The notes under the pieces are model-generated. The model had not been told where the DNA came from, did not search any database, and worked only from the letters and a program-made list of their open reading frames with translations. A stretch of DNA of 64,000 nt from an uncultured Eubacteriales bacterium (GTDB lineage: Bacteria > Bacillota > Clostridia > Lachnospirales > Bianqueaceae), in contig OMYN01000011.1 in the NCBI GenBank assembly GCA_900315265.1, positions 1-64,000 on the forward strand. Direction: 5' to 3'. Shown here one piece after another: positions 1-64,000 of the stretch. Position numbers and translations under genes: made by a program. How positions within the stretch are numbered: the stretch's first letter is position 1; every line of letters begins with the position of its first letter.

Positions 1-101
1 CTTCCGACAGAAACCATTTCTGGTTCCCAATACTGACAGATGTCTCTTCCGAAACATCCATCCGCATCGGATGTTACACTGTTCGATTTTCAAAGTTCCA
101 G

Positions 102-175
102 TCTGGGTAACAGGAGTTGAACCTGCGACCTCTTGAACCCCATTCAAGCGCTCTACCAAACTGAGCTATACCCAG
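102..175 (-). tRNA. tRNA-Pro (anticodon GGG)
   Basis: The minus strand folds as a full cloverleaf: 7-bp acceptor stem CTGGGTA/TACCCAG, T8-A9, D stem GCTC/GAGC, anticodon stem CTTGA/TCAAG with loop ATGGGGT, T stem GCAGG/CCTGT with loop TTCAACT, and discriminator A. The loop has T33 and anticodon GGG, which reads proline CCC codons. The 3' CCA is not encoded; the next bases are CTGG. Confidence 0.95.
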
Positions 176-217
176 ATGTGTTACCGGTCTCATTCCTGTT
201 TCGCAGCAACAGACATC

Positions 218-246
218 ATGATATCACCAATGCTGCTTGATGTCAA
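218..246 (-). promoter_or_regulatory. Promoter of tRNA-Pro
   Basis: On the minus strand, TTGACA (246-241) and TATCAT (223-218) are separated by exactly 17 bp. Transcription would start about 35 nt upstream of the mature tRNA 5' end. Confidence 0.8.
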
Positions 247-367
247 CAACATTTTTCAGGAAATCTGAACTTTTTTGAAAGCTCATCGGTTATCCACTTG
301 TCTAAGTCATATAACGATCTTGTCTCGGATATTTCTGAGAAATTCTAAACATGACCAGCGACAGTTA

Positions 368-385
368 TAAAGTATATATACTTTA
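368..385. repeat. 18-bp perfect palindrome, possible operator
   Basis: The sequence TAAAGTATATATACTTTA equals its own reverse complement. Its GTATATATAC core resembles operators of YtrA-type GntR repressors, from memory. It lies upstream of the cotransporter promoter. Simple AT-rich coincidence is possible. Confidence 0.4.
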
Positions 386-516
386 CATGATTTTGTCAAA
401 CAGTTTTTCAGTGCTTTTACGGTAAAAGTGCCGGCTGAAAATCATCCGCTATTACGAATATAAATTTTTCTAAAATCAAAACAAACCGACAGACCATATT
501 TTAGCCCTCCTGTACA

Positions 517-545
517 TTGAGAAGACAGAACTCCTTTGTTATAAT
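517..545 (+). promoter_or_regulatory. Promoter of the Na/Pi cotransporter gene
   Basis: TTGAGA (517-522) and a perfect TATAAT (540-545) are separated by 17 bp. This gives a 5' UTR of about 68 nt before the GTG start at 620. Confidence 0.8.
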
Positions 546-619
546 GCAATATGTAAATATTATGTAAGGTATATCTAAATTCATTGTAAATTTGAACTGG
601 TGCAATCAGGGAGGAAATC

Positions 620-2530
620 GTGAATCTCACATCCGCACTTACGCTGCTGGCCGGCATCGGACTCTTTTTGTACGGCATGGATCTGATGGGTCAGGGTCTA
701 AAAAATGCAGCCGGAGCAAGTCTTGAAAAACTTTTGGAAAGACTGACCAACAACCGGATCAAGGGAGCTGTTTTAGGGACCGGTGTTACCTGCGTCATTC
801 AGAGTTCGGCAGCAACCTGCATCATGTGCCTGGGCTTTATCAACGCCGGTGTTATGACACTGACTCAGGCGATCCCGGTCGCAATGGGTGCTAACCTCGG
901 TTCTACCATTACCGGCCAGATCCTCCGTCTGGGCGATATTGCCAGTCAGAATATCTTCCTGACTATGCTCAAGCCCTCTTCCTTTGCTCCTCTTCTGATA
1001 GCCTACGGCGTTATCGTTCTGGTCTTTATCAAATCGCGCCGTAAACGGATAAATAATGTAGCCACGGTTCTTCTGGGACTTGGTATCCTCTTCGTCGGTA
1101 TGTCCACGATGGAAAACACCATTTCTCCCCTGAAAGATGATCCTTCTTTTCAAAAATTATTTACCACTTTCTCCAATCCTCTGGTTGGTATCCTGTTCGG
1201 TGCTCTGGTTACCGCTATTATTCAAAGTTCGTCCGCTTCCGTCGGTATCCTTCAGGCTCTCACATCTACCGGTGTCATCACCTGGCGTATCGCGATCCCT
1301 GTCATCATGGGCCAGAATATCGGTAAATGCATCACCGTATGGCTGGGCAGCTTAAACGCATCCAAAGATTCCAAACGTCTTACCCTCATTCATTTCCTCT
1401 TTAATATTATCGGCACTATCTTATTTTCCGCCGTCATTTACGGATTCAATGCGATCTTCCATTTCACTTTCTGGGACAAGGTCCTGAATCGAGGCAATGT
1501 CGCTGATTTTCACAGCCTTTTCAACCTTGTCACTATGATCGTCCTGTTACCCTTTACCAATCAGCTGGCCGCTCTTTCCCGCAAGGTGATCAAAGACAAA
1601 AAAGCTATCAATGAAAAACACCGTCTGGATCAGTTGGATGACCTTCTTTTGAAGACTCCCTCGGTCGCTTTGGAGTCCGCTCGTAAGGTGACCATTCAGA
1701 TGGGCTACGCCGCTAAGGAAAACTTTGAGATCGTTTCTTCTTTCCTTACCGAATACGATCCGTCCAAGATCGATATCCTGGAAGAAAACGAACGTTTCCT
1801 TGACCAGGCCGAATCCAAAGTCAGCGATTATCTGGTCCGCATCAACAATGCCATGATCGGCAACAGCGGCAACATGGAGACCAATGAAGTTCTAAGGGCC
1901 GTCAGCGACTTTGAACGTATCGGCGACTACGATGTTAATATCTACCATATGATCAACTTCGACAGGGAGAATAATGTCGCATTCTCCGCTCAATGTATGA
2001 AGGAGATCGAGGACATGGTAGAAGCCATCCGCTCCATATTGTCTACCACCGTCGAAGCCTACGAAAACCGGGATCGGGTCATCGCCGCAAGGGTCGAGCC
2101 TTTGCAGGAAGTTATTTCTTCTCTAAAGGAACTGATGCAGGCCCGCCATATCGAGCGTCTGAAAAATAATCAGTGTTCGGTGCAGGCCGGCATTTCCCTG
2201 ATCGAGTTTTTAAACAACTCCGATCGTATTTCCGGCCACTGCTCCAATATCGCCATCCATACCATCCGCAGTCTGGATAAATCTGCCTATTTTGATACCC
2301 ACGATTATCTGCACACCGTACATAACGAGGGGACTGAAGAATACAAAGCCCTTTATCATTATTACGAATCCAAATATTATGAGCCCATGGCTTCTCTTCC
2401 TTTGGACACGGAGGATGATAGTCTTAAACCAGAGGCAGAAATAAAAGTAAAGGCTGACCAACATAGCTCCGGAAAACACGGCGATAAAGAAACGGACCAT
2501 AAGAAGAAGAAAAAGAAAAACAGATCCTGA
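620..2530 (+). CDS. Na/Pi cotransporter family protein with C-terminal PhoU-like domain
   Basis: A 636-residue membrane protein. The first ~330 residues hold hydrophobic segments and the two inverted Na_Pi_cotrans repeats, each with the QSS signature (QSSAATC near residue 61, QSSSASV near 202). The last ~270 residues are helical and PhoU-like, followed by a Lys-rich tail ending KKKKKKNRS. The family (NptA/YjbB type) moves phosphate with sodium; direction and substrate in this organism are inferred. The start is GTG, supported by GGGAGGAAA 3-11 bases upstream. It is a single-gene transcript with its own promoter and a terminator at 2572-2617. Confidence 0.9.
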   Translation: MNLTSALTLLAGIGLFLYGMDLMGQGLKNAAGASLEKLLERLTNNRIKGAVLGTGVTCVIQSSAATCIMCLGFINAGVMTLTQAIPVAMGANLGSTITGQILRLGDIASQNIFLTMLKPSSFAPLLIAYGVIVLVFIKSRRKRINNVATVLLGLGILFVGMSTMENTISPLKDDPSFQKLFTTFSNPLVGILFGALVTAIIQSSSASVGILQALTSTGVITWRIAIPVIMGQNIGKCITVWLGSLNASKDSKRLTLIHFLFNIIGTILFSAVIYGFNAIFHFTFWDKVLNRGNVADFHSLFNLVTMIVLLPFTNQLAALSRKVIKDKKAINEKHRLDQLDDLLLKTPSVALESARKVTIQMGYAAKENFEIVSSFLTEYDPSKIDILEENERFLDQAESKVSDYLVRINNAMIGNSGNMETNEVLRAVSDFERIGDYDVNIYHMINFDRENNVAFSAQCMKEIEDMVEAIRSILSTTVEAYENRDRVIAARVEPLQEVISSLKELMQARHIERLKNNQCSVQAGISLIEFLNNSDRISGHCSNIAIHTIRSLDKSAYFDTHDYLHTVHNEGTEEYKALYHYYESKYYEPMASLPLDTEDDSLKPEAEIKVKADQHSSGKHGDKETDHKKKKKKNRS

Positions 2531-2571
2531 CAGCAGAGACAGGACCTGATAAAAAAACAAGGAAAAATATA

Positions 2572-2617
2572 AAATCCCATTCTCAGGGTTAAGATGTACC
2601 CGGGGATGGGATTTTTT
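2572..2617. terminator. Bidirectional terminator between the cotransporter gene and leuB
   Basis: The arms AAATCCCAT and ATGGGATTT, extended by wobble pairs, form a stem of about 13 bp followed by TTTTTT on the plus strand and A-rich DNA on the other side. It lies between two convergent genes. Confidence 0.85.
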
Positions 2618-2632
2618 ACGTATAAATTTCGT

Positions 2633-3727
2633 TTATTGGGTTTCCAGAAGGGTCTTAACGACCAGGTCGCCCATTTGACTGCATCCGACTTTTTGGCAGC
2701 CCTCCGACATAATATCCGGTGTCCTGTAACCGGCTGCCAGTACGGCGCGTACAGCACTTTCGACATCATCTGCTTCTTTATCCAGATCCAGTGAATAACG
2801 CAGCAGCATCGCAGCAGACAGGATCGTGGCAAGCGGATTGGCTATATCCTGGCCGGCAATATCGGGGGCCGATCCGTGGCTGGGTTCATAAAGTCCGCAT
2901 TTTCCGGATCCCAGGCTGGCAGATGACAGCATACCGATAGAGCCGGTCACCTCGCTGGCTTCGTCGGACAGGATATCTCCGAAGCTGTTCTCCGTAAGGA
3001 TCACATCAAACTGACCGGGATCACGGACCAGCTGCATAGCTGCATTATCGACCAGGACATGCTCCAGCTGCACCTCGGGATAATCCTTAGCTACCTCTTC
3101 GACTACCTGCCTCCACAGACGGGAGGAAGCCAGTACATTGGCCTTATCGACAGACGACACTTTTTTACGGCGTTTCATAGCCATGTCGAATGCGCGTACG
3201 GCGATCCGGCGGATCTCTTCTTCATTGTAGATCAAGGTATCATGGGCCGTTCTCAAACCGTTTTCGACGGTGGTTTCGTGCTTGCCGAAATACAAGCCAC
3301 CGGTCAGTTCGCGGACAATGACAAGATCAAAGCCGTCCTTTATGACCTCTTCCTTCAAGGGGCAGCGGTGCTTAAGCTGAGGGAACAGGTAAGCGGGCCG
3401 GATATTGGCAAAAAGGCCCATACCCTTGCGGATAGCTAAAAGACCGGCCTCGGGACGTTTTTCCGGGGGAAGTTTATACCAGGCGGATTGGCCGACTTTG
3501 CCGCCAACGGCACCAAGCAGGACCGCGTCGCTGCCTTTTGCCTTTTCAAGGACCTCGTCTGTCAGAGGTACTCCGTACTTGTCGATGGAGCAGCCTCCCA
3601 TCAGCAAAGGTTCAAAATCAAATACGTGACCATACTTTCGGGCAACCGCCTCCAGGGTCTTTTGGGCCTGCCCAACGATCTCCGGGCCGATCCCGTCGCC
3701 CGGCAGCAAAACAATATGAAACTCCAT
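2633..3727 (-). CDS. leuB: 3-isopropylmalate dehydrogenase
   Basis: A 364-residue NAD-dependent beta-decarboxylating dehydrogenase for the third step of leucine synthesis. Family features include the N-terminal [11 protein letters not shown], the substrate-binding [11 protein letters not shown] segment, [13 protein letters not shown] with metal-binding aspartates, and [13 protein letters not shown]. The length is usual for LeuB. It is not next to leuA or leuCD in this window, and it has its own promoter just upstream, so its expression may be separate from the rest of the pathway. Isocitrate dehydrogenase is a relative, but the [10 protein letters not shown] pattern fits LeuB. Confidence 0.95.
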
Positions 3728-3800
3728 AAATTATCCTTTCCGGACCGCACTCCCGATCATAGGCAGGAGCACTTAACCTACAAATATTGCATCAACTCGA

Positions 3801-3829
3801 ATTATAAAACGGAGGGCGGATTTTGCCAA
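3801..3829 (-). promoter_or_regulatory. Promoter of leuB
   Basis: On the minus strand, TTGGCA (3829-3824) and TATAAT (3806-3801) are 17 bp apart, in the gap directly after the topB stop codon. The leader is about 70 nt; I saw no T-box or leader peptide in it. Confidence 0.75.
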
Positions 3830-3844
3830 GCCCCGGGCCAACCG

Positions 3845-6007
3845 TTAAACTTGCCGGTCCTGTCCGGTGATCTGCAGCTTTCCGTCTTTGGTCAGAGAAA
3901 CCAGCTTCCCGGTCTTTCCGACAGGAGCCGCTTTACCGGCCAGCATATTTTTCATCATAGTATCAGTCAGGGAACTTCCCTCCTTTTCTAAACTGTTGAG
4001 CCAGACCGTAAATTTGCAGCCCTTCTCCTTCCAGTTACTGCAGTAATATGCTTTTGAATTTTTCAGGATCGATCCGCCGCATAAAGGACAGACCCCAAGA
4101 GGCTGTTTTGCTGTTCGCACTCTGCCCGATCTGGATTTTTTATAGGCTTCTTTTTCAAAGACGACCTCTTCATTTTTCTCTCCCGCTGCCTTGACGATAA
4201 AATCAACGTAGCGGTCGATGCTTCCCATAAAGCGGGAGGGATCCATGCTTCCCTGGTAGATCTTATCCAGGGACTTTTCCCATTTGCCGGTCATTTCCGG
4301 CGATTTAAGCTGAGCAGGTACGATCTGAATCAGCTTTTTCCCTTTTTCGGTCGGGTAAAGAGCTTTCCCTTTACGAATAATGTAATTTACCTTGATGAGC
4401 CGTTCGATGATGGCCGCCCTGGTCGCCGGTGTGCCCAGCGACAATTTATCCATCTCTTCCTTCAGTTCTTCGTCCTCTATATACTTACCGGCAAATTCCA
4501 TGGCACCCAGTAAAGTCGCCTCCGTAAAGGGCTTGGGAGGCTGTGTTTGTTTGGCTACTGTCTCTGCCTTTTTAATGGGCACGATCTGGCCCGGTTTCAT
4601 AAGAGGGAGCTGTTTTTCGTCCGCCTCTTCCGATGACTCGGATGACTTTTTCTGCCCGGAGGACTGCCTGAGAGCCATAAAGCCTAAGTTTTTAATGACC
4701 CGTCCCTTGGCTAAATACTGATCCTGCCCCGCCTGAAGGATCACTTCGGTCGAATCATATTCATAGGCAGGATAAAAGACCTCGATCAGCCTCATAGCCG
4801 CCATTTTGTAGATCAGCGCCTCGTCCCTGGTCAGCTTGGAAAGATCCGGTACCCGGTTGGTAGGGATGACGGCATGGTGATCGGTGATCTTGGTATTGTC
4901 CACGATCCGTTTGGTAAAGATAAGCCCTCTGGTCAGGCCCATCAGATAAGGATGAAACTCCGGAATATTCATCTTATGGAGCGTTTCCCGTATGACCGGT
5001 TTCATATCATCCGAGATATAACGGCTGTCCGTTCTGGGATAAGTCAGCAGCTTATGTTTTTCATACAGGCTCTGGGCAAGATTCAGTGTCTTACTGGCCG
5101 AAAAGCCATAACGGCGGTTCGCGTCCCTCTGCAGCTGGGTCAGGTCATACAAAAGCGGCGGCAGCTGACGATTCGGCTTGGTCTGTGAGCTGACGACAAC
5201 TGCCTTTCCGGCAGCCAAGGCTCTGTCCCTGATTCGGTCTGCTTCTTCCCTGGTCTCGACAGCTGTCACCTTCTCTTTACCATTTACCGTAAAATAGGTG
5301 CTGGTAAACTCAAGATCTTTGGGATCGTTCAGGCCTTTGGGATGAGTCAGACGGACCTCAAAATAATCCTTGGGGATAAAAGCATCGATCTCTTTCTGAC
5401 GGTTGACGATCATGGACAAGGTTGGCGTCTGGACACGGCCAATGGACAAGAGGTTATCGTATTGTATGGTATAAGCACGGCTGCTGTTGATGCCTACCAG
5501 CCAGTCGGCCTCGCTGCGGCACTTGGCGCTTTCATACAATAAGTCATAGTCCTTCCCGTCTTTTAATGTCTCAAATCCCTTGCTGATGGCCTCGTCCGTC
5601 ATACTGGAGACCCACAGGCGCTGAAAAGGCTTGGTACATTTAGCAACCTGATAAATATAGCGAAAGATCAGTTCACCTTCCCGCCCGCTATCGGTCCCGC
5701 AGATCAGACTGTCTACCTCATCGCTGTTCATAAGCTTTTGGACGATGGTAAACTGTTTGGAAGAAGAGCCTTTGATGACCTGCAGCTTCATGGTATCGGG
5801 AATAATAGGAAGATCCTGATAATTCCACTTTTTATACCGGGGATCATACTTTTCCGGTTCGCAGAGTTCGACCAGATGACCGACCGCCCAGGTCACGATA
5901 TAACGGTCCCCGATCAGGCAGCCCTCGCCTTTCTGTTTACACTTTAATACCCGCGCGTAGTCTCTGCCTACGGATGGTTTTTCCGCGATCACCAGGATTT
6001 TTCCCAT
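3845..6007 (-). CDS. topB: DNA topoisomerase III (type IA)
   Basis: A 720-residue type IA topoisomerase that cuts and passes single DNA strands to decatenate DNA. The Toprim domain starts at KILVIAEKPSVGRDYA and includes GTDSGREGELIFRYIY. The active-site motif LLTYPRTDSRYIS carries the catalytic tyrosine near residue 320. A C-terminal zinc-ribbon-like CPLCGG...C...C segment (about residues 640-670) suggests a DNA-binding tail. TopB proteins in Firmicutes are usually 700-730 residues. The start ATG follows GGGGACAGACA. No separate promoter was seen, so it may depend on readthrough from rpsU. Confidence 0.95.
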   Translation of the reverse strand: MGKILVIAEKPSVGRDYARVLKCKQKGEGCLIGDRYIVTWAVGHLVELCEPEKYDPRYKKWNYQDLPIIPDTMKLQVIKGSSSKQFTIVQKLMNSDEVDSLICGTDSGREGELIFRYIYQVAKCTKPFQRLWVSSMTDEAISKGFETLKDGKDYDLLYESAKCRSEADWLVGINSSRAYTIQYDNLLSIGRVQTPTLSMIVNRQKEIDAFIPKDYFEVRLTHPKGLNDPKDLEFTSTYFTVNGKEKVTAVETREEADRIRDRALAAGKAVVVSSQTKPNRQLPPLLYDLTQLQRDANRRYGFSASKTLNLAQSLYEKHKLLTYPRTDSRYISDDMKPVIRETLHKMNIPEFHPYLMGLTRGLIFTKRIVDNTKITDHHAVIPTNRVPDLSKLTRDEALIYKMAAMRLIEVFYPAYEYDSTEVILQAGQDQYLAKGRVIKNLGFMALRQSSGQKKSSESSEEADEKQLPLMKPGQIVPIKKAETVAKQTQPPKPFTEATLLGAMEFAGKYIEDEELKEEMDKLSLGTPATRAAIIERLIKVNYIIRKGKALYPTEKGKKLIQIVPAQLKSPEMTGKWEKSLDKIYQGSMDPSRFMGSIDRYVDFIVKAAGEKNEEVVFEKEAYKKSRSGRVRTAKQPLGVCPLCGGSILKNSKAYYCSNWKEKGCKFTVWLNSLEKEGSSLTDTMMKNMLAGKAAPVGKTGKLVSLTKDGKLQITGQDRQV

Positions 6008-6042
6008 TGTCTGTCCCCTTTACACTTTTTTCAAGTAGCATA

Positions 6043-6072
6043 AAGGCCTTGATCGTTTCCGATCAAGGCCTT
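6043..6072 (-). terminator. Hairpin terminator downstream of rpsU
   Basis: A perfect 12-bp stem, AAGGCCTTGATC/GATCAAGGCCTT, with a 6-nt loop. The T tract is short on the rpsU (minus) side and longer on the plus side, so termination towards topB may be partial. Confidence 0.7.
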
Positions 6073-6086
6073 TTTACCTGAATCAA

Positions 6087-6263
6087 TTAGTTGTACTTTC
6101 TTTTTCTGGCTGCTTCAGACTTCTTCTTGCGTTTCACGCTAGGCTTCTCATACGCTTCTCTTTTGCGTACCTCCTGCATGATGCCAGCTTTGGCACAGCT
6201 TCTTTTGAAGCGGCGAAGTGCGCTATCTAACGATTCGTTTTCTTTTACGACTACAGTTGCCAT
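6087..6263 (-). CDS. rpsU: 30S ribosomal protein S21
   Basis: A 58-residue basic protein starting [10 protein letters not shown] and ending ARKRKYN, with the S21 signature LRRFKR near the start and a Lys/Arg-rich C-terminus. It binds the 30S platform near the 3' end of 16S rRNA. It was found by translating the region directly because of its small size. GGGGAGGG precedes the ATG by about 11 bases. It has its own promoter and a hairpin terminator, so it looks like a one-gene transcript. Confidence 0.96.
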
Positions 6264-6336
6264 CTCACACTACCCTCCCCTCTGGTTGCAGATTATAATG
6301 CCTGTAACTTTTGGGCAATTTATCAGCACTCAAATT

Positions 6337-6365
6337 AGTATACAGGTTCGGGCGGATTAAGTCAA
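6337..6365 (-). promoter_or_regulatory. Promoter of rpsU
   Basis: On the minus strand, TTGACT (6365-6360) and TATACT (6342-6337) are 17 bp apart, placed just after the yajC stop codon. The 5' UTR is about 65 nt. Confidence 0.8.
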
Positions 6366-6389
6366 GCCCTTCTGCCCATTTCAACCGAC

Positions 6390-6863
6390 TTATTTCTTTT
6401 TGCGGAACAGGCCCTTTTTCTTTTCGCCTTTTTCGATAGCCGCCTTTTCATAATTTGACAGGCCGTCTTCTTCCACGTCATCGCCTACGACAGCATCGGT
6501 AGGCTCTGCGTCTTTTTCTTCTGCCTTGTTTTCGGACAGGTTAGGTTCCTGAACACCTGCGATCTGGCTTCTTAATACAGGGACCATAACACTTTTGTTG
6601 GTGCCGAGCTCAACGATCACGCAGTCATTGATCGAATTTACGACCTTACCGTACATACCGTCATTCAGCAGGACCCAGTCGCCGTTTTTGACGTTATCCT
6701 GCATTTTCTGTGTTTCTTTCTGCTGTTTACGCTGGGGACGGATCAAAATAAAATACAAAATAAGAATGAATACCGCGTAAATCGCAAGCATCCCCCAGAT
6801 GCTACCGCCCGCACTGCCCGAAGATGTGGATGCCGATTCCAATATAAGACTCAAGCCGTTCAT
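6390..6863 (-). CDS. yajC: Preprotein translocase subunit YajC
   Basis: A 157-residue protein with one N-terminal membrane segment (about residues 20-42) followed by the family motif RPQRKQQKE and the small domain with NGDWVLLNDGMYGKV. The C-terminal ~50 residues are charged and low in complexity, ending KKGLFRKKK, which makes it longer than the usual ~100-residue YajC. YajC associates with SecDF and the Sec translocon. Position after tgt is common in bacteria. AGGAGG lies 8 bases before the ATG. Confidence 0.92.
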   Translation of the reverse strand: MNGLSLILESASTSSGSAGGSIWGMLAIYAVFILILYFILIRPQRKQQKETQKMQDNVKNGDWVLLNDGMYGKVVNSINDCVIVELGTNKSVMVPVLRSQIAGVQEPNLSENKAEEKDAEPTDAVVGDDVEEDGLSNYEKAAIEKGEKKKGLFRKKK

Positions 6864-6919
6864 TCGTAATATCCTCCTGAAATAATACGTTCAAAATATA
6901 TTTAAGAAACTAACAAGAA

Positions 6920-6947
6920 ATTATACATGAAATTTGGGTTCTGTCAA
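6920..6947 (-). promoter_or_regulatory. Promoter of yajC
   Basis: On the minus strand, a perfect TTGACA (6947-6942) and a perfect TATAAT (6925-6920) are 16 bp apart, between tgt and yajC. yajC therefore need not be transcribed with tgt. Confidence 0.78.
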
Positions 6948-6985
6948 TAAACGGTCGTAAATGTTCACGGATTGTCCATGATTTC

Positions 6986-9118
<2,133 letters not shown>

Positions 9119-9122
<4 letters not shown>

Positions 9123-9559
9123 TTAGCTGAACTCTCCTTTCCCTTATCTTTTTTAAAGATCAGAAACTTGCTGAATACGTAATTCATGATTATCACAATG
9201 ACATTACCCAGGATCTTCATCAAAAAGTCGGGCCATTTCAGAACATTGACCGTCAGCAGCATCCAACCCAGGTTAACGACTTCCGAAAAGACGCGGGCCC
9301 CGAAAAATTCTCCAAGCTCGCGGATAAAGACCGATGCCTTCCAACTTTTACTTTCGAAGACCCAGAGCTTATTGGTCACATAGGCAAAAATAACCGACAG
9401 TACCCAGGCCGTAACATCCGAAACAGCAACACTGGCCGAAAAAGCATGGCGCATGACCCAGTAAACGATCAGGTTGATCAGGGTCGTAAAGCCGCCGAAA
9501 ATCAGGTACAATAACGGTTCTTTATACTTGAGGATCAGCTGCTTGATCTTCTGTATCAT
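9119..9559 (-). CDS. GtrA family membrane protein
   Basis: A 146-residue protein with four hydrophobic segments and the GtrA patterns YLIFGGFTTLINLIVYW near the start and NKLWVFES in the middle. GtrA proteins are thought to flip undecaprenyl-phosphate-linked sugars across the membrane. The gene overlaps the end of the YfhO gene by 38 bp and the GT2 gene by 4 bp, so the three form a tight translational unit. Confidence 0.88.
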
Positions 9560-11915
9560 GTGCTTTCTTCTTTCTTGTCATGGCGCAAATGCCAACGTAC
9601 GCGATCCAAACGATCACCGATGCCAGCGTGATGATGATGCCGTAGAACAGGCCCGGCGTCCTATATTCAAGCTGGATCGTGTGGTCTCCCTGGGGCACGG
9701 TAAAGCCGATAAAACCTACATTCGCCTCGACCAAAGGCTGTTTTTTCCCGTCGATATACAAAGACCAGCCGTCCTCATAAGGAATACTGAAGAAAACGAA
9801 GCGGTCTTTATCAAAATCCGTCGTGCAGCGGACACCGACACGGGTCCTGGTCAGGTCCGATACGGTAAAGCGGGCCCGGACCTGACAGTCTCTGCGATAA
9901 TGGTCCTGGTCCGCTTGATAACCGGAGGCGTCATCGGTGTGGGTCAGGACATTTTCAAACTGAGGAGCCTGATCATCGTCCAGGCAGACCGCATGCAGCA
10001 TATAACCTGCCTTGTCCGCATCGGCGACTTTGTCCAGTTCCGACCTCAGGATATACTGGTCGTAGCAGAAGCCCATGGGGATATAATCCTCGTTCTCCCA
10101 GACATGATAACCAGCCATGTCCTGATAATAGCTGTAGTCGGGCATCAGGGTATCCCCGTCGCTGTTGTCAGTGTCCCCGAAATCCGAAGACATACCGATA
10201 CGGTCAAAATACCAGTGGACAGACAGCAGGCCTCTTACCTGATACTGGGTCTCCGGGATCTTGGAACTTACGTCCCGTTTTTCTCCGATATAGGTATAAA
10301 AGTCCATCAACGACCCCGGCACGATGCTGTGGAAAGCTCTCATACAGGATATTTTCCAGAACATACCCATATTGATCAAACTGTCGTCCGTATCGATCCG
10401 GACCACCTGATCTTTATCAGGGATCGTGATCTTGTCCTCGCCTTCGATCGCATCCGGGATCAGATAGGTTTTGGTGTCATAGGAACGGCTCTTGCCCCAC
10501 CATACAAAGACGTTTCCGTAAATCATCGAAAAGACACAAAGGGCTATAATGCTGCGGATAACGAACTTTTTCGGCTCTTTCCTCAGGCCGGGCACCAGGA
10601 AAACTCCCAGCAGGATCGACACGATGGCCGCAGCCGATACGATCAGGAAGAAATACCAGAATTCGTTGTCATACAGGCCCAGCCGCTGGAATTTGCCGTC
10701 TTCGAATTGAGGCGTCAGGGCAATGGCCAGTACGATCGCCAAAATGATGAAAAGTATGATCAAGGCATTATGCTGGATCCGCTCCTCCACTCCCCTGTCC
10801 ATGGCCCGGACCGTGGCCAGGATCAGCATGAGGGACAGCATATAAAACCAGCGGGCATAATAAGAAGAGTTAAAAGCTACATACAGAGCGTTCAGGCCCG
10901 GGATCAGAGCCATCAAAATAAGGATCCTTAAGAAATGGGTCAGCCAGTCATGCTTTTTGACCTGCATAAAGGAGATGACGCCGGAAACACTGAAGATCGG
11001 GATAAAAGCGGATAAAGAGGTCCACTTGGTATTAGCGTCCGGCAGCAAGATCTGTTTGGAAGGAAGCTCCGGCGGGAAGAGGAAGGAATTGATGATAGCC
11101 GGGATCCTTTCGCGGCTGTAATAAAGCCATACGTCAAAGCCGGACGGGAAGTTTTTGACCCGGGAATTCTGCATCACCGACATGGCCGACGGCAGCATCA
11201 GAACAAAACTCATCAGGAAACCAAGCACAGCCTCGAACAGGACCTGAAGAAAACGACTGAATTTCCAATGATAGCTCTTGCAGGCTACTTTCACAAAGAA
11301 ATAGATAATGATAAAGACGACTTCCCCGAAAAAGAAGTAATAATTGATCAGGGCGTTCAAGGCGACCGCCAGAGCAAAAGAACCATGGCTGCCCTTCTCC
11401 ATCAGATCATCAAGGCTGATCAGCATCAGAGGGAAGAAAATAAGAGGTTCATGGAAGTGATTGAAGAAAATATTATAGATGGAAAAGCCGCAGAAAGCGT
11501 ACAGAAGGCCGCCAAGCATGGCAAACTGCTCGTTTTTGACATACCGCTTAAAGTACATGGTCGAAAACAGGGTCGCGCATCCGAATTTTAAGATCAGAAG
11601 GGGACCCATCATGTAAGGCACCAGGCGGGAAGACAGCGGCACCGTCAGCCAGAAGAAGGGGCTGCCCAGCAGATAGAAAGAATAAGAACCGATAAAATTA
11701 GCTCCGATATCAGTATACCAGTTCCATCCCCACTGGCCGCTGCGGATGGCGTCATGGGCTGTCATGTAAAAGGGGATCTGCTGCGAATTGAAATCACCGA
11801 CAAACAGGAAATAACCATGGTCCCAGATCATGGCAGGCACAAAAATAACCGCGGCTGTGGCCAGCGCGATCAGGAAAGTTTTTAAATACAAATGCTTGAC
11901 AGTCACCGTTTTCAT
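9522..11915 (-). CDS. YfhO family membrane protein
   Basis: A 797-residue polytopic protein. It has a first membrane helix near residues 12-30, about a dozen hydrophobic segments through residue ~480, a long extracytoplasmic domain, and a last helix near residues 760-780 followed by a charged tail. Family features include DFNSQQIPFY near residue 41 and DGWSLYIDGKKQPLVEANVGF near the end. In Bacillus and Listeria, YfhO is a GT-C-like protein needed to add sugars to lipoteichoic acid, working with a CsbB-type transferase and a GtrA flippase. The same three partners are encoded here in one unit. The target polymer in this organism is an inference. Confidence 0.88.
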   Translation of the reverse strand: MKTVTVKHLYLKTFLIALATAAVIFVPAMIWDHGYFLFVGDFNSQQIPFYMTAHDAIRSGQWGWNWYTDIGANFIGSYSFYLLGSPFFWLTVPLSSRLVPYMMGPLLILKFGCATLFSTMYFKRYVKNEQFAMLGGLLYAFCGFSIYNIFFNHFHEPLIFFPLMLISLDDLMEKGSHGSFALAVALNALINYYFFFGEVVFIIIYFFVKVACKSYHWKFSRFLQVLFEAVLGFLMSFVLMLPSAMSVMQNSRVKNFPSGFDVWLYYSRERIPAIINSFLFPPELPSKQILLPDANTKWTSLSAFIPIFSVSGVISFMQVKKHDWLTHFLRILILMALIPGLNALYVAFNSSYYARWFYMLSLMLILATVRAMDRGVEERIQHNALIILFIILAIVLAIALTPQFEDGKFQRLGLYDNEFWYFFLIVSAAAIVSILLGVFLVPGLRKEPKKFVIRSIIALCVFSMIYGNVFVWWGKSRSYDTKTYLIPDAIEGEDKITIPDKDQVVRIDTDDSLINMGMFWKISCMRAFHSIVPGSLMDFYTYIGEKRDVSSKIPETQYQVRGLLSVHWYFDRIGMSSDFGDTDNSDGDTLMPDYSYYQDMAGYHVWENEDYIPMGFCYDQYILRSELDKVADADKAGYMLHAVCLDDDQAPQFENVLTHTDDASGYQADQDHYRRDCQVRARFTVSDLTRTRVGVRCTTDFDKDRFVFFSIPYEDGWSLYIDGKKQPLVEANVGFIGFTVPQGDHTIQLEYRTPGLFYGIIITLASVIVWIAYVGICAMTRKKKAHDTEDQAADPQV

Positions 11916-11954
11916 AGGTTCCTCTTTTCGCTGTTTTTAAAAAGCTTTGGGTCT

Positions 11955-11983
11955 ATTGTAACAAACCGCCGGATATAAAACAA
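11955..11983 (-). promoter_or_regulatory. Promoter of the YfhO-GtrA-GT2 unit
   Basis: On the minus strand, TTGTTT (11983-11978) and TACAAT (11960-11955) are 17 bp apart. The -35 hexamer overlaps the end of the feoB terminator. Confidence 0.6.
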
Positions 11984-12011
11984 GTCGGCACCCGTAAAGG
12001 CGCCGACTTGT
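11981..12011 (-). terminator. Terminator of the feo operon
   Basis: A GC-rich hairpin, CAAGTCGGC/GCCGACTTG with an inner CC/GG and a short loop, followed on the minus strand by TTTTATAT. It lies 34 nt after the feoB stop codon. Confidence 0.85.
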
Positions 12012-12044
12012 CGCTTCTAACTAGTTGATTTTCCTACCGTCTGA

Positions 12045-14483
12045 TCAGACGCGGACCTTGACTTTAAGATCAGTAGCTTCTTTATAAGGACGAACCAGCA
12101 TATAAATGATCACGCCGATCATGACAAGCGCGGCAATCAGACCTAGTACATTCATGTTGCCTGTGAAGACACATCCGATCTGGTAAATGATCAGGCTTAC
12201 CGTATAAGCCCAGCCGCACTGATATGCGATGGCGAACCAAGTCCATTTTGCACTGTTCATTTCACGCTTGATAGCACCGATCGCTGCAAAGCAGGGAGCG
12301 CACAGAAGGTTGAAAGCAAGGAAAGAATAAGCGGACAACGGAGTAAAATGAGCGGCTACGTTGTTCCAGATCTGCCATCCGTTTTCGGCAACATCGCTGC
12401 CGGCACCGTAAAGGATACCGAAGGTACCAACAACGTTCTCTTTGGCGATCAGGCCGGTGATCGTAGCAACGGCTGCTCTCCAGTTGCCCCATCCCAGAGG
12501 ATTGAAAATAGGAGCGATCGCATTTCCGAAGGCTGCCAGCATGGACTGATCCATATCGACCATACCGAAGGAGCCGTTTACAAATCCGAAACCGGACAAG
12601 AACCAGATAAGGATCGTGGCCAGCAGGATGATGGAACCGGCTTTTTTGATAAAGGACCAGCCGCGCTCCCACATGGAACGAAGAAGGTTTCCGACCGTCG
12701 GCCAATGGTAGGCAGGAAGCTCCATAACGAAGGGAGCCGGGTCACCCGCGAACATCTTTGTTTTCTTCAGCATGATACCGGAAATAATGATCGAAGCGAT
12801 CCCCAGGAAGTATGCGCTGACGGCGATCAGGCCGGAGTTGTGGAACAAAGCACCCGAGATCAGGGCGATAATAGGAAGCTTTGCCCCGCAGGGAATGAAG
12901 GTGGTAGTCATAACGGTCATACGGCGGTCGCGCTCGTTTTCAATGGTACGCGTCGACATGATTCCGGGAACGCCGCAACCGGTACCGATCAGAACGGGAA
13001 TGAAGGATTTTCCGGAAAGTCCGAACTTACGGAAGATACGGTCCATGACAAAGGCGATACGGGCCATATAACCGCAGCTTTCCAAAAATGCCAGGAAGAG
13101 GAACAGGACGAACATCTGGGGAACAAAGCCCAGAACGGCGCCGACACCGGCAACGATACCATCGATCACTAGACCGTGCAGCCATCCGTCTTCAGGAACC
13201 TTCAGAGCATCAAGCAGTTTCTCAACAAGGACCGGGATACCGGGGACCCAGACTCCGTAATCTGCAGGATCCGGTTCCTCGATGGTAAGATCTTTTTGAT
13301 AATCTTCATAGTCAGTCGGGATCTCGTCTGTAACATTGCCGTCATCATCGTACAGGTAGGCAATCGTCGTCAGATCTTTGGCATCTGCAGGATCCACGCC
13401 TTCTTTTTCCGCGGCTCCTTCAAAAGCTTCGATCTGAGCGCCGGGGATCTCGTATGCCTCGGCTGCTTTTTCATAATCAGCCGTGCCGATCGAGAAGAGA
13501 TGGTAGCCGTCGCCGAAAAGCTGATCATTGGTAAAATCGGTCACCCAGCCTCCGACCGTCGTTACGGATACATAATAAACGATCAGCATAACAATGGCAA
13601 AGATAGGAAGCGCCAGCCAGCGGTTGGTAACCACCTTATCGATCTTATCAGATACGGAAAGCTTGCCTTTATCCTTCTTTTTAATGACTCGGTTGATGAT
13701 CGAGGTAATGTAATTGTAGCGCTGATCGGTAATGATGCTTTCCGCATCGTCATCCAGTTCGGCTTCGGCTGCTTCGATATCCTTTTCGATATGGTCGCGG
13801 GTCGCCTGGTCCAGCTTAAGCTGTTCCATGACTTTTTCATCGCGTTCGAAGATCTTGATGGCATACCAGCGCTGCTGCTCGTCCGGATAATCATGAACGC
13901 AGGCTTCCTCGATATGGGCAAGCGCGTGCTCGACTACTCCGCTGAAATTGTGAGCGGGCGAAGGATGAATATCTGCTCTGGCCGCATCAACGGCTGCCTT
14001 GGCCGCTTCTTTGATGCCGGTCTCCTTCAAAGCGGAGATGGGTACTGCTTTTACTCCCATAGCCTTCTCCAGCTCTTTCAGGTCGATCGTGTCGCCCTTT
14101 TTATTGACGACATCCATCATATTGACAGCTATGATGACCGGGATGCCCAGTTCGGTAAGCTGGGTCGTCAGATAAAGGTTTCTTTCAAGGTTTGTGCCGT
14201 CGACGATATCAAGAATGGCATCGGGACGGTCCTGAACCAGGTAATTTCTGGCTACGACTTCCTCCAGTGTGTAAGGGGAAAGAGAATAAATACCCGGAAG
14301 GTCCGTGATGGTCACATCTTCATAACCTTTTAACTTTCCTTCTTTTTTCTCGACAGTTACTCCGGGCCAGTTTCCTACGAACTGGTTTGCGCCGGTTAAA
14401 GCATTGAATAACGTTGTTTTACCGCTGTTCGGGTTACCCGCCAGGGCAATCGTTATCTTTTCTCTGCCTATGGCATTGCTCAT
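12045..14483 (-). CDS. feoB: Ferrous iron transport protein B
   Basis: An 812-residue Fe(II) transporter. The N-terminal G domain has GNPNSGKTT (residues 17-25), DLPG near 61 and NMMD near 121. The helical S domain follows. The membrane part includes the two conserved Gate regions, for example PCGAKLPIIA. Between the first and second membrane helices (about residues 320-420) lies an acidic, low-complexity segment rich in Asp and Glu that is longer than in the classic E. coli protein. It is third in feoA-feoA-feoB, 52 bp after the second feoA. Confidence 0.96.
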   Translation of the reverse strand: MSNAIGREKITIALAGNPNSGKTTLFNALTGANQFVGNWPGVTVEKKEGKLKGYEDVTITDLPGIYSLSPYTLEEVVARNYLVQDRPDAILDIVDGTNLERNLYLTTQLTELGIPVIIAVNMMDVVNKKGDTIDLKELEKAMGVKAVPISALKETGIKEAAKAAVDAARADIHPSPAHNFSGVVEHALAHIEEACVHDYPDEQQRWYAIKIFERDEKVMEQLKLDQATRDHIEKDIEAAEAELDDDAESIITDQRYNYITSIINRVIKKKDKGKLSVSDKIDKVVTNRWLALPIFAIVMLIVYYVSVTTVGGWVTDFTNDQLFGDGYHLFSIGTADYEKAAEAYEIPGAQIEAFEGAAEKEGVDPADAKDLTTIAYLYDDDGNVTDEIPTDYEDYQKDLTIEEPDPADYGVWVPGIPVLVEKLLDALKVPEDGWLHGLVIDGIVAGVGAVLGFVPQMFVLFLFLAFLESCGYMARIAFVMDRIFRKFGLSGKSFIPVLIGTGCGVPGIMSTRTIENERDRRMTVMTTTFIPCGAKLPIIALISGALFHNSGLIAVSAYFLGIASIIISGIMLKKTKMFAGDPAPFVMELPAYHWPTVGNLLRSMWERGWSFIKKAGSIILLATILIWFLSGFGFVNGSFGMVDMDQSMLAAFGNAIAPIFNPLGWGNWRAAVATITGLIAKENVVGTFGILYGAGSDVAENGWQIWNNVAAHFTPLSAYSFLAFNLLCAPCFAAIGAIKREMNSAKWTWFAIAYQCGWAYTVSLIIYQIGCVFTGNMNVLGLIAALVMIGVIIYMLVRPYKEATDLKVKVRV

Positions 14484-14535
14484 TGATTCTGCTCCTTTTG
14501 CAACCTGCAGTTTGCTTTGATTCGTTAACGTACTA

Positions 14536-14757
14536 TTATTCGACTTCTACCATTTCGGCATCGTTTTTACGTACCGAAAGTTCGTACCCGCGTACCGTAA
14601 CTTCCACCGGATCCCCAAGGGGAGCAACTTTACGAATATAAATCTCTGTCCCTCTGGTGATACCCATGTCCATGATACGCCTTTTAACAGCGCCTTCACC
14701 GTGAAGCCTTACGACTTTAACAGTACTGCCGATCGGCGCATCGCGCAGTGTCTTCAT
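14536..14757 (-). CDS. feoA: FeoA domain protein (second copy)
   Basis: A 73-residue SH3-like FeoA protein starting MKTLRDAPIGSTVKVVRL, with the typical VKRRIMDMGITRGTEI pattern and VRGYELSVRKNDAEMVEVE at the end. FeoA is a small cytoplasmic partner of FeoB. It is closer to canonical FeoA than its upstream neighbour. GGAGGGATAAC precedes the ATG. Confidence 0.93.
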   Translation of the reverse strand: MKTLRDAPIGSTVKVVRLHGEGAVKRRIMDMGITRGTEIYIRKVAPLGDPVEVTVRGYELSVRKNDAEMVEVE

Positions 14758-14816
14758 GTTATCCCTCCTTCCTGGTGAAAATTGATAAGATCATAAAATC
14801 TTCTAAGATAGGTCGG

Positions 14817-15044
14817 TCATTCCGCCACCGGATCTACCATGATCCTTGATGACATCTCTTTGCTGACCGCGACTCGCGAACCTTTTACGTCGCAGATCGT
14901 GTTACCGTTGACGCTGGTCACTACTTTGATCGTATGGCCGACAGCAAACCCCAATTCTTCCATATGGTTTTTAATATCGGGGCTTCCTCCCACTTTACGG
15001 ACGGTTACGACGGAACCTGCTTCGATCAAGGGCAATGGAAGCAT
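14817..15044 (-). CDS. FeoA domain protein (first copy)
   Basis: A 75-residue FeoA-like protein with LIEAGSVVTVRKVGG, MEELGFAVGHTIKVV and DVKGSRVAVSKEMSSRIMV. An in-frame start 15 codons upstream is unlikely; the ATG at 15044 follows a perfect AAGGAGG with 9-nt spacing. As first gene behind the regulated promoter it should respond to iron. Tandem feoA genes before feoB are common in Clostridia. Confidence 0.9.
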   Translation of the reverse strand: MLPLPLIEAGSVVTVRKVGGSPDIKNHMEELGFAVGHTIKVVTSVNGNTICDVKGSRVAVSKEMSSRIMVDPVAE

Positions 15045-15086
15045 AATGGCACCTCCTTGGTTATATATGGCTAACTTGATTACGAA

Positions 15087-15115
15087 CATAATGTTAGTAC
15101 TGTCTAACCATTATG
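15087..15115. promoter_or_regulatory. Inverted-repeat operator in the feo promoter (DtxR/IdeR-like)
   Basis: The plus strand reads CATAATG-TTAG-N6-CTAA-C-CATTATG, a nearly perfect inverted repeat with one extra base. The TTAG/CTAA half-sites recall metal-dependent DtxR/IdeR/MntR operators. The octamer GCTAACTT recurs on both sides (15070-15077 and 15132-15139). The regulator itself is not in the window. Confidence 0.6.
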
Positions 15116-15119
15116 TCAA
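15091..15119 (-). promoter_or_regulatory. Promoter of feoA-feoA-feoB
   Basis: On the minus strand, TTGACA (15119-15114) and TAACAT (15096-15091) are 17 bp apart. An inverted repeat covers the spacer and the -10 hexamer, as expected for a repressed promoter. Confidence 0.78.
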
Positions 15120-15205
15120 TAGTCAGTTTTAGCTAACTTTTAATTTAAAATAGTTTTTTGTCACATATTTTTCTATCAATTGTTACTTGCCTATTGACCT
15201 ACGAT

Positions 15206-15235
15206 TTGTATTTGCCTGCTAGTTAGTGCTATAAT
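15206..15235 (+). promoter_or_regulatory. Promoter of queA
   Basis: TTGTAT (15206-15211) and a perfect TATAAT (15230-15235) are 18 bp apart, with TGC just before the -10 (extended -10 form). It is divergent from the feo promoter. Confidence 0.65.
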
Positions 15236-15278
15236 ACCGGATTGTATATAACAATGGTTGACGAAAGGTTACTGGCAT

Positions 15279-16334
15279 ATGAAGACTTCTGATTTTTATT
15301 ATGATCTGCCCCCGGAATTGATTGCTCAGACTCCCCTGAAAAATCGCAGTGATTCCCGTCTGATGGTACTGGATAAAAATACAGGTGCTATCCAGCACAG
15401 TCATTTTTATGATCTTGGAAAATTTTTACGCCCCGGCGACCGCCTGGTCCTTAATGACACCAAGGTGATCCCTGCCAGACTGATCGGCGAAAGAATGGAT
15501 ACCCACGGCCATGTGGAACTGCTTCTGCTGCATCGTCTGACGGAAGAACAGAAAAAGGAATACGGTTTGACCGGAATGGTGTGGGAAACGCTGGCGGGCC
15601 CGGGCAAAAAGGCCAGAGAAGGCTTTACGATCTCTTTCGGGGACGGCCGCCTGGTCGGCGAAGTCGTTAAGGTACTTCCTGATGGTAATCGTCTGGTCCG
15701 CTTTGATTTCGATGGCATTTTCGAAGAAGTCCTCGATCAGCTGGGACAGATGCCCCTGCCCCCTTACATTCACGAGCAGCTGGCTGATCCTTCCCGCTAC
15801 CAGACCGTCTACGCCCGCGAGGAAGGTTCAGCGGCCGCTCCTACAGCAGGCCTTCACTTTACCAAAGAACTGCTGGCACAGTTGCAGCAGGAAGGCATCG
15901 ATATTTCCTATGTGACACTGCACGTGGGACTGGGGACTTTCCGGCCGGTGAAGGCAGAAAATATCGAAGACCATCAGATGCACCGTGAGATCTATCACAT
16001 CAATGAAAAGACCGCACAGGAAATCAATGAAACCAAAGCAGCCGGCAGGCGTATCGTAGCTGTCGGGACGACTTCATGCCGCACACTGGAATCCGCTGCC
16101 GTCGCACCGGGAGTCGTTAAAGCCGGGGCTTCCGAGACCGGGATCTTCATTTATCCCGGATTCAAATTTCAGATCCTGGACGCTTTGATCACCAATTTCC
16201 ATCTTCCCGAATCGACTTTGATCATGCTTGTCAGCGCTCTGGCAGGCCGCGAGCATATCCTCAACGCTTATAATGAAGCTGTAAAAGAAAAATACCGCTT
16301 CTTCAGTTTCGGCGATGCCATGCTGATCCAGTAA
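15279..16334 (+). CDS. queA: S-adenosylmethionine:tRNA ribosyltransferase-isomerase
   Basis: A 351-residue enzyme that transfers the ribosyl part of SAM to preQ1-tRNA, giving epoxyqueuosine. Family features: [20 protein letters not shown] at the start, [34 protein letters not shown] and [19 protein letters not shown] seven codons upstream is in frame, but the ATG at 15279 gives the standard QueA N-terminus. It acts directly after Tgt. It is a single-gene transcript between the feo promoter and a bidirectional terminator. Confidence 0.95.
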
Positions 16335-16351
16335 AAGAGTCCGAAATATAG

Positions 16352-16396
16352 AAAAGGAGCAGAAAGATCATAAGACCTTTCTGCTCCTTTTGTTTT
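16352..16396. terminator. Bidirectional terminator between queA and the SleB-type gene
   Basis: A perfect 15-bp stem, AAAAGGAGCAGAAAG/CTTTCTGCTCCTTTT, with a 10-nt loop and TTTT tracts on both strands. It separates convergent genes. Confidence 0.92.
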
Positions 16397-16425
16397 CATG
16401 ATACTGACCGGTCTATCCGGCAGAT

Positions 16426-17163
16426 TTACTTGAAGAAGTTATGTCCGCCGTAGCCGCCCGTATAAGTCAGGTTGTTCTCAAACCAGGAATAATCCGCGTT
16501 GCAGGATACGAAATATAAGGAACCATCCGTATAATCGACCCCGCTGATCGCGGTATCAACCGCTTCGATGACCGACTCGGACGGGACAGCATCATAATAA
16601 GTGCCGTTGCTGACAGGTTCAAACTGGCCATCTGAAAAGACAATGTCTGCTACGGTAGAACCGTAGCCTGCCTTCAAACGGTTCAGAATAACATCGGCAA
16701 CCATGACCTGACCGTGCTGGTCTTCGCAGCCGGCCTCCGCCATAACGATCTTTTCAAGGATCTGACGATCGTCCTGGGAGATCTGTATAGGCTGAAGGCT
16801 GTCCTCAGCAGTGCTTTCTTCTTCCGTCTGATCCGCTGTATCTGTCTCACTTTCCAGGACCGGCTGGCTGCTTTCTTCCGCAGCAGAACTTTCCCGGACA
16901 GATGCGATAGCCTTTGTCTTTGCGGAAACGCTGCGCTCCGCAGAAGATCCTTTGGCCTGAGCTGTTTCTTTGACTACTTCATCCTGCTTTTCGAGACTTG
17001 GTACATTCGATACCGGTTTCTCCTGTGTTACCGTCGTTTCTTCCTTATCGGAGACGGCCGTACCGGTACTGTCTGCCGGAGTGTACGCGCTTATATCGAA
17101 TGAAAAACCGATCGTCACCGCCAGCATGACACTTATGACAATATAACAGATTCTGCCTTTCAT
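16426..17163 (-). CDS. Secreted cell wall hydrolase, SleB/CwlJ family
   Basis: A 245-residue exported protein. Residues ~5-25 are a signal segment, residues ~30-130 are a Ser/Glu/Thr-rich linker, and the last ~110 residues are the hydrolase_2 (SleB-like) domain. That domain starts ILEKIVMAEAGCED, where Glu143 is at the place of the catalytic acid, and has VMVADVILNRLKAG. Such domains cleave peptidoglycan glycan strands. I chose the ATG at 17163 because AAGGAGG lies 5-6 bases upstream; a start 8 codons earlier has no such site. Family membership does not mean spore germination, since vegetative members are common in Lachnospiraceae. Confidence 0.88.
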   Translation of the reverse strand: MKGRICYIVISVMLAVTIGFSFDISAYTPADSTGTAVSDKEETTVTQEKPVSNVPSLEKQDEVVKETAQAKGSSAERSVSAKTKAIASVRESSAAEESSQPVLESETDTADQTEEESTAEDSLQPIQISQDDRQILEKIVMAEAGCEDQHGQVMVADVILNRLKAGYGSTVADIVFSDGQFEPVSNGTYYDAVPSESVIEAVDTAISGVDYTDGSLYFVSCNADYSWFENNLTYTGGYGGHNFFK

Positions 17164-17320
17164 TTTTCCTCCTTGCAAAGCCTGCATCGCAGACTTCCGG
17201 GAGAATTTCAGGCAACATGCTCTGTGTTTTTTCTCACCTTGCTCTTCTTCTCTATGTCTTCTATCCGGCGGAACTTACCGCCGATGTGCTGGATCCCGGG
17301 TTCGGGAGATCCCGAACAAT
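17164..17320 (-). promoter_or_regulatory. Long structured 5' leader of the wall hydrolase gene
   Basis: About 155 nt separate the promoter from the start codon. It holds a perfect GTTCGGGA/TCCCGAAC hairpin (17300-17317), a CGGCGG/CCGCCG hairpin with 6-nt loop (17266-17283), and GCCTG/CAGGC arms near the ribosome binding site (about 17179-17213). It does not match a riboswitch class that I can recognise. Confidence 0.5.
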
Positions 17321-17326
17321 ACCGAC

Positions 17327-17355
17327 ATTATAGCCAAGTGCGGACCAAATGTCAA
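17327..17355 (-). promoter_or_regulatory. Promoter of the SleB-type gene
   Basis: On the minus strand, consensus TTGACA (17355-17350) and consensus TATAAT (17332-17327) are 17 bp apart. It begins 7 bp after the stop of the LOTUS-domain gene. Confidence 0.88.
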
Positions 17356-17361
17356 ATCGGA

Positions 17362-19929
17362 TCAATAGCGGGGACGATAACCGTTATCCGGCATCTTGAG
17401 GCGGTAGGACTGAGGATTTTTGGTTATCCTTCCCTGATTCCGGTTCATACTCTGCTGACTACTGCTTGTATAGGGGCGTGATTGACGTTCATAGGGACGT
17501 TCATAGGAGTCGCGGTCATAAGGCTTCTCATAGGGCCGGTTATAATTTTTCTCATAACTTTTTTCATAAGGCCGTTCGTAAGTCTTGTCGAACCGTCTTG
17601 TCTGACGCTGAGTCTGTTCTTCCGGATTCTGACCGGGCTTAAGCCAGTCGGTATAGGGTTTGCAGACCAGGCGGGCATCCAGATAGGCGCGGTCAAGCTG
17701 CAGGACCGTCTGTCCCTGGTAACTGCCGGACGGATTCTTTTTGACCACCAGCGCGGCATCGATATGATCATCGTCCTCCAGGCACAAAGGAAGCATCATA
17801 CTCATGCTGTTTCCTTTGGGGAAATAGCAGGGGATCGCCGTGCGGAAGTTCCAGCGGACTTTTTTCAGTGAAAATTCAATAGCATCTTCCATGCGGCTTC
17901 TCAAACGGCGGTAGATCTTGTCGTTTTCTTCGATATACTGAGAAAGTTCGTAATACGCCTGTTTCCTGCGTTCACCTGTGCCCGCGTTTTCGATGCGGCT
18001 GATGCCGTCCTGGGCCTGCTGGTCGCCGTAACAGCACTCCCTCAGATATCCCAAAGGCAGCCGGTTGAGGTTGTCCAGGATAATATGATCATAATCCGTG
18101 ACCAGCTCGCAATTGGGATCATAGAACATATCCTGCTTATTATCAAAGTATGAAGCCTGTTTGGGCAGGGGATTGAAATAATTGGTCAGCAGTTTGCCGT
18201 AGCCGTCTTTACCGCGGATGCCCGCAATGACAAAGGCCTCGAATTTCCACTTGGGCGAGCCTTCCGCCCCTTCGGTGTTAGGCGTAAAGCAGGCATAAAT
18301 ATCATCAAAATGATTATTGACCAGGCCTGTGTTGAAAGCGGCAAACTTTTGGTCTTCGGATACACAGACCTTATCCTCCTGCAGCAAACGGTAAAAAGTA
18401 TATTGAATATATTTTTTGAGAATATAGAAACGGCCGAAACGACGTTCGTTGTCATCCCAATTCTCGGTCAGAGCGATCCCGGCCAGTTCCCTGAGGAAAT
18501 CCTGCCAGTAGCCCAGGTCCGCGAAATGCTCCAGGGCCTTGCCCGGACGAGTCACATTGTCACCGAGATCGTCTTCTTTTTCCTCCTCGTCGTCCGCTTC
18601 CTGCTCGCGATCCGGATAATCGATATAACCGAGATACCAGGGACGGCCTGCCTTGCGTATACTGCGTTTTAAAACAGCGACCATACCGGGCGCCGGTTCC
18701 CACTTGACCGGGAAGGTAATAGAATCGGGCCGTTTGACGAAGGTCTGCTCCTTGATAGAATCCTCGTAAGAAGAGCGGATGATCGTGATGGGGTCCGGAA
18801 GCCCCATATTCATCAGATAAGTCTGCAGTTTAGGAGAAAAATATACCATCTGCTCAAAGCGGCTGGCCGGCTGCCGGCCCTCATTCTCAGGATCCGCCGC
18901 ATCGTTATCGTCCTTATCCTTAAAAGTGAAGGAACCGCCCTGTTCCCTGTCCGACGCAAACCGCATGCTGCCGGATGAGGACCGTATGTTGGAAGAAGAA
19001 TCTTCCCTGCTATCCTCTTCTTCATCCTGGTCGTAACGGGGCTTGTTTACTTTTGCAAGAGCCTCTTCCACGATCTGGTCGTTGGTTTTGCCCGTCTCTG
19101 CAGGCGCTGCCGGCACTGCCGTGTCCGTTTGAGGAGTAACCCCCTCCGAATAAGCAGGATCTTCATCGGCTGTCGGAGCTTTCTGCCTCTGTTTTCCGGG
19201 AAGGACCGTTACCAGGATATTAGCCGGGGGATTTTTACCTGTATTGACCAGCTGTACATATTCAGGCATCTCGCTGAGCAAATTTCTTATTTTATCAAAA
19301 CCGTATAGTTCAGGACGGTAGCCGTTTTTTAAAAGATAACGGCTGACAGCCGTCAGGTGCTGAGGCTGTCCGGGCGTAAATTTTTCCAAAAGGACCTGGT
19401 AGATCGATTCTTTTACCGAATCCGTCAGATACAAATGATCCCCCTGTTCCTCAAAGGCACCGGACCGGCTGCCTGAAGAGTCACGTGACTCGTCACGGTA
19501 CGAATAATCTTCATCTTCTTCAGCTACGGCCGGGGATACATAATCCCCTGACCGGACCGTCCGGGCCCGGCGGATCACGATGGGACCGTCATCCTCTTCT
19601 TTTGAGGTCTTTCTGTTGTCAGAAGAAGGTTTATTTGCCATAAACCAGCTGGGATAAGTCTTGGAAGCCTGATCCGGCTCCGGTTTATCCTGCCACTCAT
19701 GCAGGGTCACATTGCAGTTGGAATGTCCTTCATATTCATATTCTTCCAGGGTACAAAATTCAGGCATAGCTGCCATAAGGTCCTTCATATGGCGGAAACC
19801 GTAGGAACGGCAGCGGATCCTGGACATAGACAATTCCTTACCGACTGCGGAAAGCGGATACTTTTCGTTAATATTAAATTTTGAAGTTAACAGATCATAG
19901 ATCTTTAACTTGTCCTCTGTTGTCAGCAT
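17362..19929 (-). CDS. Protein with two LOTUS/OST-HTH-like domains, a DUF3825-like region and a Tyr/Arg repeat tail
   Basis: An 855-residue cytoplasmic protein with no signal peptide or membrane helix. Two winged-helix-like segments resemble LOTUS (OST-HTH) RNA-binding domains: residues ~3-80 (RSYGFRHMKDLMAAMPEF) and ~170-245 (ELYGFDKIRNLLSEMPEYVQL). Both share the YGF...LL..MPE core. Acidic, Ser-rich linkers follow each (80-165, 250-355). Residues ~465-770 form a globular region resembling DUF3825, from memory. The tail 784-820 repeats the motif Y-E/N-R/K-P/S-Y, giving a Tyr/Arg/Lys/Pro-rich disordered end. LOTUS domains bind RNA, including G-quadruplexes, so an RNA-related role is inferred; no reaction is known. 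It starts 44 nt after rex and is probably co-transcribed. Confidence 0.7.
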   Translation of the reverse strand: MLTTEDKLKIYDLLTSKFNINEKYPLSAVGKELSMSRIRCRSYGFRHMKDLMAAMPEFCTLEEYEYEGHSNCNVTLHEWQDKPEPDQASKTYPSWFMANKPSSDNRKTSKEEDDGPIVIRRARTVRSGDYVSPAVAEEDEDYSYRDESRDSSGSRSGAFEEQGDHLYLTDSVKESIYQVLLEKFTPGQPQHLTAVSRYLLKNGYRPELYGFDKIRNLLSEMPEYVQLVNTGKNPPANILVTVLPGKQRQKAPTADEDPAYSEGVTPQTDTAVPAAPAETGKTNDQIVEEALAKVNKPRYDQDEEEDSREDSSSNIRSSSGSMRFASDREQGGSFTFKDKDDNDAADPENEGRQPASRFEQMVYFSPKLQTYLMNMGLPDPITIIRSSYEDSIKEQTFVKRPDSITFPVKWEPAPGMVAVLKRSIRKAGRPWYLGYIDYPDREQEADDEEEKEDDLGDNVTRPGKALEHFADLGYWQDFLRELAGIALTENWDDNERRFGRFYILKKYIQYTFYRLLQEDKVCVSEDQKFAAFNTGLVNNHFDDIYACFTPNTEGAEGSPKWKFEAFVIAGIRGKDGYGKLLTNYFNPLPKQASYFDNKQDMFYDPNCELVTDYDHIILDNLNRLPLGYLRECCYGDQQAQDGISRIENAGTGERRKQAYYELSQYIEENDKIYRRLRSRMEDAIEFSLKKVRWNFRTAIPCYFPKGNSMSMMLPLCLEDDDHIDAALVVKKNPSGSYQGQTVLQLDRAYLDARLVCKPYTDWLKPGQNPEEQTQRQTRRFDKTYERPYEKSYEKNYNRPYEKPYDRDSYERPYERQSRPYTSSSQQSMNRNQGRITKNPQSYRLKMPDNGYRPRY

Positions 19930-19973
19930 GTACGAACGCCTTTCTTAAATATATAAATACATTTGGTGATCGA

Positions 19974-20621
19974 TCATGAATGGTCTGTCTGATTATGCAG
20001 CCGATAGGATAGTCTCATTATACTGTCCGACAGATGTGCGCTTTCGATCACTACATTCGAACCGGGAAGTTCCAGGTCCATGGATGCAAAATTCCAGATA
20101 CCCTTGATACCACATTTGTCCAGAAGTTTGGCCATGGGGACCGCTTCACTTTTGGGAATGGTCAATACACCGATATCAACATTATTATTTTTTACAAAAT
20201 CTTCGATTTCAGAATCAGCCATAACGGTAAGTCCGTTCACGACCGTGCCGATCAGAGCCGGATCTTTGTCAAAAAGTGCAATGATATGAAAACCTCGTTT
20301 GATAAAATTAGGATAGTTGACTAGTGCCTGTCCGAGATGACCTGCTCCGATGACTATGACATTGTGGAGTTTATCGATTCCAAGGATCTTAGCGATCTCT
20401 TCATGAAGCGATTCGACATTATAACCATAGCCCTGCTGCCCGAAACCACCGAAATGGTTAAAATCCTGGCGCACCTGGGAAGCGGTAAGTCCCATGCGTT
20501 CGCTTAATTCTCCGGATGAGATTCGGGTGATGCCGTTATCGATCAACTCTTCCAGATAACGGTAATATCGAGGCAGTCTTCGAATGACAGCGTCGGAAAT
20601 ATAATCATTTCTGTTATTCAT
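19974..20621 (-). CDS. rex: Redox-sensing transcriptional repressor Rex
   Basis: A 215-residue repressor that senses the NADH/NAD+ ratio. The N-terminal winged helix includes RLPRYYRYLEELI and SSGELSERMGLTASQVRQDFNHFGGFGQQGYGY. The Rossmann domain has VIVIGAGHLGQAL (about residues 90-102), and the C-terminal domain-swapped helix ends the protein. Rex controls fermentation and NADH oxidation genes in Clostridia. Start ATG follows AAGGAG. First gene of a likely two-gene unit with the LOTUS-domain gene. Confidence 0.95.
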   Translation of the reverse strand: MNNRNDYISDAVIRRLPRYYRYLEELIDNGITRISSGELSERMGLTASQVRQDFNHFGGFGQQGYGYNVESLHEEIAKILGIDKLHNVIVIGAGHLGQALVNYPNFIKRGFHIIALFDKDPALIGTVVNGLTVMADSEIEDFVKNNNVDIGVLTIPKSEAVPMAKLLDKCGIKGIWNFASMDLELPGSNVVIESAHLSDSIMRLSYRLHNQTDHS

Positions 20622-20657
20622 ACGAAGGACTCCTTCTTAAAATCTAAAGACATATAC

Positions 20658-20686
20658 ATTATAACAATTTGATAAAACAAAAACAA
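20658..20686 (-). promoter_or_regulatory. Promoter of rex
   Basis: On the minus strand, TTGTTT (20686-20681) and TATAAT (20663-20658) are 17 bp apart. TTGTTTTATCAA, a weak match to a Rex-type palindrome, lies near it, so autoregulation is possible but not shown. Confidence 0.68.
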
Positions 20687-20752
20687 TACACCTGTAAATC
20701 AGATTATAAAATCATTAATAGTATCGCGTGATCATCATCTTCCTGTACGAAG

Positions 20753-20781
20753 TTGAAAAGACCTGTTCCTATGCCTATAAT
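20753..20781 (+). promoter_or_regulatory. Promoter of the RseC-like gene
   Basis: TTGAAA (20753-20758) and TATAAT (20776-20781) are 17 bp apart. The leader is about 28 nt. It holds TTGATATTCACACAA (790-804), which loosely recalls a Rex half-site. Confidence 0.75.
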
Positions 20782-20815
20782 GGATATTATTGATATTCAC
20801 ACAAAAGGAGACCCT

Positions 20816-21211
20816 ATGGGAGAAATTGGTAAGGTGACCGCCGTCAAAGGTGACACGGTCGAAGTCCGCATTCCTCAAAGCGACCGCTGCCGGGGCTGCC
20901 GGGCCTGTCAGTTTATAACCGACCAAAACCAGATGCAGCTGTACGCACTCAACGAATGCCAGGCAAAGCCCGGAGATAACGTTGAGATCGAGGTAGCCAA
21001 AAGCGGAGAACTGTCCTCTACTCTGCTGGTCTACGGCATCCCTCTGGCTGCCTTTCTGCTTTCCCTTCTGATCTTAGACCGTCTGCTGCCGGAGCTCTAC
21101 ACCCTGCTGGTCAGTGTTGCTGTAACTTTGCTTTCTTACCTTCCGGTCCATATCCTTTCGAAGAAACTGGACCGCACCCCTTATATGCCCAGGGCTGTCC
21201 GCAAATTCTGA
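20816..21211 (+). CDS. SoxR-reducing system / RseC family protein
   Basis: A 131-residue protein. The N-terminal small domain carries a CX2CX2C cluster (Cys25, 28, 31) in DRCRGCRACQF and the KPGDNVEIEV pattern. Two membrane helices lie at about 72-92 and 95-115. RseC/RsxC-linked family members take part in reducing Fe-S regulators or sit with Rnf complexes; Clostridial members are often found alone. The ATG at 20816 follows AAAGGAG with 6-nt spacing, so an upstream in-frame ATG was rejected. It is divergent from rex, which fits a redox theme. Confidence 0.82.
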   Translation: MGEIGKVTAVKGDTVEVRIPQSDRCRGCRACQFITDQNQMQLYALNECQAKPGDNVEIEVAKSGELSSTLLVYGIPLAAFLLSLLILDRLLPELYTLLVSVAVTLLSYLPVHILSKKLDRTPYMPRAVRKF

Positions 21212-21252
21212 AAACTTCCGGGAAGGAAAATTTTTCCTTTCCGGAAGTTTTT
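21211..21252. terminator. Bidirectional terminator between the RseC-like gene and the rluD-type gene
   Basis: An 11-bp outer stem AAAACTTCCGG/CCGGAAGTTTT and an inner AAGGAAAA/TTTTCCTT stem, with T tracts on both sides. It overlaps both flanking stop codons. Confidence 0.88.
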
Positions 21253-22195
21253 ATATATCGATCGTCTCCAGCACTTTTTTGAAATAGTCCGGAAGCTCCG
21301 AATCAAAATGCATCCACTCTCCGGTGACGGGATGAACAAATCCTAAAACTTTAGCGTGCAGGATCTGTCCGGGCCAAAAGTCCATGCCTGCCAGCTTTTT
21401 CCCTTCAACGGTACTTTCCTTTGCCGGCCCGTAGACCGGATCCCCCAGGACAGGATGCCCGATGTACTGCATGTGCACACGGATCTGATGGGTCCTTCCC
21501 GTTTCCAGTCTGACTTCCAGATATGCAAAGTTCGGATACTGCCTGAGCACTTTATAATGAGTAACGGCCTTTCTTCCGTCCGCTCTGACCATCATTTTTT
21601 TTCGTTCCCGGTCCATACGGCCTATAGGAGCATCGATCGTACCTTCCTGCTCCTTCATGACTCCGTGAACGACTGCGTGATAGACCCTTTCGATATCATG
21701 GGTCTTCAGCCGTTCGCTTAAGGCGAGGTGCGCCCGGTCGCTCTTGCAGACGACCAGAAGTCCCGATGTATCCTTATCGATACGGTGCACGATACCGGGC
21801 CTGAGCACCCCGTTGATCCCGGACAGGTTGCCGTTGAAACGGTACATCAGAGCATTGACCAGGGTGCCGTCTTCATGGCCTGCAGCCGGATGGACAACCA
21901 TCCCTCTGGGCTTATTGACGACGGCCAGATCGTCATCTTCATATACGATTTCGATAGGGATATCCTGAGGCCGGGCATCCGGTATCCTGGCTTCCGGGAT
22001 CGTCAGTTCGATATTATCCCCGATCCTGATCTTATAACCGGCTTTGACTTTTTTTCCGTTGACCGTCAGATGATCTTCTTCCAACAGCTTTTGGACATGA
22101 GACCGGGTCAGATCCGGCTGTTTTTGACAGACAAACAGGTCAAGACGGTCTCCGCTCTCCTGCGGCCCCGCCGTATACGTTTCATGCTGGGTCAT
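21251..22195 (-). CDS. RluA family pseudouridine synthase (RluD type)
   Basis: A 314-residue enzyme. An S4 RNA-binding domain (about residues 15-75) precedes the catalytic domain with the motif HRIDKDTSGLLVV, where the Asp is the nucleophile, and ETGRTHQIRVHMQYIGHPVLGDPVYG. It isomerises uridines in RNA, most likely 23S rRNA. A TTG at 22240 would add 15 residues; I prefer the ATG at 22195, though AGGGGA is 15 nt upstream, rather far. It overlaps lspA by 14 bp and, as usual in Firmicutes, follows it. Confidence 0.9.
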   Translation of the reverse strand: MTQHETYTAGPQESGDRLDLFVCQKQPDLTRSHVQKLLEEDHLTVNGKKVKAGYKIRIGDNIELTIPEARIPDARPQDIPIEIVYEDDDLAVVNKPRGMVVHPAAGHEDGTLVNALMYRFNGNLSGINGVLRPGIVHRIDKDTSGLLVVCKSDRAHLALSERLKTHDIERVYHAVVHGVMKEQEGTIDAPIGRMDRERKKMMVRADGRKAVTHYKVLRQYPNFAYLEVRLETGRTHQIRVHMQYIGHPVLGDPVYGPAKESTVEGKKLAGMDFWPGQILHAKVLGFVHPVTGEWMHFDSELPDYFKKVLETIDI

Positions 22196-22736
22196 GGCTG
22201 TCTTTCTCTTTCCCCTCAAAAACGCTTTCCATTTCTTCAAATGCGTGACGTTTGAAGATCAGATACAGAAGCAGGATAGCGACTCCCACCGTAATAAAAG
22301 TATCCGCTAAATTAAAGATGGGGAAATCCATAAAAGTCAGATTGATATAGTCGATGACATATCCCCTGACGCTGCGGTCTATCAGATTGCCCAGACCGCC
22401 CGCCATGACCAGGATGCTGACAAGACGAACCAGCAGGATAGTGAAGCGGTTTTGCTTATCAGGCTTGATGCTGAAACGATATAAGACCATGACCAAAAGG
22501 ACCGTTACAAGGCCGGCCAGGACCATAAAGATCCACGTATGATTTTCCAGCATACTGAAAGCAGCCCCGGTATTTTCCGCATAGCGAAGTTCGAACAGCC
22601 AACTGACGGCTTTCTTTGGTCCCTGACCTTTCAGGTCCCGCTGTGCCAGGATCTTGCACCATTGGTCGACCGCCGCCAGAGCGGCCGCGATCAAGGTGAG
22701 CAAAACAGTCAGGCCGGGTCTTCGCTTCGTATTCAT
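22182..22736 (-). CDS. lspA: Lipoprotein signal peptidase
   Basis: A 184-residue membrane aspartic protease that cleaves the signal peptide of diacylglyceryl-modified lipoproteins. The two catalytic aspartates are present: Asp120 in GNLIDR and Asp145 in FNLADTF. Four membrane helices are visible. The C-terminal extension is charged and somewhat longer than average. At least two lipoprotein substrates are encoded in this window (OppA and the TPR lipoprotein). Confidence 0.95.
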   Translation of the reverse strand: MNTKRRPGLTVLLTLIAAALAAVDQWCKILAQRDLKGQGPKKAVSWLFELRYAENTGAAFSMLENHTWIFMVLAGLVTVLLVMVLYRFSIKPDKQNRFTILLVRLVSILVMAGGLGNLIDRSVRGYVIDYINLTFMDFPIFNLADTFITVGVAILLLYLIFKRHAFEEMESVFEGKEKDSHDPA

Positions 22737-22752
22737 AATATCTTCCTTCCGC

Positions 22753-23538
22753 TTACTTTTTAAATCCTAAAACCTCGATCTTCAGCTGCAGCCGGCCGGA
22801 CCGGGAAAGGCCTCTGTCTTCCAGTATCTTCATTTTTCCGTGGCCTCTGGCTGAGATCCTGTCACCGACAGCTCCCTTGCTGTCTGCCTTAGTGACCGCC
22901 AGCCCGTTGCGGGTAACGAGTCCCTGTGAGATCAATTTGACAGCTTCGCCCCGCCCCATACGAAAGCCATGGCTGACCAGGGTATCTATCCTCATGGAGG
23001 CAACACTGACGACAGATTCGACTCCTTTTTCCGGAGGAGGAAGCTGATCGGCTCCGATCCGCTCGACCGAGACGACGGCGGGTCCCACCGACGCTAGATT
23101 ATCGATCAAATAGTCGGCTATTTCGTCTTTGACCAGCAGATAGCCAGAGCTGTCTTTGGTCAACAAGTCACCGGTCTTTTCCCGCTTGATGCCGGTGCCC
23201 ATGACTGCTCCCAGATAGTCCCTGTGCTCGAGAGGGCGCTTCAAAAAGCGGCGGTCGGCCGGACTGATCTTCAGGACTGCTATCTCGCCTGCGGCCATGT
23301 CTTCCACCGAATCCTGCAGATAGTCCGGGTATAAGACGGCAATGACCCGCTCAGCATCCGGATAACCTCCGAAAAGGGCCAGACATGACGGAAGCCTTCC
23401 TTCCAGTTGGGAAAGAAGGCCTCTTTGATGATCATCTAAAAAATCCGAAAAAGCGGCATATCCGCCTCGCGCGGCCTGATCGGCCAGATCACTGATATGG
23501 GCAAGGAACCACTTATCGTCATCCTGCTTAGTTATCAA
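22753..23538 (-). CDS. ylmH: YlmH family RNA-binding protein (S4 domain)
   Basis: A 261-residue protein with an N-terminal YlmH domain and a C-terminal S4 domain (RIDTLVSHGFRMGRGEAVKLI...). YlmH homologues bind stalled 50S subunits in ribosome quality control and sit next to sepF in Firmicutes. Longer frames starting at 23616 run deep into sepF. I chose the TTG at 23538, which overlaps sepF by 11 bp and has GGAG 9 nt upstream. No ATG is in frame at a suitable place. The following residues, ITKQDDDKWFLAHI, suit a YlmH N-terminus. Confidence 0.82.
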   Translation of the reverse strand: MITKQDDDKWFLAHISDLADQAARGGYAAFSDFLDDHQRGLLSQLEGRLPSCLALFGGYPDAERVIAVLYPDYLQDSVEDMAAGEIAVLKISPADRRFLKRPLEHRDYLGAVMGTGIKREKTGDLLTKDSSGYLLVKDEIADYLIDNLASVGPAVVSVERIGADQLPPPEKGVESVVSVASMRIDTLVSHGFRMGRGEAVKLISQGLVTRNGLAVTKADSKGAVGDRISARGHGKMKILEDRGLSRSGRLQLKIEVLGFKK

Positions 23539-24142
23539 TATCCGAATCTCCGTAAATAAAGCCAAGGCCGTTGTCATCTGACTCGATGGAACGGCGAAGA
23601 TCGACGTCGCTGGCAAAATCGATATTTTCGGGAGCGATCATAAAGATCTTGTTGGCGATGCGTTGAATATTTCCGTCCATGGCGCAGCAGGTGCCGCATA
23701 AAAAGTCGGTTATGCGCTGAGCGATATCATGAGCAACGAATTCAAGATTGATAATGACCGGCTGGCCGTTTTTGATCCTTTCGGCGATATCTCTGGCTTC
23801 GTCAAAGCTTTCCGGGCTGGCAACGACCACTTCCATCTGAACATTGGCATTCAGATTGAGCACTTTGCTGCCTCTTCCCTGTCCGGACGACTGGACCGAA
23901 CGGACATTGCTTACATGGTAGCCGGTGCTGGGACGGGAATAGGTCTCGGGATCCCGCTGCACGGATGCACGGGAATAATCACTGCGTCCGGATGAATAAG
24001 AAGGACGTGAGGTATAGGTATCCTCGTCTTCGTAATTGTCGTCTTCCTCATAATAATCATCATTGGACTGCTCCTGAGGAGCTTCATTATCCTGCTCACC
24101 AAAGCCGAGAACATTTGCTATCTTATCGAAAAATCCGCTCAT
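23528..24142 (-). CDS. sepF: Cell division protein SepF
   Basis: A 204-residue protein. The N-terminal amphipathic membrane anchor (MSGFFDKIANVLGF) is followed by a long acidic, Tyr/Ser/Arg-rich linker (about 15-95). The conserved SepF core starts near VQMEVVVASPESFDEA and includes VIINLEFVAHDIAQRITDFLCGTC. SepF links FtsZ to the membrane. The linker is longer than in Bacillus. It starts a new transcript within the division cluster: sepF, ylmH, lspA, rluD-type. Confidence 0.93.
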   Translation of the reverse strand: MSGFFDKIANVLGFGEQDNEAPQEQSNDDYYEEDDNYEDEDTYTSRPSYSSGRSDYSRASVQRDPETYSRPSTGYHVSNVRSVQSSGQGRGSKVLNLNANVQMEVVVASPESFDEARDIAERIKNGQPVIINLEFVAHDIAQRITDFLCGTCCAMDGNIQRIANKIFMIAPENIDFASDVDLRRSIESDDNGLGFIYGDSDIDN

Positions 24143-24159
24143 TTTCTAACCCTTTCCTG

Positions 24160-24180
24160 CGCGCAGAAACAGCCTGCGCG
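24160..24180 (-). promoter_or_regulatory. Hairpin in the sepF leader
   Basis: A perfect 7-bp GC-rich stem, CGCGCAG/CTGCGCG, with a 7-nt loop, lies about 17 nt before the sepF start, next to the GAAAGGG ribosome binding site. It could modulate initiation. Confidence 0.45.
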
Positions 24181-24209
24181 TATCCCCGTGTTTTTATACA
24201 AGTACTGTC

Positions 24210-24238
24210 ATTATTGCTTTTTTGACTTTCTTTGTCAA
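24210..24238 (-). promoter_or_regulatory. Probable promoter of sepF
   Basis: On the minus strand, TTGACA (24238-24233) and AATAAT (24215-24210) are 17 bp apart, after the stop of the TPR lipoprotein gene. Confidence 0.6.
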
Positions 24239-24251
24239 TATACAAACTGAT

Positions 24252-25373
24252 TTATTGGTCAGCATCCGTCCCGCCCAGATCCTGTGCTTTCTGGTAATCG
24301 GCGGCCGCGTTTTCGTAATCTTCCATCTGCTGGTAAAGCTTGCCGCGCATGAAATAGGCCCAGGCGTAATCCGGATCCAGCTCAACGGCCTTGGAATAAT
24401 CGGCTAAGGCTTTTTCTGTATCGCCCTGCTGCTGATCGCACAGGCCCCGGTCCCCGTAAGCGGCTGCCAGCGCTTTTTGATCGGCCCCGCTATCATTTTC
24501 GGTCTGACTGATGTACTGACTCAGCTGATCCAGAGCCGATGAATAATCCTCCTGCGACAGGCTGATCTGAGCCAGGCCCAGATACAGATTGGGATCATCC
24601 GGAGCCAGCTGGATCGCCTTCTGATAATTTTCTTTAGCCTGATCGAACTGTGACAGGCCGCAGTAGAGGGAGGCCAGCTTGGCGTAGTAATCATTGTCAA
24701 GGTTATCCCCCGCCATCTGACCGTAGATCAGATAATCATTCACGGCTTCCTGCTGATCCCCGTTCAAACGGTAGGCTTCCGCCCGGTTCCAGTACAAAGA
24801 AAGCAGTGCCTGATCATCACCGGACGTCTTTTCCAGATCGATCGCACTGGAAAAGTCATCAGCAGCCTGCCCATACTGTTCCTGCTCAAAGTACAGATTC
24901 CCGCGCTTATTGTAGACCACCGACAGGGACGGATCCAGCTGCAGGGCTTTCGTATAATCTTCCATAGCCTGATCGCTTTGTCCCATCCTGCTTTCGCAGT
25001 CACCCAGGTTGGCGTAATAGGCAGCGGCATTTTTCTGCACTTCTTTTTTATCGGACGCCTCAGCCAGAGAGGCTGCCGCCTCAAAGTCTGCCGCCGCGTC
25101 GCCATAACGGCCCAGCCCAAAAGCAGCCATGCCTCTTTTATTAAGAATGGCCGGATCTGATTCCTTTTGGGAAGCTGCCTTATCGAACTCGGCAAGGGCA
25201 AGGGAATAATCACTGTCCTCGTAGGCAGCAGTTCCCTTTTTGACGGCAGCATCCGAAGCGGAGCAGGCAGACACCAGCATTGCTGATGCCAGTAAAACTG
25301 CTGCCAGCAAGACTGCCGCCGGCACTGCCGTCCTGCCGGGTTTTTTAACGGACCGAATGCCTGTTTCACTCAT
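24252..25373 (-). CDS. TPR-repeat lipoprotein
   Basis: A 373-residue protein with an N-terminal signal peptide and lipobox LVSAC (lipidated Cys37), followed by about nine tetratricopeptide-type repeats to the end, for example AYYANLGDCESRMGQSDQAMEDYTKALQLDPS and AWAYFMRGKLYQQMEDYENAAADYQKA in split form. TPRs are protein-binding scaffolds, so it probably organises an envelope complex on the outer face of the membrane. It lies 14 bp after the HlyD-like gene and is probably in one operon with it. Function unknown. Confidence 0.85.
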   Translation of the reverse strand: MSETGIRSVKKPGRTAVPAAVLLAAVLLASAMLVSACSASDAAVKKGTAAYEDSDYSLALAEFDKAASQKESDPAILNKRGMAAFGLGRYGDAAADFEAAASLAEASDKKEVQKNAAAYYANLGDCESRMGQSDQAMEDYTKALQLDPSLSVVYNKRGNLYFEQEQYGQAADDFSSAIDLEKTSGDDQALLSLYWNRAEAYRLNGDQQEAVNDYLIYGQMAGDNLDNDYYAKLASLYCGLSQFDQAKENYQKAIQLAPDDPNLYLGLAQISLSQEDYSSALDQLSQYISQTENDSGADQKALAAAYGDRGLCDQQQGDTEKALADYSKAVELDPDYAWAYFMRGKLYQQMEDYENAAADYQKAQDLGGTDADQ

Positions 25374-25387
25374 GTGGATATAACTCC

Positions 25388-26803
25388 TTAACTGATGATC
25401 TTGACACGGTCATACATCTTGATGCCTTTTACGATCGCGTAACCCTGAGCCTGATACTCGATGGTAACGATCACAAACTGCTCATAGCCGCCGTTGACGA
25501 CATAAACACCGTTGACACTCTCGGTACTGCCCTGAGTCATCCGCTCCGTCGAATTTTCCTTCTGAATTGTAAAACCGGGTGAAACTCCGTCCGGGAGCGT
25601 AAAGTAAGTTTTATCGTCATTTTCGGTCGCAACGTCGACCGGCTGGAAAATAACCGAATCATCCGCCTGGACCGCCAGAAGACCTGTCTGGCTGCCGCTC
25701 CTGACTATATATTCGCTGGGGACGACATAATAAGTCTTCTGGACCAGGCAGCTGTCCGATATCTTGATACCGGTATGCTGATTCTTAGTAAAGACCAGTG
25801 AAGCGGTCCGGTCATTCAAAAAATCCTGCACATGCGAGGTGAGCTTGATCACCAGCTTGTACTGATCCTCTTTTGTCTGTTCCAGGCTCTGAATGGTCCC
25901 GCTCAATTCCTTGGTACTGTTATAAATAAAATCCACCGAGGACTCGCCTGAAAAATACTGGGCCTGATCCTTATTCAGATAGATCACGATCTGCCATACC
26001 GGCGAAGTTATCAGGCGGTACAAGGGCGTCCCGCTGTCAATGTTCTGAAAATTGATATCGAAATACTGATAGCTGGAATCATAATTGCTGATAAAATCCG
26101 GCCCGATCTGATCCGCTGTCCAGCCTTCGTAACCATCGTAGGAATAGTCGATCATTCCTCCCTCCGACAGATACAAATTGCTCCGTACCGAGTCCTGCTC
26201 ATTGATATAAATACCCTGCTGGGCCAGTAGTGACGCCACCTGGGTATTGCTCATCAGCGAATACATATCTTTGCGTTTGGAGATCGCATCCGCCAGATTG
26301 TCCTTCAAAGCATACAGATTACTGTAATTATTGACTGCCTTATTGCGGAGATAGGATGATACGGTCGACTCGATCGACGTGTCCAGGGCCTGGAAAGCGT
26401 CGGAATATTCGCCGTCATCGATATCCGAGATCTGGTCGTAGATCTGGTTGATCTTATCCTGCAGGATATCCCCGTAATAATCGTCCAGGATGGAGGCGAC
26501 CAGGGTCCCCTTTTCAAGCTCTTTGCCGCCCGGGTAATAATACTGGACGATGCCTCCCGAAGACGACTTGACCAGTTCCTCCTGACGGATGATCACACCT
26601 TGAGCAGAAAACTTTTCAACGATCTCACCCTGTTTGGCCACGATATAGTTGGTCGTATCTTTATTGAAAAAGCTGAAAAACTGAGCGGCAATATAAATCA
26701 ACACCAGAGCGATGACCAGAAAGGTCAGGTTGAAAGGCTTACGCTTAGAGGCGCTCTTACCTGACGGACGGCTGCTGTCTGCCCGTTTTCTTGAATCAGC
26801 CAC
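25388..26803 (-). CDS. HlyD-like membrane fusion protein
   Basis: A 471-residue protein with a basic cytoplasmic N-terminus, one membrane helix (about residues 25-45) and an external HlyD-like fold. The biotinyl/lipoyl-like half-motif VAKQGEIVEKFSAQGVIIR lies near residues 53-72, a helical hairpin-like middle is at ~110-200, and a beta-rich C-terminus includes YYVVPSEYIV. The start is GTG with GGAGG 8 nt upstream. No ABC or MFS partner is next to it. The same kind of gene is found before sepF in related genomes, from memory, so an envelope or division role is as likely as export. Confidence 0.75.
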   Translation of the reverse strand: MADSRKRADSSRPSGKSASKRKPFNLTFLVIALVLIYIAAQFFSFFNKDTTNYIVAKQGEIVEKFSAQGVIIRQEELVKSSSGGIVQYYYPGGKELEKGTLVASILDDYYGDILQDKINQIYDQISDIDDGEYSDAFQALDTSIESTVSSYLRNKAVNNYSNLYALKDNLADAISKRKDMYSLMSNTQVASLLAQQGIYINEQDSVRSNLYLSEGGMIDYSYDGYEGWTADQIGPDFISNYDSSYQYFDINFQNIDSGTPLYRLITSPVWQIVIYLNKDQAQYFSGESSVDFIYNSTKELSGTIQSLEQTKEDQYKLVIKLTSHVQDFLNDRTASLVFTKNQHTGIKISDSCLVQKTYYVVPSEYIVRSGSQTGLLAVQADDSVIFQPVDVATENDDKTYFTLPDGVSPGFTIQKENSTERMTQGSTESVNGVYVVNGGYEQFVIVTIEYQAQGYAIVKGIKMYDRVKIIS

Positions 26804-26818
26804 GACATTAGCCTCCGT

Positions 26819-28492
26819 TTACAGGATATCGGCAGACCCGCTGTCAAGCAGGCCGGCCGCCCTTACCAGACGTTCTTTTACCTTATCAAAACCAAGAAGC
26901 TGCATGACCGTAAACAGATCCGGAGCCTGGCTCCTTCCGCAGACCGCGACACGCAGGATCATGGAAAGATCTCCGACGCTTCCTTTATAAGCAGAAGGGT
27001 CTTTCTTGTAAGCCTTGGTATCAGCCGTAAAACCGTAAGAGGGGCACATGGCTTTAATGGCTTCGAACCAGCTGCTGTTATCCTCTTCCAGCTTATCTTT
27101 TGCGGCATAATCGCGAAGGATCGCCGAGGCGGTCTTTTTATCGACGTTCTGCGGCATCTGACTGTAATCCGGGCGGAAAAGGTCGTCAAAGAAGAAACTG
27201 ATGTACTCTTTCACCTCGCTGTAGCGGCCGAAGTCCTTTCTGGGCTTTTTACCGCCCCTGCCGATGGCAAGGATGGACTTGGCATAAGCTTCATTTCCAG
27301 TCAGAAGCGCTGCAAAGTCCGGGTCATATTGGCGGGCCCAGTCGACGGTCTTCTCATATACCTGGTCTGCGCTCATGCGGGATACCACATTTTTGCAGAC
27401 ATCATTCAGTTTATCCAGGTCATATAAAGCGCCGGATGATCCCATCTTTTTGGTACTGAAAGGAAAATCGTTCAGATCGGCATTGGGATTGGCCCGTCTC
27501 CACTCTTCAAAATTGGAGTTCAATAAGGTCATCAGATACTCTTTGGCCCCTTCGATCGGAACGCCTGTCTGGAAATAATAATCCAGGGCGAACTCGGGAT
27601 CCTTCCGTTTGGAAAGTTTGCGGCGCGACGTCCCGTCCATCTTCATCAGCTGGGCCGTGTGCGCATATTTGGGAGGTTTAAAGCCCAGGGCGCTGAACAG
27701 CTGCAGATGGATAGGCAGAGTCGACAGCCATTCCTCTCCGCGGACAACGTGGGTCGTATGCATCAAATGATCGTCGATGACATGAGCAAAATGATAGGTA
27801 GGCAGTCCGTCCGACTTTAAAATAACCACATCCTGGTCATTTTCCGTGATCTCCATCTGCCCTTTGACCAGATCCGTAAACTTGATCTTATGGTCGATCG
27901 ATCCGGACGAGCGGAATCGAATGACATAGGATTTTCCGTTTTTCAGATTCTCTTCGATCTCTTCCATGGTCAGATTCCGGCATTTTGCATATTTTCCGTA
28001 GTAGCCGGGGTTCTCTTTATTGGCTTCCTGTACCCTGCGCATCTGGGCCAGTTCTTCTTCCGTGCAGAAGCAGGGATAGGCCATGCCCCTGCGTACCAGA
28101 TCTTTGACATAGGTCTGATAAATATAGCCGCGCTCACTCTGGGTATAGGGGCCGTAGTCGCCTTTGTCTCCGCTAAGAGTCGCTCCCTCATCGAAATTCA
28201 GACCGAAACGGTCGAAGACCTTGATGATCGTCTCGACTCCGTTTTCCACCAGACGTTTGCGGTCCGTATCTTCGATGCGAAGATAGAAAATACCGCCGCT
28301 CTGATGGGCCAGCCGCTCATCCACCATCGCTCCGAACAAATTGCCCAGATGCATGAATCCCGTCGGACTCGGCGCCATACGGGTGACCTTGGCTCCTTCG
28401 GGGAGGGTGCGCGCCGGATAGCGTTCTTCCATATCCTGAGGGACATAAGAAATCGACGGGAACAGCAGCTCAGCTAACTTTTCGTAATCCAT
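26819..28492 (-). CDS. gltX: Glutamate--tRNA ligase
   Basis: A 557-residue class I aminoacyl-tRNA synthetase. The HIGH-type motif is HLGN in PSPTGFMHLGNLFGAMVDE, and the KMSKS-type motif is KLSKRK. It includes the YVIRFRSSG region and a C-terminal anticodon-binding part. It is longer than the classic ~480-residue bacterial enzyme, like the Clostridial form starting with MDYEKLAELLFPSI. Whether it also charges tRNA-Gln cannot be told. GTAGGAG precedes the ATG by 7 nt. It lies between plsY and the HlyD-like gene. Confidence 0.93.
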   Translation of the reverse strand: MDYEKLAELLFPSISYVPQDMEERYPARTLPEGAKVTRMAPSPTGFMHLGNLFGAMVDERLAHQSGGIFYLRIEDTDRKRLVENGVETIIKVFDRFGLNFDEGATLSGDKGDYGPYTQSERGYIYQTYVKDLVRRGMAYPCFCTEEELAQMRRVQEANKENPGYYGKYAKCRNLTMEEIEENLKNGKSYVIRFRSSGSIDHKIKFTDLVKGQMEITENDQDVVILKSDGLPTYHFAHVIDDHLMHTTHVVRGEEWLSTLPIHLQLFSALGFKPPKYAHTAQLMKMDGTSRRKLSKRKDPEFALDYYFQTGVPIEGAKEYLMTLLNSNFEEWRRANPNADLNDFPFSTKKMGSSGALYDLDKLNDVCKNVVSRMSADQVYEKTVDWARQYDPDFAALLTGNEAYAKSILAIGRGGKKPRKDFGRYSEVKEYISFFFDDLFRPDYSQMPQNVDKKTASAILRDYAAKDKLEEDNSSWFEAIKAMCPSYGFTADTKAYKKDPSAYKGSVGDLSMILRVAVCGRSQAPDLFTVMQLLGFDKVKERLVRAAGLLDSGSADIL

Positions 28493-28538
28493 TACAAAAC
28501 TCCTACGGTAGAATAATCAGCAGAATATAGGACAAACA

Positions 28539-29186
28539 TCACTCTTTTTTTGATTGGGTCCCGGCCTTTTTTCCTGATCCAAGCCGGTTTTCGGTTCCAT
28601 TCAACAGGCGCTTGATGTTGGCCCGGTGCCGCCAGAATGTCGAAGCGGCCAGACCGGAGGTCAGAAGGATCACTTCCAGACCATGCGGGGCCCCATGGTA
28701 AAAACAGATGGCGCAGACCACCAGAAGGACCATGTACGTTAAGGAAGCCAGCGACATATAGCGGGAGAAATACAGGACGAACAGGGACGGGATGCCGGCG
28801 ATCAGCAGCATGCGGAAATCCGCAGCCAGAAAAATACCGATCATGGCCGCGACCCCCTTGCCGCCTTTGAACTGCATATAAAAAGGATAGTTATGCCCCA
28901 GGACCACGCCGACGCCTGTCCATAAAAGCAGGTATTTCTGGTCGTAACCAAAAATAAGCGCGCATACCAGGACGCCTGCCACCGCCTTCAGGATATCGCA
29001 TGTCAGCGTAATCAGGCCCCACTTCAGCCCCATCACGCGGATAACGTTGGTCGTCCCGGCATTGCCGCTGCCATACTGCCTGATGTCGATATGCTTGATG
29101 GCTTTTCCGAATATATAAGCAAATTGAATACAGCCGAAACTATAACCGATAAGTACGGCGATCAGCCGTGCCAGGTATTCATTCAT
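28539..29186 (-). CDS. plsY: Acyl-phosphate:glycerol-3-phosphate acyltransferase
   Basis: A 215-residue polytopic membrane enzyme for the first acylation in phospholipid synthesis. Motifs: YGSGNAGTTNVIRVMG (motif 1), GHNYPFYMQFKGGKGVAAMIG (motif 2, glycerol-phosphate site, split here only in description) and WRHRANIKRLLNGTENRLG (motif 3). Five hydrophobic segments fit the known fold. It follows der, as in many Firmicutes, but gpsA, which often comes next, is absent here. Confidence 0.95.
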   Translation of the reverse strand: MNEYLARLIAVLIGYSFGCIQFAYIFGKAIKHIDIRQYGSGNAGTTNVIRVMGLKWGLITLTCDILKAVAGVLVCALIFGYDQKYLLLWTGVGVVLGHNYPFYMQFKGGKGVAAMIGIFLAADFRMLLIAGIPSLFVLYFSRYMSLASLTYMVLLVVCAICFYHGAPHGLEVILLTSGLAASTFWRHRANIKRLLNGTENRLGSGKKAGTQSKKE

Positions 29187-29204
29187 AACTGCTCCTTTTT
29201 TCGA

Positions 29205-30533
29205 TCAGAACCTATCTTCCAGCTGCTGGCGCTCTCTTATGATGAATTTAATGGGAGTGCCGGTAAAATCAAAGGTCTTGCGCAGCCAGTTTTCCAGATA
29301 GCGCTGGTATGAAAAATGCATCAGTTTCTGACTGTTTACGAAAATAACAAAGGTAGGCGGTTTGACCGATACCTCCGTCATGTAATAAATACGCAGCTGC
29401 CGGCCCTTGTCAGACGGAGGCTGCTGAAGAGAAGTCGCCTCATACAGCATATCATTCAGGGCTCCGGTAGGAACTCTGAGGGAAGCTGCCCTTTCGACCT
29501 GGTCGATCAGATCGAATAGCTTATCGACCCTCTGCCCTGTTTTGACCGAAATATATATCTTAGGAGCATAGGTCAGATAGCTGAGGACCGTATCGATATC
29601 TTTATTAAATTCCGTAAGGGAATGATCATCTTTTTCGATAGCATCCCATTTATTGACCGCAATGATGCAGGCCTTGCCGTTATCATGGGCAATGCCGGCT
29701 ATCTTGGCATCCTGCTCGGTGATTCCGGTGACAGCATCGATCATAAGGATAACGATATCCGCCCTCTCGACCGCTGCGACGGCTCTCATGACCGAGAAAC
29801 GCTCGATATCTTCGGTCACTTTGCTCTGCCGGCGGATACCGGCCGTATCGATCAGGATATAATCTTTTCCGTTATGGGTGACCGGCGTATCGATCGCGTC
29901 CCGGGTCGTACCGGCTATATCACTGACGATCACACGGTTCTGCCCGATCAGACGGTTGATCAAAGATGATTTGCCCGTATTGGGTTTACCGATGACGGCA
30001 ACTTTGAGACGATCGTCTTCCTCTTCCTCTTCCAGTCCCTTGGGGAAGTGAGAAACGACTGCGTCCAGCATATCACCGATGCCCAGGCCCAGTTCGGCAG
30101 AAATGGGCATGGGATCTCCGATCCCCAGCTGATAAAACTCGTAAATGGGAGAAATATCCCTCATATTGTCCAGTTTATTGACAGCCAGAACGACCGGTTT
30201 TTTAGCCCTGCGGAGCATGTCGGCGACCGCTCCGTCCGCATCGGTGAGGCCGTCTTTGGCATCCACCAGGAAAATAACGACATGAGCCAGCTCGATGGCG
30301 ATCTGGGCCTGCTCTCTCATGGATTTTAATATCAGATCATTGGTTTTGGGTTCGATACCGCCGGTATCGATCATGGTAAAGGTATGATTCAGCCATTCGC
30401 CCTGGGCATATATCCTGTCCCGGGTAACACCGGGGGTATCTTTCACGATAGAGATCTTCTCGCCCGCCAGCTTGTTGAACAAGGTAGACTTGCCGACGTT
30501 GGGCCGGCCTACGATGGCAACGATTGGTTTCAT
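29205..30533 (-). CDS. der: Ribosome biogenesis GTPase Der (EngA)
   Basis: A 442-residue GTPase with two tandem G domains ([14 protein letters not shown] near residue 8 and [14 protein letters not shown] near 183) and a KH-like C-terminal domain. The matching DTGG/DTAG and NKLD/NKWD motifs are present. Der is essential for 50S subunit assembly. It lies between the DUF512 protein gene and plsY with short gaps (18 bp each). Confidence 0.97.
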
Positions 30534-30551
30534 AAAAGGACCTGCTTTCTA

Positions 30552-31877
30552 TTATTGGTCTTCCGGACCGCTTTGTCCCACTACCGTGCGGACGAAGCTT
30601 ATTCCTGAAGATTTTACTATATTTGTCGGTGTCTGTAAAGCTTGCTCGATATCGACAACGGTCTTGTCATCCAGCAGTGTTGTCGTGCCTGCCCGCAGCA
30701 GATTCTCGGGAAGAAGCAGCCTTTCGCCCAAGTTTTCTCCCTTCAGCTGATCTACGATATCCGTCGCTGTCAGAAGCCCTGTCACGGTGATGTTCTCTCC
30801 GAAAAAGTGATTGATGATGATATGGACATCGACTTTCAGATGCGGATAGATCTTCATGATGTCCTGTGCGATCTGACGGATATACGGTCCCGCCGAGACT
30901 GCTGTAACGACACTGATATGCTCATGGGGATCACTGGCCGGGTCGAGCCGGTCCATAGCCTCCTTAGCTTCATCGATGAAGAGGCGCATCATACCGACAC
31001 CGTTTTCAAGCTGCAGATATCCGTCATAACGCTCCGCTTCCGGCAGAGGCCTTTTGGCATTGATGTAAAACTCATCCGACAGGTGGATAAAATGCATGCC
31101 GCTTTCTTCAAAACACCGCTTCTGGTAAGGTTCCACCTGATCGATGACCCTGGCGCAGTCTTCGGAAGTAAACAGCTCCAGCGGGTATAAGCCCTCCCGG
31201 TACTTGGTCAGGCCGCAGGGCACGATACTGACGCTTTGCAGCTGGGGCCGGAAGGCCATCAGATCCGTAATGGTCCGGTCCAGGTTCTTCCCGTCATTGA
31301 TATTTTTACACAGCACGATCTGTCCGTTCATACGGATATCCGCTTTTTTCAGTTCCTCCATACGGGGCAGCAGATCGACCGCATTTTTATTTTTCAGCAT
31401 CATGACCCTCAGCTTGGGATCCGTAGTGTGGATCGACACATTGATCGGGGACATGCGGTAATCGATGATCTTCTGAAAATCCTCTTCCTTCATGTTGGTC
31501 ATGGTGATATAACTGCCGTCCAGGAAAGAAAGGCGGGAATCATCGTCTTTAAAATACAAGGTGCTCCGCATGCCCTTGGGAAGCTGGTCGATAAAGCAGA
31601 ACATGCATTTGTTGAGGCAGTGGCGGTACTGGCCCATGAAATCTTCCTCAAAAGTAAGACCTAAAGGCTCATCTTCGTCTTTTTCCACATCGCACTCAAC
31701 GGTCTCGCCGTCTTTGGTAAGGATCTTCAGATGGATCTCTTCTTTTTCGCACAGGTAGAAATAGTCCAGGACGTCGTTGATGTCCTGTCCGTCAATGGCC
31801 AAAAGACTGTCGCCGGGTTCGAGCCCCAGCTCCTGTCCGATGCTGCCGTCGGCTACCGATTTGATAATTTGTCTCAT
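30552..31877 (-). CDS. Radical SAM / PDZ protein of the DUF512 family
   Basis: A 441-residue protein. The N-terminal PDZ-like segment (residues ~1-45) is followed by a putative iron-sulfur cluster motif C-X3-C-X2-C (CLNKCMFC) near residues 87-94, then FIDQLPKGMRSTLYFKDDD. The C-terminal DUF512 part ends with a segment for a second site, including VTAVSAGPYI. In Clostridia it is almost always next to der, which suggests a link to ribosome or RNA maturation. Substrate unknown. Confidence 0.88.
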   Translation of the reverse strand: MRQIIKSVADGSIGQELGLEPGDSLLAIDGQDINDVLDYFYLCEKEEIHLKILTKDGETVECDVEKDEDEPLGLTFEEDFMGQYRHCLNKCMFCFIDQLPKGMRSTLYFKDDDSRLSFLDGSYITMTNMKEEDFQKIIDYRMSPINVSIHTTDPKLRVMMLKNKNAVDLLPRMEELKKADIRMNGQIVLCKNINDGKNLDRTITDLMAFRPQLQSVSIVPCGLTKYREGLYPLELFTSEDCARVIDQVEPYQKRCFEESGMHFIHLSDEFYINAKRPLPEAERYDGYLQLENGVGMMRLFIDEAKEAMDRLDPASDPHEHISVVTAVSAGPYIRQIAQDIMKIYPHLKVDVHIIINHFFGENITVTGLLTATDIVDQLKGENLGERLLLPENLLRAGTTTLLDDKTVVDIEQALQTPTNIVKSSGISFVRTVVGQSGPEDQ

Positions 31878-31890
31878 AGTTTCCGCACAA

Positions 31891-32760
31891 TCAGATCAAT
31901 TCCAGAAACGCCGCCTGCGTTCCCCGGTCTGTACCGCTGCGGCGGTGAGAATGAAAGTACTCGGGGTTGTGCATGGTACACAGGTCTGTAATGGTGATAT
32001 TCTCATCCCTTAAGCCTGCTCTTAACAGACTGACCCGGTTGGCCTCCCACAGATTGACATAATACTTACCTTCTGCTTTACCGGAGGTGACGATCGGAGC
32101 ATTGGGACGGATGCCTTCCTGTGCCAGCATATCGCCCGTACCGAAAACGGCATTGAAAATCGAAGCTACATCCTCCTCGACCTCAAAACAACAGGGTCCG
32201 ATCGAAGGTCCAACTGCTCCCAAAATGTCCTTAGGACGGCTGCCGAAGGTTTCTTTCATGGCTTCGACAGTTTTCTTTCCGATCTCAAGAGCCGTGCCTT
32301 TCCAGCCCGCATGGGCCAGTCCGATCGCTTTTTTGACCGGATCCAGAAGATAGACAGGACAGCAGTCCGCGTGAAAAGTCAAAAGGCATACTTCTCTTTT
32401 ATCCGTGATCATAGCGTCCGTATCATCGACCAGGATAGGGCCCATCAGTCCCGACCCCCTCATCTGCTGATCGACATATACGACATGGTCCCCATGGACC
32501 TGGCGGCACATGACGATGTCTCCCGGATAAATACCGGTAGTAAAACAGATGCGCCGGTAATTCTCAAGCACATTTTCCTCGGAATCGCCCCGCCCGAAGC
32601 CAAGATTCATGGGGCCTAAATTTCCTTCGCTGACACCTCCCCGGCGGGTGCTGTACAAGTCTCTGACCAGGCCTGTCTCATCAAAGGACGGGATCGAAAT
32701 ATAGTAAACAGGGCCGCTTCTATTGATCCTGAGCGTTTTACTGACCAATTCCTGCTCCAT
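31891..32760 (-). CDS. pgeF: Peptidoglycan editing factor PgeF / laccase-domain protein
   Basis: A 289-residue YfiH-family protein with the metal-binding residues TFHADCCPV, LAHAGWKGTALEIG and GPSIGPCCFEV. The family was shown in E. coli to correct peptidoglycan precursors carrying Ser in place of Ala, and other members have purine nucleosidase-like activity. A start 5 codons upstream would overlap yraN by 14 bp; the ATG at 32760 has GGGGGG 7 nt upstream and was chosen. It is in a run with yraN, rnhB and rbgA. Confidence 0.9.
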   Translation of the reverse strand: MEQELVSKTLRINRSGPVYYISIPSFDETGLVRDLYSTRRGGVSEGNLGPMNLGFGRGDSEENVLENYRRICFTTGIYPGDIVMCRQVHGDHVVYVDQQMRGSGLMGPILVDDTDAMITDKREVCLLTFHADCCPVYLLDPVKKAIGLAHAGWKGTALEIGKKTVEAMKETFGSRPKDILGAVGPSIGPCCFEVEEDVASIFNAVFGTGDMLAQEGIRPNAPIVTSGKAEGKYYVNLWEANRVSLLRAGLRDENITITDLCTMHNPEYFHSHRRSGTDRGTQAAFLELI

Positions 32761-32761
32761 C

Positions 32762-33124
32762 TTATGTCCCCCCAAATGCGTTATGGTAATGGTGTACCTT
32801 GCCCCGGCCTTTTTCTTTCCATAAGGCGATCACATCAAAGCGGACCGGTACGTCGCTTATATGATGAACAGCCATATAAAGGCGGGCAGCCGACAGGATC
32901 TTCCGGATCTTTTCGGGATCCACTGCTTCTGCCGGCAGCCCCTTATCAAGACTCGACCGGTATTTTACCTCGATAAAAACCAGAAAGGATCCGTCCCTGG
33001 CTACCAGATCGATCTCACCGGTCCGGCAGCGCCACCGTCTGTCCAGGATGGTCCATCCTTTGTTCTGAAGGTAAGAAGCGGCTATATCTTCTGCTTTCAG
33101 TCCGTTCAGGTACGATTTTTCCAT
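32762..33124 (-). CDS. YraN/UPF0102 family endonuclease-like protein
   Basis: A 120-residue protein with the restriction endonuclease-like core: GLKAEDIAASYLQNKGW, then WRCRTGEIDLVARDGSFLVFIEVKYR, with Glu, Asp and E-V-K in the PD-(D/E)XK pattern. The biological role of YraN is unknown. It follows rnhB by 11 bp, its normal place in Firmicutes. Confidence 0.92.
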   Translation of the reverse strand: MEKSYLNGLKAEDIAASYLQNKGWTILDRRWRCRTGEIDLVARDGSFLVFIEVKYRSSLDKGLPAEAVDPEKIRKILSAARLYMAVHHISDVPVRFDVIALWKEKGRGKVHHYHNAFGGT

Positions 33125-33135
33125 ACAGTTTTCTA

Positions 33136-33762
33136 TTATAAATGAATAAAGCTAGACCGGTGAATGGGACAGGGACCCAGCTTTTTTAAAGCCTCCATAT
33201 GCTCTTTCGTCCCATATCCCTTATTTTGAGCAAAGCCGTAGCCCGGATACAGTTTATCATATTCTTCCATCATCCGGTCCCTGGTCTCTTTGGCAACGAT
33301 ACTGGCCGCCGCGATCGAAACACTTTTGGCGTCGCCCTTGATGATAGACATCTGGGGAAGATCCAGATCATCGATATGGACCGCATCGATCATGACCAGA
33401 TCCGGCACGATCTTCAGATTTCTGACCGCCATTTTCATGGCCATCTTGGTCGCATTCAGGATATTGATACGGTCGATGGTCGTATGGTCGACGACACCGA
33501 TGCCGATAGCCAGGGCCGTCTCTTCGATCTGCGCCTTCAGCTCCATGCGGCGTTTATGAGACAATTTTTTCGAATCGTCTACCCCCAGCACTGGCTTATC
33601 CGGATCCAAAATAAGGCAGCAGGTAACCACCGGTCCGGCCAGAGGACCCCTGCCTACCTCATCCATACCGGCTATGACAGCAAATCCCTCTTGTCTGGCC
33701 TTACGCTCATACTCGGTCATCCGCTGCCATTTTTCATTAAGATCGACTTTCGCTCTGGGCAT
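33136..33762 (-). CDS. rnhB: Ribonuclease HII
   Basis: A 208-residue enzyme that removes ribonucleotides from DNA and cuts RNA-DNA hybrids. Catalytic residues are in AGMDEVGRGPLAGPV (Asp34, Glu35), with VDDSKKLS and MIDAVHI supplying the further acidic residue. Its start overlaps the end of rbgA by 26 bp, which suggests coupling. Confidence 0.95.
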   Translation of the reverse strand: MPRAKVDLNEKWQRMTEYERKARQEGFAVIAGMDEVGRGPLAGPVVTCCLILDPDKPVLGVDDSKKLSHKRRMELKAQIEETALAIGIGVVDHTTIDRINILNATKMAMKMAVRNLKIVPDLVMIDAVHIDDLDLPQMSIIKGDAKSVSIAAASIVAKETRDRMMEEYDKLYPGYGFAQNKGYGTKEHMEALKKLGPCPIHRSSFIHL

Positions 33763-34633
33763 CCTTGTTTCCTTCCCGTCCTTTCGGAACTTCCAGACTG
33801 ATCCTGTTCAATTTGCCGGACCGGAATTCATCCAGTACCATGACTGCTGTCCGGTCGGTATCGACCTGGCCGCCCTTGAACAAATGACCGCGTTTTCTTC
33901 CGATCTCTTCCAGAATAATGTCTCCGCTCTTATCCAGCACAGAAGGATCGATGCCGTAACGCCCAACCAAACGGCTGCCGTAGGGTCCCTTCAGACGGTC
34001 CAGAAGCTCGGAGGCAAGCTGATACAAATTGACGACATCATCGCTGATGGAGCCGATAAAAGCCAGGTTCAGCCCCGTCTCATTATTTTCAAACTTAGGC
34101 CATAAAATGCCGGGAGTATCCAGCAGCATGACATGATCGGACACTTTGATCCACTGCTTGTCTCTGGTAACGCCGGGCTTGTTGCCTGTCTTGGCGGCTC
34201 CGCCTCTTTTCGCGACCGCGTTGACGACCGTCGACTTTCCCACATTGGGGATGCCGGTGATCATCATTTTGATGGTCCTTGTTCCTGCCTTTTTGCTTCC
34301 TCTTTCTTTATCCCGCTGCTCGATCAGTGCCTCTACAGCCGGGGTGATCTCGCGGATCCCCTTGTTATGGGCTGCATCGATCGCTACGACCGAATAACCT
34401 TGTTCAAGGTAATACTTTTTCCATAAAGCCGTAATAGAAGGATCAGCCAGATCCGTCTTGTTCAAAGCAATGACTCTGGGCCTTTTCTGCCACAGTTTAT
34501 CCAGATAGGGATTTTTACTGGAATAAGGTGCCCGGGCATCGATGACTTCCACCACCACGTCTACCAGGCGGATGTTTTCCTCCATCATCTTTCTGGTTTT
34601 CGCCATATGTCCGGGGAACCACTGGATCTGCAT
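33737..34633 (-). CDS. rbgA: Ribosome biogenesis GTPase YlqF/RbgA
   Basis: A 298-residue circularly permuted GTPase: G4 NKTD precedes G1 GIPNVGKSTVVNAV, then G3 DTPGILWP. It drives late 50S assembly. The N-terminal MQIQWFPGHMAKTRK is characteristic. A start 18 codons upstream was rejected because AAGGAGG lies 7 nt before the ATG at 34633. Confidence 0.96.
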   Translation of the reverse strand: MQIQWFPGHMAKTRKMMEENIRLVDVVVEVIDARAPYSSKNPYLDKLWQKRPRVIALNKTDLADPSITALWKKYYLEQGYSVVAIDAAHNKGIREITPAVEALIEQRDKERGSKKAGTRTIKMMITGIPNVGKSTVVNAVAKRGGAAKTGNKPGVTRDKQWIKVSDHVMLLDTPGILWPKFENNETGLNLAFIGSISDDVVNLYQLASELLDRLKGPYGSRLVGRYGIDPSVLDKSGDIILEEIGRKRGHLFKGGQVDTDRTAVMVLDEFRSGKLNRISLEVPKGREGNKDAQSESRS

Positions 34634-34683
34634 GCTGTATCCTCCTTGACAAAAATAGCTGCCGCACAACGATTGCAGCAGCT

Positions 34684-35463
34684 TCAATTGACCGGCCGCA
34701 CCGATTTATACGGCCAGAAAATACCTAATACTTTACCGATGATCTGTCCCTTGCTGATCTCACCGATCGCAGCATAACGGCTGTCTCCGTCCGTCTGTCC
34801 GTTATCGTTAAGGACAAAGTAACAGTTGTCCGGCACCGTGACCGGATAGCTGACCTGATCTGCCACAGGTACGGTAACCCCCTGGCAGTAGGTAGTCTTA
34901 AAGGTTAGATCGTTGACCGTGATCGTACCATCCTGGTCGATGTTGATCACATCTGCGGGAAGGCCTATGATCCGGCTGACATGATTTTTCCCTTCCTTGT
35001 CCGTAAATTCGATCACATCACCACGGGCCGGTTCCTGAAAGCGGTATGAAAATTTTATGGCAACAGCTCTTTCGCCCGGTTTCATTTTAGGGATCATACT
35101 CTGGCTGTCGACTGTAAAAAAAGATGCCAAATACGTAGTCAGAAGCCAAAGGATCAGCACGACCAAAAGGCCGTCTTTGATCCAGGTCAGGATGCCGACC
35201 GAGATCCCCCACCAGGTACGGCGGCTGCGGATCTTTTTCAGCCTGCGCTGAGCCTCATGCTTTTTCTTTTGCTGATCCTGCTGCTGTCTTTGGCTGTATG
35301 CTGCGGATCTTTGCATCTCATCATTGCCGGCGGAAGGCATCGTCTTTTCCTGAGGGTCATCCGGCAGGATCTCGCCGAAGTCAAACTCATCGAACCGTTC
35401 TTTTTCTATGTCGTTATCTTCAGCCTTGCGGACGTTGGGATCGTACTCTCGTCTGGGCTCCAT
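34684..35463 (-). CDS. lepB: Signal peptidase I family protein lacking the usual catalytic lysine
   Basis: A 259-residue membrane protein in the normal lepB position between rplS and rbgA. Residues 1-85 are a long charged cytoplasmic extension, and the membrane helix is at ~92-115. The nucleophile segment DSQSMIPKMKPGE contains Ser122. The next conserved box normally reads K-R-x-I-G-L-P-G-D; here it reads HVSRIIGLPAD, so Ser163 takes the place of the general-base lysine. The box near residues 216-229 (YFVLNDNGQTDGDSR) also departs from GDNRxxSxDSR. It may be a variant dyad, an enzyme needing a partner, or inactive. A second true signal peptidase elsewhere is likely. Confidence 0.85.
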   Translation of the reverse strand: MEPRREYDPNVRKAEDNDIEKERFDEFDFGEILPDDPQEKTMPSAGNDEMQRSAAYSQRQQQDQQKKKHEAQRRLKKIRSRRTWWGISVGILTWIKDGLLVVLILWLLTTYLASFFTVDSQSMIPKMKPGERAVAIKFSYRFQEPARGDVIEFTDKEGKNHVSRIIGLPADVINIDQDGTITVNDLTFKTTYCQGVTVPVADQVSYPVTVPDNCYFVLNDNGQTDGDSRYAAIGEISKGQIIGKVLGIFWPYKSVRPVN

Positions 35464-35511
35464 ATACCTCTACCTCATCCTTTACTTTGATCGATTAAAA
35501 ACGACCGGTAT

Positions 35512-35570
35512 AAAAAAGGAGGGAACATACCCCTGTGAAAGCCTTAAGCCTTCGGGACCTCTTCCCTCCT
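35512..35570 (-). terminator. Terminator between rplS and lepB
   Basis: On the minus strand AGGAGGGAA/TTCCCTCCT arms enclose a smaller foldable region and are followed by TTTTTTATA. It should end most rplS transcripts before lepB. Confidence 0.82.
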
Positions 35571-35590
35571 CTTTCCTTTGACGCTTTGGA

Positions 35591-35950
35591 TCAGATCTTA
35601 GCTTTAACTTTGGTAGCGCTCTTACCAACACGTCCGCGCAGGTAGTTCAGTTTTGCACGGCGGACTTTACCCTTACGGATGACTTCAATGGAAGCCAGGT
35701 TGGGGGAATTCAGAGGCCAGGTCTTCTCGACGCCTACGCCGTAAGCGATACGGCGGACGGTCACGCTTTCCTGGACACCGCCGGAGGTACGGCGGACAAC
35801 GATGCCGTCAAAATACTGGATACGCTCACGGTTACCTTCTTTGATGCGGCCGCCTACACGGACCGTATCGCCGACGTTGAACTCGGGGAAGTTTTTATTG
35901 GCTTTTTCTACTTCCTCTTTGTCGAGCTGACGAATGATTTCTTCGTTCAT
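35591..35950 (-). CDS. rplS: 50S ribosomal protein L19
   Basis: A 119-residue protein starting [13 protein letters not shown], with [31 protein letters not shown] and the C-terminal [24 protein letters not shown]19 is at the subunit interface. An earlier in-frame ATG at 35989 was rejected; AAGGAG lies 10 nt before the ATG at 35950 and the protein then matches normal L19 length. It has its own promoter, leader and terminator. trmD, its usual upstream neighbour, is about 10 kb away. Confidence 0.96.
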
Positions 35951-36062
35951 GGGAATAAAACTCCTTTTTTCATAGACACTCGATAACATACTCTCTTGTT
36001 ATGCCAGCGGAGCATCCGTAATTCGCACGGCTGCCTTTCAGCAAGGTCACACCGTTTCACGA
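35951..36062 (-). ncRNA. Putative L19 leader (ribosomal protein autoregulatory 5' UTR)
   Basis: About 110 nt separate the predicted transcription start from rplS. The RNA can form CCGU/ACGG within a larger CAGC/GCUG stem, and an AUAACA/UGUUAU hairpin just upstream of the ribosome binding site. Rfam describes an L19 leader before rplS in Firmicutes; the position and size fit, but I could not check the consensus. Confidence 0.5.
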
Positions 36063-36068
36063 TTGTTT

Positions 36069-36097
36069 AGTATAGCACACAGAAAGCTTTCTGTAAA
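36069..36097 (-). promoter_or_regulatory. Promoter of rplS, with a 16-bp palindrome in the spacer
   Basis: On the minus strand, TTTACA (36097-36092) and TATACT (36074-36069) are 17 bp apart. The perfect palindrome ACAGAAAGCTTTCTGT (36079-36094) fills most of the spacer and the edge of the -35. The promoter begins only 9 bp after the CapA-family stop codon. Confidence 0.78.
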
Positions 36098-36105
36098 TGC
36101 TTTTT

Positions 36106-37413
36106 TTAATTTACTTCGATCGTTCCGACACCGTCCCGGATTCGGATAGAGGTACCGTAAGGTTCCGACAGATGGGCCAGATAAGACAAGGTATCCTGGT
36201 CATGGGACAGGACCGGCCAGCCCTTCTGAGGCCGCACTGCCTTAAGGCCCAGGCTCACCGGGTAAAGCTCGACTTCGGTGATCCTGCCATCTTCCACCGT
36301 CCATCCTGCCATGACCGAACGCCATATATTCTTCATGACTCCGTAGCCGGCGGTACCGTTCTTGCTGCGTTCACTCATATAGGCGCCTACCGGCATATCC
36401 AGCGGCAGATGTTTGTTGTACACAGCGTCATAAGGCTGCAGGCTTACCGTTTCGGTCTGAAAAACAAAGTTGCCCAGGCTGTATAAGATAACTTTTCCTT
36501 TATAGATCTCGATGCCTCTAAGTTCATGAGGACCGTGGCCGATCATGACATCCGCGCCGGCATCGATGACCTGATGAGCAAAAGTTTCGATAAACTGAGC
36601 CGGGATGCTGGTATCCGGATCGTCATGTTCATGAGCATGAAGACTGACATAAACCAGATCCGCCTGCCTTTTGGCTTCCCTTATCTGATCCGTGATTCTC
36701 TTCATGTCCTGGGCATTTGGTACGGATTCAATAAAGTTTTTAGTGTCCAGCACGAAATTTCCGGCACTTCCGAAGGGATAGATCCCTTCTTCATAGGGAG
36801 CGCTGTAGCCCAGAGCAATAGATTCATCTTTATCCATGTTGACCCTGGTAATTGCCGCCAGCTCTTTGACCTTGGCGAAATTCTCGGGATCCACATGATA
36901 GCGCATCGAATAACGAAGGGGATTCAGGCCCGGCCGTCCGGCCATTTCACCGGACTGACCGCCCGCCCGGGAGGCGTCCGAAAAGGAAGAGCTGACACTG
37001 ATCAGAGCTACCCGGTAATCGGGAGTTTCCAGATAACAGGGGCGGGATGCCTCCTGAAGATTAGCTCCCGTTCCGGAAAAGATCATGCCTCTTTCCCGTA
37101 AATGGCGGATGGTAGCCATTACACCTTCCTGTCCGTAATCGCCGGAATGGTTGTTAGCCGTATTAAAGAGATTAAAGCCGAAACGTTTGACATCATCCAG
37201 TTTATCCGGTTCTGTCATGGCCCAGGTACCGCCCGACTCTGCCGCCGGCCAGCCTTCCTGGTTATGAAAGGTCATCTCCAGGTTGGCAAAGGCAACGTCA
37301 TGCCGGCCGATCAGGTCGGATATCTCTCCAAAACCCGGATATCCTTTTTCGGCTACCTTACGGGTAATAAACATGTCCCCGACCGCGATCGAGGTCACTT
37401 TCTTCGTTCCCAT
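36106..37413 (-). CDS. CapA family protein (calcineurin-like phosphoesterase fold)
   Basis: A 435-residue CapA/PgsA-like protein. It shows SIAVGDMFITRK at the start, FANLEMTFHNQEG, FNTANNHSGDYG, and the metal-site pattern VMIGHGPHELRGIEIYKGKVILYSLGNFVF. Family members bind metals and are linked to poly-gamma-glutamate synthesis, but many stand-alone ones have unknown substrates. Unlike PgsA, this protein has no signal peptide or membrane anchor and is probably cytoplasmic. Its ATG directly abuts the stop of the OppF-type gene, so it is the last gene of the opp operon. This suggests a role related to the imported peptide or ligand. Confidence 0.82.
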   Translation of the reverse strand: MGTKKVTSIAVGDMFITRKVAEKGYPGFGEISDLIGRHDVAFANLEMTFHNQEGWPAAESGGTWAMTEPDKLDDVKRFGFNLFNTANNHSGDYGQEGVMATIRHLRERGMIFSGTGANLQEASRPCYLETPDYRVALISVSSSFSDASRAGGQSGEMAGRPGLNPLRYSMRYHVDPENFAKVKELAAITRVNMDKDESIALGYSAPYEEGIYPFGSAGNFVLDTKNFIESVPNAQDMKRITDQIREAKRQADLVYVSLHAHEHDDPDTSIPAQFIETFAHQVIDAGADVMIGHGPHELRGIEIYKGKVILYSLGNFVFQTETVSLQPYDAVYNKHLPLDMPVGAYMSERSKNGTAGYGVMKNIWRSVMAGWTVEDGRITEVELYPVSLGLKAVRPQKGWPVLSHDQDTLSYLAHLSEPYGTSIRIRDGVGTIEVN

Positions 37414-38352
37414 TTAACTGTCCAGCTCCTTCAAATAAGCTTCTTTTTCACTGTCCGAGCAGTAGACGAAATGACCGGGGACAACTTCCTGCAAAGAGGG
37501 CTTTTCTTTTGAGTAATCGTGCATGCTCTTATCGTAGTAGAGCTTGGTCTTACGCCGCTCACTCAAAGGATCGGGCTCCGGGATCGCCGACAGGAGGGCC
37601 TTGGTATAGGGATGCAAAGGATGGACGTACAAATCATCTGCGTCCGCCAGTTCTACCAGCGTTCCGTAATACATAACGCCGATCCGGTCCGAAAAATACT
37701 TGACCACGGCCAGGTTGTGGGCAATGAACATAATGGTCAGGCCGAACTCTTCCTTCATATCCATCAGCAGGTTGATGACCTGAGCCTGAATAGAAGCGTC
37801 CAGGGCGGAAACCGGTTCGTCGGCGATGATGAATTCCGGCTTCAGGACCAGGGCCCGGGCAATACCGATACGCTGGCGCTGGCCTCCCGAAAATTCATGA
37901 GGGTAGCGGGTAGCGTGTTCCGGCAGCAGTCCTACCTTATTCAGCATTTCCTTGACCATGCTGTCGATCTGGGCCTTGTCTTTATATCCCTGGTTATGAA
38001 GGCCTTCCGCTATGATCTCCTGCACGGTCATACGGGGATCCAGGGAAGCTATGGGATCCTGAAAGATCATTGCCATGTGGCTGGTCAGGAATTTACGAGT
38101 ATCTTTGGTCAGCTTGCCTGAAATGTCATGGCCGTCGAAAATGATCTGTCCCGAAGTCGGGTCATAAAGCCGGATGCAAGTACGGCCCAGGGTCGTTTTT
38201 CCGCAGCCGCTCTCTCCTACCAGTCCGAAATTCTCACCTTTATAGATATCCAGGCTGACATGATTGACGGCGTGAACGACCTTATGACGTTTCTGCTTGA
38301 AATCCATGCAAACGTCTTTGATCTCAAGAATCTTTTCTCTTTCTTCACTCAT
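37414..38352 (-). CDS. oppF: Oligopeptide ABC transporter ATP-binding protein (OppF type)
   Basis: A 312-residue ATPase. Walker A is GESGCGKTT, the signature is FSGGQRQRIGIARAL, and Walker B is EFIIADEPVSALD. The C-terminal oligo_HPY extension (HPLHPYTKALLSAIPEPDP) is specific to the Opp/Dpp group. The ATG at 38352 overlaps the OppD-type gene by 8 bp and follows AGGG; a TTG two codons upstream was not preferred. Confidence 0.92.
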   Translation of the reverse strand: MSEEREKILEIKDVCMDFKQKRHKVVHAVNHVSLDIYKGENFGLVGESGCGKTTLGRTCIRLYDPTSGQIIFDGHDISGKLTKDTRKFLTSHMAMIFQDPIASLDPRMTVQEIIAEGLHNQGYKDKAQIDSMVKEMLNKVGLLPEHATRYPHEFSGGQRQRIGIARALVLKPEFIIADEPVSALDASIQAQVINLLMDMKEEFGLTIMFIAHNLAVVKYFSDRIGVMYYGTLVELADADDLYVHPLHPYTKALLSAIPEPDPLSERRKTKLYYDKSMHDYSKEKPSLQEVVPGHFVYCSDSEKEAYLKELDS

Positions 38353-39394
38353 TGTCAAGCCCTGCCTTTTGTCTCATTCTGGCAATTCGTGCTTTCAAAA
38401 CGTCCGGCATTTCCACCTTAGGCGCTTTGGGATGCAGCAGCCAGGTAGCTGCGTAATGGGTATCGCTGAGGCGGAAATAGGGGGGAGCCTGCTCAAAGTC
38501 GATGGCCAGCGCGTACTTGTTGCGCTCGGCAAAAGCATCGCCCTCCGGAGGCGCTACCATGTTGGGAGGCGTTCCGGGAATGGCCATCAGTCTCTCTTTG
38601 GTCTCCAGATCCGGAACCGAGGACAGAAGCGCCCATGTATAGGGATGGGCCGGATGATAAAAGATCTCATCCGCTGTTCCTACCTCCACGATGCGTCCGG
38701 CATACATGATACAGATGCGGTCGGCCATGTTGGCCACGACGCCCAGATCGTGAGTGATAAAGATAACCGACAGCTGCCGGTCTCTCTTAATCTGTTTGAT
38801 CTGGTCCAGGATCTTGGCCTGAATGGTAACGTCCAGAGCCGTCGTGGGCTCATCGCAGATCAGGATACGGGCATTGGAAGCCAGCGCGATGGCAATGACG
38901 ATCCTCTGCCTCATGCCGCCCGAAAACTGGAAAGGATATTCATTATATCGGGTCTCGGGGTCGGGAATGCCGACCATTTCCATCAGTTCGATGGCCTTCT
39001 TTTTAGCTTCCCTGCGGCTCAGCCCTTCCCGAAGGACCAGCGTCTCGGTGATCTGTTTGCCGATCTTCATTATAGGGTTCAAAGCGGACAGCGGATCCTG
39101 GAAGACCAGAGAAATGTCCTTGCCTCTCAGTTTGCAGAAATCTTTTTCTTTATATTTGACCAGGTCGTGATCGTCAAAAAGGATCTTACCGCTCTCGATC
39201 GTAGCATTCTTGGCAAGAAGTCCCATGATCGCTTTTGTCGTAACGGACTTTCCGGAACCGGATTCGCCGACGATCGCCAGGGTCTCGCCTTTTTTCAGGT
39301 CGAAGGAAACACCGCGGACCGCCTGCACTTTTCCGCTGTAGGTCCTGAAGGAGACAGCCAGGTCTTGTACGCTTAAGATCGTATCGTTATCCAT
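38345..39394 (-). CDS. oppD: Oligopeptide ABC transporter ATP-binding protein (OppD type)
   Basis: A 349-residue ATPase with Walker A GESGSGKS, signature FSGGMRQRIVIAIAL, Walker B RILICDEPTTALD, and the C-terminal oligo_HPY segment HPAHPYTWALLSSVPDL followed by the conserved PP.....GDAFAERN region. It pairs with the OppF-type subunit. It is 14 bp after oppC. Confidence 0.93.
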   Translation of the reverse strand: MDNDTILSVQDLAVSFRTYSGKVQAVRGVSFDLKKGETLAIVGESGSGKSVTTKAIMGLLAKNATIESGKILFDDHDLVKYKEKDFCKLRGKDISLVFQDPLSALNPIMKIGKQITETLVLREGLSRREAKKKAIELMEMVGIPDPETRYNEYPFQFSGGMRQRIVIAIALASNARILICDEPTTALDVTIQAKILDQIKQIKRDRQLSVIFITHDLGVVANMADRICIMYAGRIVEVGTADEIFYHPAHPYTWALLSSVPDLETKERLMAIPGTPPNMVAPPEGDAFAERNKYALAIDFEQAPPYFRLSDTHYAATWLLHPKAPKVEMPDVLKARIARMRQKAGLDNE

Positions 39395-39408
39395 GTGTCC
39401 TCCTTGTA

Positions 39409-40566
39409 TTACGAAACTCCGCGCTGGGTCGGATCAAAGGCATCGCGAAGGCCGTCACCGAACAGGTTGAAGCAGATCATGAGCAGAGAAATGATAATAG
39501 CAGGATACAAGACCTGAGTGGGATACTGCATCAGGACTTTCTGCCCGGTCGACAGCATAACGCCGATCGATGAGTTGGGAGCCTGCAGGCCAAGGCCGAT
39601 ATAGGCCAGGAAAGATTCAGAGAAAATAGTCGTCGGGACCGCCATCATGGCCTGGGTGATGACCGGTCCGATCGAGTTGGGCAGGATATGGCGGAAGATC
39701 AGTTTCTGATCATTAGTGCCCATGGTGCGGGACGCCAGTACATATTCGTGTCCTTTGAAGCGGTAGAACTGAGACCGGATCATGCGGGCGATAGGGATCC
39801 ATCCCTTGATGACCATGGCCATGATCAGGGAGAACATACCGGTCCCTGCCACCATGATGAACAAGGTCAGCACAACGATACGGGGAAAGGCATTGATGAT
39901 CTCCATGATGCGCTGCAGGACCATATCCACCGCTCCTCCGTAATAGCCGCAGATGGAACCGTAAATAACGCCGATGATAACATTGCACAGTACCGAGAAC
40001 AGGGCGATAAAGAGGGAAATACGGGTGCCCTTCCACAGTCTGGTCCAAATATCACGACCCAGGTAATCGCTGCCCAGCCAGTAGCACTGACTGTCATCGA
40101 GGCCTTTATATTTATAGTAGTCTACGACAACATCAACGATTTTTACTCCGTTGATGATGCGGGGATTTTTCAGTTTCAGGATGCAGCCTTCCGGATACTT
40201 GGAGGTATCCTTGATATTGTCATACTGGCGCTTGGTAAGGGTGTAGTGTCCGTCCATGATACCCAGGTTGAGCTTAGCGATCCACGGAACTTTGGGAGGC
40301 ATGTTGGCCAGATCGGTATGCTGCTCCGTATAGGTGTAGGAATTCATCGAGGGCCCGATGGCCGCAAAGACCATGATGATCAGGATGATGATGCCGCCGA
40401 TAACGGAAGCTTTATTGCGGATAAAACGCAGCCATACATCTTTGAAAAAGCCGATAGGCTTAGTGCGGAAGGCGGCGTCATGGATATCTTCGTTGTTCTG
40501 GACCAGCTGAAATTTTTCAGCCGGTATGGAATCGTATAATTCCTTATTGTCTTCGTAGAAAGTCAT
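39409..40566 (-). CDS. oppC: Oligopeptide ABC transporter permease (OppC type)
   Basis: A 385-residue permease. It has an N-terminal OppC_N segment with the first helix (about residues 50-72), an extracytoplasmic loop of about 100 residues, longer than usual, and the BPD_transp_1 domain with the EAA loop ASRTMGTNDQKLIFRHILPN. The start codon shares its last base with the oppB stop codon, giving translational coupling. Confidence 0.92.
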   Translation of the reverse strand: MTFYEDNKELYDSIPAEKFQLVQNNEDIHDAAFRTKPIGFFKDVWLRFIRNKASVIGGIIILIIMVFAAIGPSMNSYTYTEQHTDLANMPPKVPWIAKLNLGIMDGHYTLTKRQYDNIKDTSKYPEGCILKLKNPRIINGVKIVDVVVDYYKYKGLDDSQCYWLGSDYLGRDIWTRLWKGTRISLFIALFSVLCNVIIGVIYGSICGYYGGAVDMVLQRIMEIINAFPRIVVLTLFIMVAGTGMFSLIMAMVIKGWIPIARMIRSQFYRFKGHEYVLASRTMGTNDQKLIFRHILPNSIGPVITQAMMAVPTTIFSESFLAYIGLGLQAPNSSIGVMLSTGQKVLMQYPTQVLYPAIIISLLMICFNLFGDGLRDAFDPTQRGVS

Positions 40567-41516
40567 CAGCCTTTAACCCCCATTCTTACCCGCGGGTCAA
40601 CGATGCCGTAGGAAATATCGACGATCAGGATCGTGATCAGAGAAATCAGTGAATAGAACATTAAGATCGCTACGGTCAGCATATGGTCGCTGGAGTTGAT
40701 GGAGTCGACCATCAGACCGCCCATGCCGGCAACCGCGAAAATGCTCTCGATGACCAAAGAGCCGGACAGGACCTCTGCAAACATAGGAATGATGATGTTC
40801 ATCATGGGGACCATAGAGTTTCTGAGGGCATGACGCATAATGCTCTGACGGAAGGTCAGGCCTTTAGCTTTTGCCAGCAGCATATAATCGGAATTAATGT
40901 TTTCGATCAGCTCGGCGCGCAGGTAGCGGGCGACCCGGGCAATGGGGTCGAAGGAAAGCGCCAGCATGGGAAGGATCATCGACCGGAACTGAGCCCAGCC
41001 ATGAGCGGCAGGATCATAGATCAGAGGCAGCCATTTCCATTTGTATCCTACGAAATACTGGAGTCCGGCCGCGTAAATAAAGGAAGGGATAGAAATGAAA
41101 AGAACGACCATTAAAGAAACCAGATGGTCGACCAGAGTATTTTTATTGATAGCGGCAACGATACCGAAAAACAGGCCGAATGGCAGGGCTGCAAACAGGG
41201 AAATCAGATTCAGTTTCAGGGTGACCGGGATACGGTCTTTCAGAATATCCCATACGGCGACGTTGGGCCGCATGGCAATGGAGGTTCCCCAATCATTGTG
41301 AAACAGAACATCCGCCATAAAGTAGCCGTACTGTTTGATCATGGGCTGATCAAAATGATACTTGGCGTTCATCGCTTTAATTGCCGTATCCGATAGTTCC
41401 GGATCCAGATCAAAAACGCTTCCCGGCATCAGACGGACGACCATGAAGGCAACCGTCAGGATGATCAGAAGGGTCAGGATCATGGCCAGGATTCGCTGAA
41501 GTATGTAACGGACCAT
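40566..41516 (-). CDS. oppB: Oligopeptide ABC transporter permease (OppB type)
   Basis: A 316-residue permease with the OppB N-terminus MVRYILQRILAMILTLLI, six membrane helices and the EAA loop LLAKAKGLTFRQSIMRHALRNSM. The ATG at 41516 has AAGGAGG 6 nt upstream; an in-frame start 11 codons earlier was rejected. A large inverted repeat and a terminator-like hairpin separate it from oppA. Confidence 0.93.
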   Translation of the reverse strand: MVRYILQRILAMILTLLIILTVAFMVVRLMPGSVFDLDPELSDTAIKAMNAKYHFDQPMIKQYGYFMADVLFHNDWGTSIAMRPNVAVWDILKDRIPVTLKLNLISLFAALPFGLFFGIVAAINKNTLVDHLVSLMVVLFISIPSFIYAAGLQYFVGYKWKWLPLIYDPAAHGWAQFRSMILPMLALSFDPIARVARYLRAELIENINSDYMLLAKAKGLTFRQSIMRHALRNSMVPMMNIIIPMFAEVLSGSLVIESIFAVAGMGGLMVDSINSSDHMLTVAILMFYSLISLITILIVDISYGIVDPRVRMGVKG

Positions 41517-41584
41517 TGATTTCCTCCTTGTAAAGCTTAGAGCTGTCAAACGCAGCCTAAGTAAATGATTGTCTGAAAGGCTCT

Positions 41585-41660
41585 CTGATAAACACCGGCC
41601 CCGGTTTTTAAAAGGCGCGGTCTGGAACGGCCCTTTAAAAACCGGCCGGTCGTTTATCAG
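41585..41660. repeat. 76-bp imperfect inverted repeat between oppA and oppB
   Basis: The arms start CTGATAAAC and end GTTTATCAG and remain mostly complementary over about 32 bp each (including CCGG..CCGGTTTTTAAA and its partner), with a loop near 10 nt. As RNA it would be a very stable hairpin. It could protect oppA mRNA or reduce oppBCDF expression. I did not notice a second copy in the window. Confidence 0.75.
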
Positions 41661-41670
41661 TCAGCTTTCC

Positions 41671-41705
41671 AAAAGGGACTGACAAAGAACATGTCAGTCC
41701 CTTTT
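41671..41705 (-). terminator. Terminator-like hairpin after oppA
   Basis: On the minus strand, AAAAGGGACTGACA and TGTCAGTCCCTTTT form a perfect 14-bp stem with a 7-nt loop, with only a short T run. It lies 25 nt after the oppA stop, so it probably gives partial termination before oppB. Confidence 0.75.
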
Positions 41706-41729
41706 ATTACTGTGCAATTGACGGTCAGA

Positions 41730-43607
41730 TCATTCTTTGATCTTGCAGAAGTTCCAGCCCCAGCCTACTTCGTTCATCCAGCCGTCCTGAGTCAGCTCAA
41801 CACGGTCGGACTTCAGATAGTGGTCCATGATTTCATTAACAGGAATGATGATGGCATGCTGGATCAGCATATCTTCCATCTTATCGACATCCTTCAGACG
41901 AACGCCGTCATCGAAGCGGTTGTCACCGTAGCAGGCTTCGTTGAAGGTTGCGTCGAACTCATCATTGATATAGGGCTCGTTCTTTGCAGTATAGAAACTG
42001 GTCCAATACTTAAAGGCATTCCAAGGCATCAGAGAGGTGCTGCTCCATCCTGCCCAGGACAGCTCATAGGCAGAAGGATTGGTAGGCCAGCTTCTTACCT
42101 GGTCGCCGCGCTGTGAAGAAGGCATAGCCTGAAGTTCCAGTTTGAACTTGTCTTCACCAAACAGCTGCTGCCAGCTGTTCTGCACGAACTCGGACATGGC
42201 CTTATAAGCAGCGGTATCGTTGTAGATCATGGTCAGATCGACGGAATCGACACCGGTTTCCTCAAGGGCTTTATTGAACAGTTCTTTGGCTTTATCGGGA
42301 TCATAGCTGTAGTTGACCGGATCGGTGTTGGCCTTTCCTTCTTCCGTATCACGGAATGCTGTGTTGGTAGCCAGGTCGATGATATGGTTGGAAGGAACGA
42401 TATAATCTGCCGGGATACCATAGTTCATATCGGCAAGGGTCTTGCGGTCGGTGCCGTAGAACAGGGCCAGGCGGAAGTTCTCGTTGCCAAGGATGGGCTG
42501 ATCGGGATCAGCGGAGTTGATAACGATATGACGGACGCAGTTGGAATAAGAGGTCATCAGGCGGGGATCTTCTTCGTACTGTGCCATGCTGTCAGCGGGA
42601 ACAGCGATATAATCGACTTCCCCGTTCTCGAACATCTGCATCTGGGTAGAGGTATCTTCAACGACACGGATGTCGATGCCTGCCAGCCAGATCTTATCGG
42701 CAAATACGTAGTTGGGATTCTTGACCATGTGGATCTCTTCGTCGTTCTGCCAGCTTTCGATCTTGAAGGGGCCGCCGGAGATCCAGTAGTCTGCGGAAGT
42801 ACCGTACAGGGTCTCGGTACGGTCTGCATTCATGCCTTTTTCGTAGTACTCTTCGTTTACCAGGCAGTTAGCCGGGTGAGACAGGTGGGTCATAACTTCC
42901 TGTGCGTCCTGCTTGGCTACGGTATCGATCTCAACGGTATAATCATCGATCTTTTTCAGGCCGACGCTGTCCCAGTCGGATTTGCCCTCATAATAATCCT
43001 CCGCACCTGCGATCTCGATAACGTCTTTGGCGAAGTTTCCGCCGCGGCTGTTAGCCAGGGTCGGGTCAAGGACCTCTTTCCAGGTGTACATTACGGTATC
43101 AGCATTGATGGGATCACCGTTTTCCCAGGTCAGACCCTGACGCAGTTTGATCTGCCAGGTCTTGCCGTCGCCGTTAACGTCGATAGGATCTTCTTCGGCA
43201 ACCTCGCCCTGAAGGACGATCCCGTCTCCGGTATCATTGACGAAATAATCGTACAGGATAGGAGACAGACGCCGGATCTGCGTGGACGCGTAGGAGTTGA
43301 TGTAGGTCTGCGGGTTCAGAGAACCGATGGTATTAGCAGATACCTCATTCAAGGTGCCGGAACCTTCCGGAGTAGGTTTGTCGGCTTCGGCAGCGGGAGC
43401 GGAGGACTCAGCTGCGGCGGACGACTCGGATGCTGCAGATACTTCAGAAGCTTCGGAAGAGCTTTCCGCTTTGGAAGCTTCGGAAGATTCCTCACTAAAG
43501 GTCAGGGACTCATCGACCCCCGACGATTTGGAGGAACATCCGGTCAGCATTCCCGCAACCAGAGCACCGGTCACAAGGACTGCCAGAATGCGCTTGATCT
43601 TTTTCAT
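41730..43607 (-). CDS. oppA: Oligopeptide ABC transporter substrate-binding lipoprotein (OppA type)
   Basis: A 625-residue SBP_bac_5 protein. The signal peptide ends in lipobox LTGC (Cys24). A Ser/Ala/Glu-rich flexible linker spans about residues 25-85. The binding domain includes PQTYINSYASTQIRRLSPILYD in two parts and the conserved KLRQGLTWENGDPINADTVMYTWK region, again in parts. The start has AAGGAG 8 nt upstream. No clear promoter is seen in the 112 bases upstream. Ligand specificity cannot be read; peptide is the family default. Confidence 0.92.
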   Translation of the reverse strand: MKKIKRILAVLVTGALVAGMLTGCSSKSSGVDESLTFSEESSEASKAESSSEASEVSAASESSAAAESSAPAAEADKPTPEGSGTLNEVSANTIGSLNPQTYINSYASTQIRRLSPILYDYFVNDTGDGIVLQGEVAEEDPIDVNGDGKTWQIKLRQGLTWENGDPINADTVMYTWKEVLDPTLANSRGGNFAKDVIEIAGAEDYYEGKSDWDSVGLKKIDDYTVEIDTVAKQDAQEVMTHLSHPANCLVNEEYYEKGMNADRTETLYGTSADYWISGGPFKIESWQNDEEIHMVKNPNYVFADKIWLAGIDIRVVEDTSTQMQMFENGEVDYIAVPADSMAQYEEDPRLMTSYSNCVRHIVINSADPDQPILGNENFRLALFYGTDRKTLADMNYGIPADYIVPSNHIIDLATNTAFRDTEEGKANTDPVNYSYDPDKAKELFNKALEETGVDSVDLTMIYNDTAAYKAMSEFVQNSWQQLFGEDKFKLELQAMPSSQRGDQVRSWPTNPSAYELSWAGWSSTSLMPWNAFKYWTSFYTAKNEPYINDEFDATFNEACYGDNRFDDGVRLKDVDKMEDMLIQHAIIIPVNEIMDHYLKSDRVELTQDGWMNEVGWGWNFCKIKE

Positions 43608-43719
43608 GTGTTTCTCCTTTCAGAGTTGTGACTTGCAAGACTCCCGGACACGGGCAGCCCTGCTATATGCCATCGGTCTTCTGTCGGTGATGAACGAAGA
43701 AGATCGAATGAACCGAAAA

Positions 43720-44082
43720 TTAAAGAAGGACCAGGGAACCGATCAGAAAGACGGCGAATGCCGCGTACGGTTCAAGAAAATTGACGGTATGTTTATTTTC
43801 CTTCAGGTATTGAACATAACCATCCCCGCTCGCATCCAGGAACTGTTTATTGCGGCGGATGGAAAAGTACTTTTTGAAGCTATAGATCGTATGATCGAAA
43901 AAGCCCAGATAGCGTACCGTTTTCCAAAGACTGACGACCAGAAGGACCAGGGCGCCTGTCGTCAAGGCATCCGGCAGAGCGTTTGCTGTATGTCCTTTCA
44001 GCATATACATAAGGACCGCTGCCGCTGCCCCGATACTCAGATAGCGGATAAAATCGACGGCTGTAAAACGGATCTTTTTCAT
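43720..44082 (-). CDS. Small membrane protein of unknown function
   Basis: A 120-residue protein with three hydrophobic segments: about residues 12-28, 38-56 and 100-119. The middle has LWKTVRYLGFFDHTIYSFKKYF. The pattern faintly recalls DUF3899 membrane proteins, but I cannot confirm this. Its ATG is 6 nt after the stop of the serine hydrolase gene, with no clear ribosome binding site, so it is probably translationally coupled to it. Confidence 0.68.
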   Translation of the reverse strand: MKKIRFTAVDFIRYLSIGAAAAVLMYMLKGHTANALPDALTTGALVLLVVSLWKTVRYLGFFDHTIYSFKKYFSIRRNKQFLDASGDGYVQYLKENKHTVNFLEPYAAFAVFLIGSLVLL

Positions 44083-44088
44083 CAGTGT

Positions 44089-45507
44089 TTACACTTTAGG
44101 GATCAGGCGGCTTCCGTAAGCAACCGCGTACAGGCCCCTCTCCTCGTTGAAAATAAAGCGTACATACAGATCGGAATATTTTCCGCGGACGATACCGGCT
44201 CTGGGGCTGACGGGAATAAAGTTTTTCTCATTGCCTTTCTCGTCCTTAAGTCCGGCTGTTCCGTCTTCTTTTTCGTAGAATTCAATGATCGTACCCTCGC
44301 CGGATACATACCGGCCGGCCAGGTCTTTGACCGTTTTATTATCCAGAGGATAGGCTTTCCAGATATCGCGTTTGGGAAGCGGATCATCACCGTTGAGCAT
44401 TTTCATGACCGCATCGCTGATCAAAGCGACCGGAACACCCGAAGTATTGCACAGAACGACGACCGCAACATCATTATCATAGGTAAAAGCAATATTGGAA
44501 GAAACTCCGGGAAGGCTTCCGCCGTGGCCGGTGACCGTCATGCTGCCCACTTGTTTGCTGGAAAGGCCGAATCCGTAACTTCCGAAAGCACCGTAGGGCT
44601 GTCTGGGTTTGACCATCTGACGGATGCCGGATTCCGAAAGGATCCGGGTGCCGTTAAGAGCCTTGCCTTCTCTTAAGTACATAGCCAGGTATTTCTTCAG
44701 GTCATTGATGGTCGATTTCATAGCGCCGCCGCCGTTTAAAACGAAAGCGTTATCGTGGTAGTCGTGATGCGCCTTTTCCTGCCCGTCCTCATCTTTGGTG
44801 GAATACAGGGTAGCGGAATCCGAGTCCAGGACCGGTTTTACAAAACTGCAGCCGGACCGGAACATTTCCAGAGGCGCCAGGATATGTTTATCAAGATAAG
44901 CGGCATAGGAACCCTCGCCGCCCTGAGTACGGATGATATCGGAAAGAAGTCCGAAACCGTCATTACAGTAACTTAAATATTCACCGGGGTCTCCGTTAAG
45001 GCCCTTTTCTTTGGTCTGCTCGTCCAGACGGCTTGCTACCCTTTTTACGCCTTCCGCGGCCAGCTGGTCATTATAAGCCAGATCGTTTTCTTCGGTTTCG
45101 ACCAGGCCCAGATCGCCGGCTACCTGATCGACCACGATACGCGGCAGAGGAAAAAATCCTCCGGCATGAGATAAAAGATGACGGATCAGGACCGGTTTGC
45201 TGTTTTTATTGGTAAATTCGGGGATATATTTGCTGATAGGGTCGTCCAGGCTGATGGCACCTTTTTCGACCAGCTGCATAATAGCCAGTGCCGTAAAGGA
45301 TTTGGTGCAGCTTGCAATGCCATAGATAGTATCCGGAGTAATAGGCGCTTTGCTTTCTTTATCCCGATAGCCCCAAAACTTTTGATAAAGGGTATTGCCC
45401 TGACTGTCGACAGCTGCTACGGCAATACCACAGGCACCGGAATCTTCTTTTATCGTCTCAATATACGTTTCTGCCAGTAATTCCTGCTCGTGTGTCAAAC
45501 GATTCAT
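44089..45507 (-). CDS. Serine hydrolase, class C beta-lactamase / penicillin-binding protein-like family
   Basis: A 472-residue protein. The SXXK motif is SCTK (Ser66, Lys69) in IYGIASCTKSFTALAIMQLVE, the YXN motif is YCN in YLSYCNDGFGLL, and the third box is HGG in VTGHGGSLPG. The last ~110 residues form a beta-rich C-terminal domain. No signal peptide is visible, so it is probably an intracellular esterase or peptidase rather than a secreted lactamase. The ATG at 45507 has AGAGGAG 5 nt upstream. It interrupts the trmD-rplS neighbourhood. Confidence 0.88.
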   Translation of the reverse strand: MNRLTHEQELLAETYIETIKEDSGACGIAVAAVDSQGNTLYQKFWGYRDKESKAPITPDTIYGIASCTKSFTALAIMQLVEKGAISLDDPISKYIPEFTNKNSKPVLIRHLLSHAGGFFPLPRIVVDQVAGDLGLVETEENDLAYNDQLAAEGVKRVASRLDEQTKEKGLNGDPGEYLSYCNDGFGLLSDIIRTQGGEGSYAAYLDKHILAPLEMFRSGCSFVKPVLDSDSATLYSTKDEDGQEKAHHDYHDNAFVLNGGGAMKSTINDLKKYLAMYLREGKALNGTRILSESGIRQMVKPRQPYGAFGSYGFGLSSKQVGSMTVTGHGGSLPGVSSNIAFTYDNDVAVVVLCNTSGVPVALISDAVMKMLNGDDPLPKRDIWKAYPLDNKTVKDLAGRYVSGEGTIIEFYEKEDGTAGLKDEKGNEKNFIPVSPRAGIVRGKYSDLYVRFIFNEERGLYAVAYGSRLIPKV

Positions 45508-45736
45508 CCGTTCTCCTCTTTTATTTCGAGACATTTAGTTTGCATAAAAAGCAAAAACAAGATGCAAGAAGTATAAATAGAAAAACGGATCGGCTCAATA
45601 TGGAAAGTTAACAAAATCTTCAAGATTTATACATAATTATATAGGGAAATTGTGTAATTATACGAGGCGGCATGATTTTATTCTCACCTTTTCCCGCAGG
45701 AATTGCGTTTATACACTATATTTACCTTGTAATTAT

Positions 45737-46480
45737 TTAGGAATTGTATAATTCATCGGTTACTTCTTTCCAGATCTTCCGCTCTTCATCCGTCATTTTA
45801 TCGGGGTCGATCAGATCCGGACGCTTTTTGATTGTGTTTTCGATTGCTTTTTTGCATCTCCATTTACGGATCAATGCATGGTTGCCGGAAAGTAAAACCT
45901 CCGGGACCTCTCTGTCATGAAATACACGGGGCCTTGAATACTGAGGATACTCCAGAAACTGGGTACTGAAAGACTCATCGACCGGAGAATCCTGATTGCC
46001 CAGCACACCCGGGACCAGCCTGGACACGGCATCCATTACGATCAGCGACGGCAGTTCTCCCCCGGTCAACACGTAATCTCCGGCAGAGATCTCGTCTGTG
46101 ACCATTTCATCCAGCACTCTCTGGTCGATCCCTTCATAATGGCCGCATAAAAGGATGATCTCGGATTCCTGTGACAGTTCTTTGGCGATCTTCTGGTTGA
46201 ATGTACGGCCTTCCGGCGACATAAAGATCAGAGGTGCTTTATCGGAAGTACGTTTTCTGGCTTCCTGACAGGCTTCGAAAACAGGCTGGGCCTGCATGAC
46301 CATGCCGGCGCCGCCGCCGAAGGGATAATCGTCGACAGAATGATAATTGTTATGGGAATAATCCCGGATATCGATGGTTTCCAGTTCGATGATGCCTTTA
46401 TCAAGGGCCCGTCCCAGCACGCTGTTATGGGCGGCCTGGCGGATCATATCCGGAAACAGGGTCAGGATCACGAATTTCAT
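45737..46480 (-). CDS. trmD: tRNA (guanine-N1-)-methyltransferase
   Basis: A 247-residue SPOUT-family enzyme that methylates G37 of tRNAs and prevents frameshifting. The trefoil-knot motifs LLCGHYEGIDQRVL and EISAGDYVLTGGELPSLIV are present. It follows rimM by 2 bp. The 229 bp between trmD and the serine hydrolase start are AT-rich and hold no convincing terminator or promoter. Confidence 0.97.
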   Translation of the reverse strand: MKFVILTLFPDMIRQAAHNSVLGRALDKGIIELETIDIRDYSHNNYHSVDDYPFGGGAGMVMQAQPVFEACQEARKRTSDKAPLIFMSPEGRTFNQKIAKELSQESEIILLCGHYEGIDQRVLDEMVTDEISAGDYVLTGGELPSLIVMDAVSRLVPGVLGNQDSPVDESFSTQFLEYPQYSRPRVFHDREVPEVLLSGNHALIRKWRCKKAIENTIKKRPDLIDPDKMTDEERKIWKEVTDELYNS

Positions 46481-46482
46481 AC

Positions 46483-47019
46483 TCAGCTCTCCATTCCTTT
46501 CAAAAGGTGCACCACGATCCTTTTGGCGGCTTTATCCAGTAATACGATGCAGTCCTGGATCACGGGGATCAGGATCTCGTGGTCCTTGTCATCTTTTACG
46601 TCCAATATATAGCCGGCCTTGGTCTCAAGCATCTGGTCCACCCGGCCCAGGATGCGTCCCTGATCGGTCACCACCGATGCCTGCATATAATCCCGAATGT
46701 AGAATTCATTGGCTTTTAAAGGTATGGCCTTCTCATCGGGGATCCATAAAGACCCGTCTTTGAGGCCTTCCGCGTCCTCGATACGGCCGATACCGTCAAA
46801 GGTCAGGATCACCCTGTCTTTAAAATACTGGACGCGGCTGATGGTCAGTTCTTTTAATATTTCATTTGGAAAGCTGTCCTCGTCCGTACCCTTGGGGCAG
46901 AAATATACCTGTTTCAGTTTTTCGAAGCGCTTGGGATCATCACAGGTCGGATAGACATTCACGGCTCCTTTGATGCCATGCATACTGATGATGATGCCCA
47001 CACGAAACATTCGGTCCAT
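46483..47019 (-). CDS. rimM: 16S rRNA processing protein RimM
   Basis: A 178-residue protein with the N-terminal RimM beta-barrel (RVGIIISMHGIKGAVNVYPTCDDPKRF) and the C-terminal PRC-barrel (KANEFYIRDYMQASVVTDQGRILG). It helps 30S head assembly with S19. An intrinsic terminator lies between khpA and this gene, and no strong promoter is visible after it. Confidence 0.95.
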   Translation of the reverse strand: MDRMFRVGIIISMHGIKGAVNVYPTCDDPKRFEKLKQVYFCPKGTDEDSFPNEILKELTISRVQYFKDRVILTFDGIGRIEDAEGLKDGSLWIPDEKAIPLKANEFYIRDYMQASVVTDQGRILGRVDQMLETKAGYILDVKDDKDHEILIPVIQDCIVLLDKAAKRIVVHLLKGMES

Positions 47020-47077
47020 GCATCCTCCCTAGACAGTAATTTTTCAGTGCAGAATTTTGCAATGTAAAATTTTAGGT

Positions 47078-47107
47078 AAAAAAAGAGCCAGCAGAAACTG
47101 GCTCTTT
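47078..47107 (-). terminator. Intrinsic terminator between khpA and rimM
   Basis: On the minus strand, a perfect 10-bp stem AAAGAGCCAG/CTGGCTCTTT with a 6-nt loop is followed by TTTTTTT. It starts 6 nt after the khpA stop codon. Confidence 0.9.
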
Positions 47108-47112
47108 GAAGT

Positions 47113-47352
47113 TTATTCGTTTTCGGAAACGATCTCAACGGTCACATGCTCATCCTGCTTGATAGCAGCCGCTTTTACGACCGTACGGATCGCCTTTGCG
47201 ATACGGCCCTGCTTGCCGATCACCTTTCCCATATCTTCCTGAGAGACCTTGATATTGATGACTTTTTCGTCATCTTTGGCTTCTTCGGTAACCTCGACCT
47301 GATCCGGGTGATCGACCAAGGACGTGACAATGATTTCGACTAACTCTTTCAC
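47113..47352 (-). CDS. khpA: KH-domain RNA-binding protein KhpA
   Basis: A 79-residue single KH-domain protein with the GXXG loop in VIGKQGRIAKAIRTVVKAA. KhpA pairs with KhpB/Jag and affects division and sRNA biology in streptococci. The start is GTG, with GGGAGG 5 nt upstream. It is in its standard place after rpsP. Confidence 0.93.
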   Translation of the reverse strand: MKELVEIIVTSLVDHPDQVEVTEEAKDDEKVINIKVSQEDMGKVIGKQGRIAKAIRTVVKAAAIKQDEHVTVEIVSENE

Positions 47353-47433
47353 TGCTTCCTCCCTCTGGACGAAAAGGTTCCGTCTTCACGCCTGAATTAT
47401 TCCTGCATGAAAACGGTCCATACCGGTTTCTTA

Positions 47434-47688
47434 TTACTCGGCTTTGTTTTCAGCTTTTCTTGCGGTTTCGATCAGCTTTTTAACGGTCTCGGTCGGCTGT
47501 GCGCCGTTTTTGATCCATTCGTCGACCTTTTCAAGATCCAATTTGATCACACTGGGCTCTTTGGTAGGATCGTAAGTGCCGACCTGCTCGATGAAACGTC
47601 CGTTTCTGGGAGAACGGATGTCGGCAACGATAACTCTGTAAAAGGGCTGTCCTTTAGCACCGATTCTCTTCAGTCTGATTTTTACCAT
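47434..47688 (-). CDS. rpsP: 30S ribosomal protein S16
   Basis: An 84-residue protein starting [30 protein letters not shown] in family style and ending with an Ala/Lys-rich tail. S16 stabilises the 30S body. AGGAGG lies about 9 nt upstream of the ATG. Confidence 0.97.
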
Positions 47689-47726
47689 GATAGTAACCTC
47701 CTAAAATAAATCCTAAAAAATATATT

Positions 47727-47756
47727 GAAAACCGGTGTCGAAAGACCGGGGTTTTC
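47727..47756 (-). terminator. Hairpin with T-rich tail between ffh and rpsP
   Basis: On the minus strand GAAAACC-C-CGGT and ACCGGTTTTC pair with one bulge, followed by AATATATTTTTT. It may terminate partly or be an RNA processing site, uncoupling S16 from Ffh. Confidence 0.65.
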
Positions 47757-47782
47757 CGAATAGTAAGTACTCTTGCCTTAGA

Positions 47783-49138
47783 TCAAAAGCCCATGGGGCT
47801 GCCGCCTCCCAGCTTGCCCAGCATATTCATCATGCGGCGTTTCCCGCCCTTGCCATTGAACTGTTTGGACATCTGTTTGACCTGCTCATAGCCCTTCAAA
47901 AAGCGGTTCAGTTCCTGGATGGATGTCCCAGAGCCTCTGACGATGCGGCGTTTTCTGGACATATCCAGGATCTGGGGCCGTCTTCTTTCTCTGGGAGTCA
48001 TAGAAAGGATCATGGCTTCGATCCTTTTGATACTGGATTCGTCGACTTCCTGTCCTTTGGTCAGCTGATTCATACCCGGGAACATTTTCAGGATCGAATT
48101 CATGCCGCCCATCTTTTTCATCTGCTGCATGGACAAAAGGTAATCATCCAGGGTGAACTCCCCGGGCTTTTTCTCGGACAGCTTTTTAGCTGTCTCGGTG
48201 TCCATGCTCTCCTGAGCCTTATCGATCAGGGTAAGGACATCTCCCATGCCCAGGATGCGGGAAGCCATACGGTCGGGGTGAAACTCTTCGATATCGCCGA
48301 TCTTCTCGCCGACACCGGAAAATTTGATCGGCTTCCCGGTCACGGCCCGGATAGATAACGCCGCGCCGCCGCGCGTATCGCCGTCAAGCTTGGTCAGGAT
48401 GACGCCGGTGATATCCAGCCTCTGGTCGAATCCCTGGGCCACGTCGACAGCCCGCTGACCGGTCATGGCATCGACGGTCAGAAGGATCTCGGACGGCTCG
48501 ACCGCCTTTTTGATGTCTTCCAGTTCCTGCATCAGGTCTTCGTTGATCTCGCTGCGGCCGGCCGTATCGATGATCACCAGGTTGCATCCGCTGTTTCTGG
48601 CTTTTTCGACCGCTTTCTCAGCAATTACAACGGGACTGACTTCTGTCCCCATTTCAAAAACAGGCACATCGATCTGATCACCTAAGACCTGCAGCTGTTT
48701 GACAGCGGCCGGACGATAAACGTCGCAGGCTGCCAGAAGAGGTTTTTTGCCTTTTTTCTTCAGCATGTTGGCCAGTTTCGCGCTCATGGTCGTTTTACCG
48801 GCGCCCTGAAGGCCGACCATCATGAAAACAGTCGGGACCGTGCTTCCGTAGATCAGGCTGCTGTCATTGTCAGACCCCATCAGGTCGGTCATCTCTTCAT
48901 CAACGATCTTGATGACCTGCTGTCCGGGCGTCAGACTGGTCAGGACCTGACTGCCGATCGCCTTATCCGTTACCCTTTTGCAAAAATCCTTTACGACCTT
49001 ATAGTTAACATCCGCTTCCAGAAGAGCCATCCTGACCTGACGCATGGCCTCTTTCAGGTCCTGCTCGGTCAGTGTGCCCTTATCTCTCAGCTTTTTAAAG
49101 ACGTTTTGCAGCTTATCCGATAGACTCTCAAATGCCAT
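47783..49138 (-). CDS. ffh: Signal recognition particle protein Ffh
   Basis: A 451-residue SRP54 GTPase. The N domain is followed by the G domain with GLQGAGKTTMSAKLA, DVYRPAA, DTAGR and TKLDGDTRGGAALS, then a Met-rich M domain including MKKMGGMNSILKMFPG and RIVRGSGTSIQELNRFL. It targets nascent membrane proteins to FtsY. It lies 38 bp after ylxM. Confidence 0.98.
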   Translation of the reverse strand: MAFESLSDKLQNVFKKLRDKGTLTEQDLKEAMRQVRMALLEADVNYKVVKDFCKRVTDKAIGSQVLTSLTPGQQVIKIVDEEMTDLMGSDNDSSLIYGSTVPTVFMMVGLQGAGKTTMSAKLANMLKKKGKKPLLAACDVYRPAAVKQLQVLGDQIDVPVFEMGTEVSPVVIAEKAVEKARNSGCNLVIIDTAGRSEINEDLMQELEDIKKAVEPSEILLTVDAMTGQRAVDVAQGFDQRLDITGVILTKLDGDTRGGAALSIRAVTGKPIKFSGVGEKIGDIEEFHPDRMASRILGMGDVLTLIDKAQESMDTETAKKLSEKKPGEFTLDDYLLSMQQMKKMGGMNSILKMFPGMNQLTKGQEVDESSIKRIEAMILSMTPRERRRPQILDMSRKRRIVRGSGTSIQELNRFLKGYEQVKQMSKQFNGKGGKRRMMNMLGKLGGGSPMGF

Positions 49139-49176
49139 TCGACTCTCCTGTATCCTACGCTATCCTTACGCTATCC

Positions 49177-49527
49177 TCAGGCGGTCTGATCCGGTCCGAA
49201 TCCCGCCGCTTTTTTTAATTCCTCGACTTCTTTTTTCAGCACATCAGCAGGGGCCTGTCTGTCCAGATCTTCTTCCAATCGTCCGATCCATTTGGAAATA
49301 GCAAGAAAACGGTCCACCATGCCGAGCTTGTCCTCTGCTTCCTCCAGGACCGCCATTCCCCGGTGGATGGTATCCGATACGCCCTGCCGGGTGATCTTCA
49401 TCTCGTCCGCGATCTCGGACAAAGACCAGTCTTCGGAAATATGAAGCTTGAGCACCTGACGCTGCTTGTCGGTCAGCAATCCCTGATAGAAATCAAGAAG
49501 CATCGACTGCCGATATAAGGTATCCAT
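49177..49527 (-). CDS. ylxM: YlxM family helix-turn-helix protein
   Basis: A 116-residue protein with a sigma-70 region 4-like helix-turn-helix: LLTDKQRQVLKLHISEDWSLSEIADEMKITRQGVSDTI in parts. YlxM stimulates SRP activity in streptococci and is co-transcribed with ffh. It is the first gene of the ylxM-ffh-rpsP-khpA-rimM-trmD unit. Confidence 0.93.
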   Translation of the reverse strand: MDTLYRQSMLLDFYQGLLTDKQRQVLKLHISEDWSLSEIADEMKITRQGVSDTIHRGMAVLEEAEDKLGMVDRFLAISKWIGRLEEDLDRQAPADVLKKEVEELKKAAGFGPDQTA

Positions 49528-49576
49528 AGCTTCTCTCCTTTATGGGTGTAAAGGCATTGACCTTGACACTCGAAAG

Positions 49577-49605
49577 AGTATACCAGATGCTCTTTCTTCT
49601 GTCAA
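49577..49605 (-). promoter_or_regulatory. Promoter of the ylxM-ffh unit
   Basis: On the minus strand, consensus TTGACA (49605-49600) and TATACT (49582-49577) are 17 bp apart. Confidence 0.85.
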
Positions 49606-49680
49606 CAGGTATTTGAACAAGGATTGCATTTTATCTTTCCTTCATTTATAATGGTCCTAGTTTTTAAAAATGTTTTAGTA

Positions 49681-49710
49681 TTGGCGAAAATTTAACGTTT
49701 TCTTTACGAT
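49681..49710 (+). promoter_or_regulatory. Possible promoter of the MATE gene
   Basis: TTGGCG (49681-49686) and TACGAT (49705-49710) are 18 bp apart, about 35 bp before the start codon. The match is moderate. Confidence 0.45.
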
Positions 49711-49750
49711 AGAAAACAGTATCCTATTTTCTTCTCATAAAGGAGGGCTT

Positions 49751-51145
49751 ATGGCAAAAGAGGCAGCCGTCTCCGGCGGTATCAAAGGAATTTTGAAACG
49801 CCGGGAAACGGACATGACCAGCGGTAATATCTGGAAACACTTGATCAGTTTCGCTCTTCCTCTGATGGTCGGAAGCATCTTTCAGCAGCTTTATAATACG
49901 GTCGACACCTGGGTCGTCGGCAACTATGTCAGCAACGAGGCTTTTTCAGCCGTAGGTTCGGTAGGTCCCATCATCAATATGCTGATCGGTTTCTTTACCG
50001 GCCTTGCTACCGGAGCCGGGGTCGTCATTTCCCAGTTTTTCGGCGCCAAGCGTCCGGAAGAAGTATCCGCTACCGTTCATACCTCCATGGCTATGACCTT
50101 TCTGATGGGTATCGCCTTTACCATCATCGGGATCGTGACCACTCCCCTGTCCCTTCGACTAATGAACACACCGGCCGAAGTCATGCCGGAGGCCAGGACC
50201 TATCTTGTCATCTACTTTGCCGGTGTCTTAGGCCTGATGGTCTACAATATGGGAGCCGGCATTCTGCGGGCCGTCGGCGACTCCAACCGTCCATTCTATT
50301 TTCTAATCATCACGGCGGTTTTAAATACCATCCTTGACCTGGTCTTCGTTATCGTTTTTCATATGGGAGTTGCCGGGGTTGCCTGGGCCACGATCATCGC
50401 GCAGGCAGTATCGGCCGTTCTGATCATGATCGTCCTTGTCCGCAGCCGGACGGCTGTCCGTTTTTCTTTCCTTAAAATGAAGATCGATTGGAAGATCATG
50501 GGCAAGATCGTCAAAGTCGGTATGCCGGCAGCGATCCAAATGGCTATTACCTCTTTTTCCAACATTTTCGTCCAGGGTTATATCAACCATTTCGGCGCTG
50601 ACGTCATGTCCGGCTGGACCGCTTACGCTAAGATCGATATGCTGGCCATGCTGCCCATGCAGTCCATCGGACTTGCCAACACCACCTTCGTCGGCCAGAA
50701 TCTCGGTGCGGATCTGATCAAACGCACCAAACAAGGTGTCAATATTTCCCTGATTCTGGCAGAAGGGATCACCATCGTCCTGATGATACCGATCCTTATT
50801 TTTGCCCCTTATCTGGTCGAATTCTTCAATTCCAAACCGGAGGTGATCCGCTACGGCACCCTGATCATCCACTGGCTGTCGCCCTTCTATGTACTAGCCG
50901 TTTTCAATCAGATCTATGCCGGAGCACTTCGTGGATCGGGAAACAGCCGGGCCCCCATGATCATTATGCTTTTCTCCTTCGTCCTCTTCCGCCAGATCTA
51001 CCTGTTTATCTGCAGCCGTTATATTTCCAATACGATCATTCCCATAGCCATGGGATATCCGGCCGGCTGGGGCGTCTGCAGTCTGCTGACCTATATCTAT
51101 TATAAGAAAGTTAACCTGACCCAGAACCGGATCGTGGATGACTGA
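49751..51145 (+). CDS. MATE family multidrug efflux transporter
   Basis: A 464-residue membrane protein with about 12 helices in two MatE halves. The first has MVGSIFQQLYNTVDTWVVGNYV and SAVGSVGPIINML; the second mirrors it with VGMPAAIQMAITSFSNIFVQGYINHFG. It likely expels drugs or metabolites by Na+ or H+ antiport. AAGGAGGGCTT precedes the ATG. It is divergent from ylxM and alone in its transcript. Confidence 0.93.
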   Translation: MAKEAAVSGGIKGILKRRETDMTSGNIWKHLISFALPLMVGSIFQQLYNTVDTWVVGNYVSNEAFSAVGSVGPIINMLIGFFTGLATGAGVVISQFFGAKRPEEVSATVHTSMAMTFLMGIAFTIIGIVTTPLSLRLMNTPAEVMPEARTYLVIYFAGVLGLMVYNMGAGILRAVGDSNRPFYFLIITAVLNTILDLVFVIVFHMGVAGVAWATIIAQAVSAVLIMIVLVRSRTAVRFSFLKMKIDWKIMGKIVKVGMPAAIQMAITSFSNIFVQGYINHFGADVMSGWTAYAKIDMLAMLPMQSIGLANTTFVGQNLGADLIKRTKQGVNISLILAEGITIVLMIPILIFAPYLVEFFNSKPEVIRYGTLIIHWLSPFYVLAVFNQIYAGALRGSGNSRAPMIIMLFSFVLFRQIYLFICSRYISNTIIPIAMGYPAGWGVCSLLTYIYYKKVNLTQNRIVDD

Positions 51146-51202
51146 GGTCATCAAAGACAAGATGTCAAAGTCAGGATGTCTAAAACTAACAAAACCATAT
51201 AA

Positions 51203-51241
51203 AAACCGCTGCCTTCTTATTTAGAAAGCAGCGGTTTCTTT
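51203..51241. terminator. Bidirectional terminator between the MATE gene and nadK
   Basis: A perfect 10-bp stem AAACCGCTGC/GCAGCGGTTT with a 15-nt loop, A-rich before and TTTCTTTT after. It separates convergent genes. Confidence 0.85.
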
Positions 51242-51247
51242 TCACGG

Positions 51248-52114
51248 TCAGGGCCTTATCTTTTTCTGAACGATCTCATAAAAGCTTCGTTTACCTACCT
51301 TAGCCATTTGAAAAACATATTTGCTTTTTTTGATGTAGATCCAGGTACCTGCCCCTACATAGACCGTCTGACTTCCGTCAGCACTGAAGGCAGCCTTGTC
51401 GCCCCTGGTAAAGGACCCGATATAGAAACTCAGTTCATCGGACCCTCTCAGTACCACGGACCGGTCCAGCATGGCATGGCTGGCAAGAGGTGTGAGAATG
51501 ATATTGTCTGCGACAGGGTTCAAAATGGGTCCTCCCGCCGAAAAGTTATAGGCGGTCGACCCGCAGGGAGAAGATACGATCAGCCCGTCCGCCCGAAACT
51601 CAGCTAAAAACTCCCGGTCGATATAAGACTGGACCGTCAGCAGTCCGTCGCTTAAGTCGCGATGGATGACAAAATCATTGACCGCGTAAAAATGCTGTTC
51701 CAGGTCAGGTTCCTTGTCCGACTTGATGACAGCCTCCAGCATCATGCGCTGCTCCACTTTAAAGCGGCCGGCCAGGATCTCGGATAAAGACGACTCCAAT
51801 TCATGGCTCTCGATCTCTGTCATGTAGCCCAGAGTTCCCAGGTTGATGCCGATGATGGGTACCTCCGCTCCCAAAAGATAATGAACGCACTGGATCATGG
51901 TCCCGTCTCCGCCCAGCACAATGGCCAGATCGAAGTCCTCTTTGGGTAAAAGATCCGCGTTTTTGACCTGTGAGCCGGATGTTGTCAGCACTTTGTCCGG
52001 GTCATAAGCAGCGGTCTGGATCCCGTGGGAAAGCAGAAAAGCAATGACCCGACGGGTGCAGGAGAAACCGATGTCGCGGGAACCGTTGGGATAAACCAGC
52101 ACTTTCGATATCAT
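51248..52114 (-). CDS. nadK: NAD kinase
   Basis: A 288-residue kinase that makes NADP from NAD. The family motifs are VLGGDGTMIQCVHYL, INLGTLGYMTEIE and GSTAYNFSAGGPIL. It starts 3 bp after the nucleoside-kinase-like gene, so the two are in one operon. Confidence 0.93.
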   Translation of the reverse strand: MISKVLVYPNGSRDIGFSCTRRVIAFLLSHGIQTAAYDPDKVLTTSGSQVKNADLLPKEDFDLAIVLGGDGTMIQCVHYLLGAEVPIIGINLGTLGYMTEIESHELESSLSEILAGRFKVEQRMMLEAVIKSDKEPDLEQHFYAVNDFVIHRDLSDGLLTVQSYIDREFLAEFRADGLIVSSPCGSTAYNFSAGGPILNPVADNIILTPLASHAMLDRSVVLRGSDELSFYIGSFTRGDKAAFSADGSQTVYVGAGTWIYIKKSKYVFQMAKVGKRSFYEIVQKKIRP

Positions 52115-52117
52115 ACT

Positions 52118-52687
52118 TTACTCCCTCGCGGCAAGCATCGTTTTCACGTAAGTCTCGACGATGTCCTTGCCCTTGCCCTGGAAGTTATGCCCGTTCAGCA
52201 CCATATCGGCTTCCAACTTGGTAGGAAGGAAATATTTGGTCTCGCTGTATTTTGCCGATTTCAGATAGAAGTCTGCGATCTCGTCCATGGTCCCTCTTCC
52301 GGCCGCCATATTGCGTTTGATACGGCGGTACATACGGATCTCCGGATCCAGGTCGATGTAGATCTTCAGATCCTCCAACTGACGCAGCTCTTCAAAATAC
52401 AGGACCGTCAGGCCTTCCAGAATGACAATGTCCAGGTCTTCCCGCTGGCATAATGCCTGTGCGTCCTTATAGTAACTGTCAAAATCAAGAGATTCCGGGC
52501 AGTTGTAATCGTCGTATTCTTCGTGGGATAAGGGAGAAATCATTTTAGGGAGAGGACGTCTGAAATATTTATCCGTCGCCAGAAGTTCCACTTTATAATC
52601 CGACAGATCCTTGAGCAGCATAGCCGACAAAGTTGATTTTCCGCTGCCGGAGCAGCCGGCAATGGCAATGACAAAAGGTTTTTTCAT
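52118..52687 (-). CDS. Uridine kinase-like P-loop kinase
   Basis: A 189-residue protein with Walker A GCSGSGKST and the uridine kinase / phosphoribulokinase-type layout: DKYFRRPLPKMISPLSHEEYDDYNCPESLDFD and IVILEGLTVLYFEELRQLEDLKIYIDLDPEIRM, both shown only in part elsewhere. It is shorter than canonical Udk and diverged, so the substrate (uridine, other nucleoside or pantothenate-like compound) is open. Operon with the UDPGP-family gene and nadK. Confidence 0.8.
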   Translation of the reverse strand: MKKPFVIAIAGCSGSGKSTLSAMLLKDLSDYKVELLATDKYFRRPLPKMISPLSHEEYDDYNCPESLDFDSYYKDAQALCQREDLDIVILEGLTVLYFEELRQLEDLKIYIDLDPEIRMYRRIKRNMAAGRGTMDEIADFYLKSAKYSETKYFLPTKLEADMVLNGHNFQGKGKDIVETYVKTMLAARE

Positions 52688-52711
52688 AGCAGGCTCCTTT
52701 TACATCTCTAT

Positions 52712-53944
52712 TTATAAAGTAATGCCGGTTTTATTGACCAGCAGAGCGCGCGCCGTATCCAGAGAATCCACTCCGCTTTTATTTTTAATGGGAGCGAACT
52801 CGTCCTGACGGACCACCTCATAGGACAGGATCGAATCAAAAAACTGCAGGATATCGAAAATGAAATATTCCAGCTTATAAGCGTTAGGAGCGTCGGGTAT
52901 GATCAAATGTCCCTGCTCATCCAGGCAATTGATCTTTTTCAGGGCTTTGTGGATAGGAAGATGCTTCTGAGCCATCTTTTGTGTTTTCTGAAGATGAAAG
53001 AGGTAATTCAGAGTAACGCCGTAATTGTATAGGTACTGTCCTTTTTCATCCTTGGCATAGCGCATCTGATCGCTCAGCTCGGAATACTCGACGACCGAAG
53101 GCCTTCCGTTCCTAAGGCAGACCGCTCCGACCTTTTCTTCCGGCGTTGCCTTGGCAATGACCTTGGCGGCGGCATATTGACGGCATGCGATCGTAGCTCC
53201 GATGAAGACCGGATCAGCGATGTTCTGCAGTACATTGTCCACCGAAAAGACATTCAGCCACTCTACGCCGCTTTTTTTCATGTCTTCGATCATTCCGTTA
53301 TGCTCCAGCGACCGGAACCAGCCGCCGTTACCGTTAGGAGCAAGGCACAGTTTATCTTTATCTGCCAGCAGCATATGTCCGTCCCTGTCCAGGGCCGGGG
53401 CCATTTCCTGCTGAAAGAAATGGATATACTCCTTGGGATAGCCGAAATAATCATGTTCCCGGAAAAAGTCCCGGGTAGCCTGATCGTTCAAAGCACTGGT
53501 CATGATGTACAGATGCATATAGCGTCCGGTACCCTCCAGGTTTTTTTCCATATTGCCCAGCAGGATCTGAAACAGATAGAGGGGCCTGGTAAGTCCAATG
53601 TTCAGGGTCCCTTTAGGGCCGTCATATCCAAGGCGGGTCCCCTGGCCTCCGGCCAGAAGGACAGCGGCTACCTTTCCCTCAGAGAGTACCTTTTTACCGA
53701 TCGTTTCATAAGCCTCCCTGCTGGCCTTGATCTGATCGATCGTCATAGTAGACAAAGTCTCGATCACGGCTTCCTTTTCTTCCTCCTGAGGCTTTCTGGC
53801 TTCCCGGATCATAGAAAAATCAACGGCACTGATCTGGTCGAATAAGGTTTGTTTCTGCTGATCCGACAATTGATCTGCAAAACGAAGGACCTGGGTCTGA
53901 TCTTCCTTTTCCAGTAAATTGATTATTTCTTCCTGAGTCTGCAC
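52712..53944 (-). CDS. UDPGP-family nucleotidyltransferase (UDP-sugar pyrophosphorylase, UAP1-like)
   Basis: A 410-residue enzyme of the eukaryotic-type UDPGP family. The nucleotide-binding loop is VLLAGGQGTRLGYDGPKGTLNI. Other features are the NGNGG segment (CLAPNGNGGWFRSL) and VFSVDNVLQNIADPVFIGA. It makes a UDP-sugar from UTP and sugar-1-phosphate; UDP-GlcNAc or UDP-Glc cannot be separated by eye. I preferred the GTG at 53944, which follows GGTGAGG, over a GTG four codons earlier that has no ribosome binding site. Confidence 0.85.
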   Translation of the reverse strand: MQTQEEIINLLEKEDQTQVLRFADQLSDQQKQTLFDQISAVDFSMIREARKPQEEEKEAVIETLSTMTIDQIKASREAYETIGKKVLSEGKVAAVLLAGGQGTRLGYDGPKGTLNIGLTRPLYLFQILLGNMEKNLEGTGRYMHLYIMTSALNDQATRDFFREHDYFGYPKEYIHFFQQEMAPALDRDGHMLLADKDKLCLAPNGNGGWFRSLEHNGMIEDMKKSGVEWLNVFSVDNVLQNIADPVFIGATIACRQYAAAKVIAKATPEEKVGAVCLRNGRPSVVEYSELSDQMRYAKDEKGQYLYNYGVTLNYLFHLQKTQKMAQKHLPIHKALKKINCLDEQGHLIIPDAPNAYKLEYFIFDILQFFDSILSYEVVRQDEFAPIKNKSGVDSLDTARALLVNKTGITL

Positions 53945-54047
53945 CTTGCACCTCACCTAATAATTTAATAAAATTTGCGCTTTATGTCATATTCCAAAGC
54001 AGAGACCGCCCAAAATCGCTTGAAAGCTTTTTTAAACTTCCGTCCTT

Positions 54048-54461
54048 TCAGGCTTTTTTCTTTTTACGATGCACCTTTCTTTCAGGCCTTGCCAAAGTCC
54101 CGTCAAGGGGATTGACAGCATCTTCACGGAGAAGGCCGAAACTGATGTAAAGGCCTTCATCGATCTCCATCAGCTGCACCGGACTGACCCGGCCGATCCT
54201 GTGCATCAGCCGTGATTTATCCAGGGTCCGGATCTGTTCCAAAAGGACCATGGAGTCCTTAGGCAGCTGCGGGACGATCAGTTCCACATGGGTCGGCACC
54301 GGTGTTTTGTCCACATTCGAAGTGACCGCCGCGGCGATCACAGTCGGACTGTTGCGGTTTCCCGTGTCATTCTGGACCACCACGATAGGCCTTATACCTC
54401 CCTGTTCAGATCCCGTGACCGGATCCAGATCCGCCAGAAATATGTCTCCTCTTTGAATCAT
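54048..54461 (-). CDS. MazF/PemK (NdoA) family endoribonuclease toxin
   Basis: A 137-residue protein with the classic MazF start MIQRGDIFLADLDPVTGSEQGG, the IRPIVVVQND strand and TPVPTHVELIVPQL. It cuts mRNA at specific short sites. The C-terminus has a 20-residue basic extension ending RKVHRKKKKA. It follows alr by 57 bp, the same place as Bacillus ndoA, but no antitoxin gene lies between or nearby. A solo or trans-neutralised toxin, or a housekeeping RNase, are both possible. Confidence 0.9.
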   Translation of the reverse strand: MIQRGDIFLADLDPVTGSEQGGIRPIVVVQNDTGNRNSPTVIAAAVTSNVDKTPVPTHVELIVPQLPKDSMVLLEQIRTLDKSRLMHRIGRVSPVQLMEIDEGLYISFGLLREDAVNPLDGTLARPERKVHRKKKKA

Positions 54462-54518
54462 GTCTCTTGCTCCCTTCGTCTGCCGGTCAAGCGCAGGACC
54501 GGCTATGTAACGAAAGGA

Positions 54519-55682
54519 TCACCTAAGGATCCGAGGAATACGATCGGTCAGCTGGCAGATGATCTCGTAGTGGATGGTCCCCGAAAGATCCGCCAGGTCA
54601 TCCAGGGGCACATGAGGTCCGATCAGCTCCACTTCATCGAGCAGCTGCACATCTTTAATATCGGTCACATCGATCATGGTTTGATCCATGCAGACGCGGC
54701 CTCGTATAGGAGCTTTCTGTCCCCTTACGTAAACATAGCCTTTGTCGGATAAGTGGCGGGGATACCCGTCGCCGTATCCGACCGTGATCGTAGCGATCCG
54801 GCTGGGACGGGTCGTGACGTAAGCTCCGCCGTACCCGATCGGGGTACCGGCGGGGACAGTTTTCAAATGTACGACATGAGTATACAAAGACATGACCGGC
54901 TCGAGAGGCATTGCCTGACGGTCCATCTCATCCGACGGATACAGACCGTAAAGAATAATGCCGGCCCGCGCCATCCAGTACTCTCCCTCCGGTAAAGGCT
55001 GTGTATAAGCCTGAGGATATTCCATGATGGCGGCTGAATTTGCAATATGGTGGGCTTTGATCCGGACGCCGGCCCTTTCCAGCCGGTCCGTAAAGGCCTG
55101 ATACCGTTCCCACTGCAGGTCCGCGTGAGACTTGTCCTTTTCATCGGCCCGGGCAAAGTGGGAAAAGACTCCGTTGATGGACAGATTGGGAAGGGTACTG
55201 ATGGTCTTGATATCTTGCAGCGACTGATCGTTCAGATCAAAACCGATCCGCTGCATCCCCGTTTCCAATTTGATATGAAGGCCGGCCCTCTGGTCCAGAC
55301 GGACTGCCTCTTTGGATAAGGCTTCTGCCTGTTCCAGCGAATAGACAGCCAGGTCGATCTTGTTGCGGATAGCCCGGTCATATTCGGAAGGATCCGTGTA
55401 GCCCAGCACCAGGATCATGGAAGCGTGCTGCCGGCTCCGCTCACTGGGCAGCCGGTCCAAAAGGCTTCTGACCTCAACGCCTTCCTCCAGTGTCGCCACT
55501 GCATAGGCGTCGACCCCCTGGTCGGAGCAGACCGGTATCACGTTGCGAATGTCATGGCCGTAAGCATTGGACTTTACGACCGCCATCATACGGACCGGCC
55601 CTAACTTATTTTTAATAAGTCGGATATTGTGGACAAGCGCATCTTTGCTGATGACCGCCTTCACCCGGTAATAGTCTTTCAT
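54519..55682 (-). CDS. alr: Alanine racemase
   Basis: A 387-residue PLP enzyme that makes D-alanine for peptidoglycan. Lys37 in AVVKSNAYGHD binds PLP; the catalytic tyrosine is in PIGYGGAYVTTRPSRIA. The C-terminal part has VCMDQTMIDVTDI. AAGACAAG precedes the ATG. The usual length is about 370-390. Confidence 0.96.
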   Translation of the reverse strand: MKDYYRVKAVISKDALVHNIRLIKNKLGPVRMMAVVKSNAYGHDIRNVIPVCSDQGVDAYAVATLEEGVEVRSLLDRLPSERSRQHASMILVLGYTDPSEYDRAIRNKIDLAVYSLEQAEALSKEAVRLDQRAGLHIKLETGMQRIGFDLNDQSLQDIKTISTLPNLSINGVFSHFARADEKDKSHADLQWERYQAFTDRLERAGVRIKAHHIANSAAIMEYPQAYTQPLPEGEYWMARAGIILYGLYPSDEMDRQAMPLEPVMSLYTHVVHLKTVPAGTPIGYGGAYVTTRPSRIATITVGYGDGYPRHLSDKGYVYVRGQKAPIRGRVCMDQTMIDVTDIKDVQLLDEVELIGPHVPLDDLADLSGTIHYEIICQLTDRIPRILR

Positions 55683-55725
55683 CTTGTCTTCTACCTGCTC
55701 TCTGTATATATTACCAAATGGTTAC

Positions 55726-55754
55726 ATGATACAACTTACGGACTGTAATTTCAA
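55726..55754 (-). promoter_or_regulatory. Promoter of alr-mazF
   Basis: On the minus strand, TTGAAA (55754-55749) and TATCAT (55731-55726) are 17 bp apart. Confidence 0.72.
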
Positions 55755-55779
55755 GAAAAGAAGCCTTAAGGCAGACAAA

Positions 55780-55821
55780 ATTGAAGCCCTGCTCCCAATG
55801 ATAGGAAGCAGGACTTCAATG
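55780..55821 (-). terminator. Terminator after ung
   Basis: On the minus strand ATTGAAGTCCTGCTTCC pairs with GGGAGCAGGGCTTCAAT (one mismatch, some wobble), followed by TTTTG. It directly follows the ung stop codon. Confidence 0.75.
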
Positions 55822-55822
55822 A

Positions 55823-56533
55823 TCAATACGAATTTGACCTGTCTGGCTGATCGGGATAAGAAGGCTCGATCTGCCAGTCGATGGGGGTCATACCATTCTC
55901 CTCAAGGAAAGCATTGGCCTTGGAAAAATGACGGCAGCCGAAAAATCCATGATAAGCGGACAAGGGGCTGGGGTGAGCTGCCTCAAGGATCAGATGATTA
56001 GGATTGGTGATCAGATTTTTCTTGCTGCGGGCAAAGCGGCCCCAGAGCATGAAAACGATAGGCTTCTGGCGCTGATTCAAAAGCTCGATGACCCTGTCTG
56101 TAAAAATTTCCCATCCCATACCGGAATGACTGCCCGCTGCGCCTGCCCTTACTGTCAGGACCGCGTTCAAAAGCAGGACGCCCTGGTCGGTCCATTTTTT
56201 CAGATACCCGGTAGCCGGCATGCGGCAGCCCAGATCATCATGCAATTCCTTATAAATATTCTGAAGAGACGGCGGAATATCCACGTCGGGCTGGACCGAA
56301 AAACTGAATCCGCAGGCCTGTCTGGGTCCGTGATAGGGATCCTGGCCCAGGATCACGACCTTGACGTCTTTATAAGAGGTTGCCTGGAGGGCTGCAAAAA
56401 TATGGTACATATCCGGATAGATCCGTTTATGGCTGTACTCTTCCTTTAGAAAAACATGGAGCTGATGATAGTAAGGCTTTTCAAATTCAGGCTGCAGAAG
56501 CTCCTGCCAGTCGTTTCCTAATTTCGGTCCCAT
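55823..56533 (-). CDS. ung: Uracil-DNA glycosylase
   Basis: A 236-residue family 1 UDG. The water-activating motif is [16 protein letters not shown] (Asp65), and the DNA-intercalating loop is [13 protein letters not shown]. The normal length is ~225. The ATG at 56533 follows AGAAGG; a longer frame reaching into the upstream gene was rejected. It starts 1 nt after the stop of the NnrDE gene. Confidence 0.96.
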
Positions 56534-56534
56534 C

Positions 56535-58082
56535 TTATGCCTTCTCCAGCATTTTTTCCGGATAAATATGATCGACCAGGTCACTGGCGCACATTCCGTA
56601 TTCGCCTACATCTTCCTTAGCCAGATCTCCGGCGGCTCCGTGCATGAAGACACCCAGGCAGGCAGCCCTGAAAGGATCGCACCTCTGTCCCAAAAGGCCT
56701 CCGATCATGCCGGCCAGTACATCGCCTGAACCGGCCGTCGACATGCCGTTGTTCCCCGTCGAATTGAAAAAGATCCTTCCGTTAGGCTCCGCGACGACGG
56801 TCATAGCATCTTTCAAAACAGCGATACTTGAGAATTCATGAGCCAGCGCCTTGGCGGCTTCGACCGGTTCGTCCATGATCTGACCGACCGAAACTTTCAG
56901 AAGACGCGAAGCTTCGCCCAGATGAGGCGTGAGGATGGTATTTCCTCCGCGCTCGCAGATCAGACGGTGCAGCTCTTCGCTCTCGGAAAGCCAGTTGAGA
57001 GCGTCGGCGTCCAGTACCATAGGTTTATCGGCCGGGACCGATGCAAAAAGGTGTTCCAGCATCTTACCGACATAAGGCTCCCTGCCCAAGCCCGGTCCTG
57101 CTACAAAGCAGGAAGAGGATACGACTTTATCATCGATCCATCCGAAAGAAGCATCGTTTGTATCATAGGGAGTGCAGATGACCTCAGGAAGACGGCTCAT
57201 CAAAACCGGGGCTGCTTGTGCCGGGATCGCCGCCTCGACCAGTCCGGCCCCTACTTTATAAGCACTCTTGGCTGCAAACATAGCCGCCCCGGTCATGCTG
57301 CGGCAGCCGGCGACCACCAGAAGATGTCCGTACAAGCCCTTGTGAGACCGATGTTTACGGACGGGCAGCATATTTTTCAGATCGCTGTATTCCAGTTGAA
57401 ATTCAAGACTCTCTTTTAACGGCGGAATGTTTTCGGGGATGCCTATATCCGCGACCGTTACTTTGCCGGCGCAGTCGCGTCCGGGGAACAATAACAGACC
57501 CGGTTTCAGACGGCTGAAGGTAATGGTCTCATCGGCTTCGATCGCACAGCCCAGGATCTTGCCGCTGTCTCCCTGGACTCCCGAAGGGATGTCCACAGCC
57601 AGAGTCTTGAAAGGATAGACCCTGTGAGCTTCATTGACGACCGTAATGATCTGCTTGTAAAAACCTTCGACCGGACGGTCAAGACCCGTCCCGAACAAAG
57701 CATCGACCACGACTTCCGCCTGCTCCAAAAGCCGGGCAAAGGCAGCCGACTGGGACATGTTCAAAACGGATACCTGGTAGCCGGGCAGCATGGCGAAATT
57801 CGTCGCTGCGTCACCCTTGTAGGAAGCAGGGTCCGAGGCCAGAAAAATGCGCACATTATGACCGCGGGACTTGAGCATGCGGGCGGCGGCAAAACCATCG
57901 CCTCCGTTGTTGCCCCCTCCGCACAGGAAAAGGACCCGGCAATTGAGGCCACCCATCTGTTCTACTTTATCGGCTACTTTACCGGCAGCTGCTTCCATCA
58001 AAATCAGGCCGGGAACTTTCATTTCTTCAGCCATATAGCGGTCGGCTGCCCGCATCTGGCCGGTCGAACTGATCCATTTCAT
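56535..58082 (-). CDS. nnrDE: Bifunctional NAD(P)H-hydrate epimerase / ADP-dependent dehydratase
   Basis: A 515-residue fusion that repairs hydrated NAD(P)H. The N-terminal YjeF_N epimerase domain (about 1-215) has [16 protein letters not shown] and [14 protein letters not shown]. The C-terminal kinase-like dehydratase domain has [25 protein letters not shown] and [16 protein letters not shown]. The ATG at 58082 overlaps the previous stop in an ATGA arrangement. NAD kinase is also encoded in the window, but in another operon. Confidence 0.94.
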
Positions 58083-60709
58083 GATTCCAATGCCCTCACG
58101 ATCCTGACTAATAGATTGCCCAGCCCCGGGTTGTACCCGCTGCCGGCGAAATAACCGCACAGACCTTCATGGGTCACGATGACCAGAGGAAGCTTTCCGG
58201 CGTCCACATACATGCGCCTTTCCAAAGGTTCCACATTCTCAAAGCCCTTGTCTTCTACGATATGGACCTTTGGGAACATAGCCGCCGCCCTGGCCAAGGT
58301 CGGCTGCTTGAGTGCTTCTTTGGACTGAACGAAAAAGAAGATCCCGGCCTTAAGGCTCTCGAAGTCCTCGCAGTTTTCCATCATTTCATTCAAAATGTGC
58401 TCGGTAGGCTCCCTGCCCTCGTCCAGCCATAAAAGCAGATTGGTCCGCTCTGTAAGAAGCGAAGAGGCCATGACCGGAGGCTGACTGTTGACTGTAAAAT
58501 CATCGATCTGATTATGAGCCAGCATCTCTTTCAGATCGACCGGCCTCTTTTTAAGGACAAGGGAGGTCTCCTGCCCTTTTTCAACGGTAAAGTAATAGGC
58601 GTAAGCATATTGGTGGCCGTTGGGCAGACGGTTGACCGTCAGCAGGCGGTAGCTGCCGGCTTCAACGGCACTTCTGACCGTTTTATCCGCCCGCGGCGCT
58701 TCGATATCGATCCGCCGGTATATACCCTGGTCATCGATCTTACTTACCGTTACGGACTGACGATAGACCCAGTCCTCCCCGCCGGCCGTCAGCTTCAGAT
58801 ACCCTTTCTGGATAGCTTTGACCGGATCTGCGGATACGAAACGCCCTCCCTTAAAGTACTGGGGCTCCGACGTGACCGGATCCAGCCTGGCCGGGATGCC
58901 GAGCGTTCGGCAGACAGCTACAAAAAGGATCTTATAACCGACCGTCCCCGTCAGTCCGCTGCTCAGCGAAGCCGCCGGAGTGTTGTACAGGTCCTTGTAA
59001 TCGATGTCGTAAACGACCTTCAGGTTCTCCCGGATCCAGGTCATGATCTTCTTGGGACTGCGGCGGAAAAGATGCTGCTGCCAAGGAGTGAAAAAGTTCT
59101 GGATATAAGCCCGGTAGGCCGTCAAAGTTTCGTTATAGACACGGGGATTCAGCACATATTTGACGAACACGTCCGGGTCGCAGCCTTTCAGATAGGGCAG
59201 CGAACAGTATAGATGATCTTCCAAAATGCCCCTAGACACGTCGCACAGATCCTTCTTGGTCAGCACTTTCAGCAGCTTTTCCCGCCATATGTCATCTTCA
59301 AAGGCCGCTTCATTGAGGAACTGGTAGATCTCGTTGAAGTTGCCGCCGGCTTCCCTTAAAAGCTCCTGAAGATCCGGTGTCAGTTTTTCAGCTTCCGAGT
59401 TCTTGTAGAAACTGTCTCGGCGGAACTGCCTTATGCTGTCGCCCAGCCGGATACGGCGGTCACGGTCATGTTTTTCATCCTCCGTCTGCCGCGAAGGATT
59501 GACCGGGGCATCCAAAGGTGCCATGAAGTCAAAGGGTATCCACTGGTTTTGAGTAATTGTCTGTGTCTGATCAGCCAGCACCAGGGTCACATCCTTGTTA
59601 TCCCCATCGTCTGCCTGGCCGATCGTGATCAGTTTTTCGGCGGACAGCAGGGGTTTTACATCTTCCGGCTCCTGGTCTTTATCCGTAATGCCGGTCATTT
59701 GGGGATCTGCTTCCGTATAGGCATGAAGATTCAGGCTGCCTTTGCCTACCATGAGGCGGACAGTCCCCTCAGCATCGGTATGGATAACGCAAGCCGGCAT
59801 CATTCCGGCCATATTCAGGATCTCAAAGCGGACGGGTACGTTGGCAGCCGCCTTTCCGTCCGGACCGGTAACATGGACCGTCAGGTGAGTGACACGGGCA
59901 TAATGATCCGTTACGATCTCATAGGCAACGCCCTCTTCCAGATGAAAACGGTCCGCCTTGTCGCCGTACAGAAAAGCCAGATCCCTGTCGTTTTCCGCTC
60001 CGGTGAAGGTACGGGTGACCATGAACATAGACCGGGATGCCGCATTGTTGAACCAGCCTATATCCAATTTCTGCTGAGGTTCGCAGGCCCCGATAAAGTG
60101 CCATCTGCCGTCTGCCAGGACTTCGACCCAGGCATGATTGTCATCGCAGTGGGACCACCAGGGAGCATAGATCTGCCGGGCAGGGATCCCGACGCTGCGA
60201 AGGACATTGACGACAAAGGTCGATTCCTCGCCGCACCGGCCGAAACCGGAACGGTAAACCGTCATGGCCGACTTGGTCCGGTCATCCGCCTGCTGATAGG
60301 TCACATGCTGCTGGCACCAGTAATTGATCTCCAGTACCGCCTGTTCTTCGGACAAATTGCAGACCTTGTCCCACAGCTGGCGGTAAAACAGGCGCCTGCA
60401 TTCCTCCATATCCTCGGTATTGATACGGGGATAAAAGACATAATCGATAAAGGTCTGCTCGTCGATCGAACGGCACCACCAGGCCGTCCGCCGCAGCATC
60501 AAAGCATGCTCGATATAAGGGATCCAGGTCTCTGTCGGATAATTGACCAGGTCCGCGACCGGAAGCGTGGCGTAAAGGTAGGTCATCCACTCACGGATCG
60601 GGCTCTTTAACTTACGGATCTCCACGTCGCAGCGGGCGCCGAATTCATGAAGGCGTTTCGCTCTCTTTTCCCACTTGGCGACCGCGTACTGATAACGTTT
60701 CTCTTCCAT
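58079..60709 (-). CDS. Large transglutaminase-like protein with a second degenerate core and a thioredoxin-like C-terminus
   Basis: An 876-residue protein with no signal peptide or membrane helix. The first transglutaminase core has the Cys in SGFGRCGEES (about residue 159), His in DDNHAWVEV (about 192) and an acidic residue in GACEPQQ. A beta-rich segment follows (~265-380), including an Ig-like VPVRFEI...DAEGTVRL. Residues ~545-620 repeat the core pattern (SGLTGTVGYKILFVAVCRTLGIPARLD) but lack the catalytic Cys. The last ~120 residues look thioredoxin-like without CXXC. The ATG at 60709 overlaps the cutC stop and has GGAAAG 9 nt upstream; an ATG three codons earlier is also possible. Substrate unknown. 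Confidence 0.78.
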   Translation of the reverse strand: MEEKRYQYAVAKWEKRAKRLHEFGARCDVEIRKLKSPIREWMTYLYATLPVADLVNYPTETWIPYIEHALMLRRTAWWCRSIDEQTFIDYVFYPRINTEDMEECRRLFYRQLWDKVCNLSEEQAVLEINYWCQQHVTYQQADDRTKSAMTVYRSGFGRCGEESTFVVNVLRSVGIPARQIYAPWWSHCDDNHAWVEVLADGRWHFIGACEPQQKLDIGWFNNAASRSMFMVTRTFTGAENDRDLAFLYGDKADRFHLEEGVAYEIVTDHYARVTHLTVHVTGPDGKAAANVPVRFEILNMAGMMPACVIHTDAEGTVRLMVGKGSLNLHAYTEADPQMTGITDKDQEPEDVKPLLSAEKLITIGQADDGDNKDVTLVLADQTQTITQNQWIPFDFMAPLDAPVNPSRQTEDEKHDRDRRIRLGDSIRQFRRDSFYKNSEAEKLTPDLQELLREAGGNFNEIYQFLNEAAFEDDIWREKLLKVLTKKDLCDVSRGILEDHLYCSLPYLKGCDPDVFVKYVLNPRVYNETLTAYRAYIQNFFTPWQQHLFRRSPKKIMTWIRENLKVVYDIDYKDLYNTPAASLSSGLTGTVGYKILFVAVCRTLGIPARLDPVTSEPQYFKGGRFVSADPVKAIQKGYLKLTAGGEDWVYRQSVTVSKIDDQGIYRRIDIEAPRADKTVRSAVEAGSYRLLTVNRLPNGHQYAYAYYFTVEKGQETSLVLKKRPVDLKEMLAHNQIDDFTVNSQPPVMASSLLTERTNLLLWLDEGREPTEHILNEMMENCEDFESLKAGIFFFVQSKEALKQPTLARAAAMFPKVHIVEDKGFENVEPLERRMYVDAGKLPLVIVTHEGLCGYFAGSGYNPGLGNLLVRIVRALES

Positions 60710-61470
60710 TACTGCCATCTTTCCAGACCGGCATCCAGAGCCCGGCTGGCCTTTCTTACAAGTGTTTCATCCGTTCTCATCAAGTCGAATTCACTGAAAC
60801 TGTCAAGTCCCATGGGGACCCCTTCTTTACGATATTTCATACCGCTTTCAAGCGTTACCTTGCCGGACATATGAAAACTGGTAAGAGGGATGGTTTCCAG
60901 CATGGCCGAAATGACAGACGCATTGACGCCGGCCCCCGCTAAAATATCCACTTTTCCTTCGGCCCGTCTGACCAGCTCGGCTATCAGATCTTTTCCTTCC
61001 AGGGCTGACTTTTTCTGGCCGCTGGTAAGGATGGTGTCGATGCCAAGTTCTTTACATTCTTCCAGGGTTTTGAAAGGATCTTTGCAGACATCAAAAGCCC
61101 GGTGAAGGGTAACACTCATGTCACCCCTTTGAGCCAGCAGTCTCTTCATTTTGTCGAGGTCCAGGTCTCCTTCCGGAGTCAGGCAGCCGATCACGACACC
61201 GTCGGCCCCTGCCTTTCTGAATTCGGCGACTTCTTCCTCAAGGATGTCCATTTCATAATCCGAGTATAAAAAATCACCGAAACGAGGTCTTAAAAGGACA
61301 TGGACCCTAAGACCGGGCGTCAGTTTCCTTACCTCCCGGTAAAGAGCCAGCGTCGGGGTAGTTCCGCCAACGATCAGATCCTGACACAGCTCCAGCCGGT
61401 CTGCTCCGCCTTTATATGCATTCAAAGCAGATTCAGGGCTGTCGACACAGCATTCCAGAATTCGTTTCAT
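60709..61470 (-). CDS. cutC: CutC family protein
   Basis: A 253-residue TIM-barrel protein starting MKRILECCVDSPESALNAYKGGADRLELC, with VIGCLTPEGDLD and ILTSGQKKSA. It was first named for copper homeostasis in E. coli, a role later questioned; recent work links the family to sugar or lactonase-like chemistry only loosely. First gene of the operon cutC - transglutaminase-like - nnrDE - ung, and next to a LacI regulator. AGAGGAATAAT precedes the ATG. Confidence 0.9.
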   Translation of the reverse strand: MKRILECCVDSPESALNAYKGGADRLELCQDLIVGGTTPTLALYREVRKLTPGLRVHVLLRPRFGDFLYSDYEMDILEEEVAEFRKAGADGVVIGCLTPEGDLDLDKMKRLLAQRGDMSVTLHRAFDVCKDPFKTLEECKELGIDTILTSGQKKSALEGKDLIAELVRRAEGKVDILAGAGVNASVISAMLETIPLTSFHMSGKVTLESGMKYRKEGVPMGLDSFSEFDLMRTDETLVRKASRALDAGLERWQ

Positions 61471-61497
61471 ATTATTCCTCTTAAATGGCCCGGATCA

Positions 61498-61510
61498 TGT
61501 AACCGTTACA
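61498..61510. promoter_or_regulatory. Palindromic operator candidate for the LacI regulator
   Basis: TGTAAC-C-GTTACA is a perfect 13-bp inverted repeat with a C centre. It is about 20-30 nt downstream of the predicted cutC transcription start, a typical repressor position, and next to the divergent LacI-family gene. Confidence 0.55.
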
Positions 61511-61535
61511 ATCCGCGGCTCTCAATATTTTATTT

Positions 61536-61564
61536 ATTTTAAGATTATAAGAATGGAATGTCAA
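61536..61564 (-). promoter_or_regulatory. Promoter of the cutC operon
   Basis: On the minus strand, TTGACA (61564-61559) and TAAAAT (61541-61536) are 17 bp apart. Confidence 0.7.
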
Positions 61565-61640
61565 GCTGAAGAGCTTTTGTGCAAAATGATAACTGAGGCA
61601 TCCGGTTTCTGAAAAATATCATGAAAAAGGAACGTATTAC

Positions 61641-61669
61641 TTGTTATTTTTTGTAAGTAAGGCTATAAT
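61641..61669 (+). promoter_or_regulatory. Promoter of the LacI-family gene
   Basis: TTGTTA (61641-61646) and a perfect TATAAT (61664-61669) are 17 bp apart. The leader to the ATG is about 27 nt. Confidence 0.78.
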
Positions 61670-61702
61670 TTTCAATAAATCTATCAATCCGGAGGTTTCG
61701 CT

Positions 61703-62686
61703 ATGGCAACCATGAAAGAAGTCGCCAAACTGGCGGGTGTATCGGTAGCGACCGTCTCCCGGGTCATCAGTTCTCCCGAAACGGTTCGGAAAACGACGCG
61801 CGATAAAGTTGAAGAAGCTATCAAACAGCTTAATTATAAACCGAATTACCTGGGCCGCACGCTTAGGCTGATGAAGACCAAACGCATCCTGGTACTTTTG
61901 AATACGCTGTCCAATCAGTTTTTCTCACGTGTTATGAAAGGCATAGAAGACAGGGCCCGGGAGGACGGCTATTCCGTCCTGGTCGTCGTTACCCACGGCA
62001 ACCCTGATATCTTCCACCAGTACGCCCAGATGCTGCAGACTCATCAGGTCGACGGTATGATCGTCTGCTCGATCGATGTCCCGGAATCCGACCTGCTGAA
62101 ACTGTCCGCTGAGTTTCCGCTGGTCTGCGCCTGCGAACCGATCCGCAGTAAAAAGATCCCCTCCGTATCCATCAATGATGAACTGGCGGCATACGATGCG
62201 GTCAAGTTCCTGATCCGTCAGGGCAAACAGAACATTGCCCTGTTCGGTGCCGGAAAACTGTATTACAGTTCGGTCCTTCGTGAAAAAGGTTCCATCCGGG
62301 CCATGAAGGAAGCCAGCCTGACCCCCTTCTATATTTCCAAAGAAGGCCTTTCTTATCACGCAGGGGCCCGTGCTGTGGAGGCGCTGCTTGCCGAGAAAAA
62401 TGAACTGCCGGACGCCATCTTCTGCTATTCCGATACCTGTGCCATCGGAGCGATCAGTGCTCTCCACCGCAAAGGCTTTAAGATCCCGGTCGATGTGTCT
62501 GTCATGGGTTTTGATAATACCGCTGTATCGGAAGTATACATTCCTTCCCTTACGACCGTAGCCCAGCCTCAGCATCAGATCGGCTACCAGGCGGCGGACC
62601 TGCTGATCCGCCAGATAAACGGAGCCCCCGATACCATCAAACGTTATGAGCTGCCTCACGAGATCGTCTTCAGGGATTCGATCTGA
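61703..62686 (+). CDS. LacI family transcriptional regulator
   Basis: A 327-residue repressor. The N-terminal helix-turn-helix is TMKEVAKLAGVSVATVSRVI followed by the hinge NYKPNYLGRTLRLMKT, and the periplasmic-binding-like sensor domain ends with the usual TVAQPQHQIGYQAADLLI. It resembles the CytR/PurR group. CCGGAGG precedes the ATG. The divergent cutC operon and the palindrome in its leader are the likely targets; the effector is unknown. Confidence 0.92.
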   Translation: MATMKEVAKLAGVSVATVSRVISSPETVRKTTRDKVEEAIKQLNYKPNYLGRTLRLMKTKRILVLLNTLSNQFFSRVMKGIEDRAREDGYSVLVVVTHGNPDIFHQYAQMLQTHQVDGMIVCSIDVPESDLLKLSAEFPLVCACEPIRSKKIPSVSINDELAAYDAVKFLIRQGKQNIALFGAGKLYYSSVLREKGSIRAMKEASLTPFYISKEGLSYHAGARAVEALLAEKNELPDAIFCYSDTCAIGAISALHRKGFKIPVDVSVMGFDNTAVSEVYIPSLTTVAQPQHQIGYQAADLLIRQINGAPDTIKRYELPHEIVFRDSI

Positions 62687-62718
62687 GATCTTACGTCTGA
62701 CAGCTGCTTTTTGCAAAA

Positions 62719-62770
62719 TAAAACCTCCTGTTCCGACGCTGAAAAGCGCTGCAGAAAAGGAGGTTTTTTT
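62719..62770. terminator. Bidirectional terminator between the LacI gene and metI
   Basis: AAACCTCCT and AGGAGGTTT form the outer stem, with an inner AGCGCT-containing fold, and TTTTTTT follows on the plus strand. It separates convergent genes. Confidence 0.85.
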
Positions 62771-62813
62771 ATGTCTGAAATTACTTACATAAAGCCGGCA
62801 GGCTGGGACCACA

Positions 62814-63524
62814 TCAATTTTTAAGCCGTTTATCCAGTCTGGCTGCCAGCTTGGTGCCGATCTCCTGGAACATGATGACCATCAGGACCAGCAGGATGAC
62901 CGCGCAGATCATGACCAGATATTTATAACGGTAATAGCCGTAGTTGATGGCGATCTTGCCGAGTCCGCCGCCGCCGATGATACCGCTCATGGCCGTATAG
63001 CCAAGGATCGTGGTGATCGCGACCGTGAAATTGGTGACCAGGGACGGAACACTTTCGGGGATCATGACCTTCCAGGTGATCTGGGAGGGAGAAGCACCCA
63101 TGCTCTGCGCTGCTTCAATGACGTTGGGATTGACCTCTCGCAGACTGCTTTCCACCAGACGGGCGATAAAGGGGAAAGAAGCGATGACCAGGGGGACGAT
63201 CGAAGCAACGGTCCCGACGGTCGTTCCTACGATCAAACGAGTCAGAGGCATAACCACGATCATCAGGATCAGAAAGGGAATGGACCGCAGTATATTGATC
63301 AATGTGTTCAGAAAAACCATGAGTCCTCTGGGAAGGGGACGGACACCGTTTTTATCTCCGGTCACCAAGAGGACACCTAAGGGCAGACCGATAATGATGG
63401 CAAAAAGGGTGGACAGAATGGTTACATATAAGGTCTCCCAGATAGCCAGCAAGAACTCACTGCGAAGGATCTTCACTGTCTCATCGATCGTTTCCTGTGA
63501 AAATAAACTGCTTAATAATACCAT
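62814..63524 (-). CDS. metI: Methionine ABC transporter permease
   Basis: A 236-residue permease with five or six helices. The conserved EAA loop is EVNPNVIEAAQSMGASPSQITWKV in parts, and the MetI signature GYTAMSGIIGGGGLG is present. It brings in D- or L-methionine with MetN and a MetQ lipoprotein. Its start shares a TAATG junction with the metN stop; GGAGGAG lies upstream. metQ is not downstream within the window. Confidence 0.93.
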   Translation of the reverse strand: MVLLSSLFSQETIDETVKILRSEFLLAIWETLYVTILSTLFAIIIGLPLGVLLVTGDKNGVRPLPRGLMVFLNTLINILRSIPFLILMIVVMPLTRLIVGTTVGTVASIVPLVIASFPFIARLVESSLREVNPNVIEAAQSMGASPSQITWKVMIPESVPSLVTNFTVAITTILGYTAMSGIIGGGGLGKIAINYGYYRYKYLVMICAVILLVLMVIMFQEIGTKLAARLDKRLKN

Positions 63525-64000
63525 TAGCGGATCTCCTCCACGCGGATTCCTTCATTTTTTCTAAGATAAGTCAAGGCCCGCTGAACGACCTGGTCGTCTC
63601 CCTCGATGCCCAGGATCATGGTACCGTAGGAGCGGCCTCCCAGATTACGGGTAGATGCAAAATCGATACTGGCCGCAATATGCTCTTCGATGGCCATGGT
63701 AGCGATCAAAGGCTTTTCCGTAGCCTGAGCGCCGTTGAAGACAACACGGATCTTATGATCATTACCGCCGATCTCTTCCGTATCCGCAAAGCCTTCGGGA
63801 TAAACCAGACGCTTGGCCGCGCGGGACTTGGGCGATGAGAAGATCTCAGCCACTTCTCCCTCTTCTGCTACCTGTCCTTCGTCCAGGATGGCTACCCGAT
63901 TGCAGATCTCTTCAACGACACTCATCTGATGCGTGATGATGATAACGGTGATGCCCAGCTGATCATGAATGGACCGAATCAGAGACAGGATCTGATGAGT
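63524..64000 (-). CDS. metN: Methionine ABC transporter ATP-binding protein (C-terminal part, cut by window edge)
   Basis: The frame is open to the edge of the window, so about 158 C-terminal residues are seen. They include the H-loop region TVIIITHQMSVVEEICNRVAILDEGQVAEEG and the C-terminal NIL ligand-sensing domain (about the last 75 residues, with IRVVFNGAQATEKPLIATMA). The Walker motifs and the start lie beyond 64000. An internal ATG at 63925 is not the true start. Confidence 0.92.
   Translation of the reverse strand, partial: THQILSLIRSIHDQLGITVIIITHQMSVVEEICNRVAILDEGQVAEEGEVAEIFSSPKSRAAKRLVYPEGFADTEEIGGNDHKIRVVFNGAQATEKPLIATMAIEEHIAASIDFASTRNLGGRSYGTMILGIEGDDQVVQRALTYLRKNEGIRVEEIR

Follow-up and report, generated by a model that had tools for sequence, protein, structure and literature searches.

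The gene described here lies on the minus strand of a 64,000-nucleotide stretch of an uncultured, gut-type Eubacteriales bacterium of the Clostridia (contig OMYN01000011.1; hereafter the window), and encodes a protein of 855 amino acids whose ATG is preceded by the ribosome-binding-like sequence AAAGG (Table 1). Two OST-HTH (LOTUS) domains, each followed by a linker, precede a domain designated M, the Pfam domain of unknown function DUF3825, and a tail rich in tyrosine and arginine; the domain borders were taken from family profiles built here. The genome contains one DUF3825 gene and one OST-HTH gene, the latter matched at 25.1 bits, above the cut-off. Directly upstream, a gene for a Rex-like redox repressor is separated from the LOTUS gene by a gap of 44 bp with no terminator-like site, and the two genes are likely co-transcribed. 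This gene order is partly conserved in the family, with Rex or rluD upstream and the hydrolase gene and queA downstream. A perfect sigma-70 consensus (TTGACA-17-TATAAT, 17355-17327, minus strand) lies immediately behind the LOTUS stop codon and reads into the SleB-like hydrolase gene.

Table 1. Features of the LOTUS gene and its direct neighbours in the window
Feature	Position	Strand	Basis or remark
Rex-like redox repressor, directly upstream of the LOTUS gene	19974..20621	-	Rex also upstream in L123 and L124
Whole LOTUS gene, ATG at 19929, stop ends at 17362	17362..19929	-	855 aa: OST, linker, OST, linker, M, DUF3825, Y/R tail
OST-HTH/LOTUS domain 1, residues 3-81	19687..19923	-	Pfam; family HMM 4e-39; winged-helix model; LOTUS structural neighbours
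OST-HTH/LOTUS domain 2, residues 167-243	19201..19431	-	Family HMM 2e-33; winged-helix model; second Pfam stretch
Linker motif RSSSGSxRF..(S/D)..GGSF/GSTF (RSSSGSxRFxGxxxGSTF), residues 316-334	18928..18984	-	Common to L004, L006, L007 and L009 in alignment
M domain, residues 356-440, BECR-like alpha-alpha-beta-meander	18610..18864	-	hhalign; model; VIA match to BrnT, Z 6.2
DUF3825, residues 462-764, two alpha+beta units	17638..18546	-	Pfam E 5.7e-63; pLDDT about 90 or more over most
DUF3825 C-terminal unit, residues 605-757, helical segment then 4-stranded meander, BECR-like	17659..18117	-	Model
His615 codon, candidate catalytic residue, helical segment	18085..18087	-	Present in 143/153 sequences; loss coupled to that of Thr741
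Thr741 codon, candidate catalytic residue, meander strand 4	17707..17709	-	T or S in 147/153 sequences
Y-x-R/K-P/S-Y tail repeats, residues 784-820	17470..17580	-	Repeat count versus shuffles
SleB-like cell-wall hydrolase, downstream of the LOTUS gene	16426..17187	-	Conserved neighbour in L123-L125 and L128

The N-terminal part of the protein matched Pfam PF12872 (OST-HTH) in two stretches with 34.3 bits (cut-off 23.8), and within each stretch lies one of the YGF...(L/M)...MPE segments (residues 43-57, YGFRHMKDLMAAMPE; residues 207-221, YGFDKIRNLLSEMPE) on which the original prediction of two LOTUS-type domains was based. In the predicted model of residues 1-250 both segments form winged helices with the element order H-E-H-H-E-E, most blocks having a pLDDT above 90, so that the Pfam match and the predicted topology bear out this assignment. 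Structural neighbours of the domain pair include the LOTUS domains of TDRD7 (3rco, Z 7.0) and TDRD5 (3s93, Z 6.7), as well as the two-domain structure of Egalitarian (9rvy, Z 7.3), which covers both copies. The LOTUS structures 3rco, 3s93, 2lh9, and 8wxs were all listed, with Tejas among these neighbours, but they stand level with many other winged helices. The top PDB profile match of the region was a bacterial OST-HTH structure (2kzv, E 0.013). Binding of RNA, including G-rich and G4 RNA, has been reported for LOTUS domains, also for bacterial ones, in work cited in PMC12247748.

The C-terminal region had been described as resembling DUF3825. Residues 482-762 matched the complete profile of PF12873 (positions 1-238 of 238), at the E-value given in Table 1, and the region is therefore a member of this family. 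Between the LOTUS pair and DUF3825 lies the folded domain M, which the original prediction had missed. Profile comparison by hhalign (probability 94-96%, pairwise E 9e-8 to 1e-8, as compared with 0.1% for the reversed control) shows M to be an additional copy of the N-terminal half of DUF3825 that has diverged, and M units recur in tandem in the family. The model of residues 345-775 (mean pLDDT 90.7, pTM 0.78) contains a helix with a small antiparallel, four-stranded sheet three times, namely in M and in the N-terminal and C-terminal units of DUF3825 (DUF-N and DUF-C). Comparison of the two halves of DUF3825 as sequence repeats gave no signal, so the internal repeat of DUF3825 is one of predicted topology, and M and the N-terminal half constitute the repeat pair that is supported by sequence.

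Proteins of the BECR fold are defined as having a helical segment and, after it, a 4-stranded meander; strand 4 carries a conserved serine or threonine, and a histidine in the N-terminal part is often present as well (PMC3482391). The model of DUF-C displays this succession of a helical segment and a 4-stranded meander, and the same order of elements is predicted for M and DUF-N. When the M-DUF3825 model was compared with known structures by VIA-align, ranks 1-21 were all occupied by BECR-fold structures (RelE, ParE, HigB, YoeB, BrnT, colicin D, CdiA-CT, and Cami1-RelE), at weak Z-scores of 4-6 that are below diagnostic level. These neighbours matched M and DUF-C separately, and the matches covered nearly the whole of the small toxins (75/77 residues of BrnT and 92/92 of ParE). 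Foldseek searches with the same model found no significant match in the PDB, nor among the BFVD viral models, where even phage DUF3825 proteins were not returned. PDB sequence searches with the M and DUF-C profiles had no match either. Profile comparison with ParE and BrnT likewise gave no signal, but this test has no power because the positive control, ParE versus BrnT, was also negative. The predicted topology of DUF-C is BECR-like, and DUF3825 is a candidate member of the BECR RNases.

The most conserved positions of DUF3825 form a set of His, Thr, Arg, and Tyr residues, among which Arg623, Tyr737, and Arg753 are invariant, and the 855-residue protein retains the full set. In the model, His615 is located in a helix (model residues 269-275) and Thr741 in strand 4 (model residues 393-399), and this pair matches the reported BECR active-site signature. 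Among 153 sequences, 142 have His together with Thr or Ser, none has His without Thr or Ser, and five have neither; another five keep the Thr741 equivalent without His615, which counts against a BECR-type RNase. In a set of 105 sequences, no conserved polar positions that were tested showed coupling apart from the pair His615 and Thr741. A tree-aware count reduced the losses to about five independent events, each of them concordant or neutral, and because relatedness leaves so few, the sign test (p 0.125) cannot reach significance. The published active site of CdiA-CT EC3006 consists of K204 and T330 (PMC9086364), and in the structural match to this toxin (6cp8) chain residues 196-336 were aligned with model residues 263-403, with an equal offset at both ends. 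As this range is all that is known of the alignment, it offers a hint that K204 and T330 would coincide with His615 and Thr741, provided that the ends are joined without gaps. DUF3825 copies that lack both candidate catalytic residues and keep the rest of the domain were found in L126 (same genus), L128, L193, L195, and L047; these copies are probable pseudoenzymes.

DUF3825 might instead adopt a new fold that binds or modifies RNA, with the His and Thr residues serving another reaction or a binding site. The lack of a significant match to any known fold and structural Z-scores of only 4-6 would suit this explanation; against it stand the uniform identity of the 21 highest-ranking neighbours, the topology, and a His/Thr signature located where it would be expected, and it is considered unlikely.

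The linkers that join the domains had been described as acidic and serine-rich, and such linkers are indeed present at residues 82-166, 244-355, and 440-462, with net charges of -6, -12, and -9, respectively. The second linker contains a motif, listed in Table 1, that is kept in four other members of the genus and possibly represents a short binding motif. The Tyr/Arg repeats of the tail exceed what composition would yield by chance, as the predicted Y-E/N-R/K-P/S-Y units occur six times, versus a mean of 0.04 in 20,000 composition-matched shuffles. Among 77 collected homologues, this tail was found in three, all of the genus of the LOTUS gene itself, and most homologues stop soon after DUF3825. 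The protein had also been proposed to act as an organiser of ribonucleoprotein particles or a condensate former. As a core function this is not backed, because the tail is limited to one genus and most family members end without it; since one of its three carriers (L126) lacks the His/Thr pair, the tail is probably accessory.

On that proposal, the protein would be a non-catalytic scaffold, in which the LOTUS domains and BECR-like units would bind RNA, tRNA, or ribosomes, and the linkers and tail would drive condensate formation. Many members do have long disordered linkers, the tail is shared by three members of the genus, and ParE exemplifies a BECR fold that is able to lack RNase activity (PMC11980606). 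In Slackia exigua (L188), the very long linker between OST-HTH and DUF3825 contains an RGG-rich stretch (RRGRRGGRGRGRGRG), which would also fit a scaffold. Nevertheless, 74 of the 77 proteins lack the tail, and conservation peaks at the His/Thr/Arg/Tyr set with its coupled loss, as is typical of an active site; a non-catalytic scaffold is considered unlikely.

A genome scan with the single protein gave no matches and an alignment was needed as query; the alignment-based scan detected 79 loci in Clostridia and Coriobacteriia. Fusions of OST-HTH with DUF3825 were present in approximately 70 genome loci, and among relatives the distribution of the gene is patchy (10/116 genomes). The 77 proteins analysed were mostly arranged as OST-M-OST-M-DUF3825 (27), OST-OST-M-DUF3825 (22, including the 855-residue protein), OST-DUF3825 (11), or OST-M-DUF3825 (8), with a few other layouts. 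In 33 loci, mostly of the Oscillospiraceae type, a conserved membrane-protein gene is located upstream at short distance. In L134, L136, L153, and about 30 other loci, this membrane protein of some 340 residues with about four hydrophobic segments is encoded directly upstream of OST-M-OST-M-DUF3825; it had no Pfam match above cut-off. This candidate partner was rejected for the present gene, because it is absent from the 64-kb window and is therefore not part of the system here.

DUF3825 also occurs as a stand-alone protein in phages, plasmids, and scattered genomes. It adjoins AcrIIA1 near an integrase gene in Listeria phage A006, follows the lysin gene in a streptococcal prophage, is carried by a plasmid of 3.1 kb, and is found next to or near type I-E cas genes; in viral contigs it lies near genes for integrase, TIR, Schlafen, and DUF4435 proteins. 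Three viral versions (L051, L056, and L079) are fused to a Pfam cold-shock domain. Two further DUF3825 proteins, of L025 and of L049, have an N-terminal M-like region and no OST-HTH; L049 is a gene of a spirochaete (Entomospira) plasmid that adjoins DnaB-like and ParB-like genes. No paper mentioning DUF3825 was found in the open-access literature searched.

These settings on mobile elements, together with the patchy distribution of the gene in relatives, would agree with an effector in conflicts with phages or between elements, in which an accessory RNase of prophages and plasmids would serve in abortive infection or in superinfection exclusion, and the chromosomal LOTUS fusions would be immobile defence versions that sense phage RNA. 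Nonetheless, housekeeping genes surround the LOTUS gene, synteny is conserved across its family, and no antitoxin or sensor partner accompanies it; this role is given a low probability. Assignment to a known defence system was rejected, as PADLOC had no match for the gene, and a type II toxin-antitoxin reading was rejected because no antitoxin gene is adjacent, the neighbours being Rex and the cell-wall hydrolase.

Several known systems share features with this protein. The bacterial proteins that combine an LK-nuclease (DUF88/NYN) with OST-HTH, and limkain b1/MARF1 of animals, link LOTUS domains with a putative RNase domain, in some cases alongside cold-shock or S1 domains, and are scattered among bacteria (PMC2848206). 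In the present protein, by contrast, the putative nuclease is the C-terminal DUF3825, with a BECR-like instead of a PIN-like topology. As no NYN domain was detected in the protein or in its genome, it is not a member of the LOTUS-NYN family; an NCBIfam search of the protein gave no match. With BECR RNases (the RelE/ParE superfamily, colicin D, CdiA-CT of EC3006 and Kp342, and EndoU), DUF3825 shares, in its predicted model, the helical segment and 4-stranded meander, the Thr or Ser in strand 4, and the N-terminal His, and EndoU likewise has two units (PMC3482391). It has no detectable sequence similarity to them, is larger, with two or three units, lacks a partner of the antitoxin or immunity type, and is not one of the 13 Pfam families of BECR toxins that PMC11980606 reviews. 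The stand-alone proteins (e.g., Listeria phage A006 gp21, phrog_11623) have this domain as well, including the conserved His/Thr set, but lack LOTUS domains, M, and the disordered tail, and differ in their mobile-element context. Germ-granule proteins such as Oskar, TDRD5/7, and MIP-1/2 similarly combine LOTUS winged helices with disordered regions, whereas the 855-residue protein has no Tudor domain, SGNH domain, or Vasa-type partner, its C-terminus looks enzymatic, and its condensate-like tail is seen in a single genus.

Of the functions originally suggested, that of an RNA-decay factor is favoured, because of the BECR-RNase-like topology, the coupled His/Thr pair, and the cold-shock fusions of DUF3825 elsewhere; for a silencing factor there was no evidence. 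The gene product may accordingly be viewed, with belief and doubt evenly balanced, as a LOTUS-targeted ribonuclease-type protein, in which the LOTUS pair, given the established properties of such domains, would select RNA that DUF3825 would cut or process, resulting in regulated RNA decay or maturation. DUF-C would provide a metal-independent active site formed by His615 and Thr741 with the assistance of Arg623, Tyr737, and Arg753, while M and DUF-N would act as non-catalytic platforms. The stand-alone proteins of prophages and plasmids may represent the ancestral accessory form, the shared transcript with the redox repressor Rex is probable in this lineage, and the tail would be a genus-specific addition with a possible role in RNA binding or self-association. 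The LOTUS-DUF3825 protein is best explained as a BECR-like endoribonuclease that would be the bacterial equivalent of the LOTUS-NYN (MARF1) proteins, its nuclease fold being unrelated to theirs. The fuller proposal makes DUF3825 a new family of endoribonucleases with the BECR fold, built from two or three units, which bacteria would have domesticated from prophages and joined to LOTUS domains as an independently assembled counterpart of MARF1, with the self-associating tail of this genus gathering the RNase on selected RNAs; it is put forward tentatively, with doubt outweighing belief.

Almost all bacterial LOTUS domains have been described as joined to one type of nuclease, DUF88/NYN (PMC2848206). 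If the proposed function is true, a second, apparently unrelated nuclease-like partner would make LOTUS a general RNA-targeting module for RNases, and a first mechanistic hypothesis would be available for DUF3825, a domain present in numerous phages, plasmids, and members of the gut Clostridia and Coriobacteriia. With His615 and Thr741 as candidate residues, the RNase idea can be tested directly.

Elsewhere in the window, three further loci were observed on the minus strand: a gene for a SepF-like division protein (23528-24142) with an unusually long linker that is acidic and Tyr-rich as well as Ser/Arg/Tyr-rich, a FeoB-like gene with two FeoA-like genes upstream (12045-15089), and a gene for an 879-residue protein (58079-60718) with what look like two transglutaminase-like segments.
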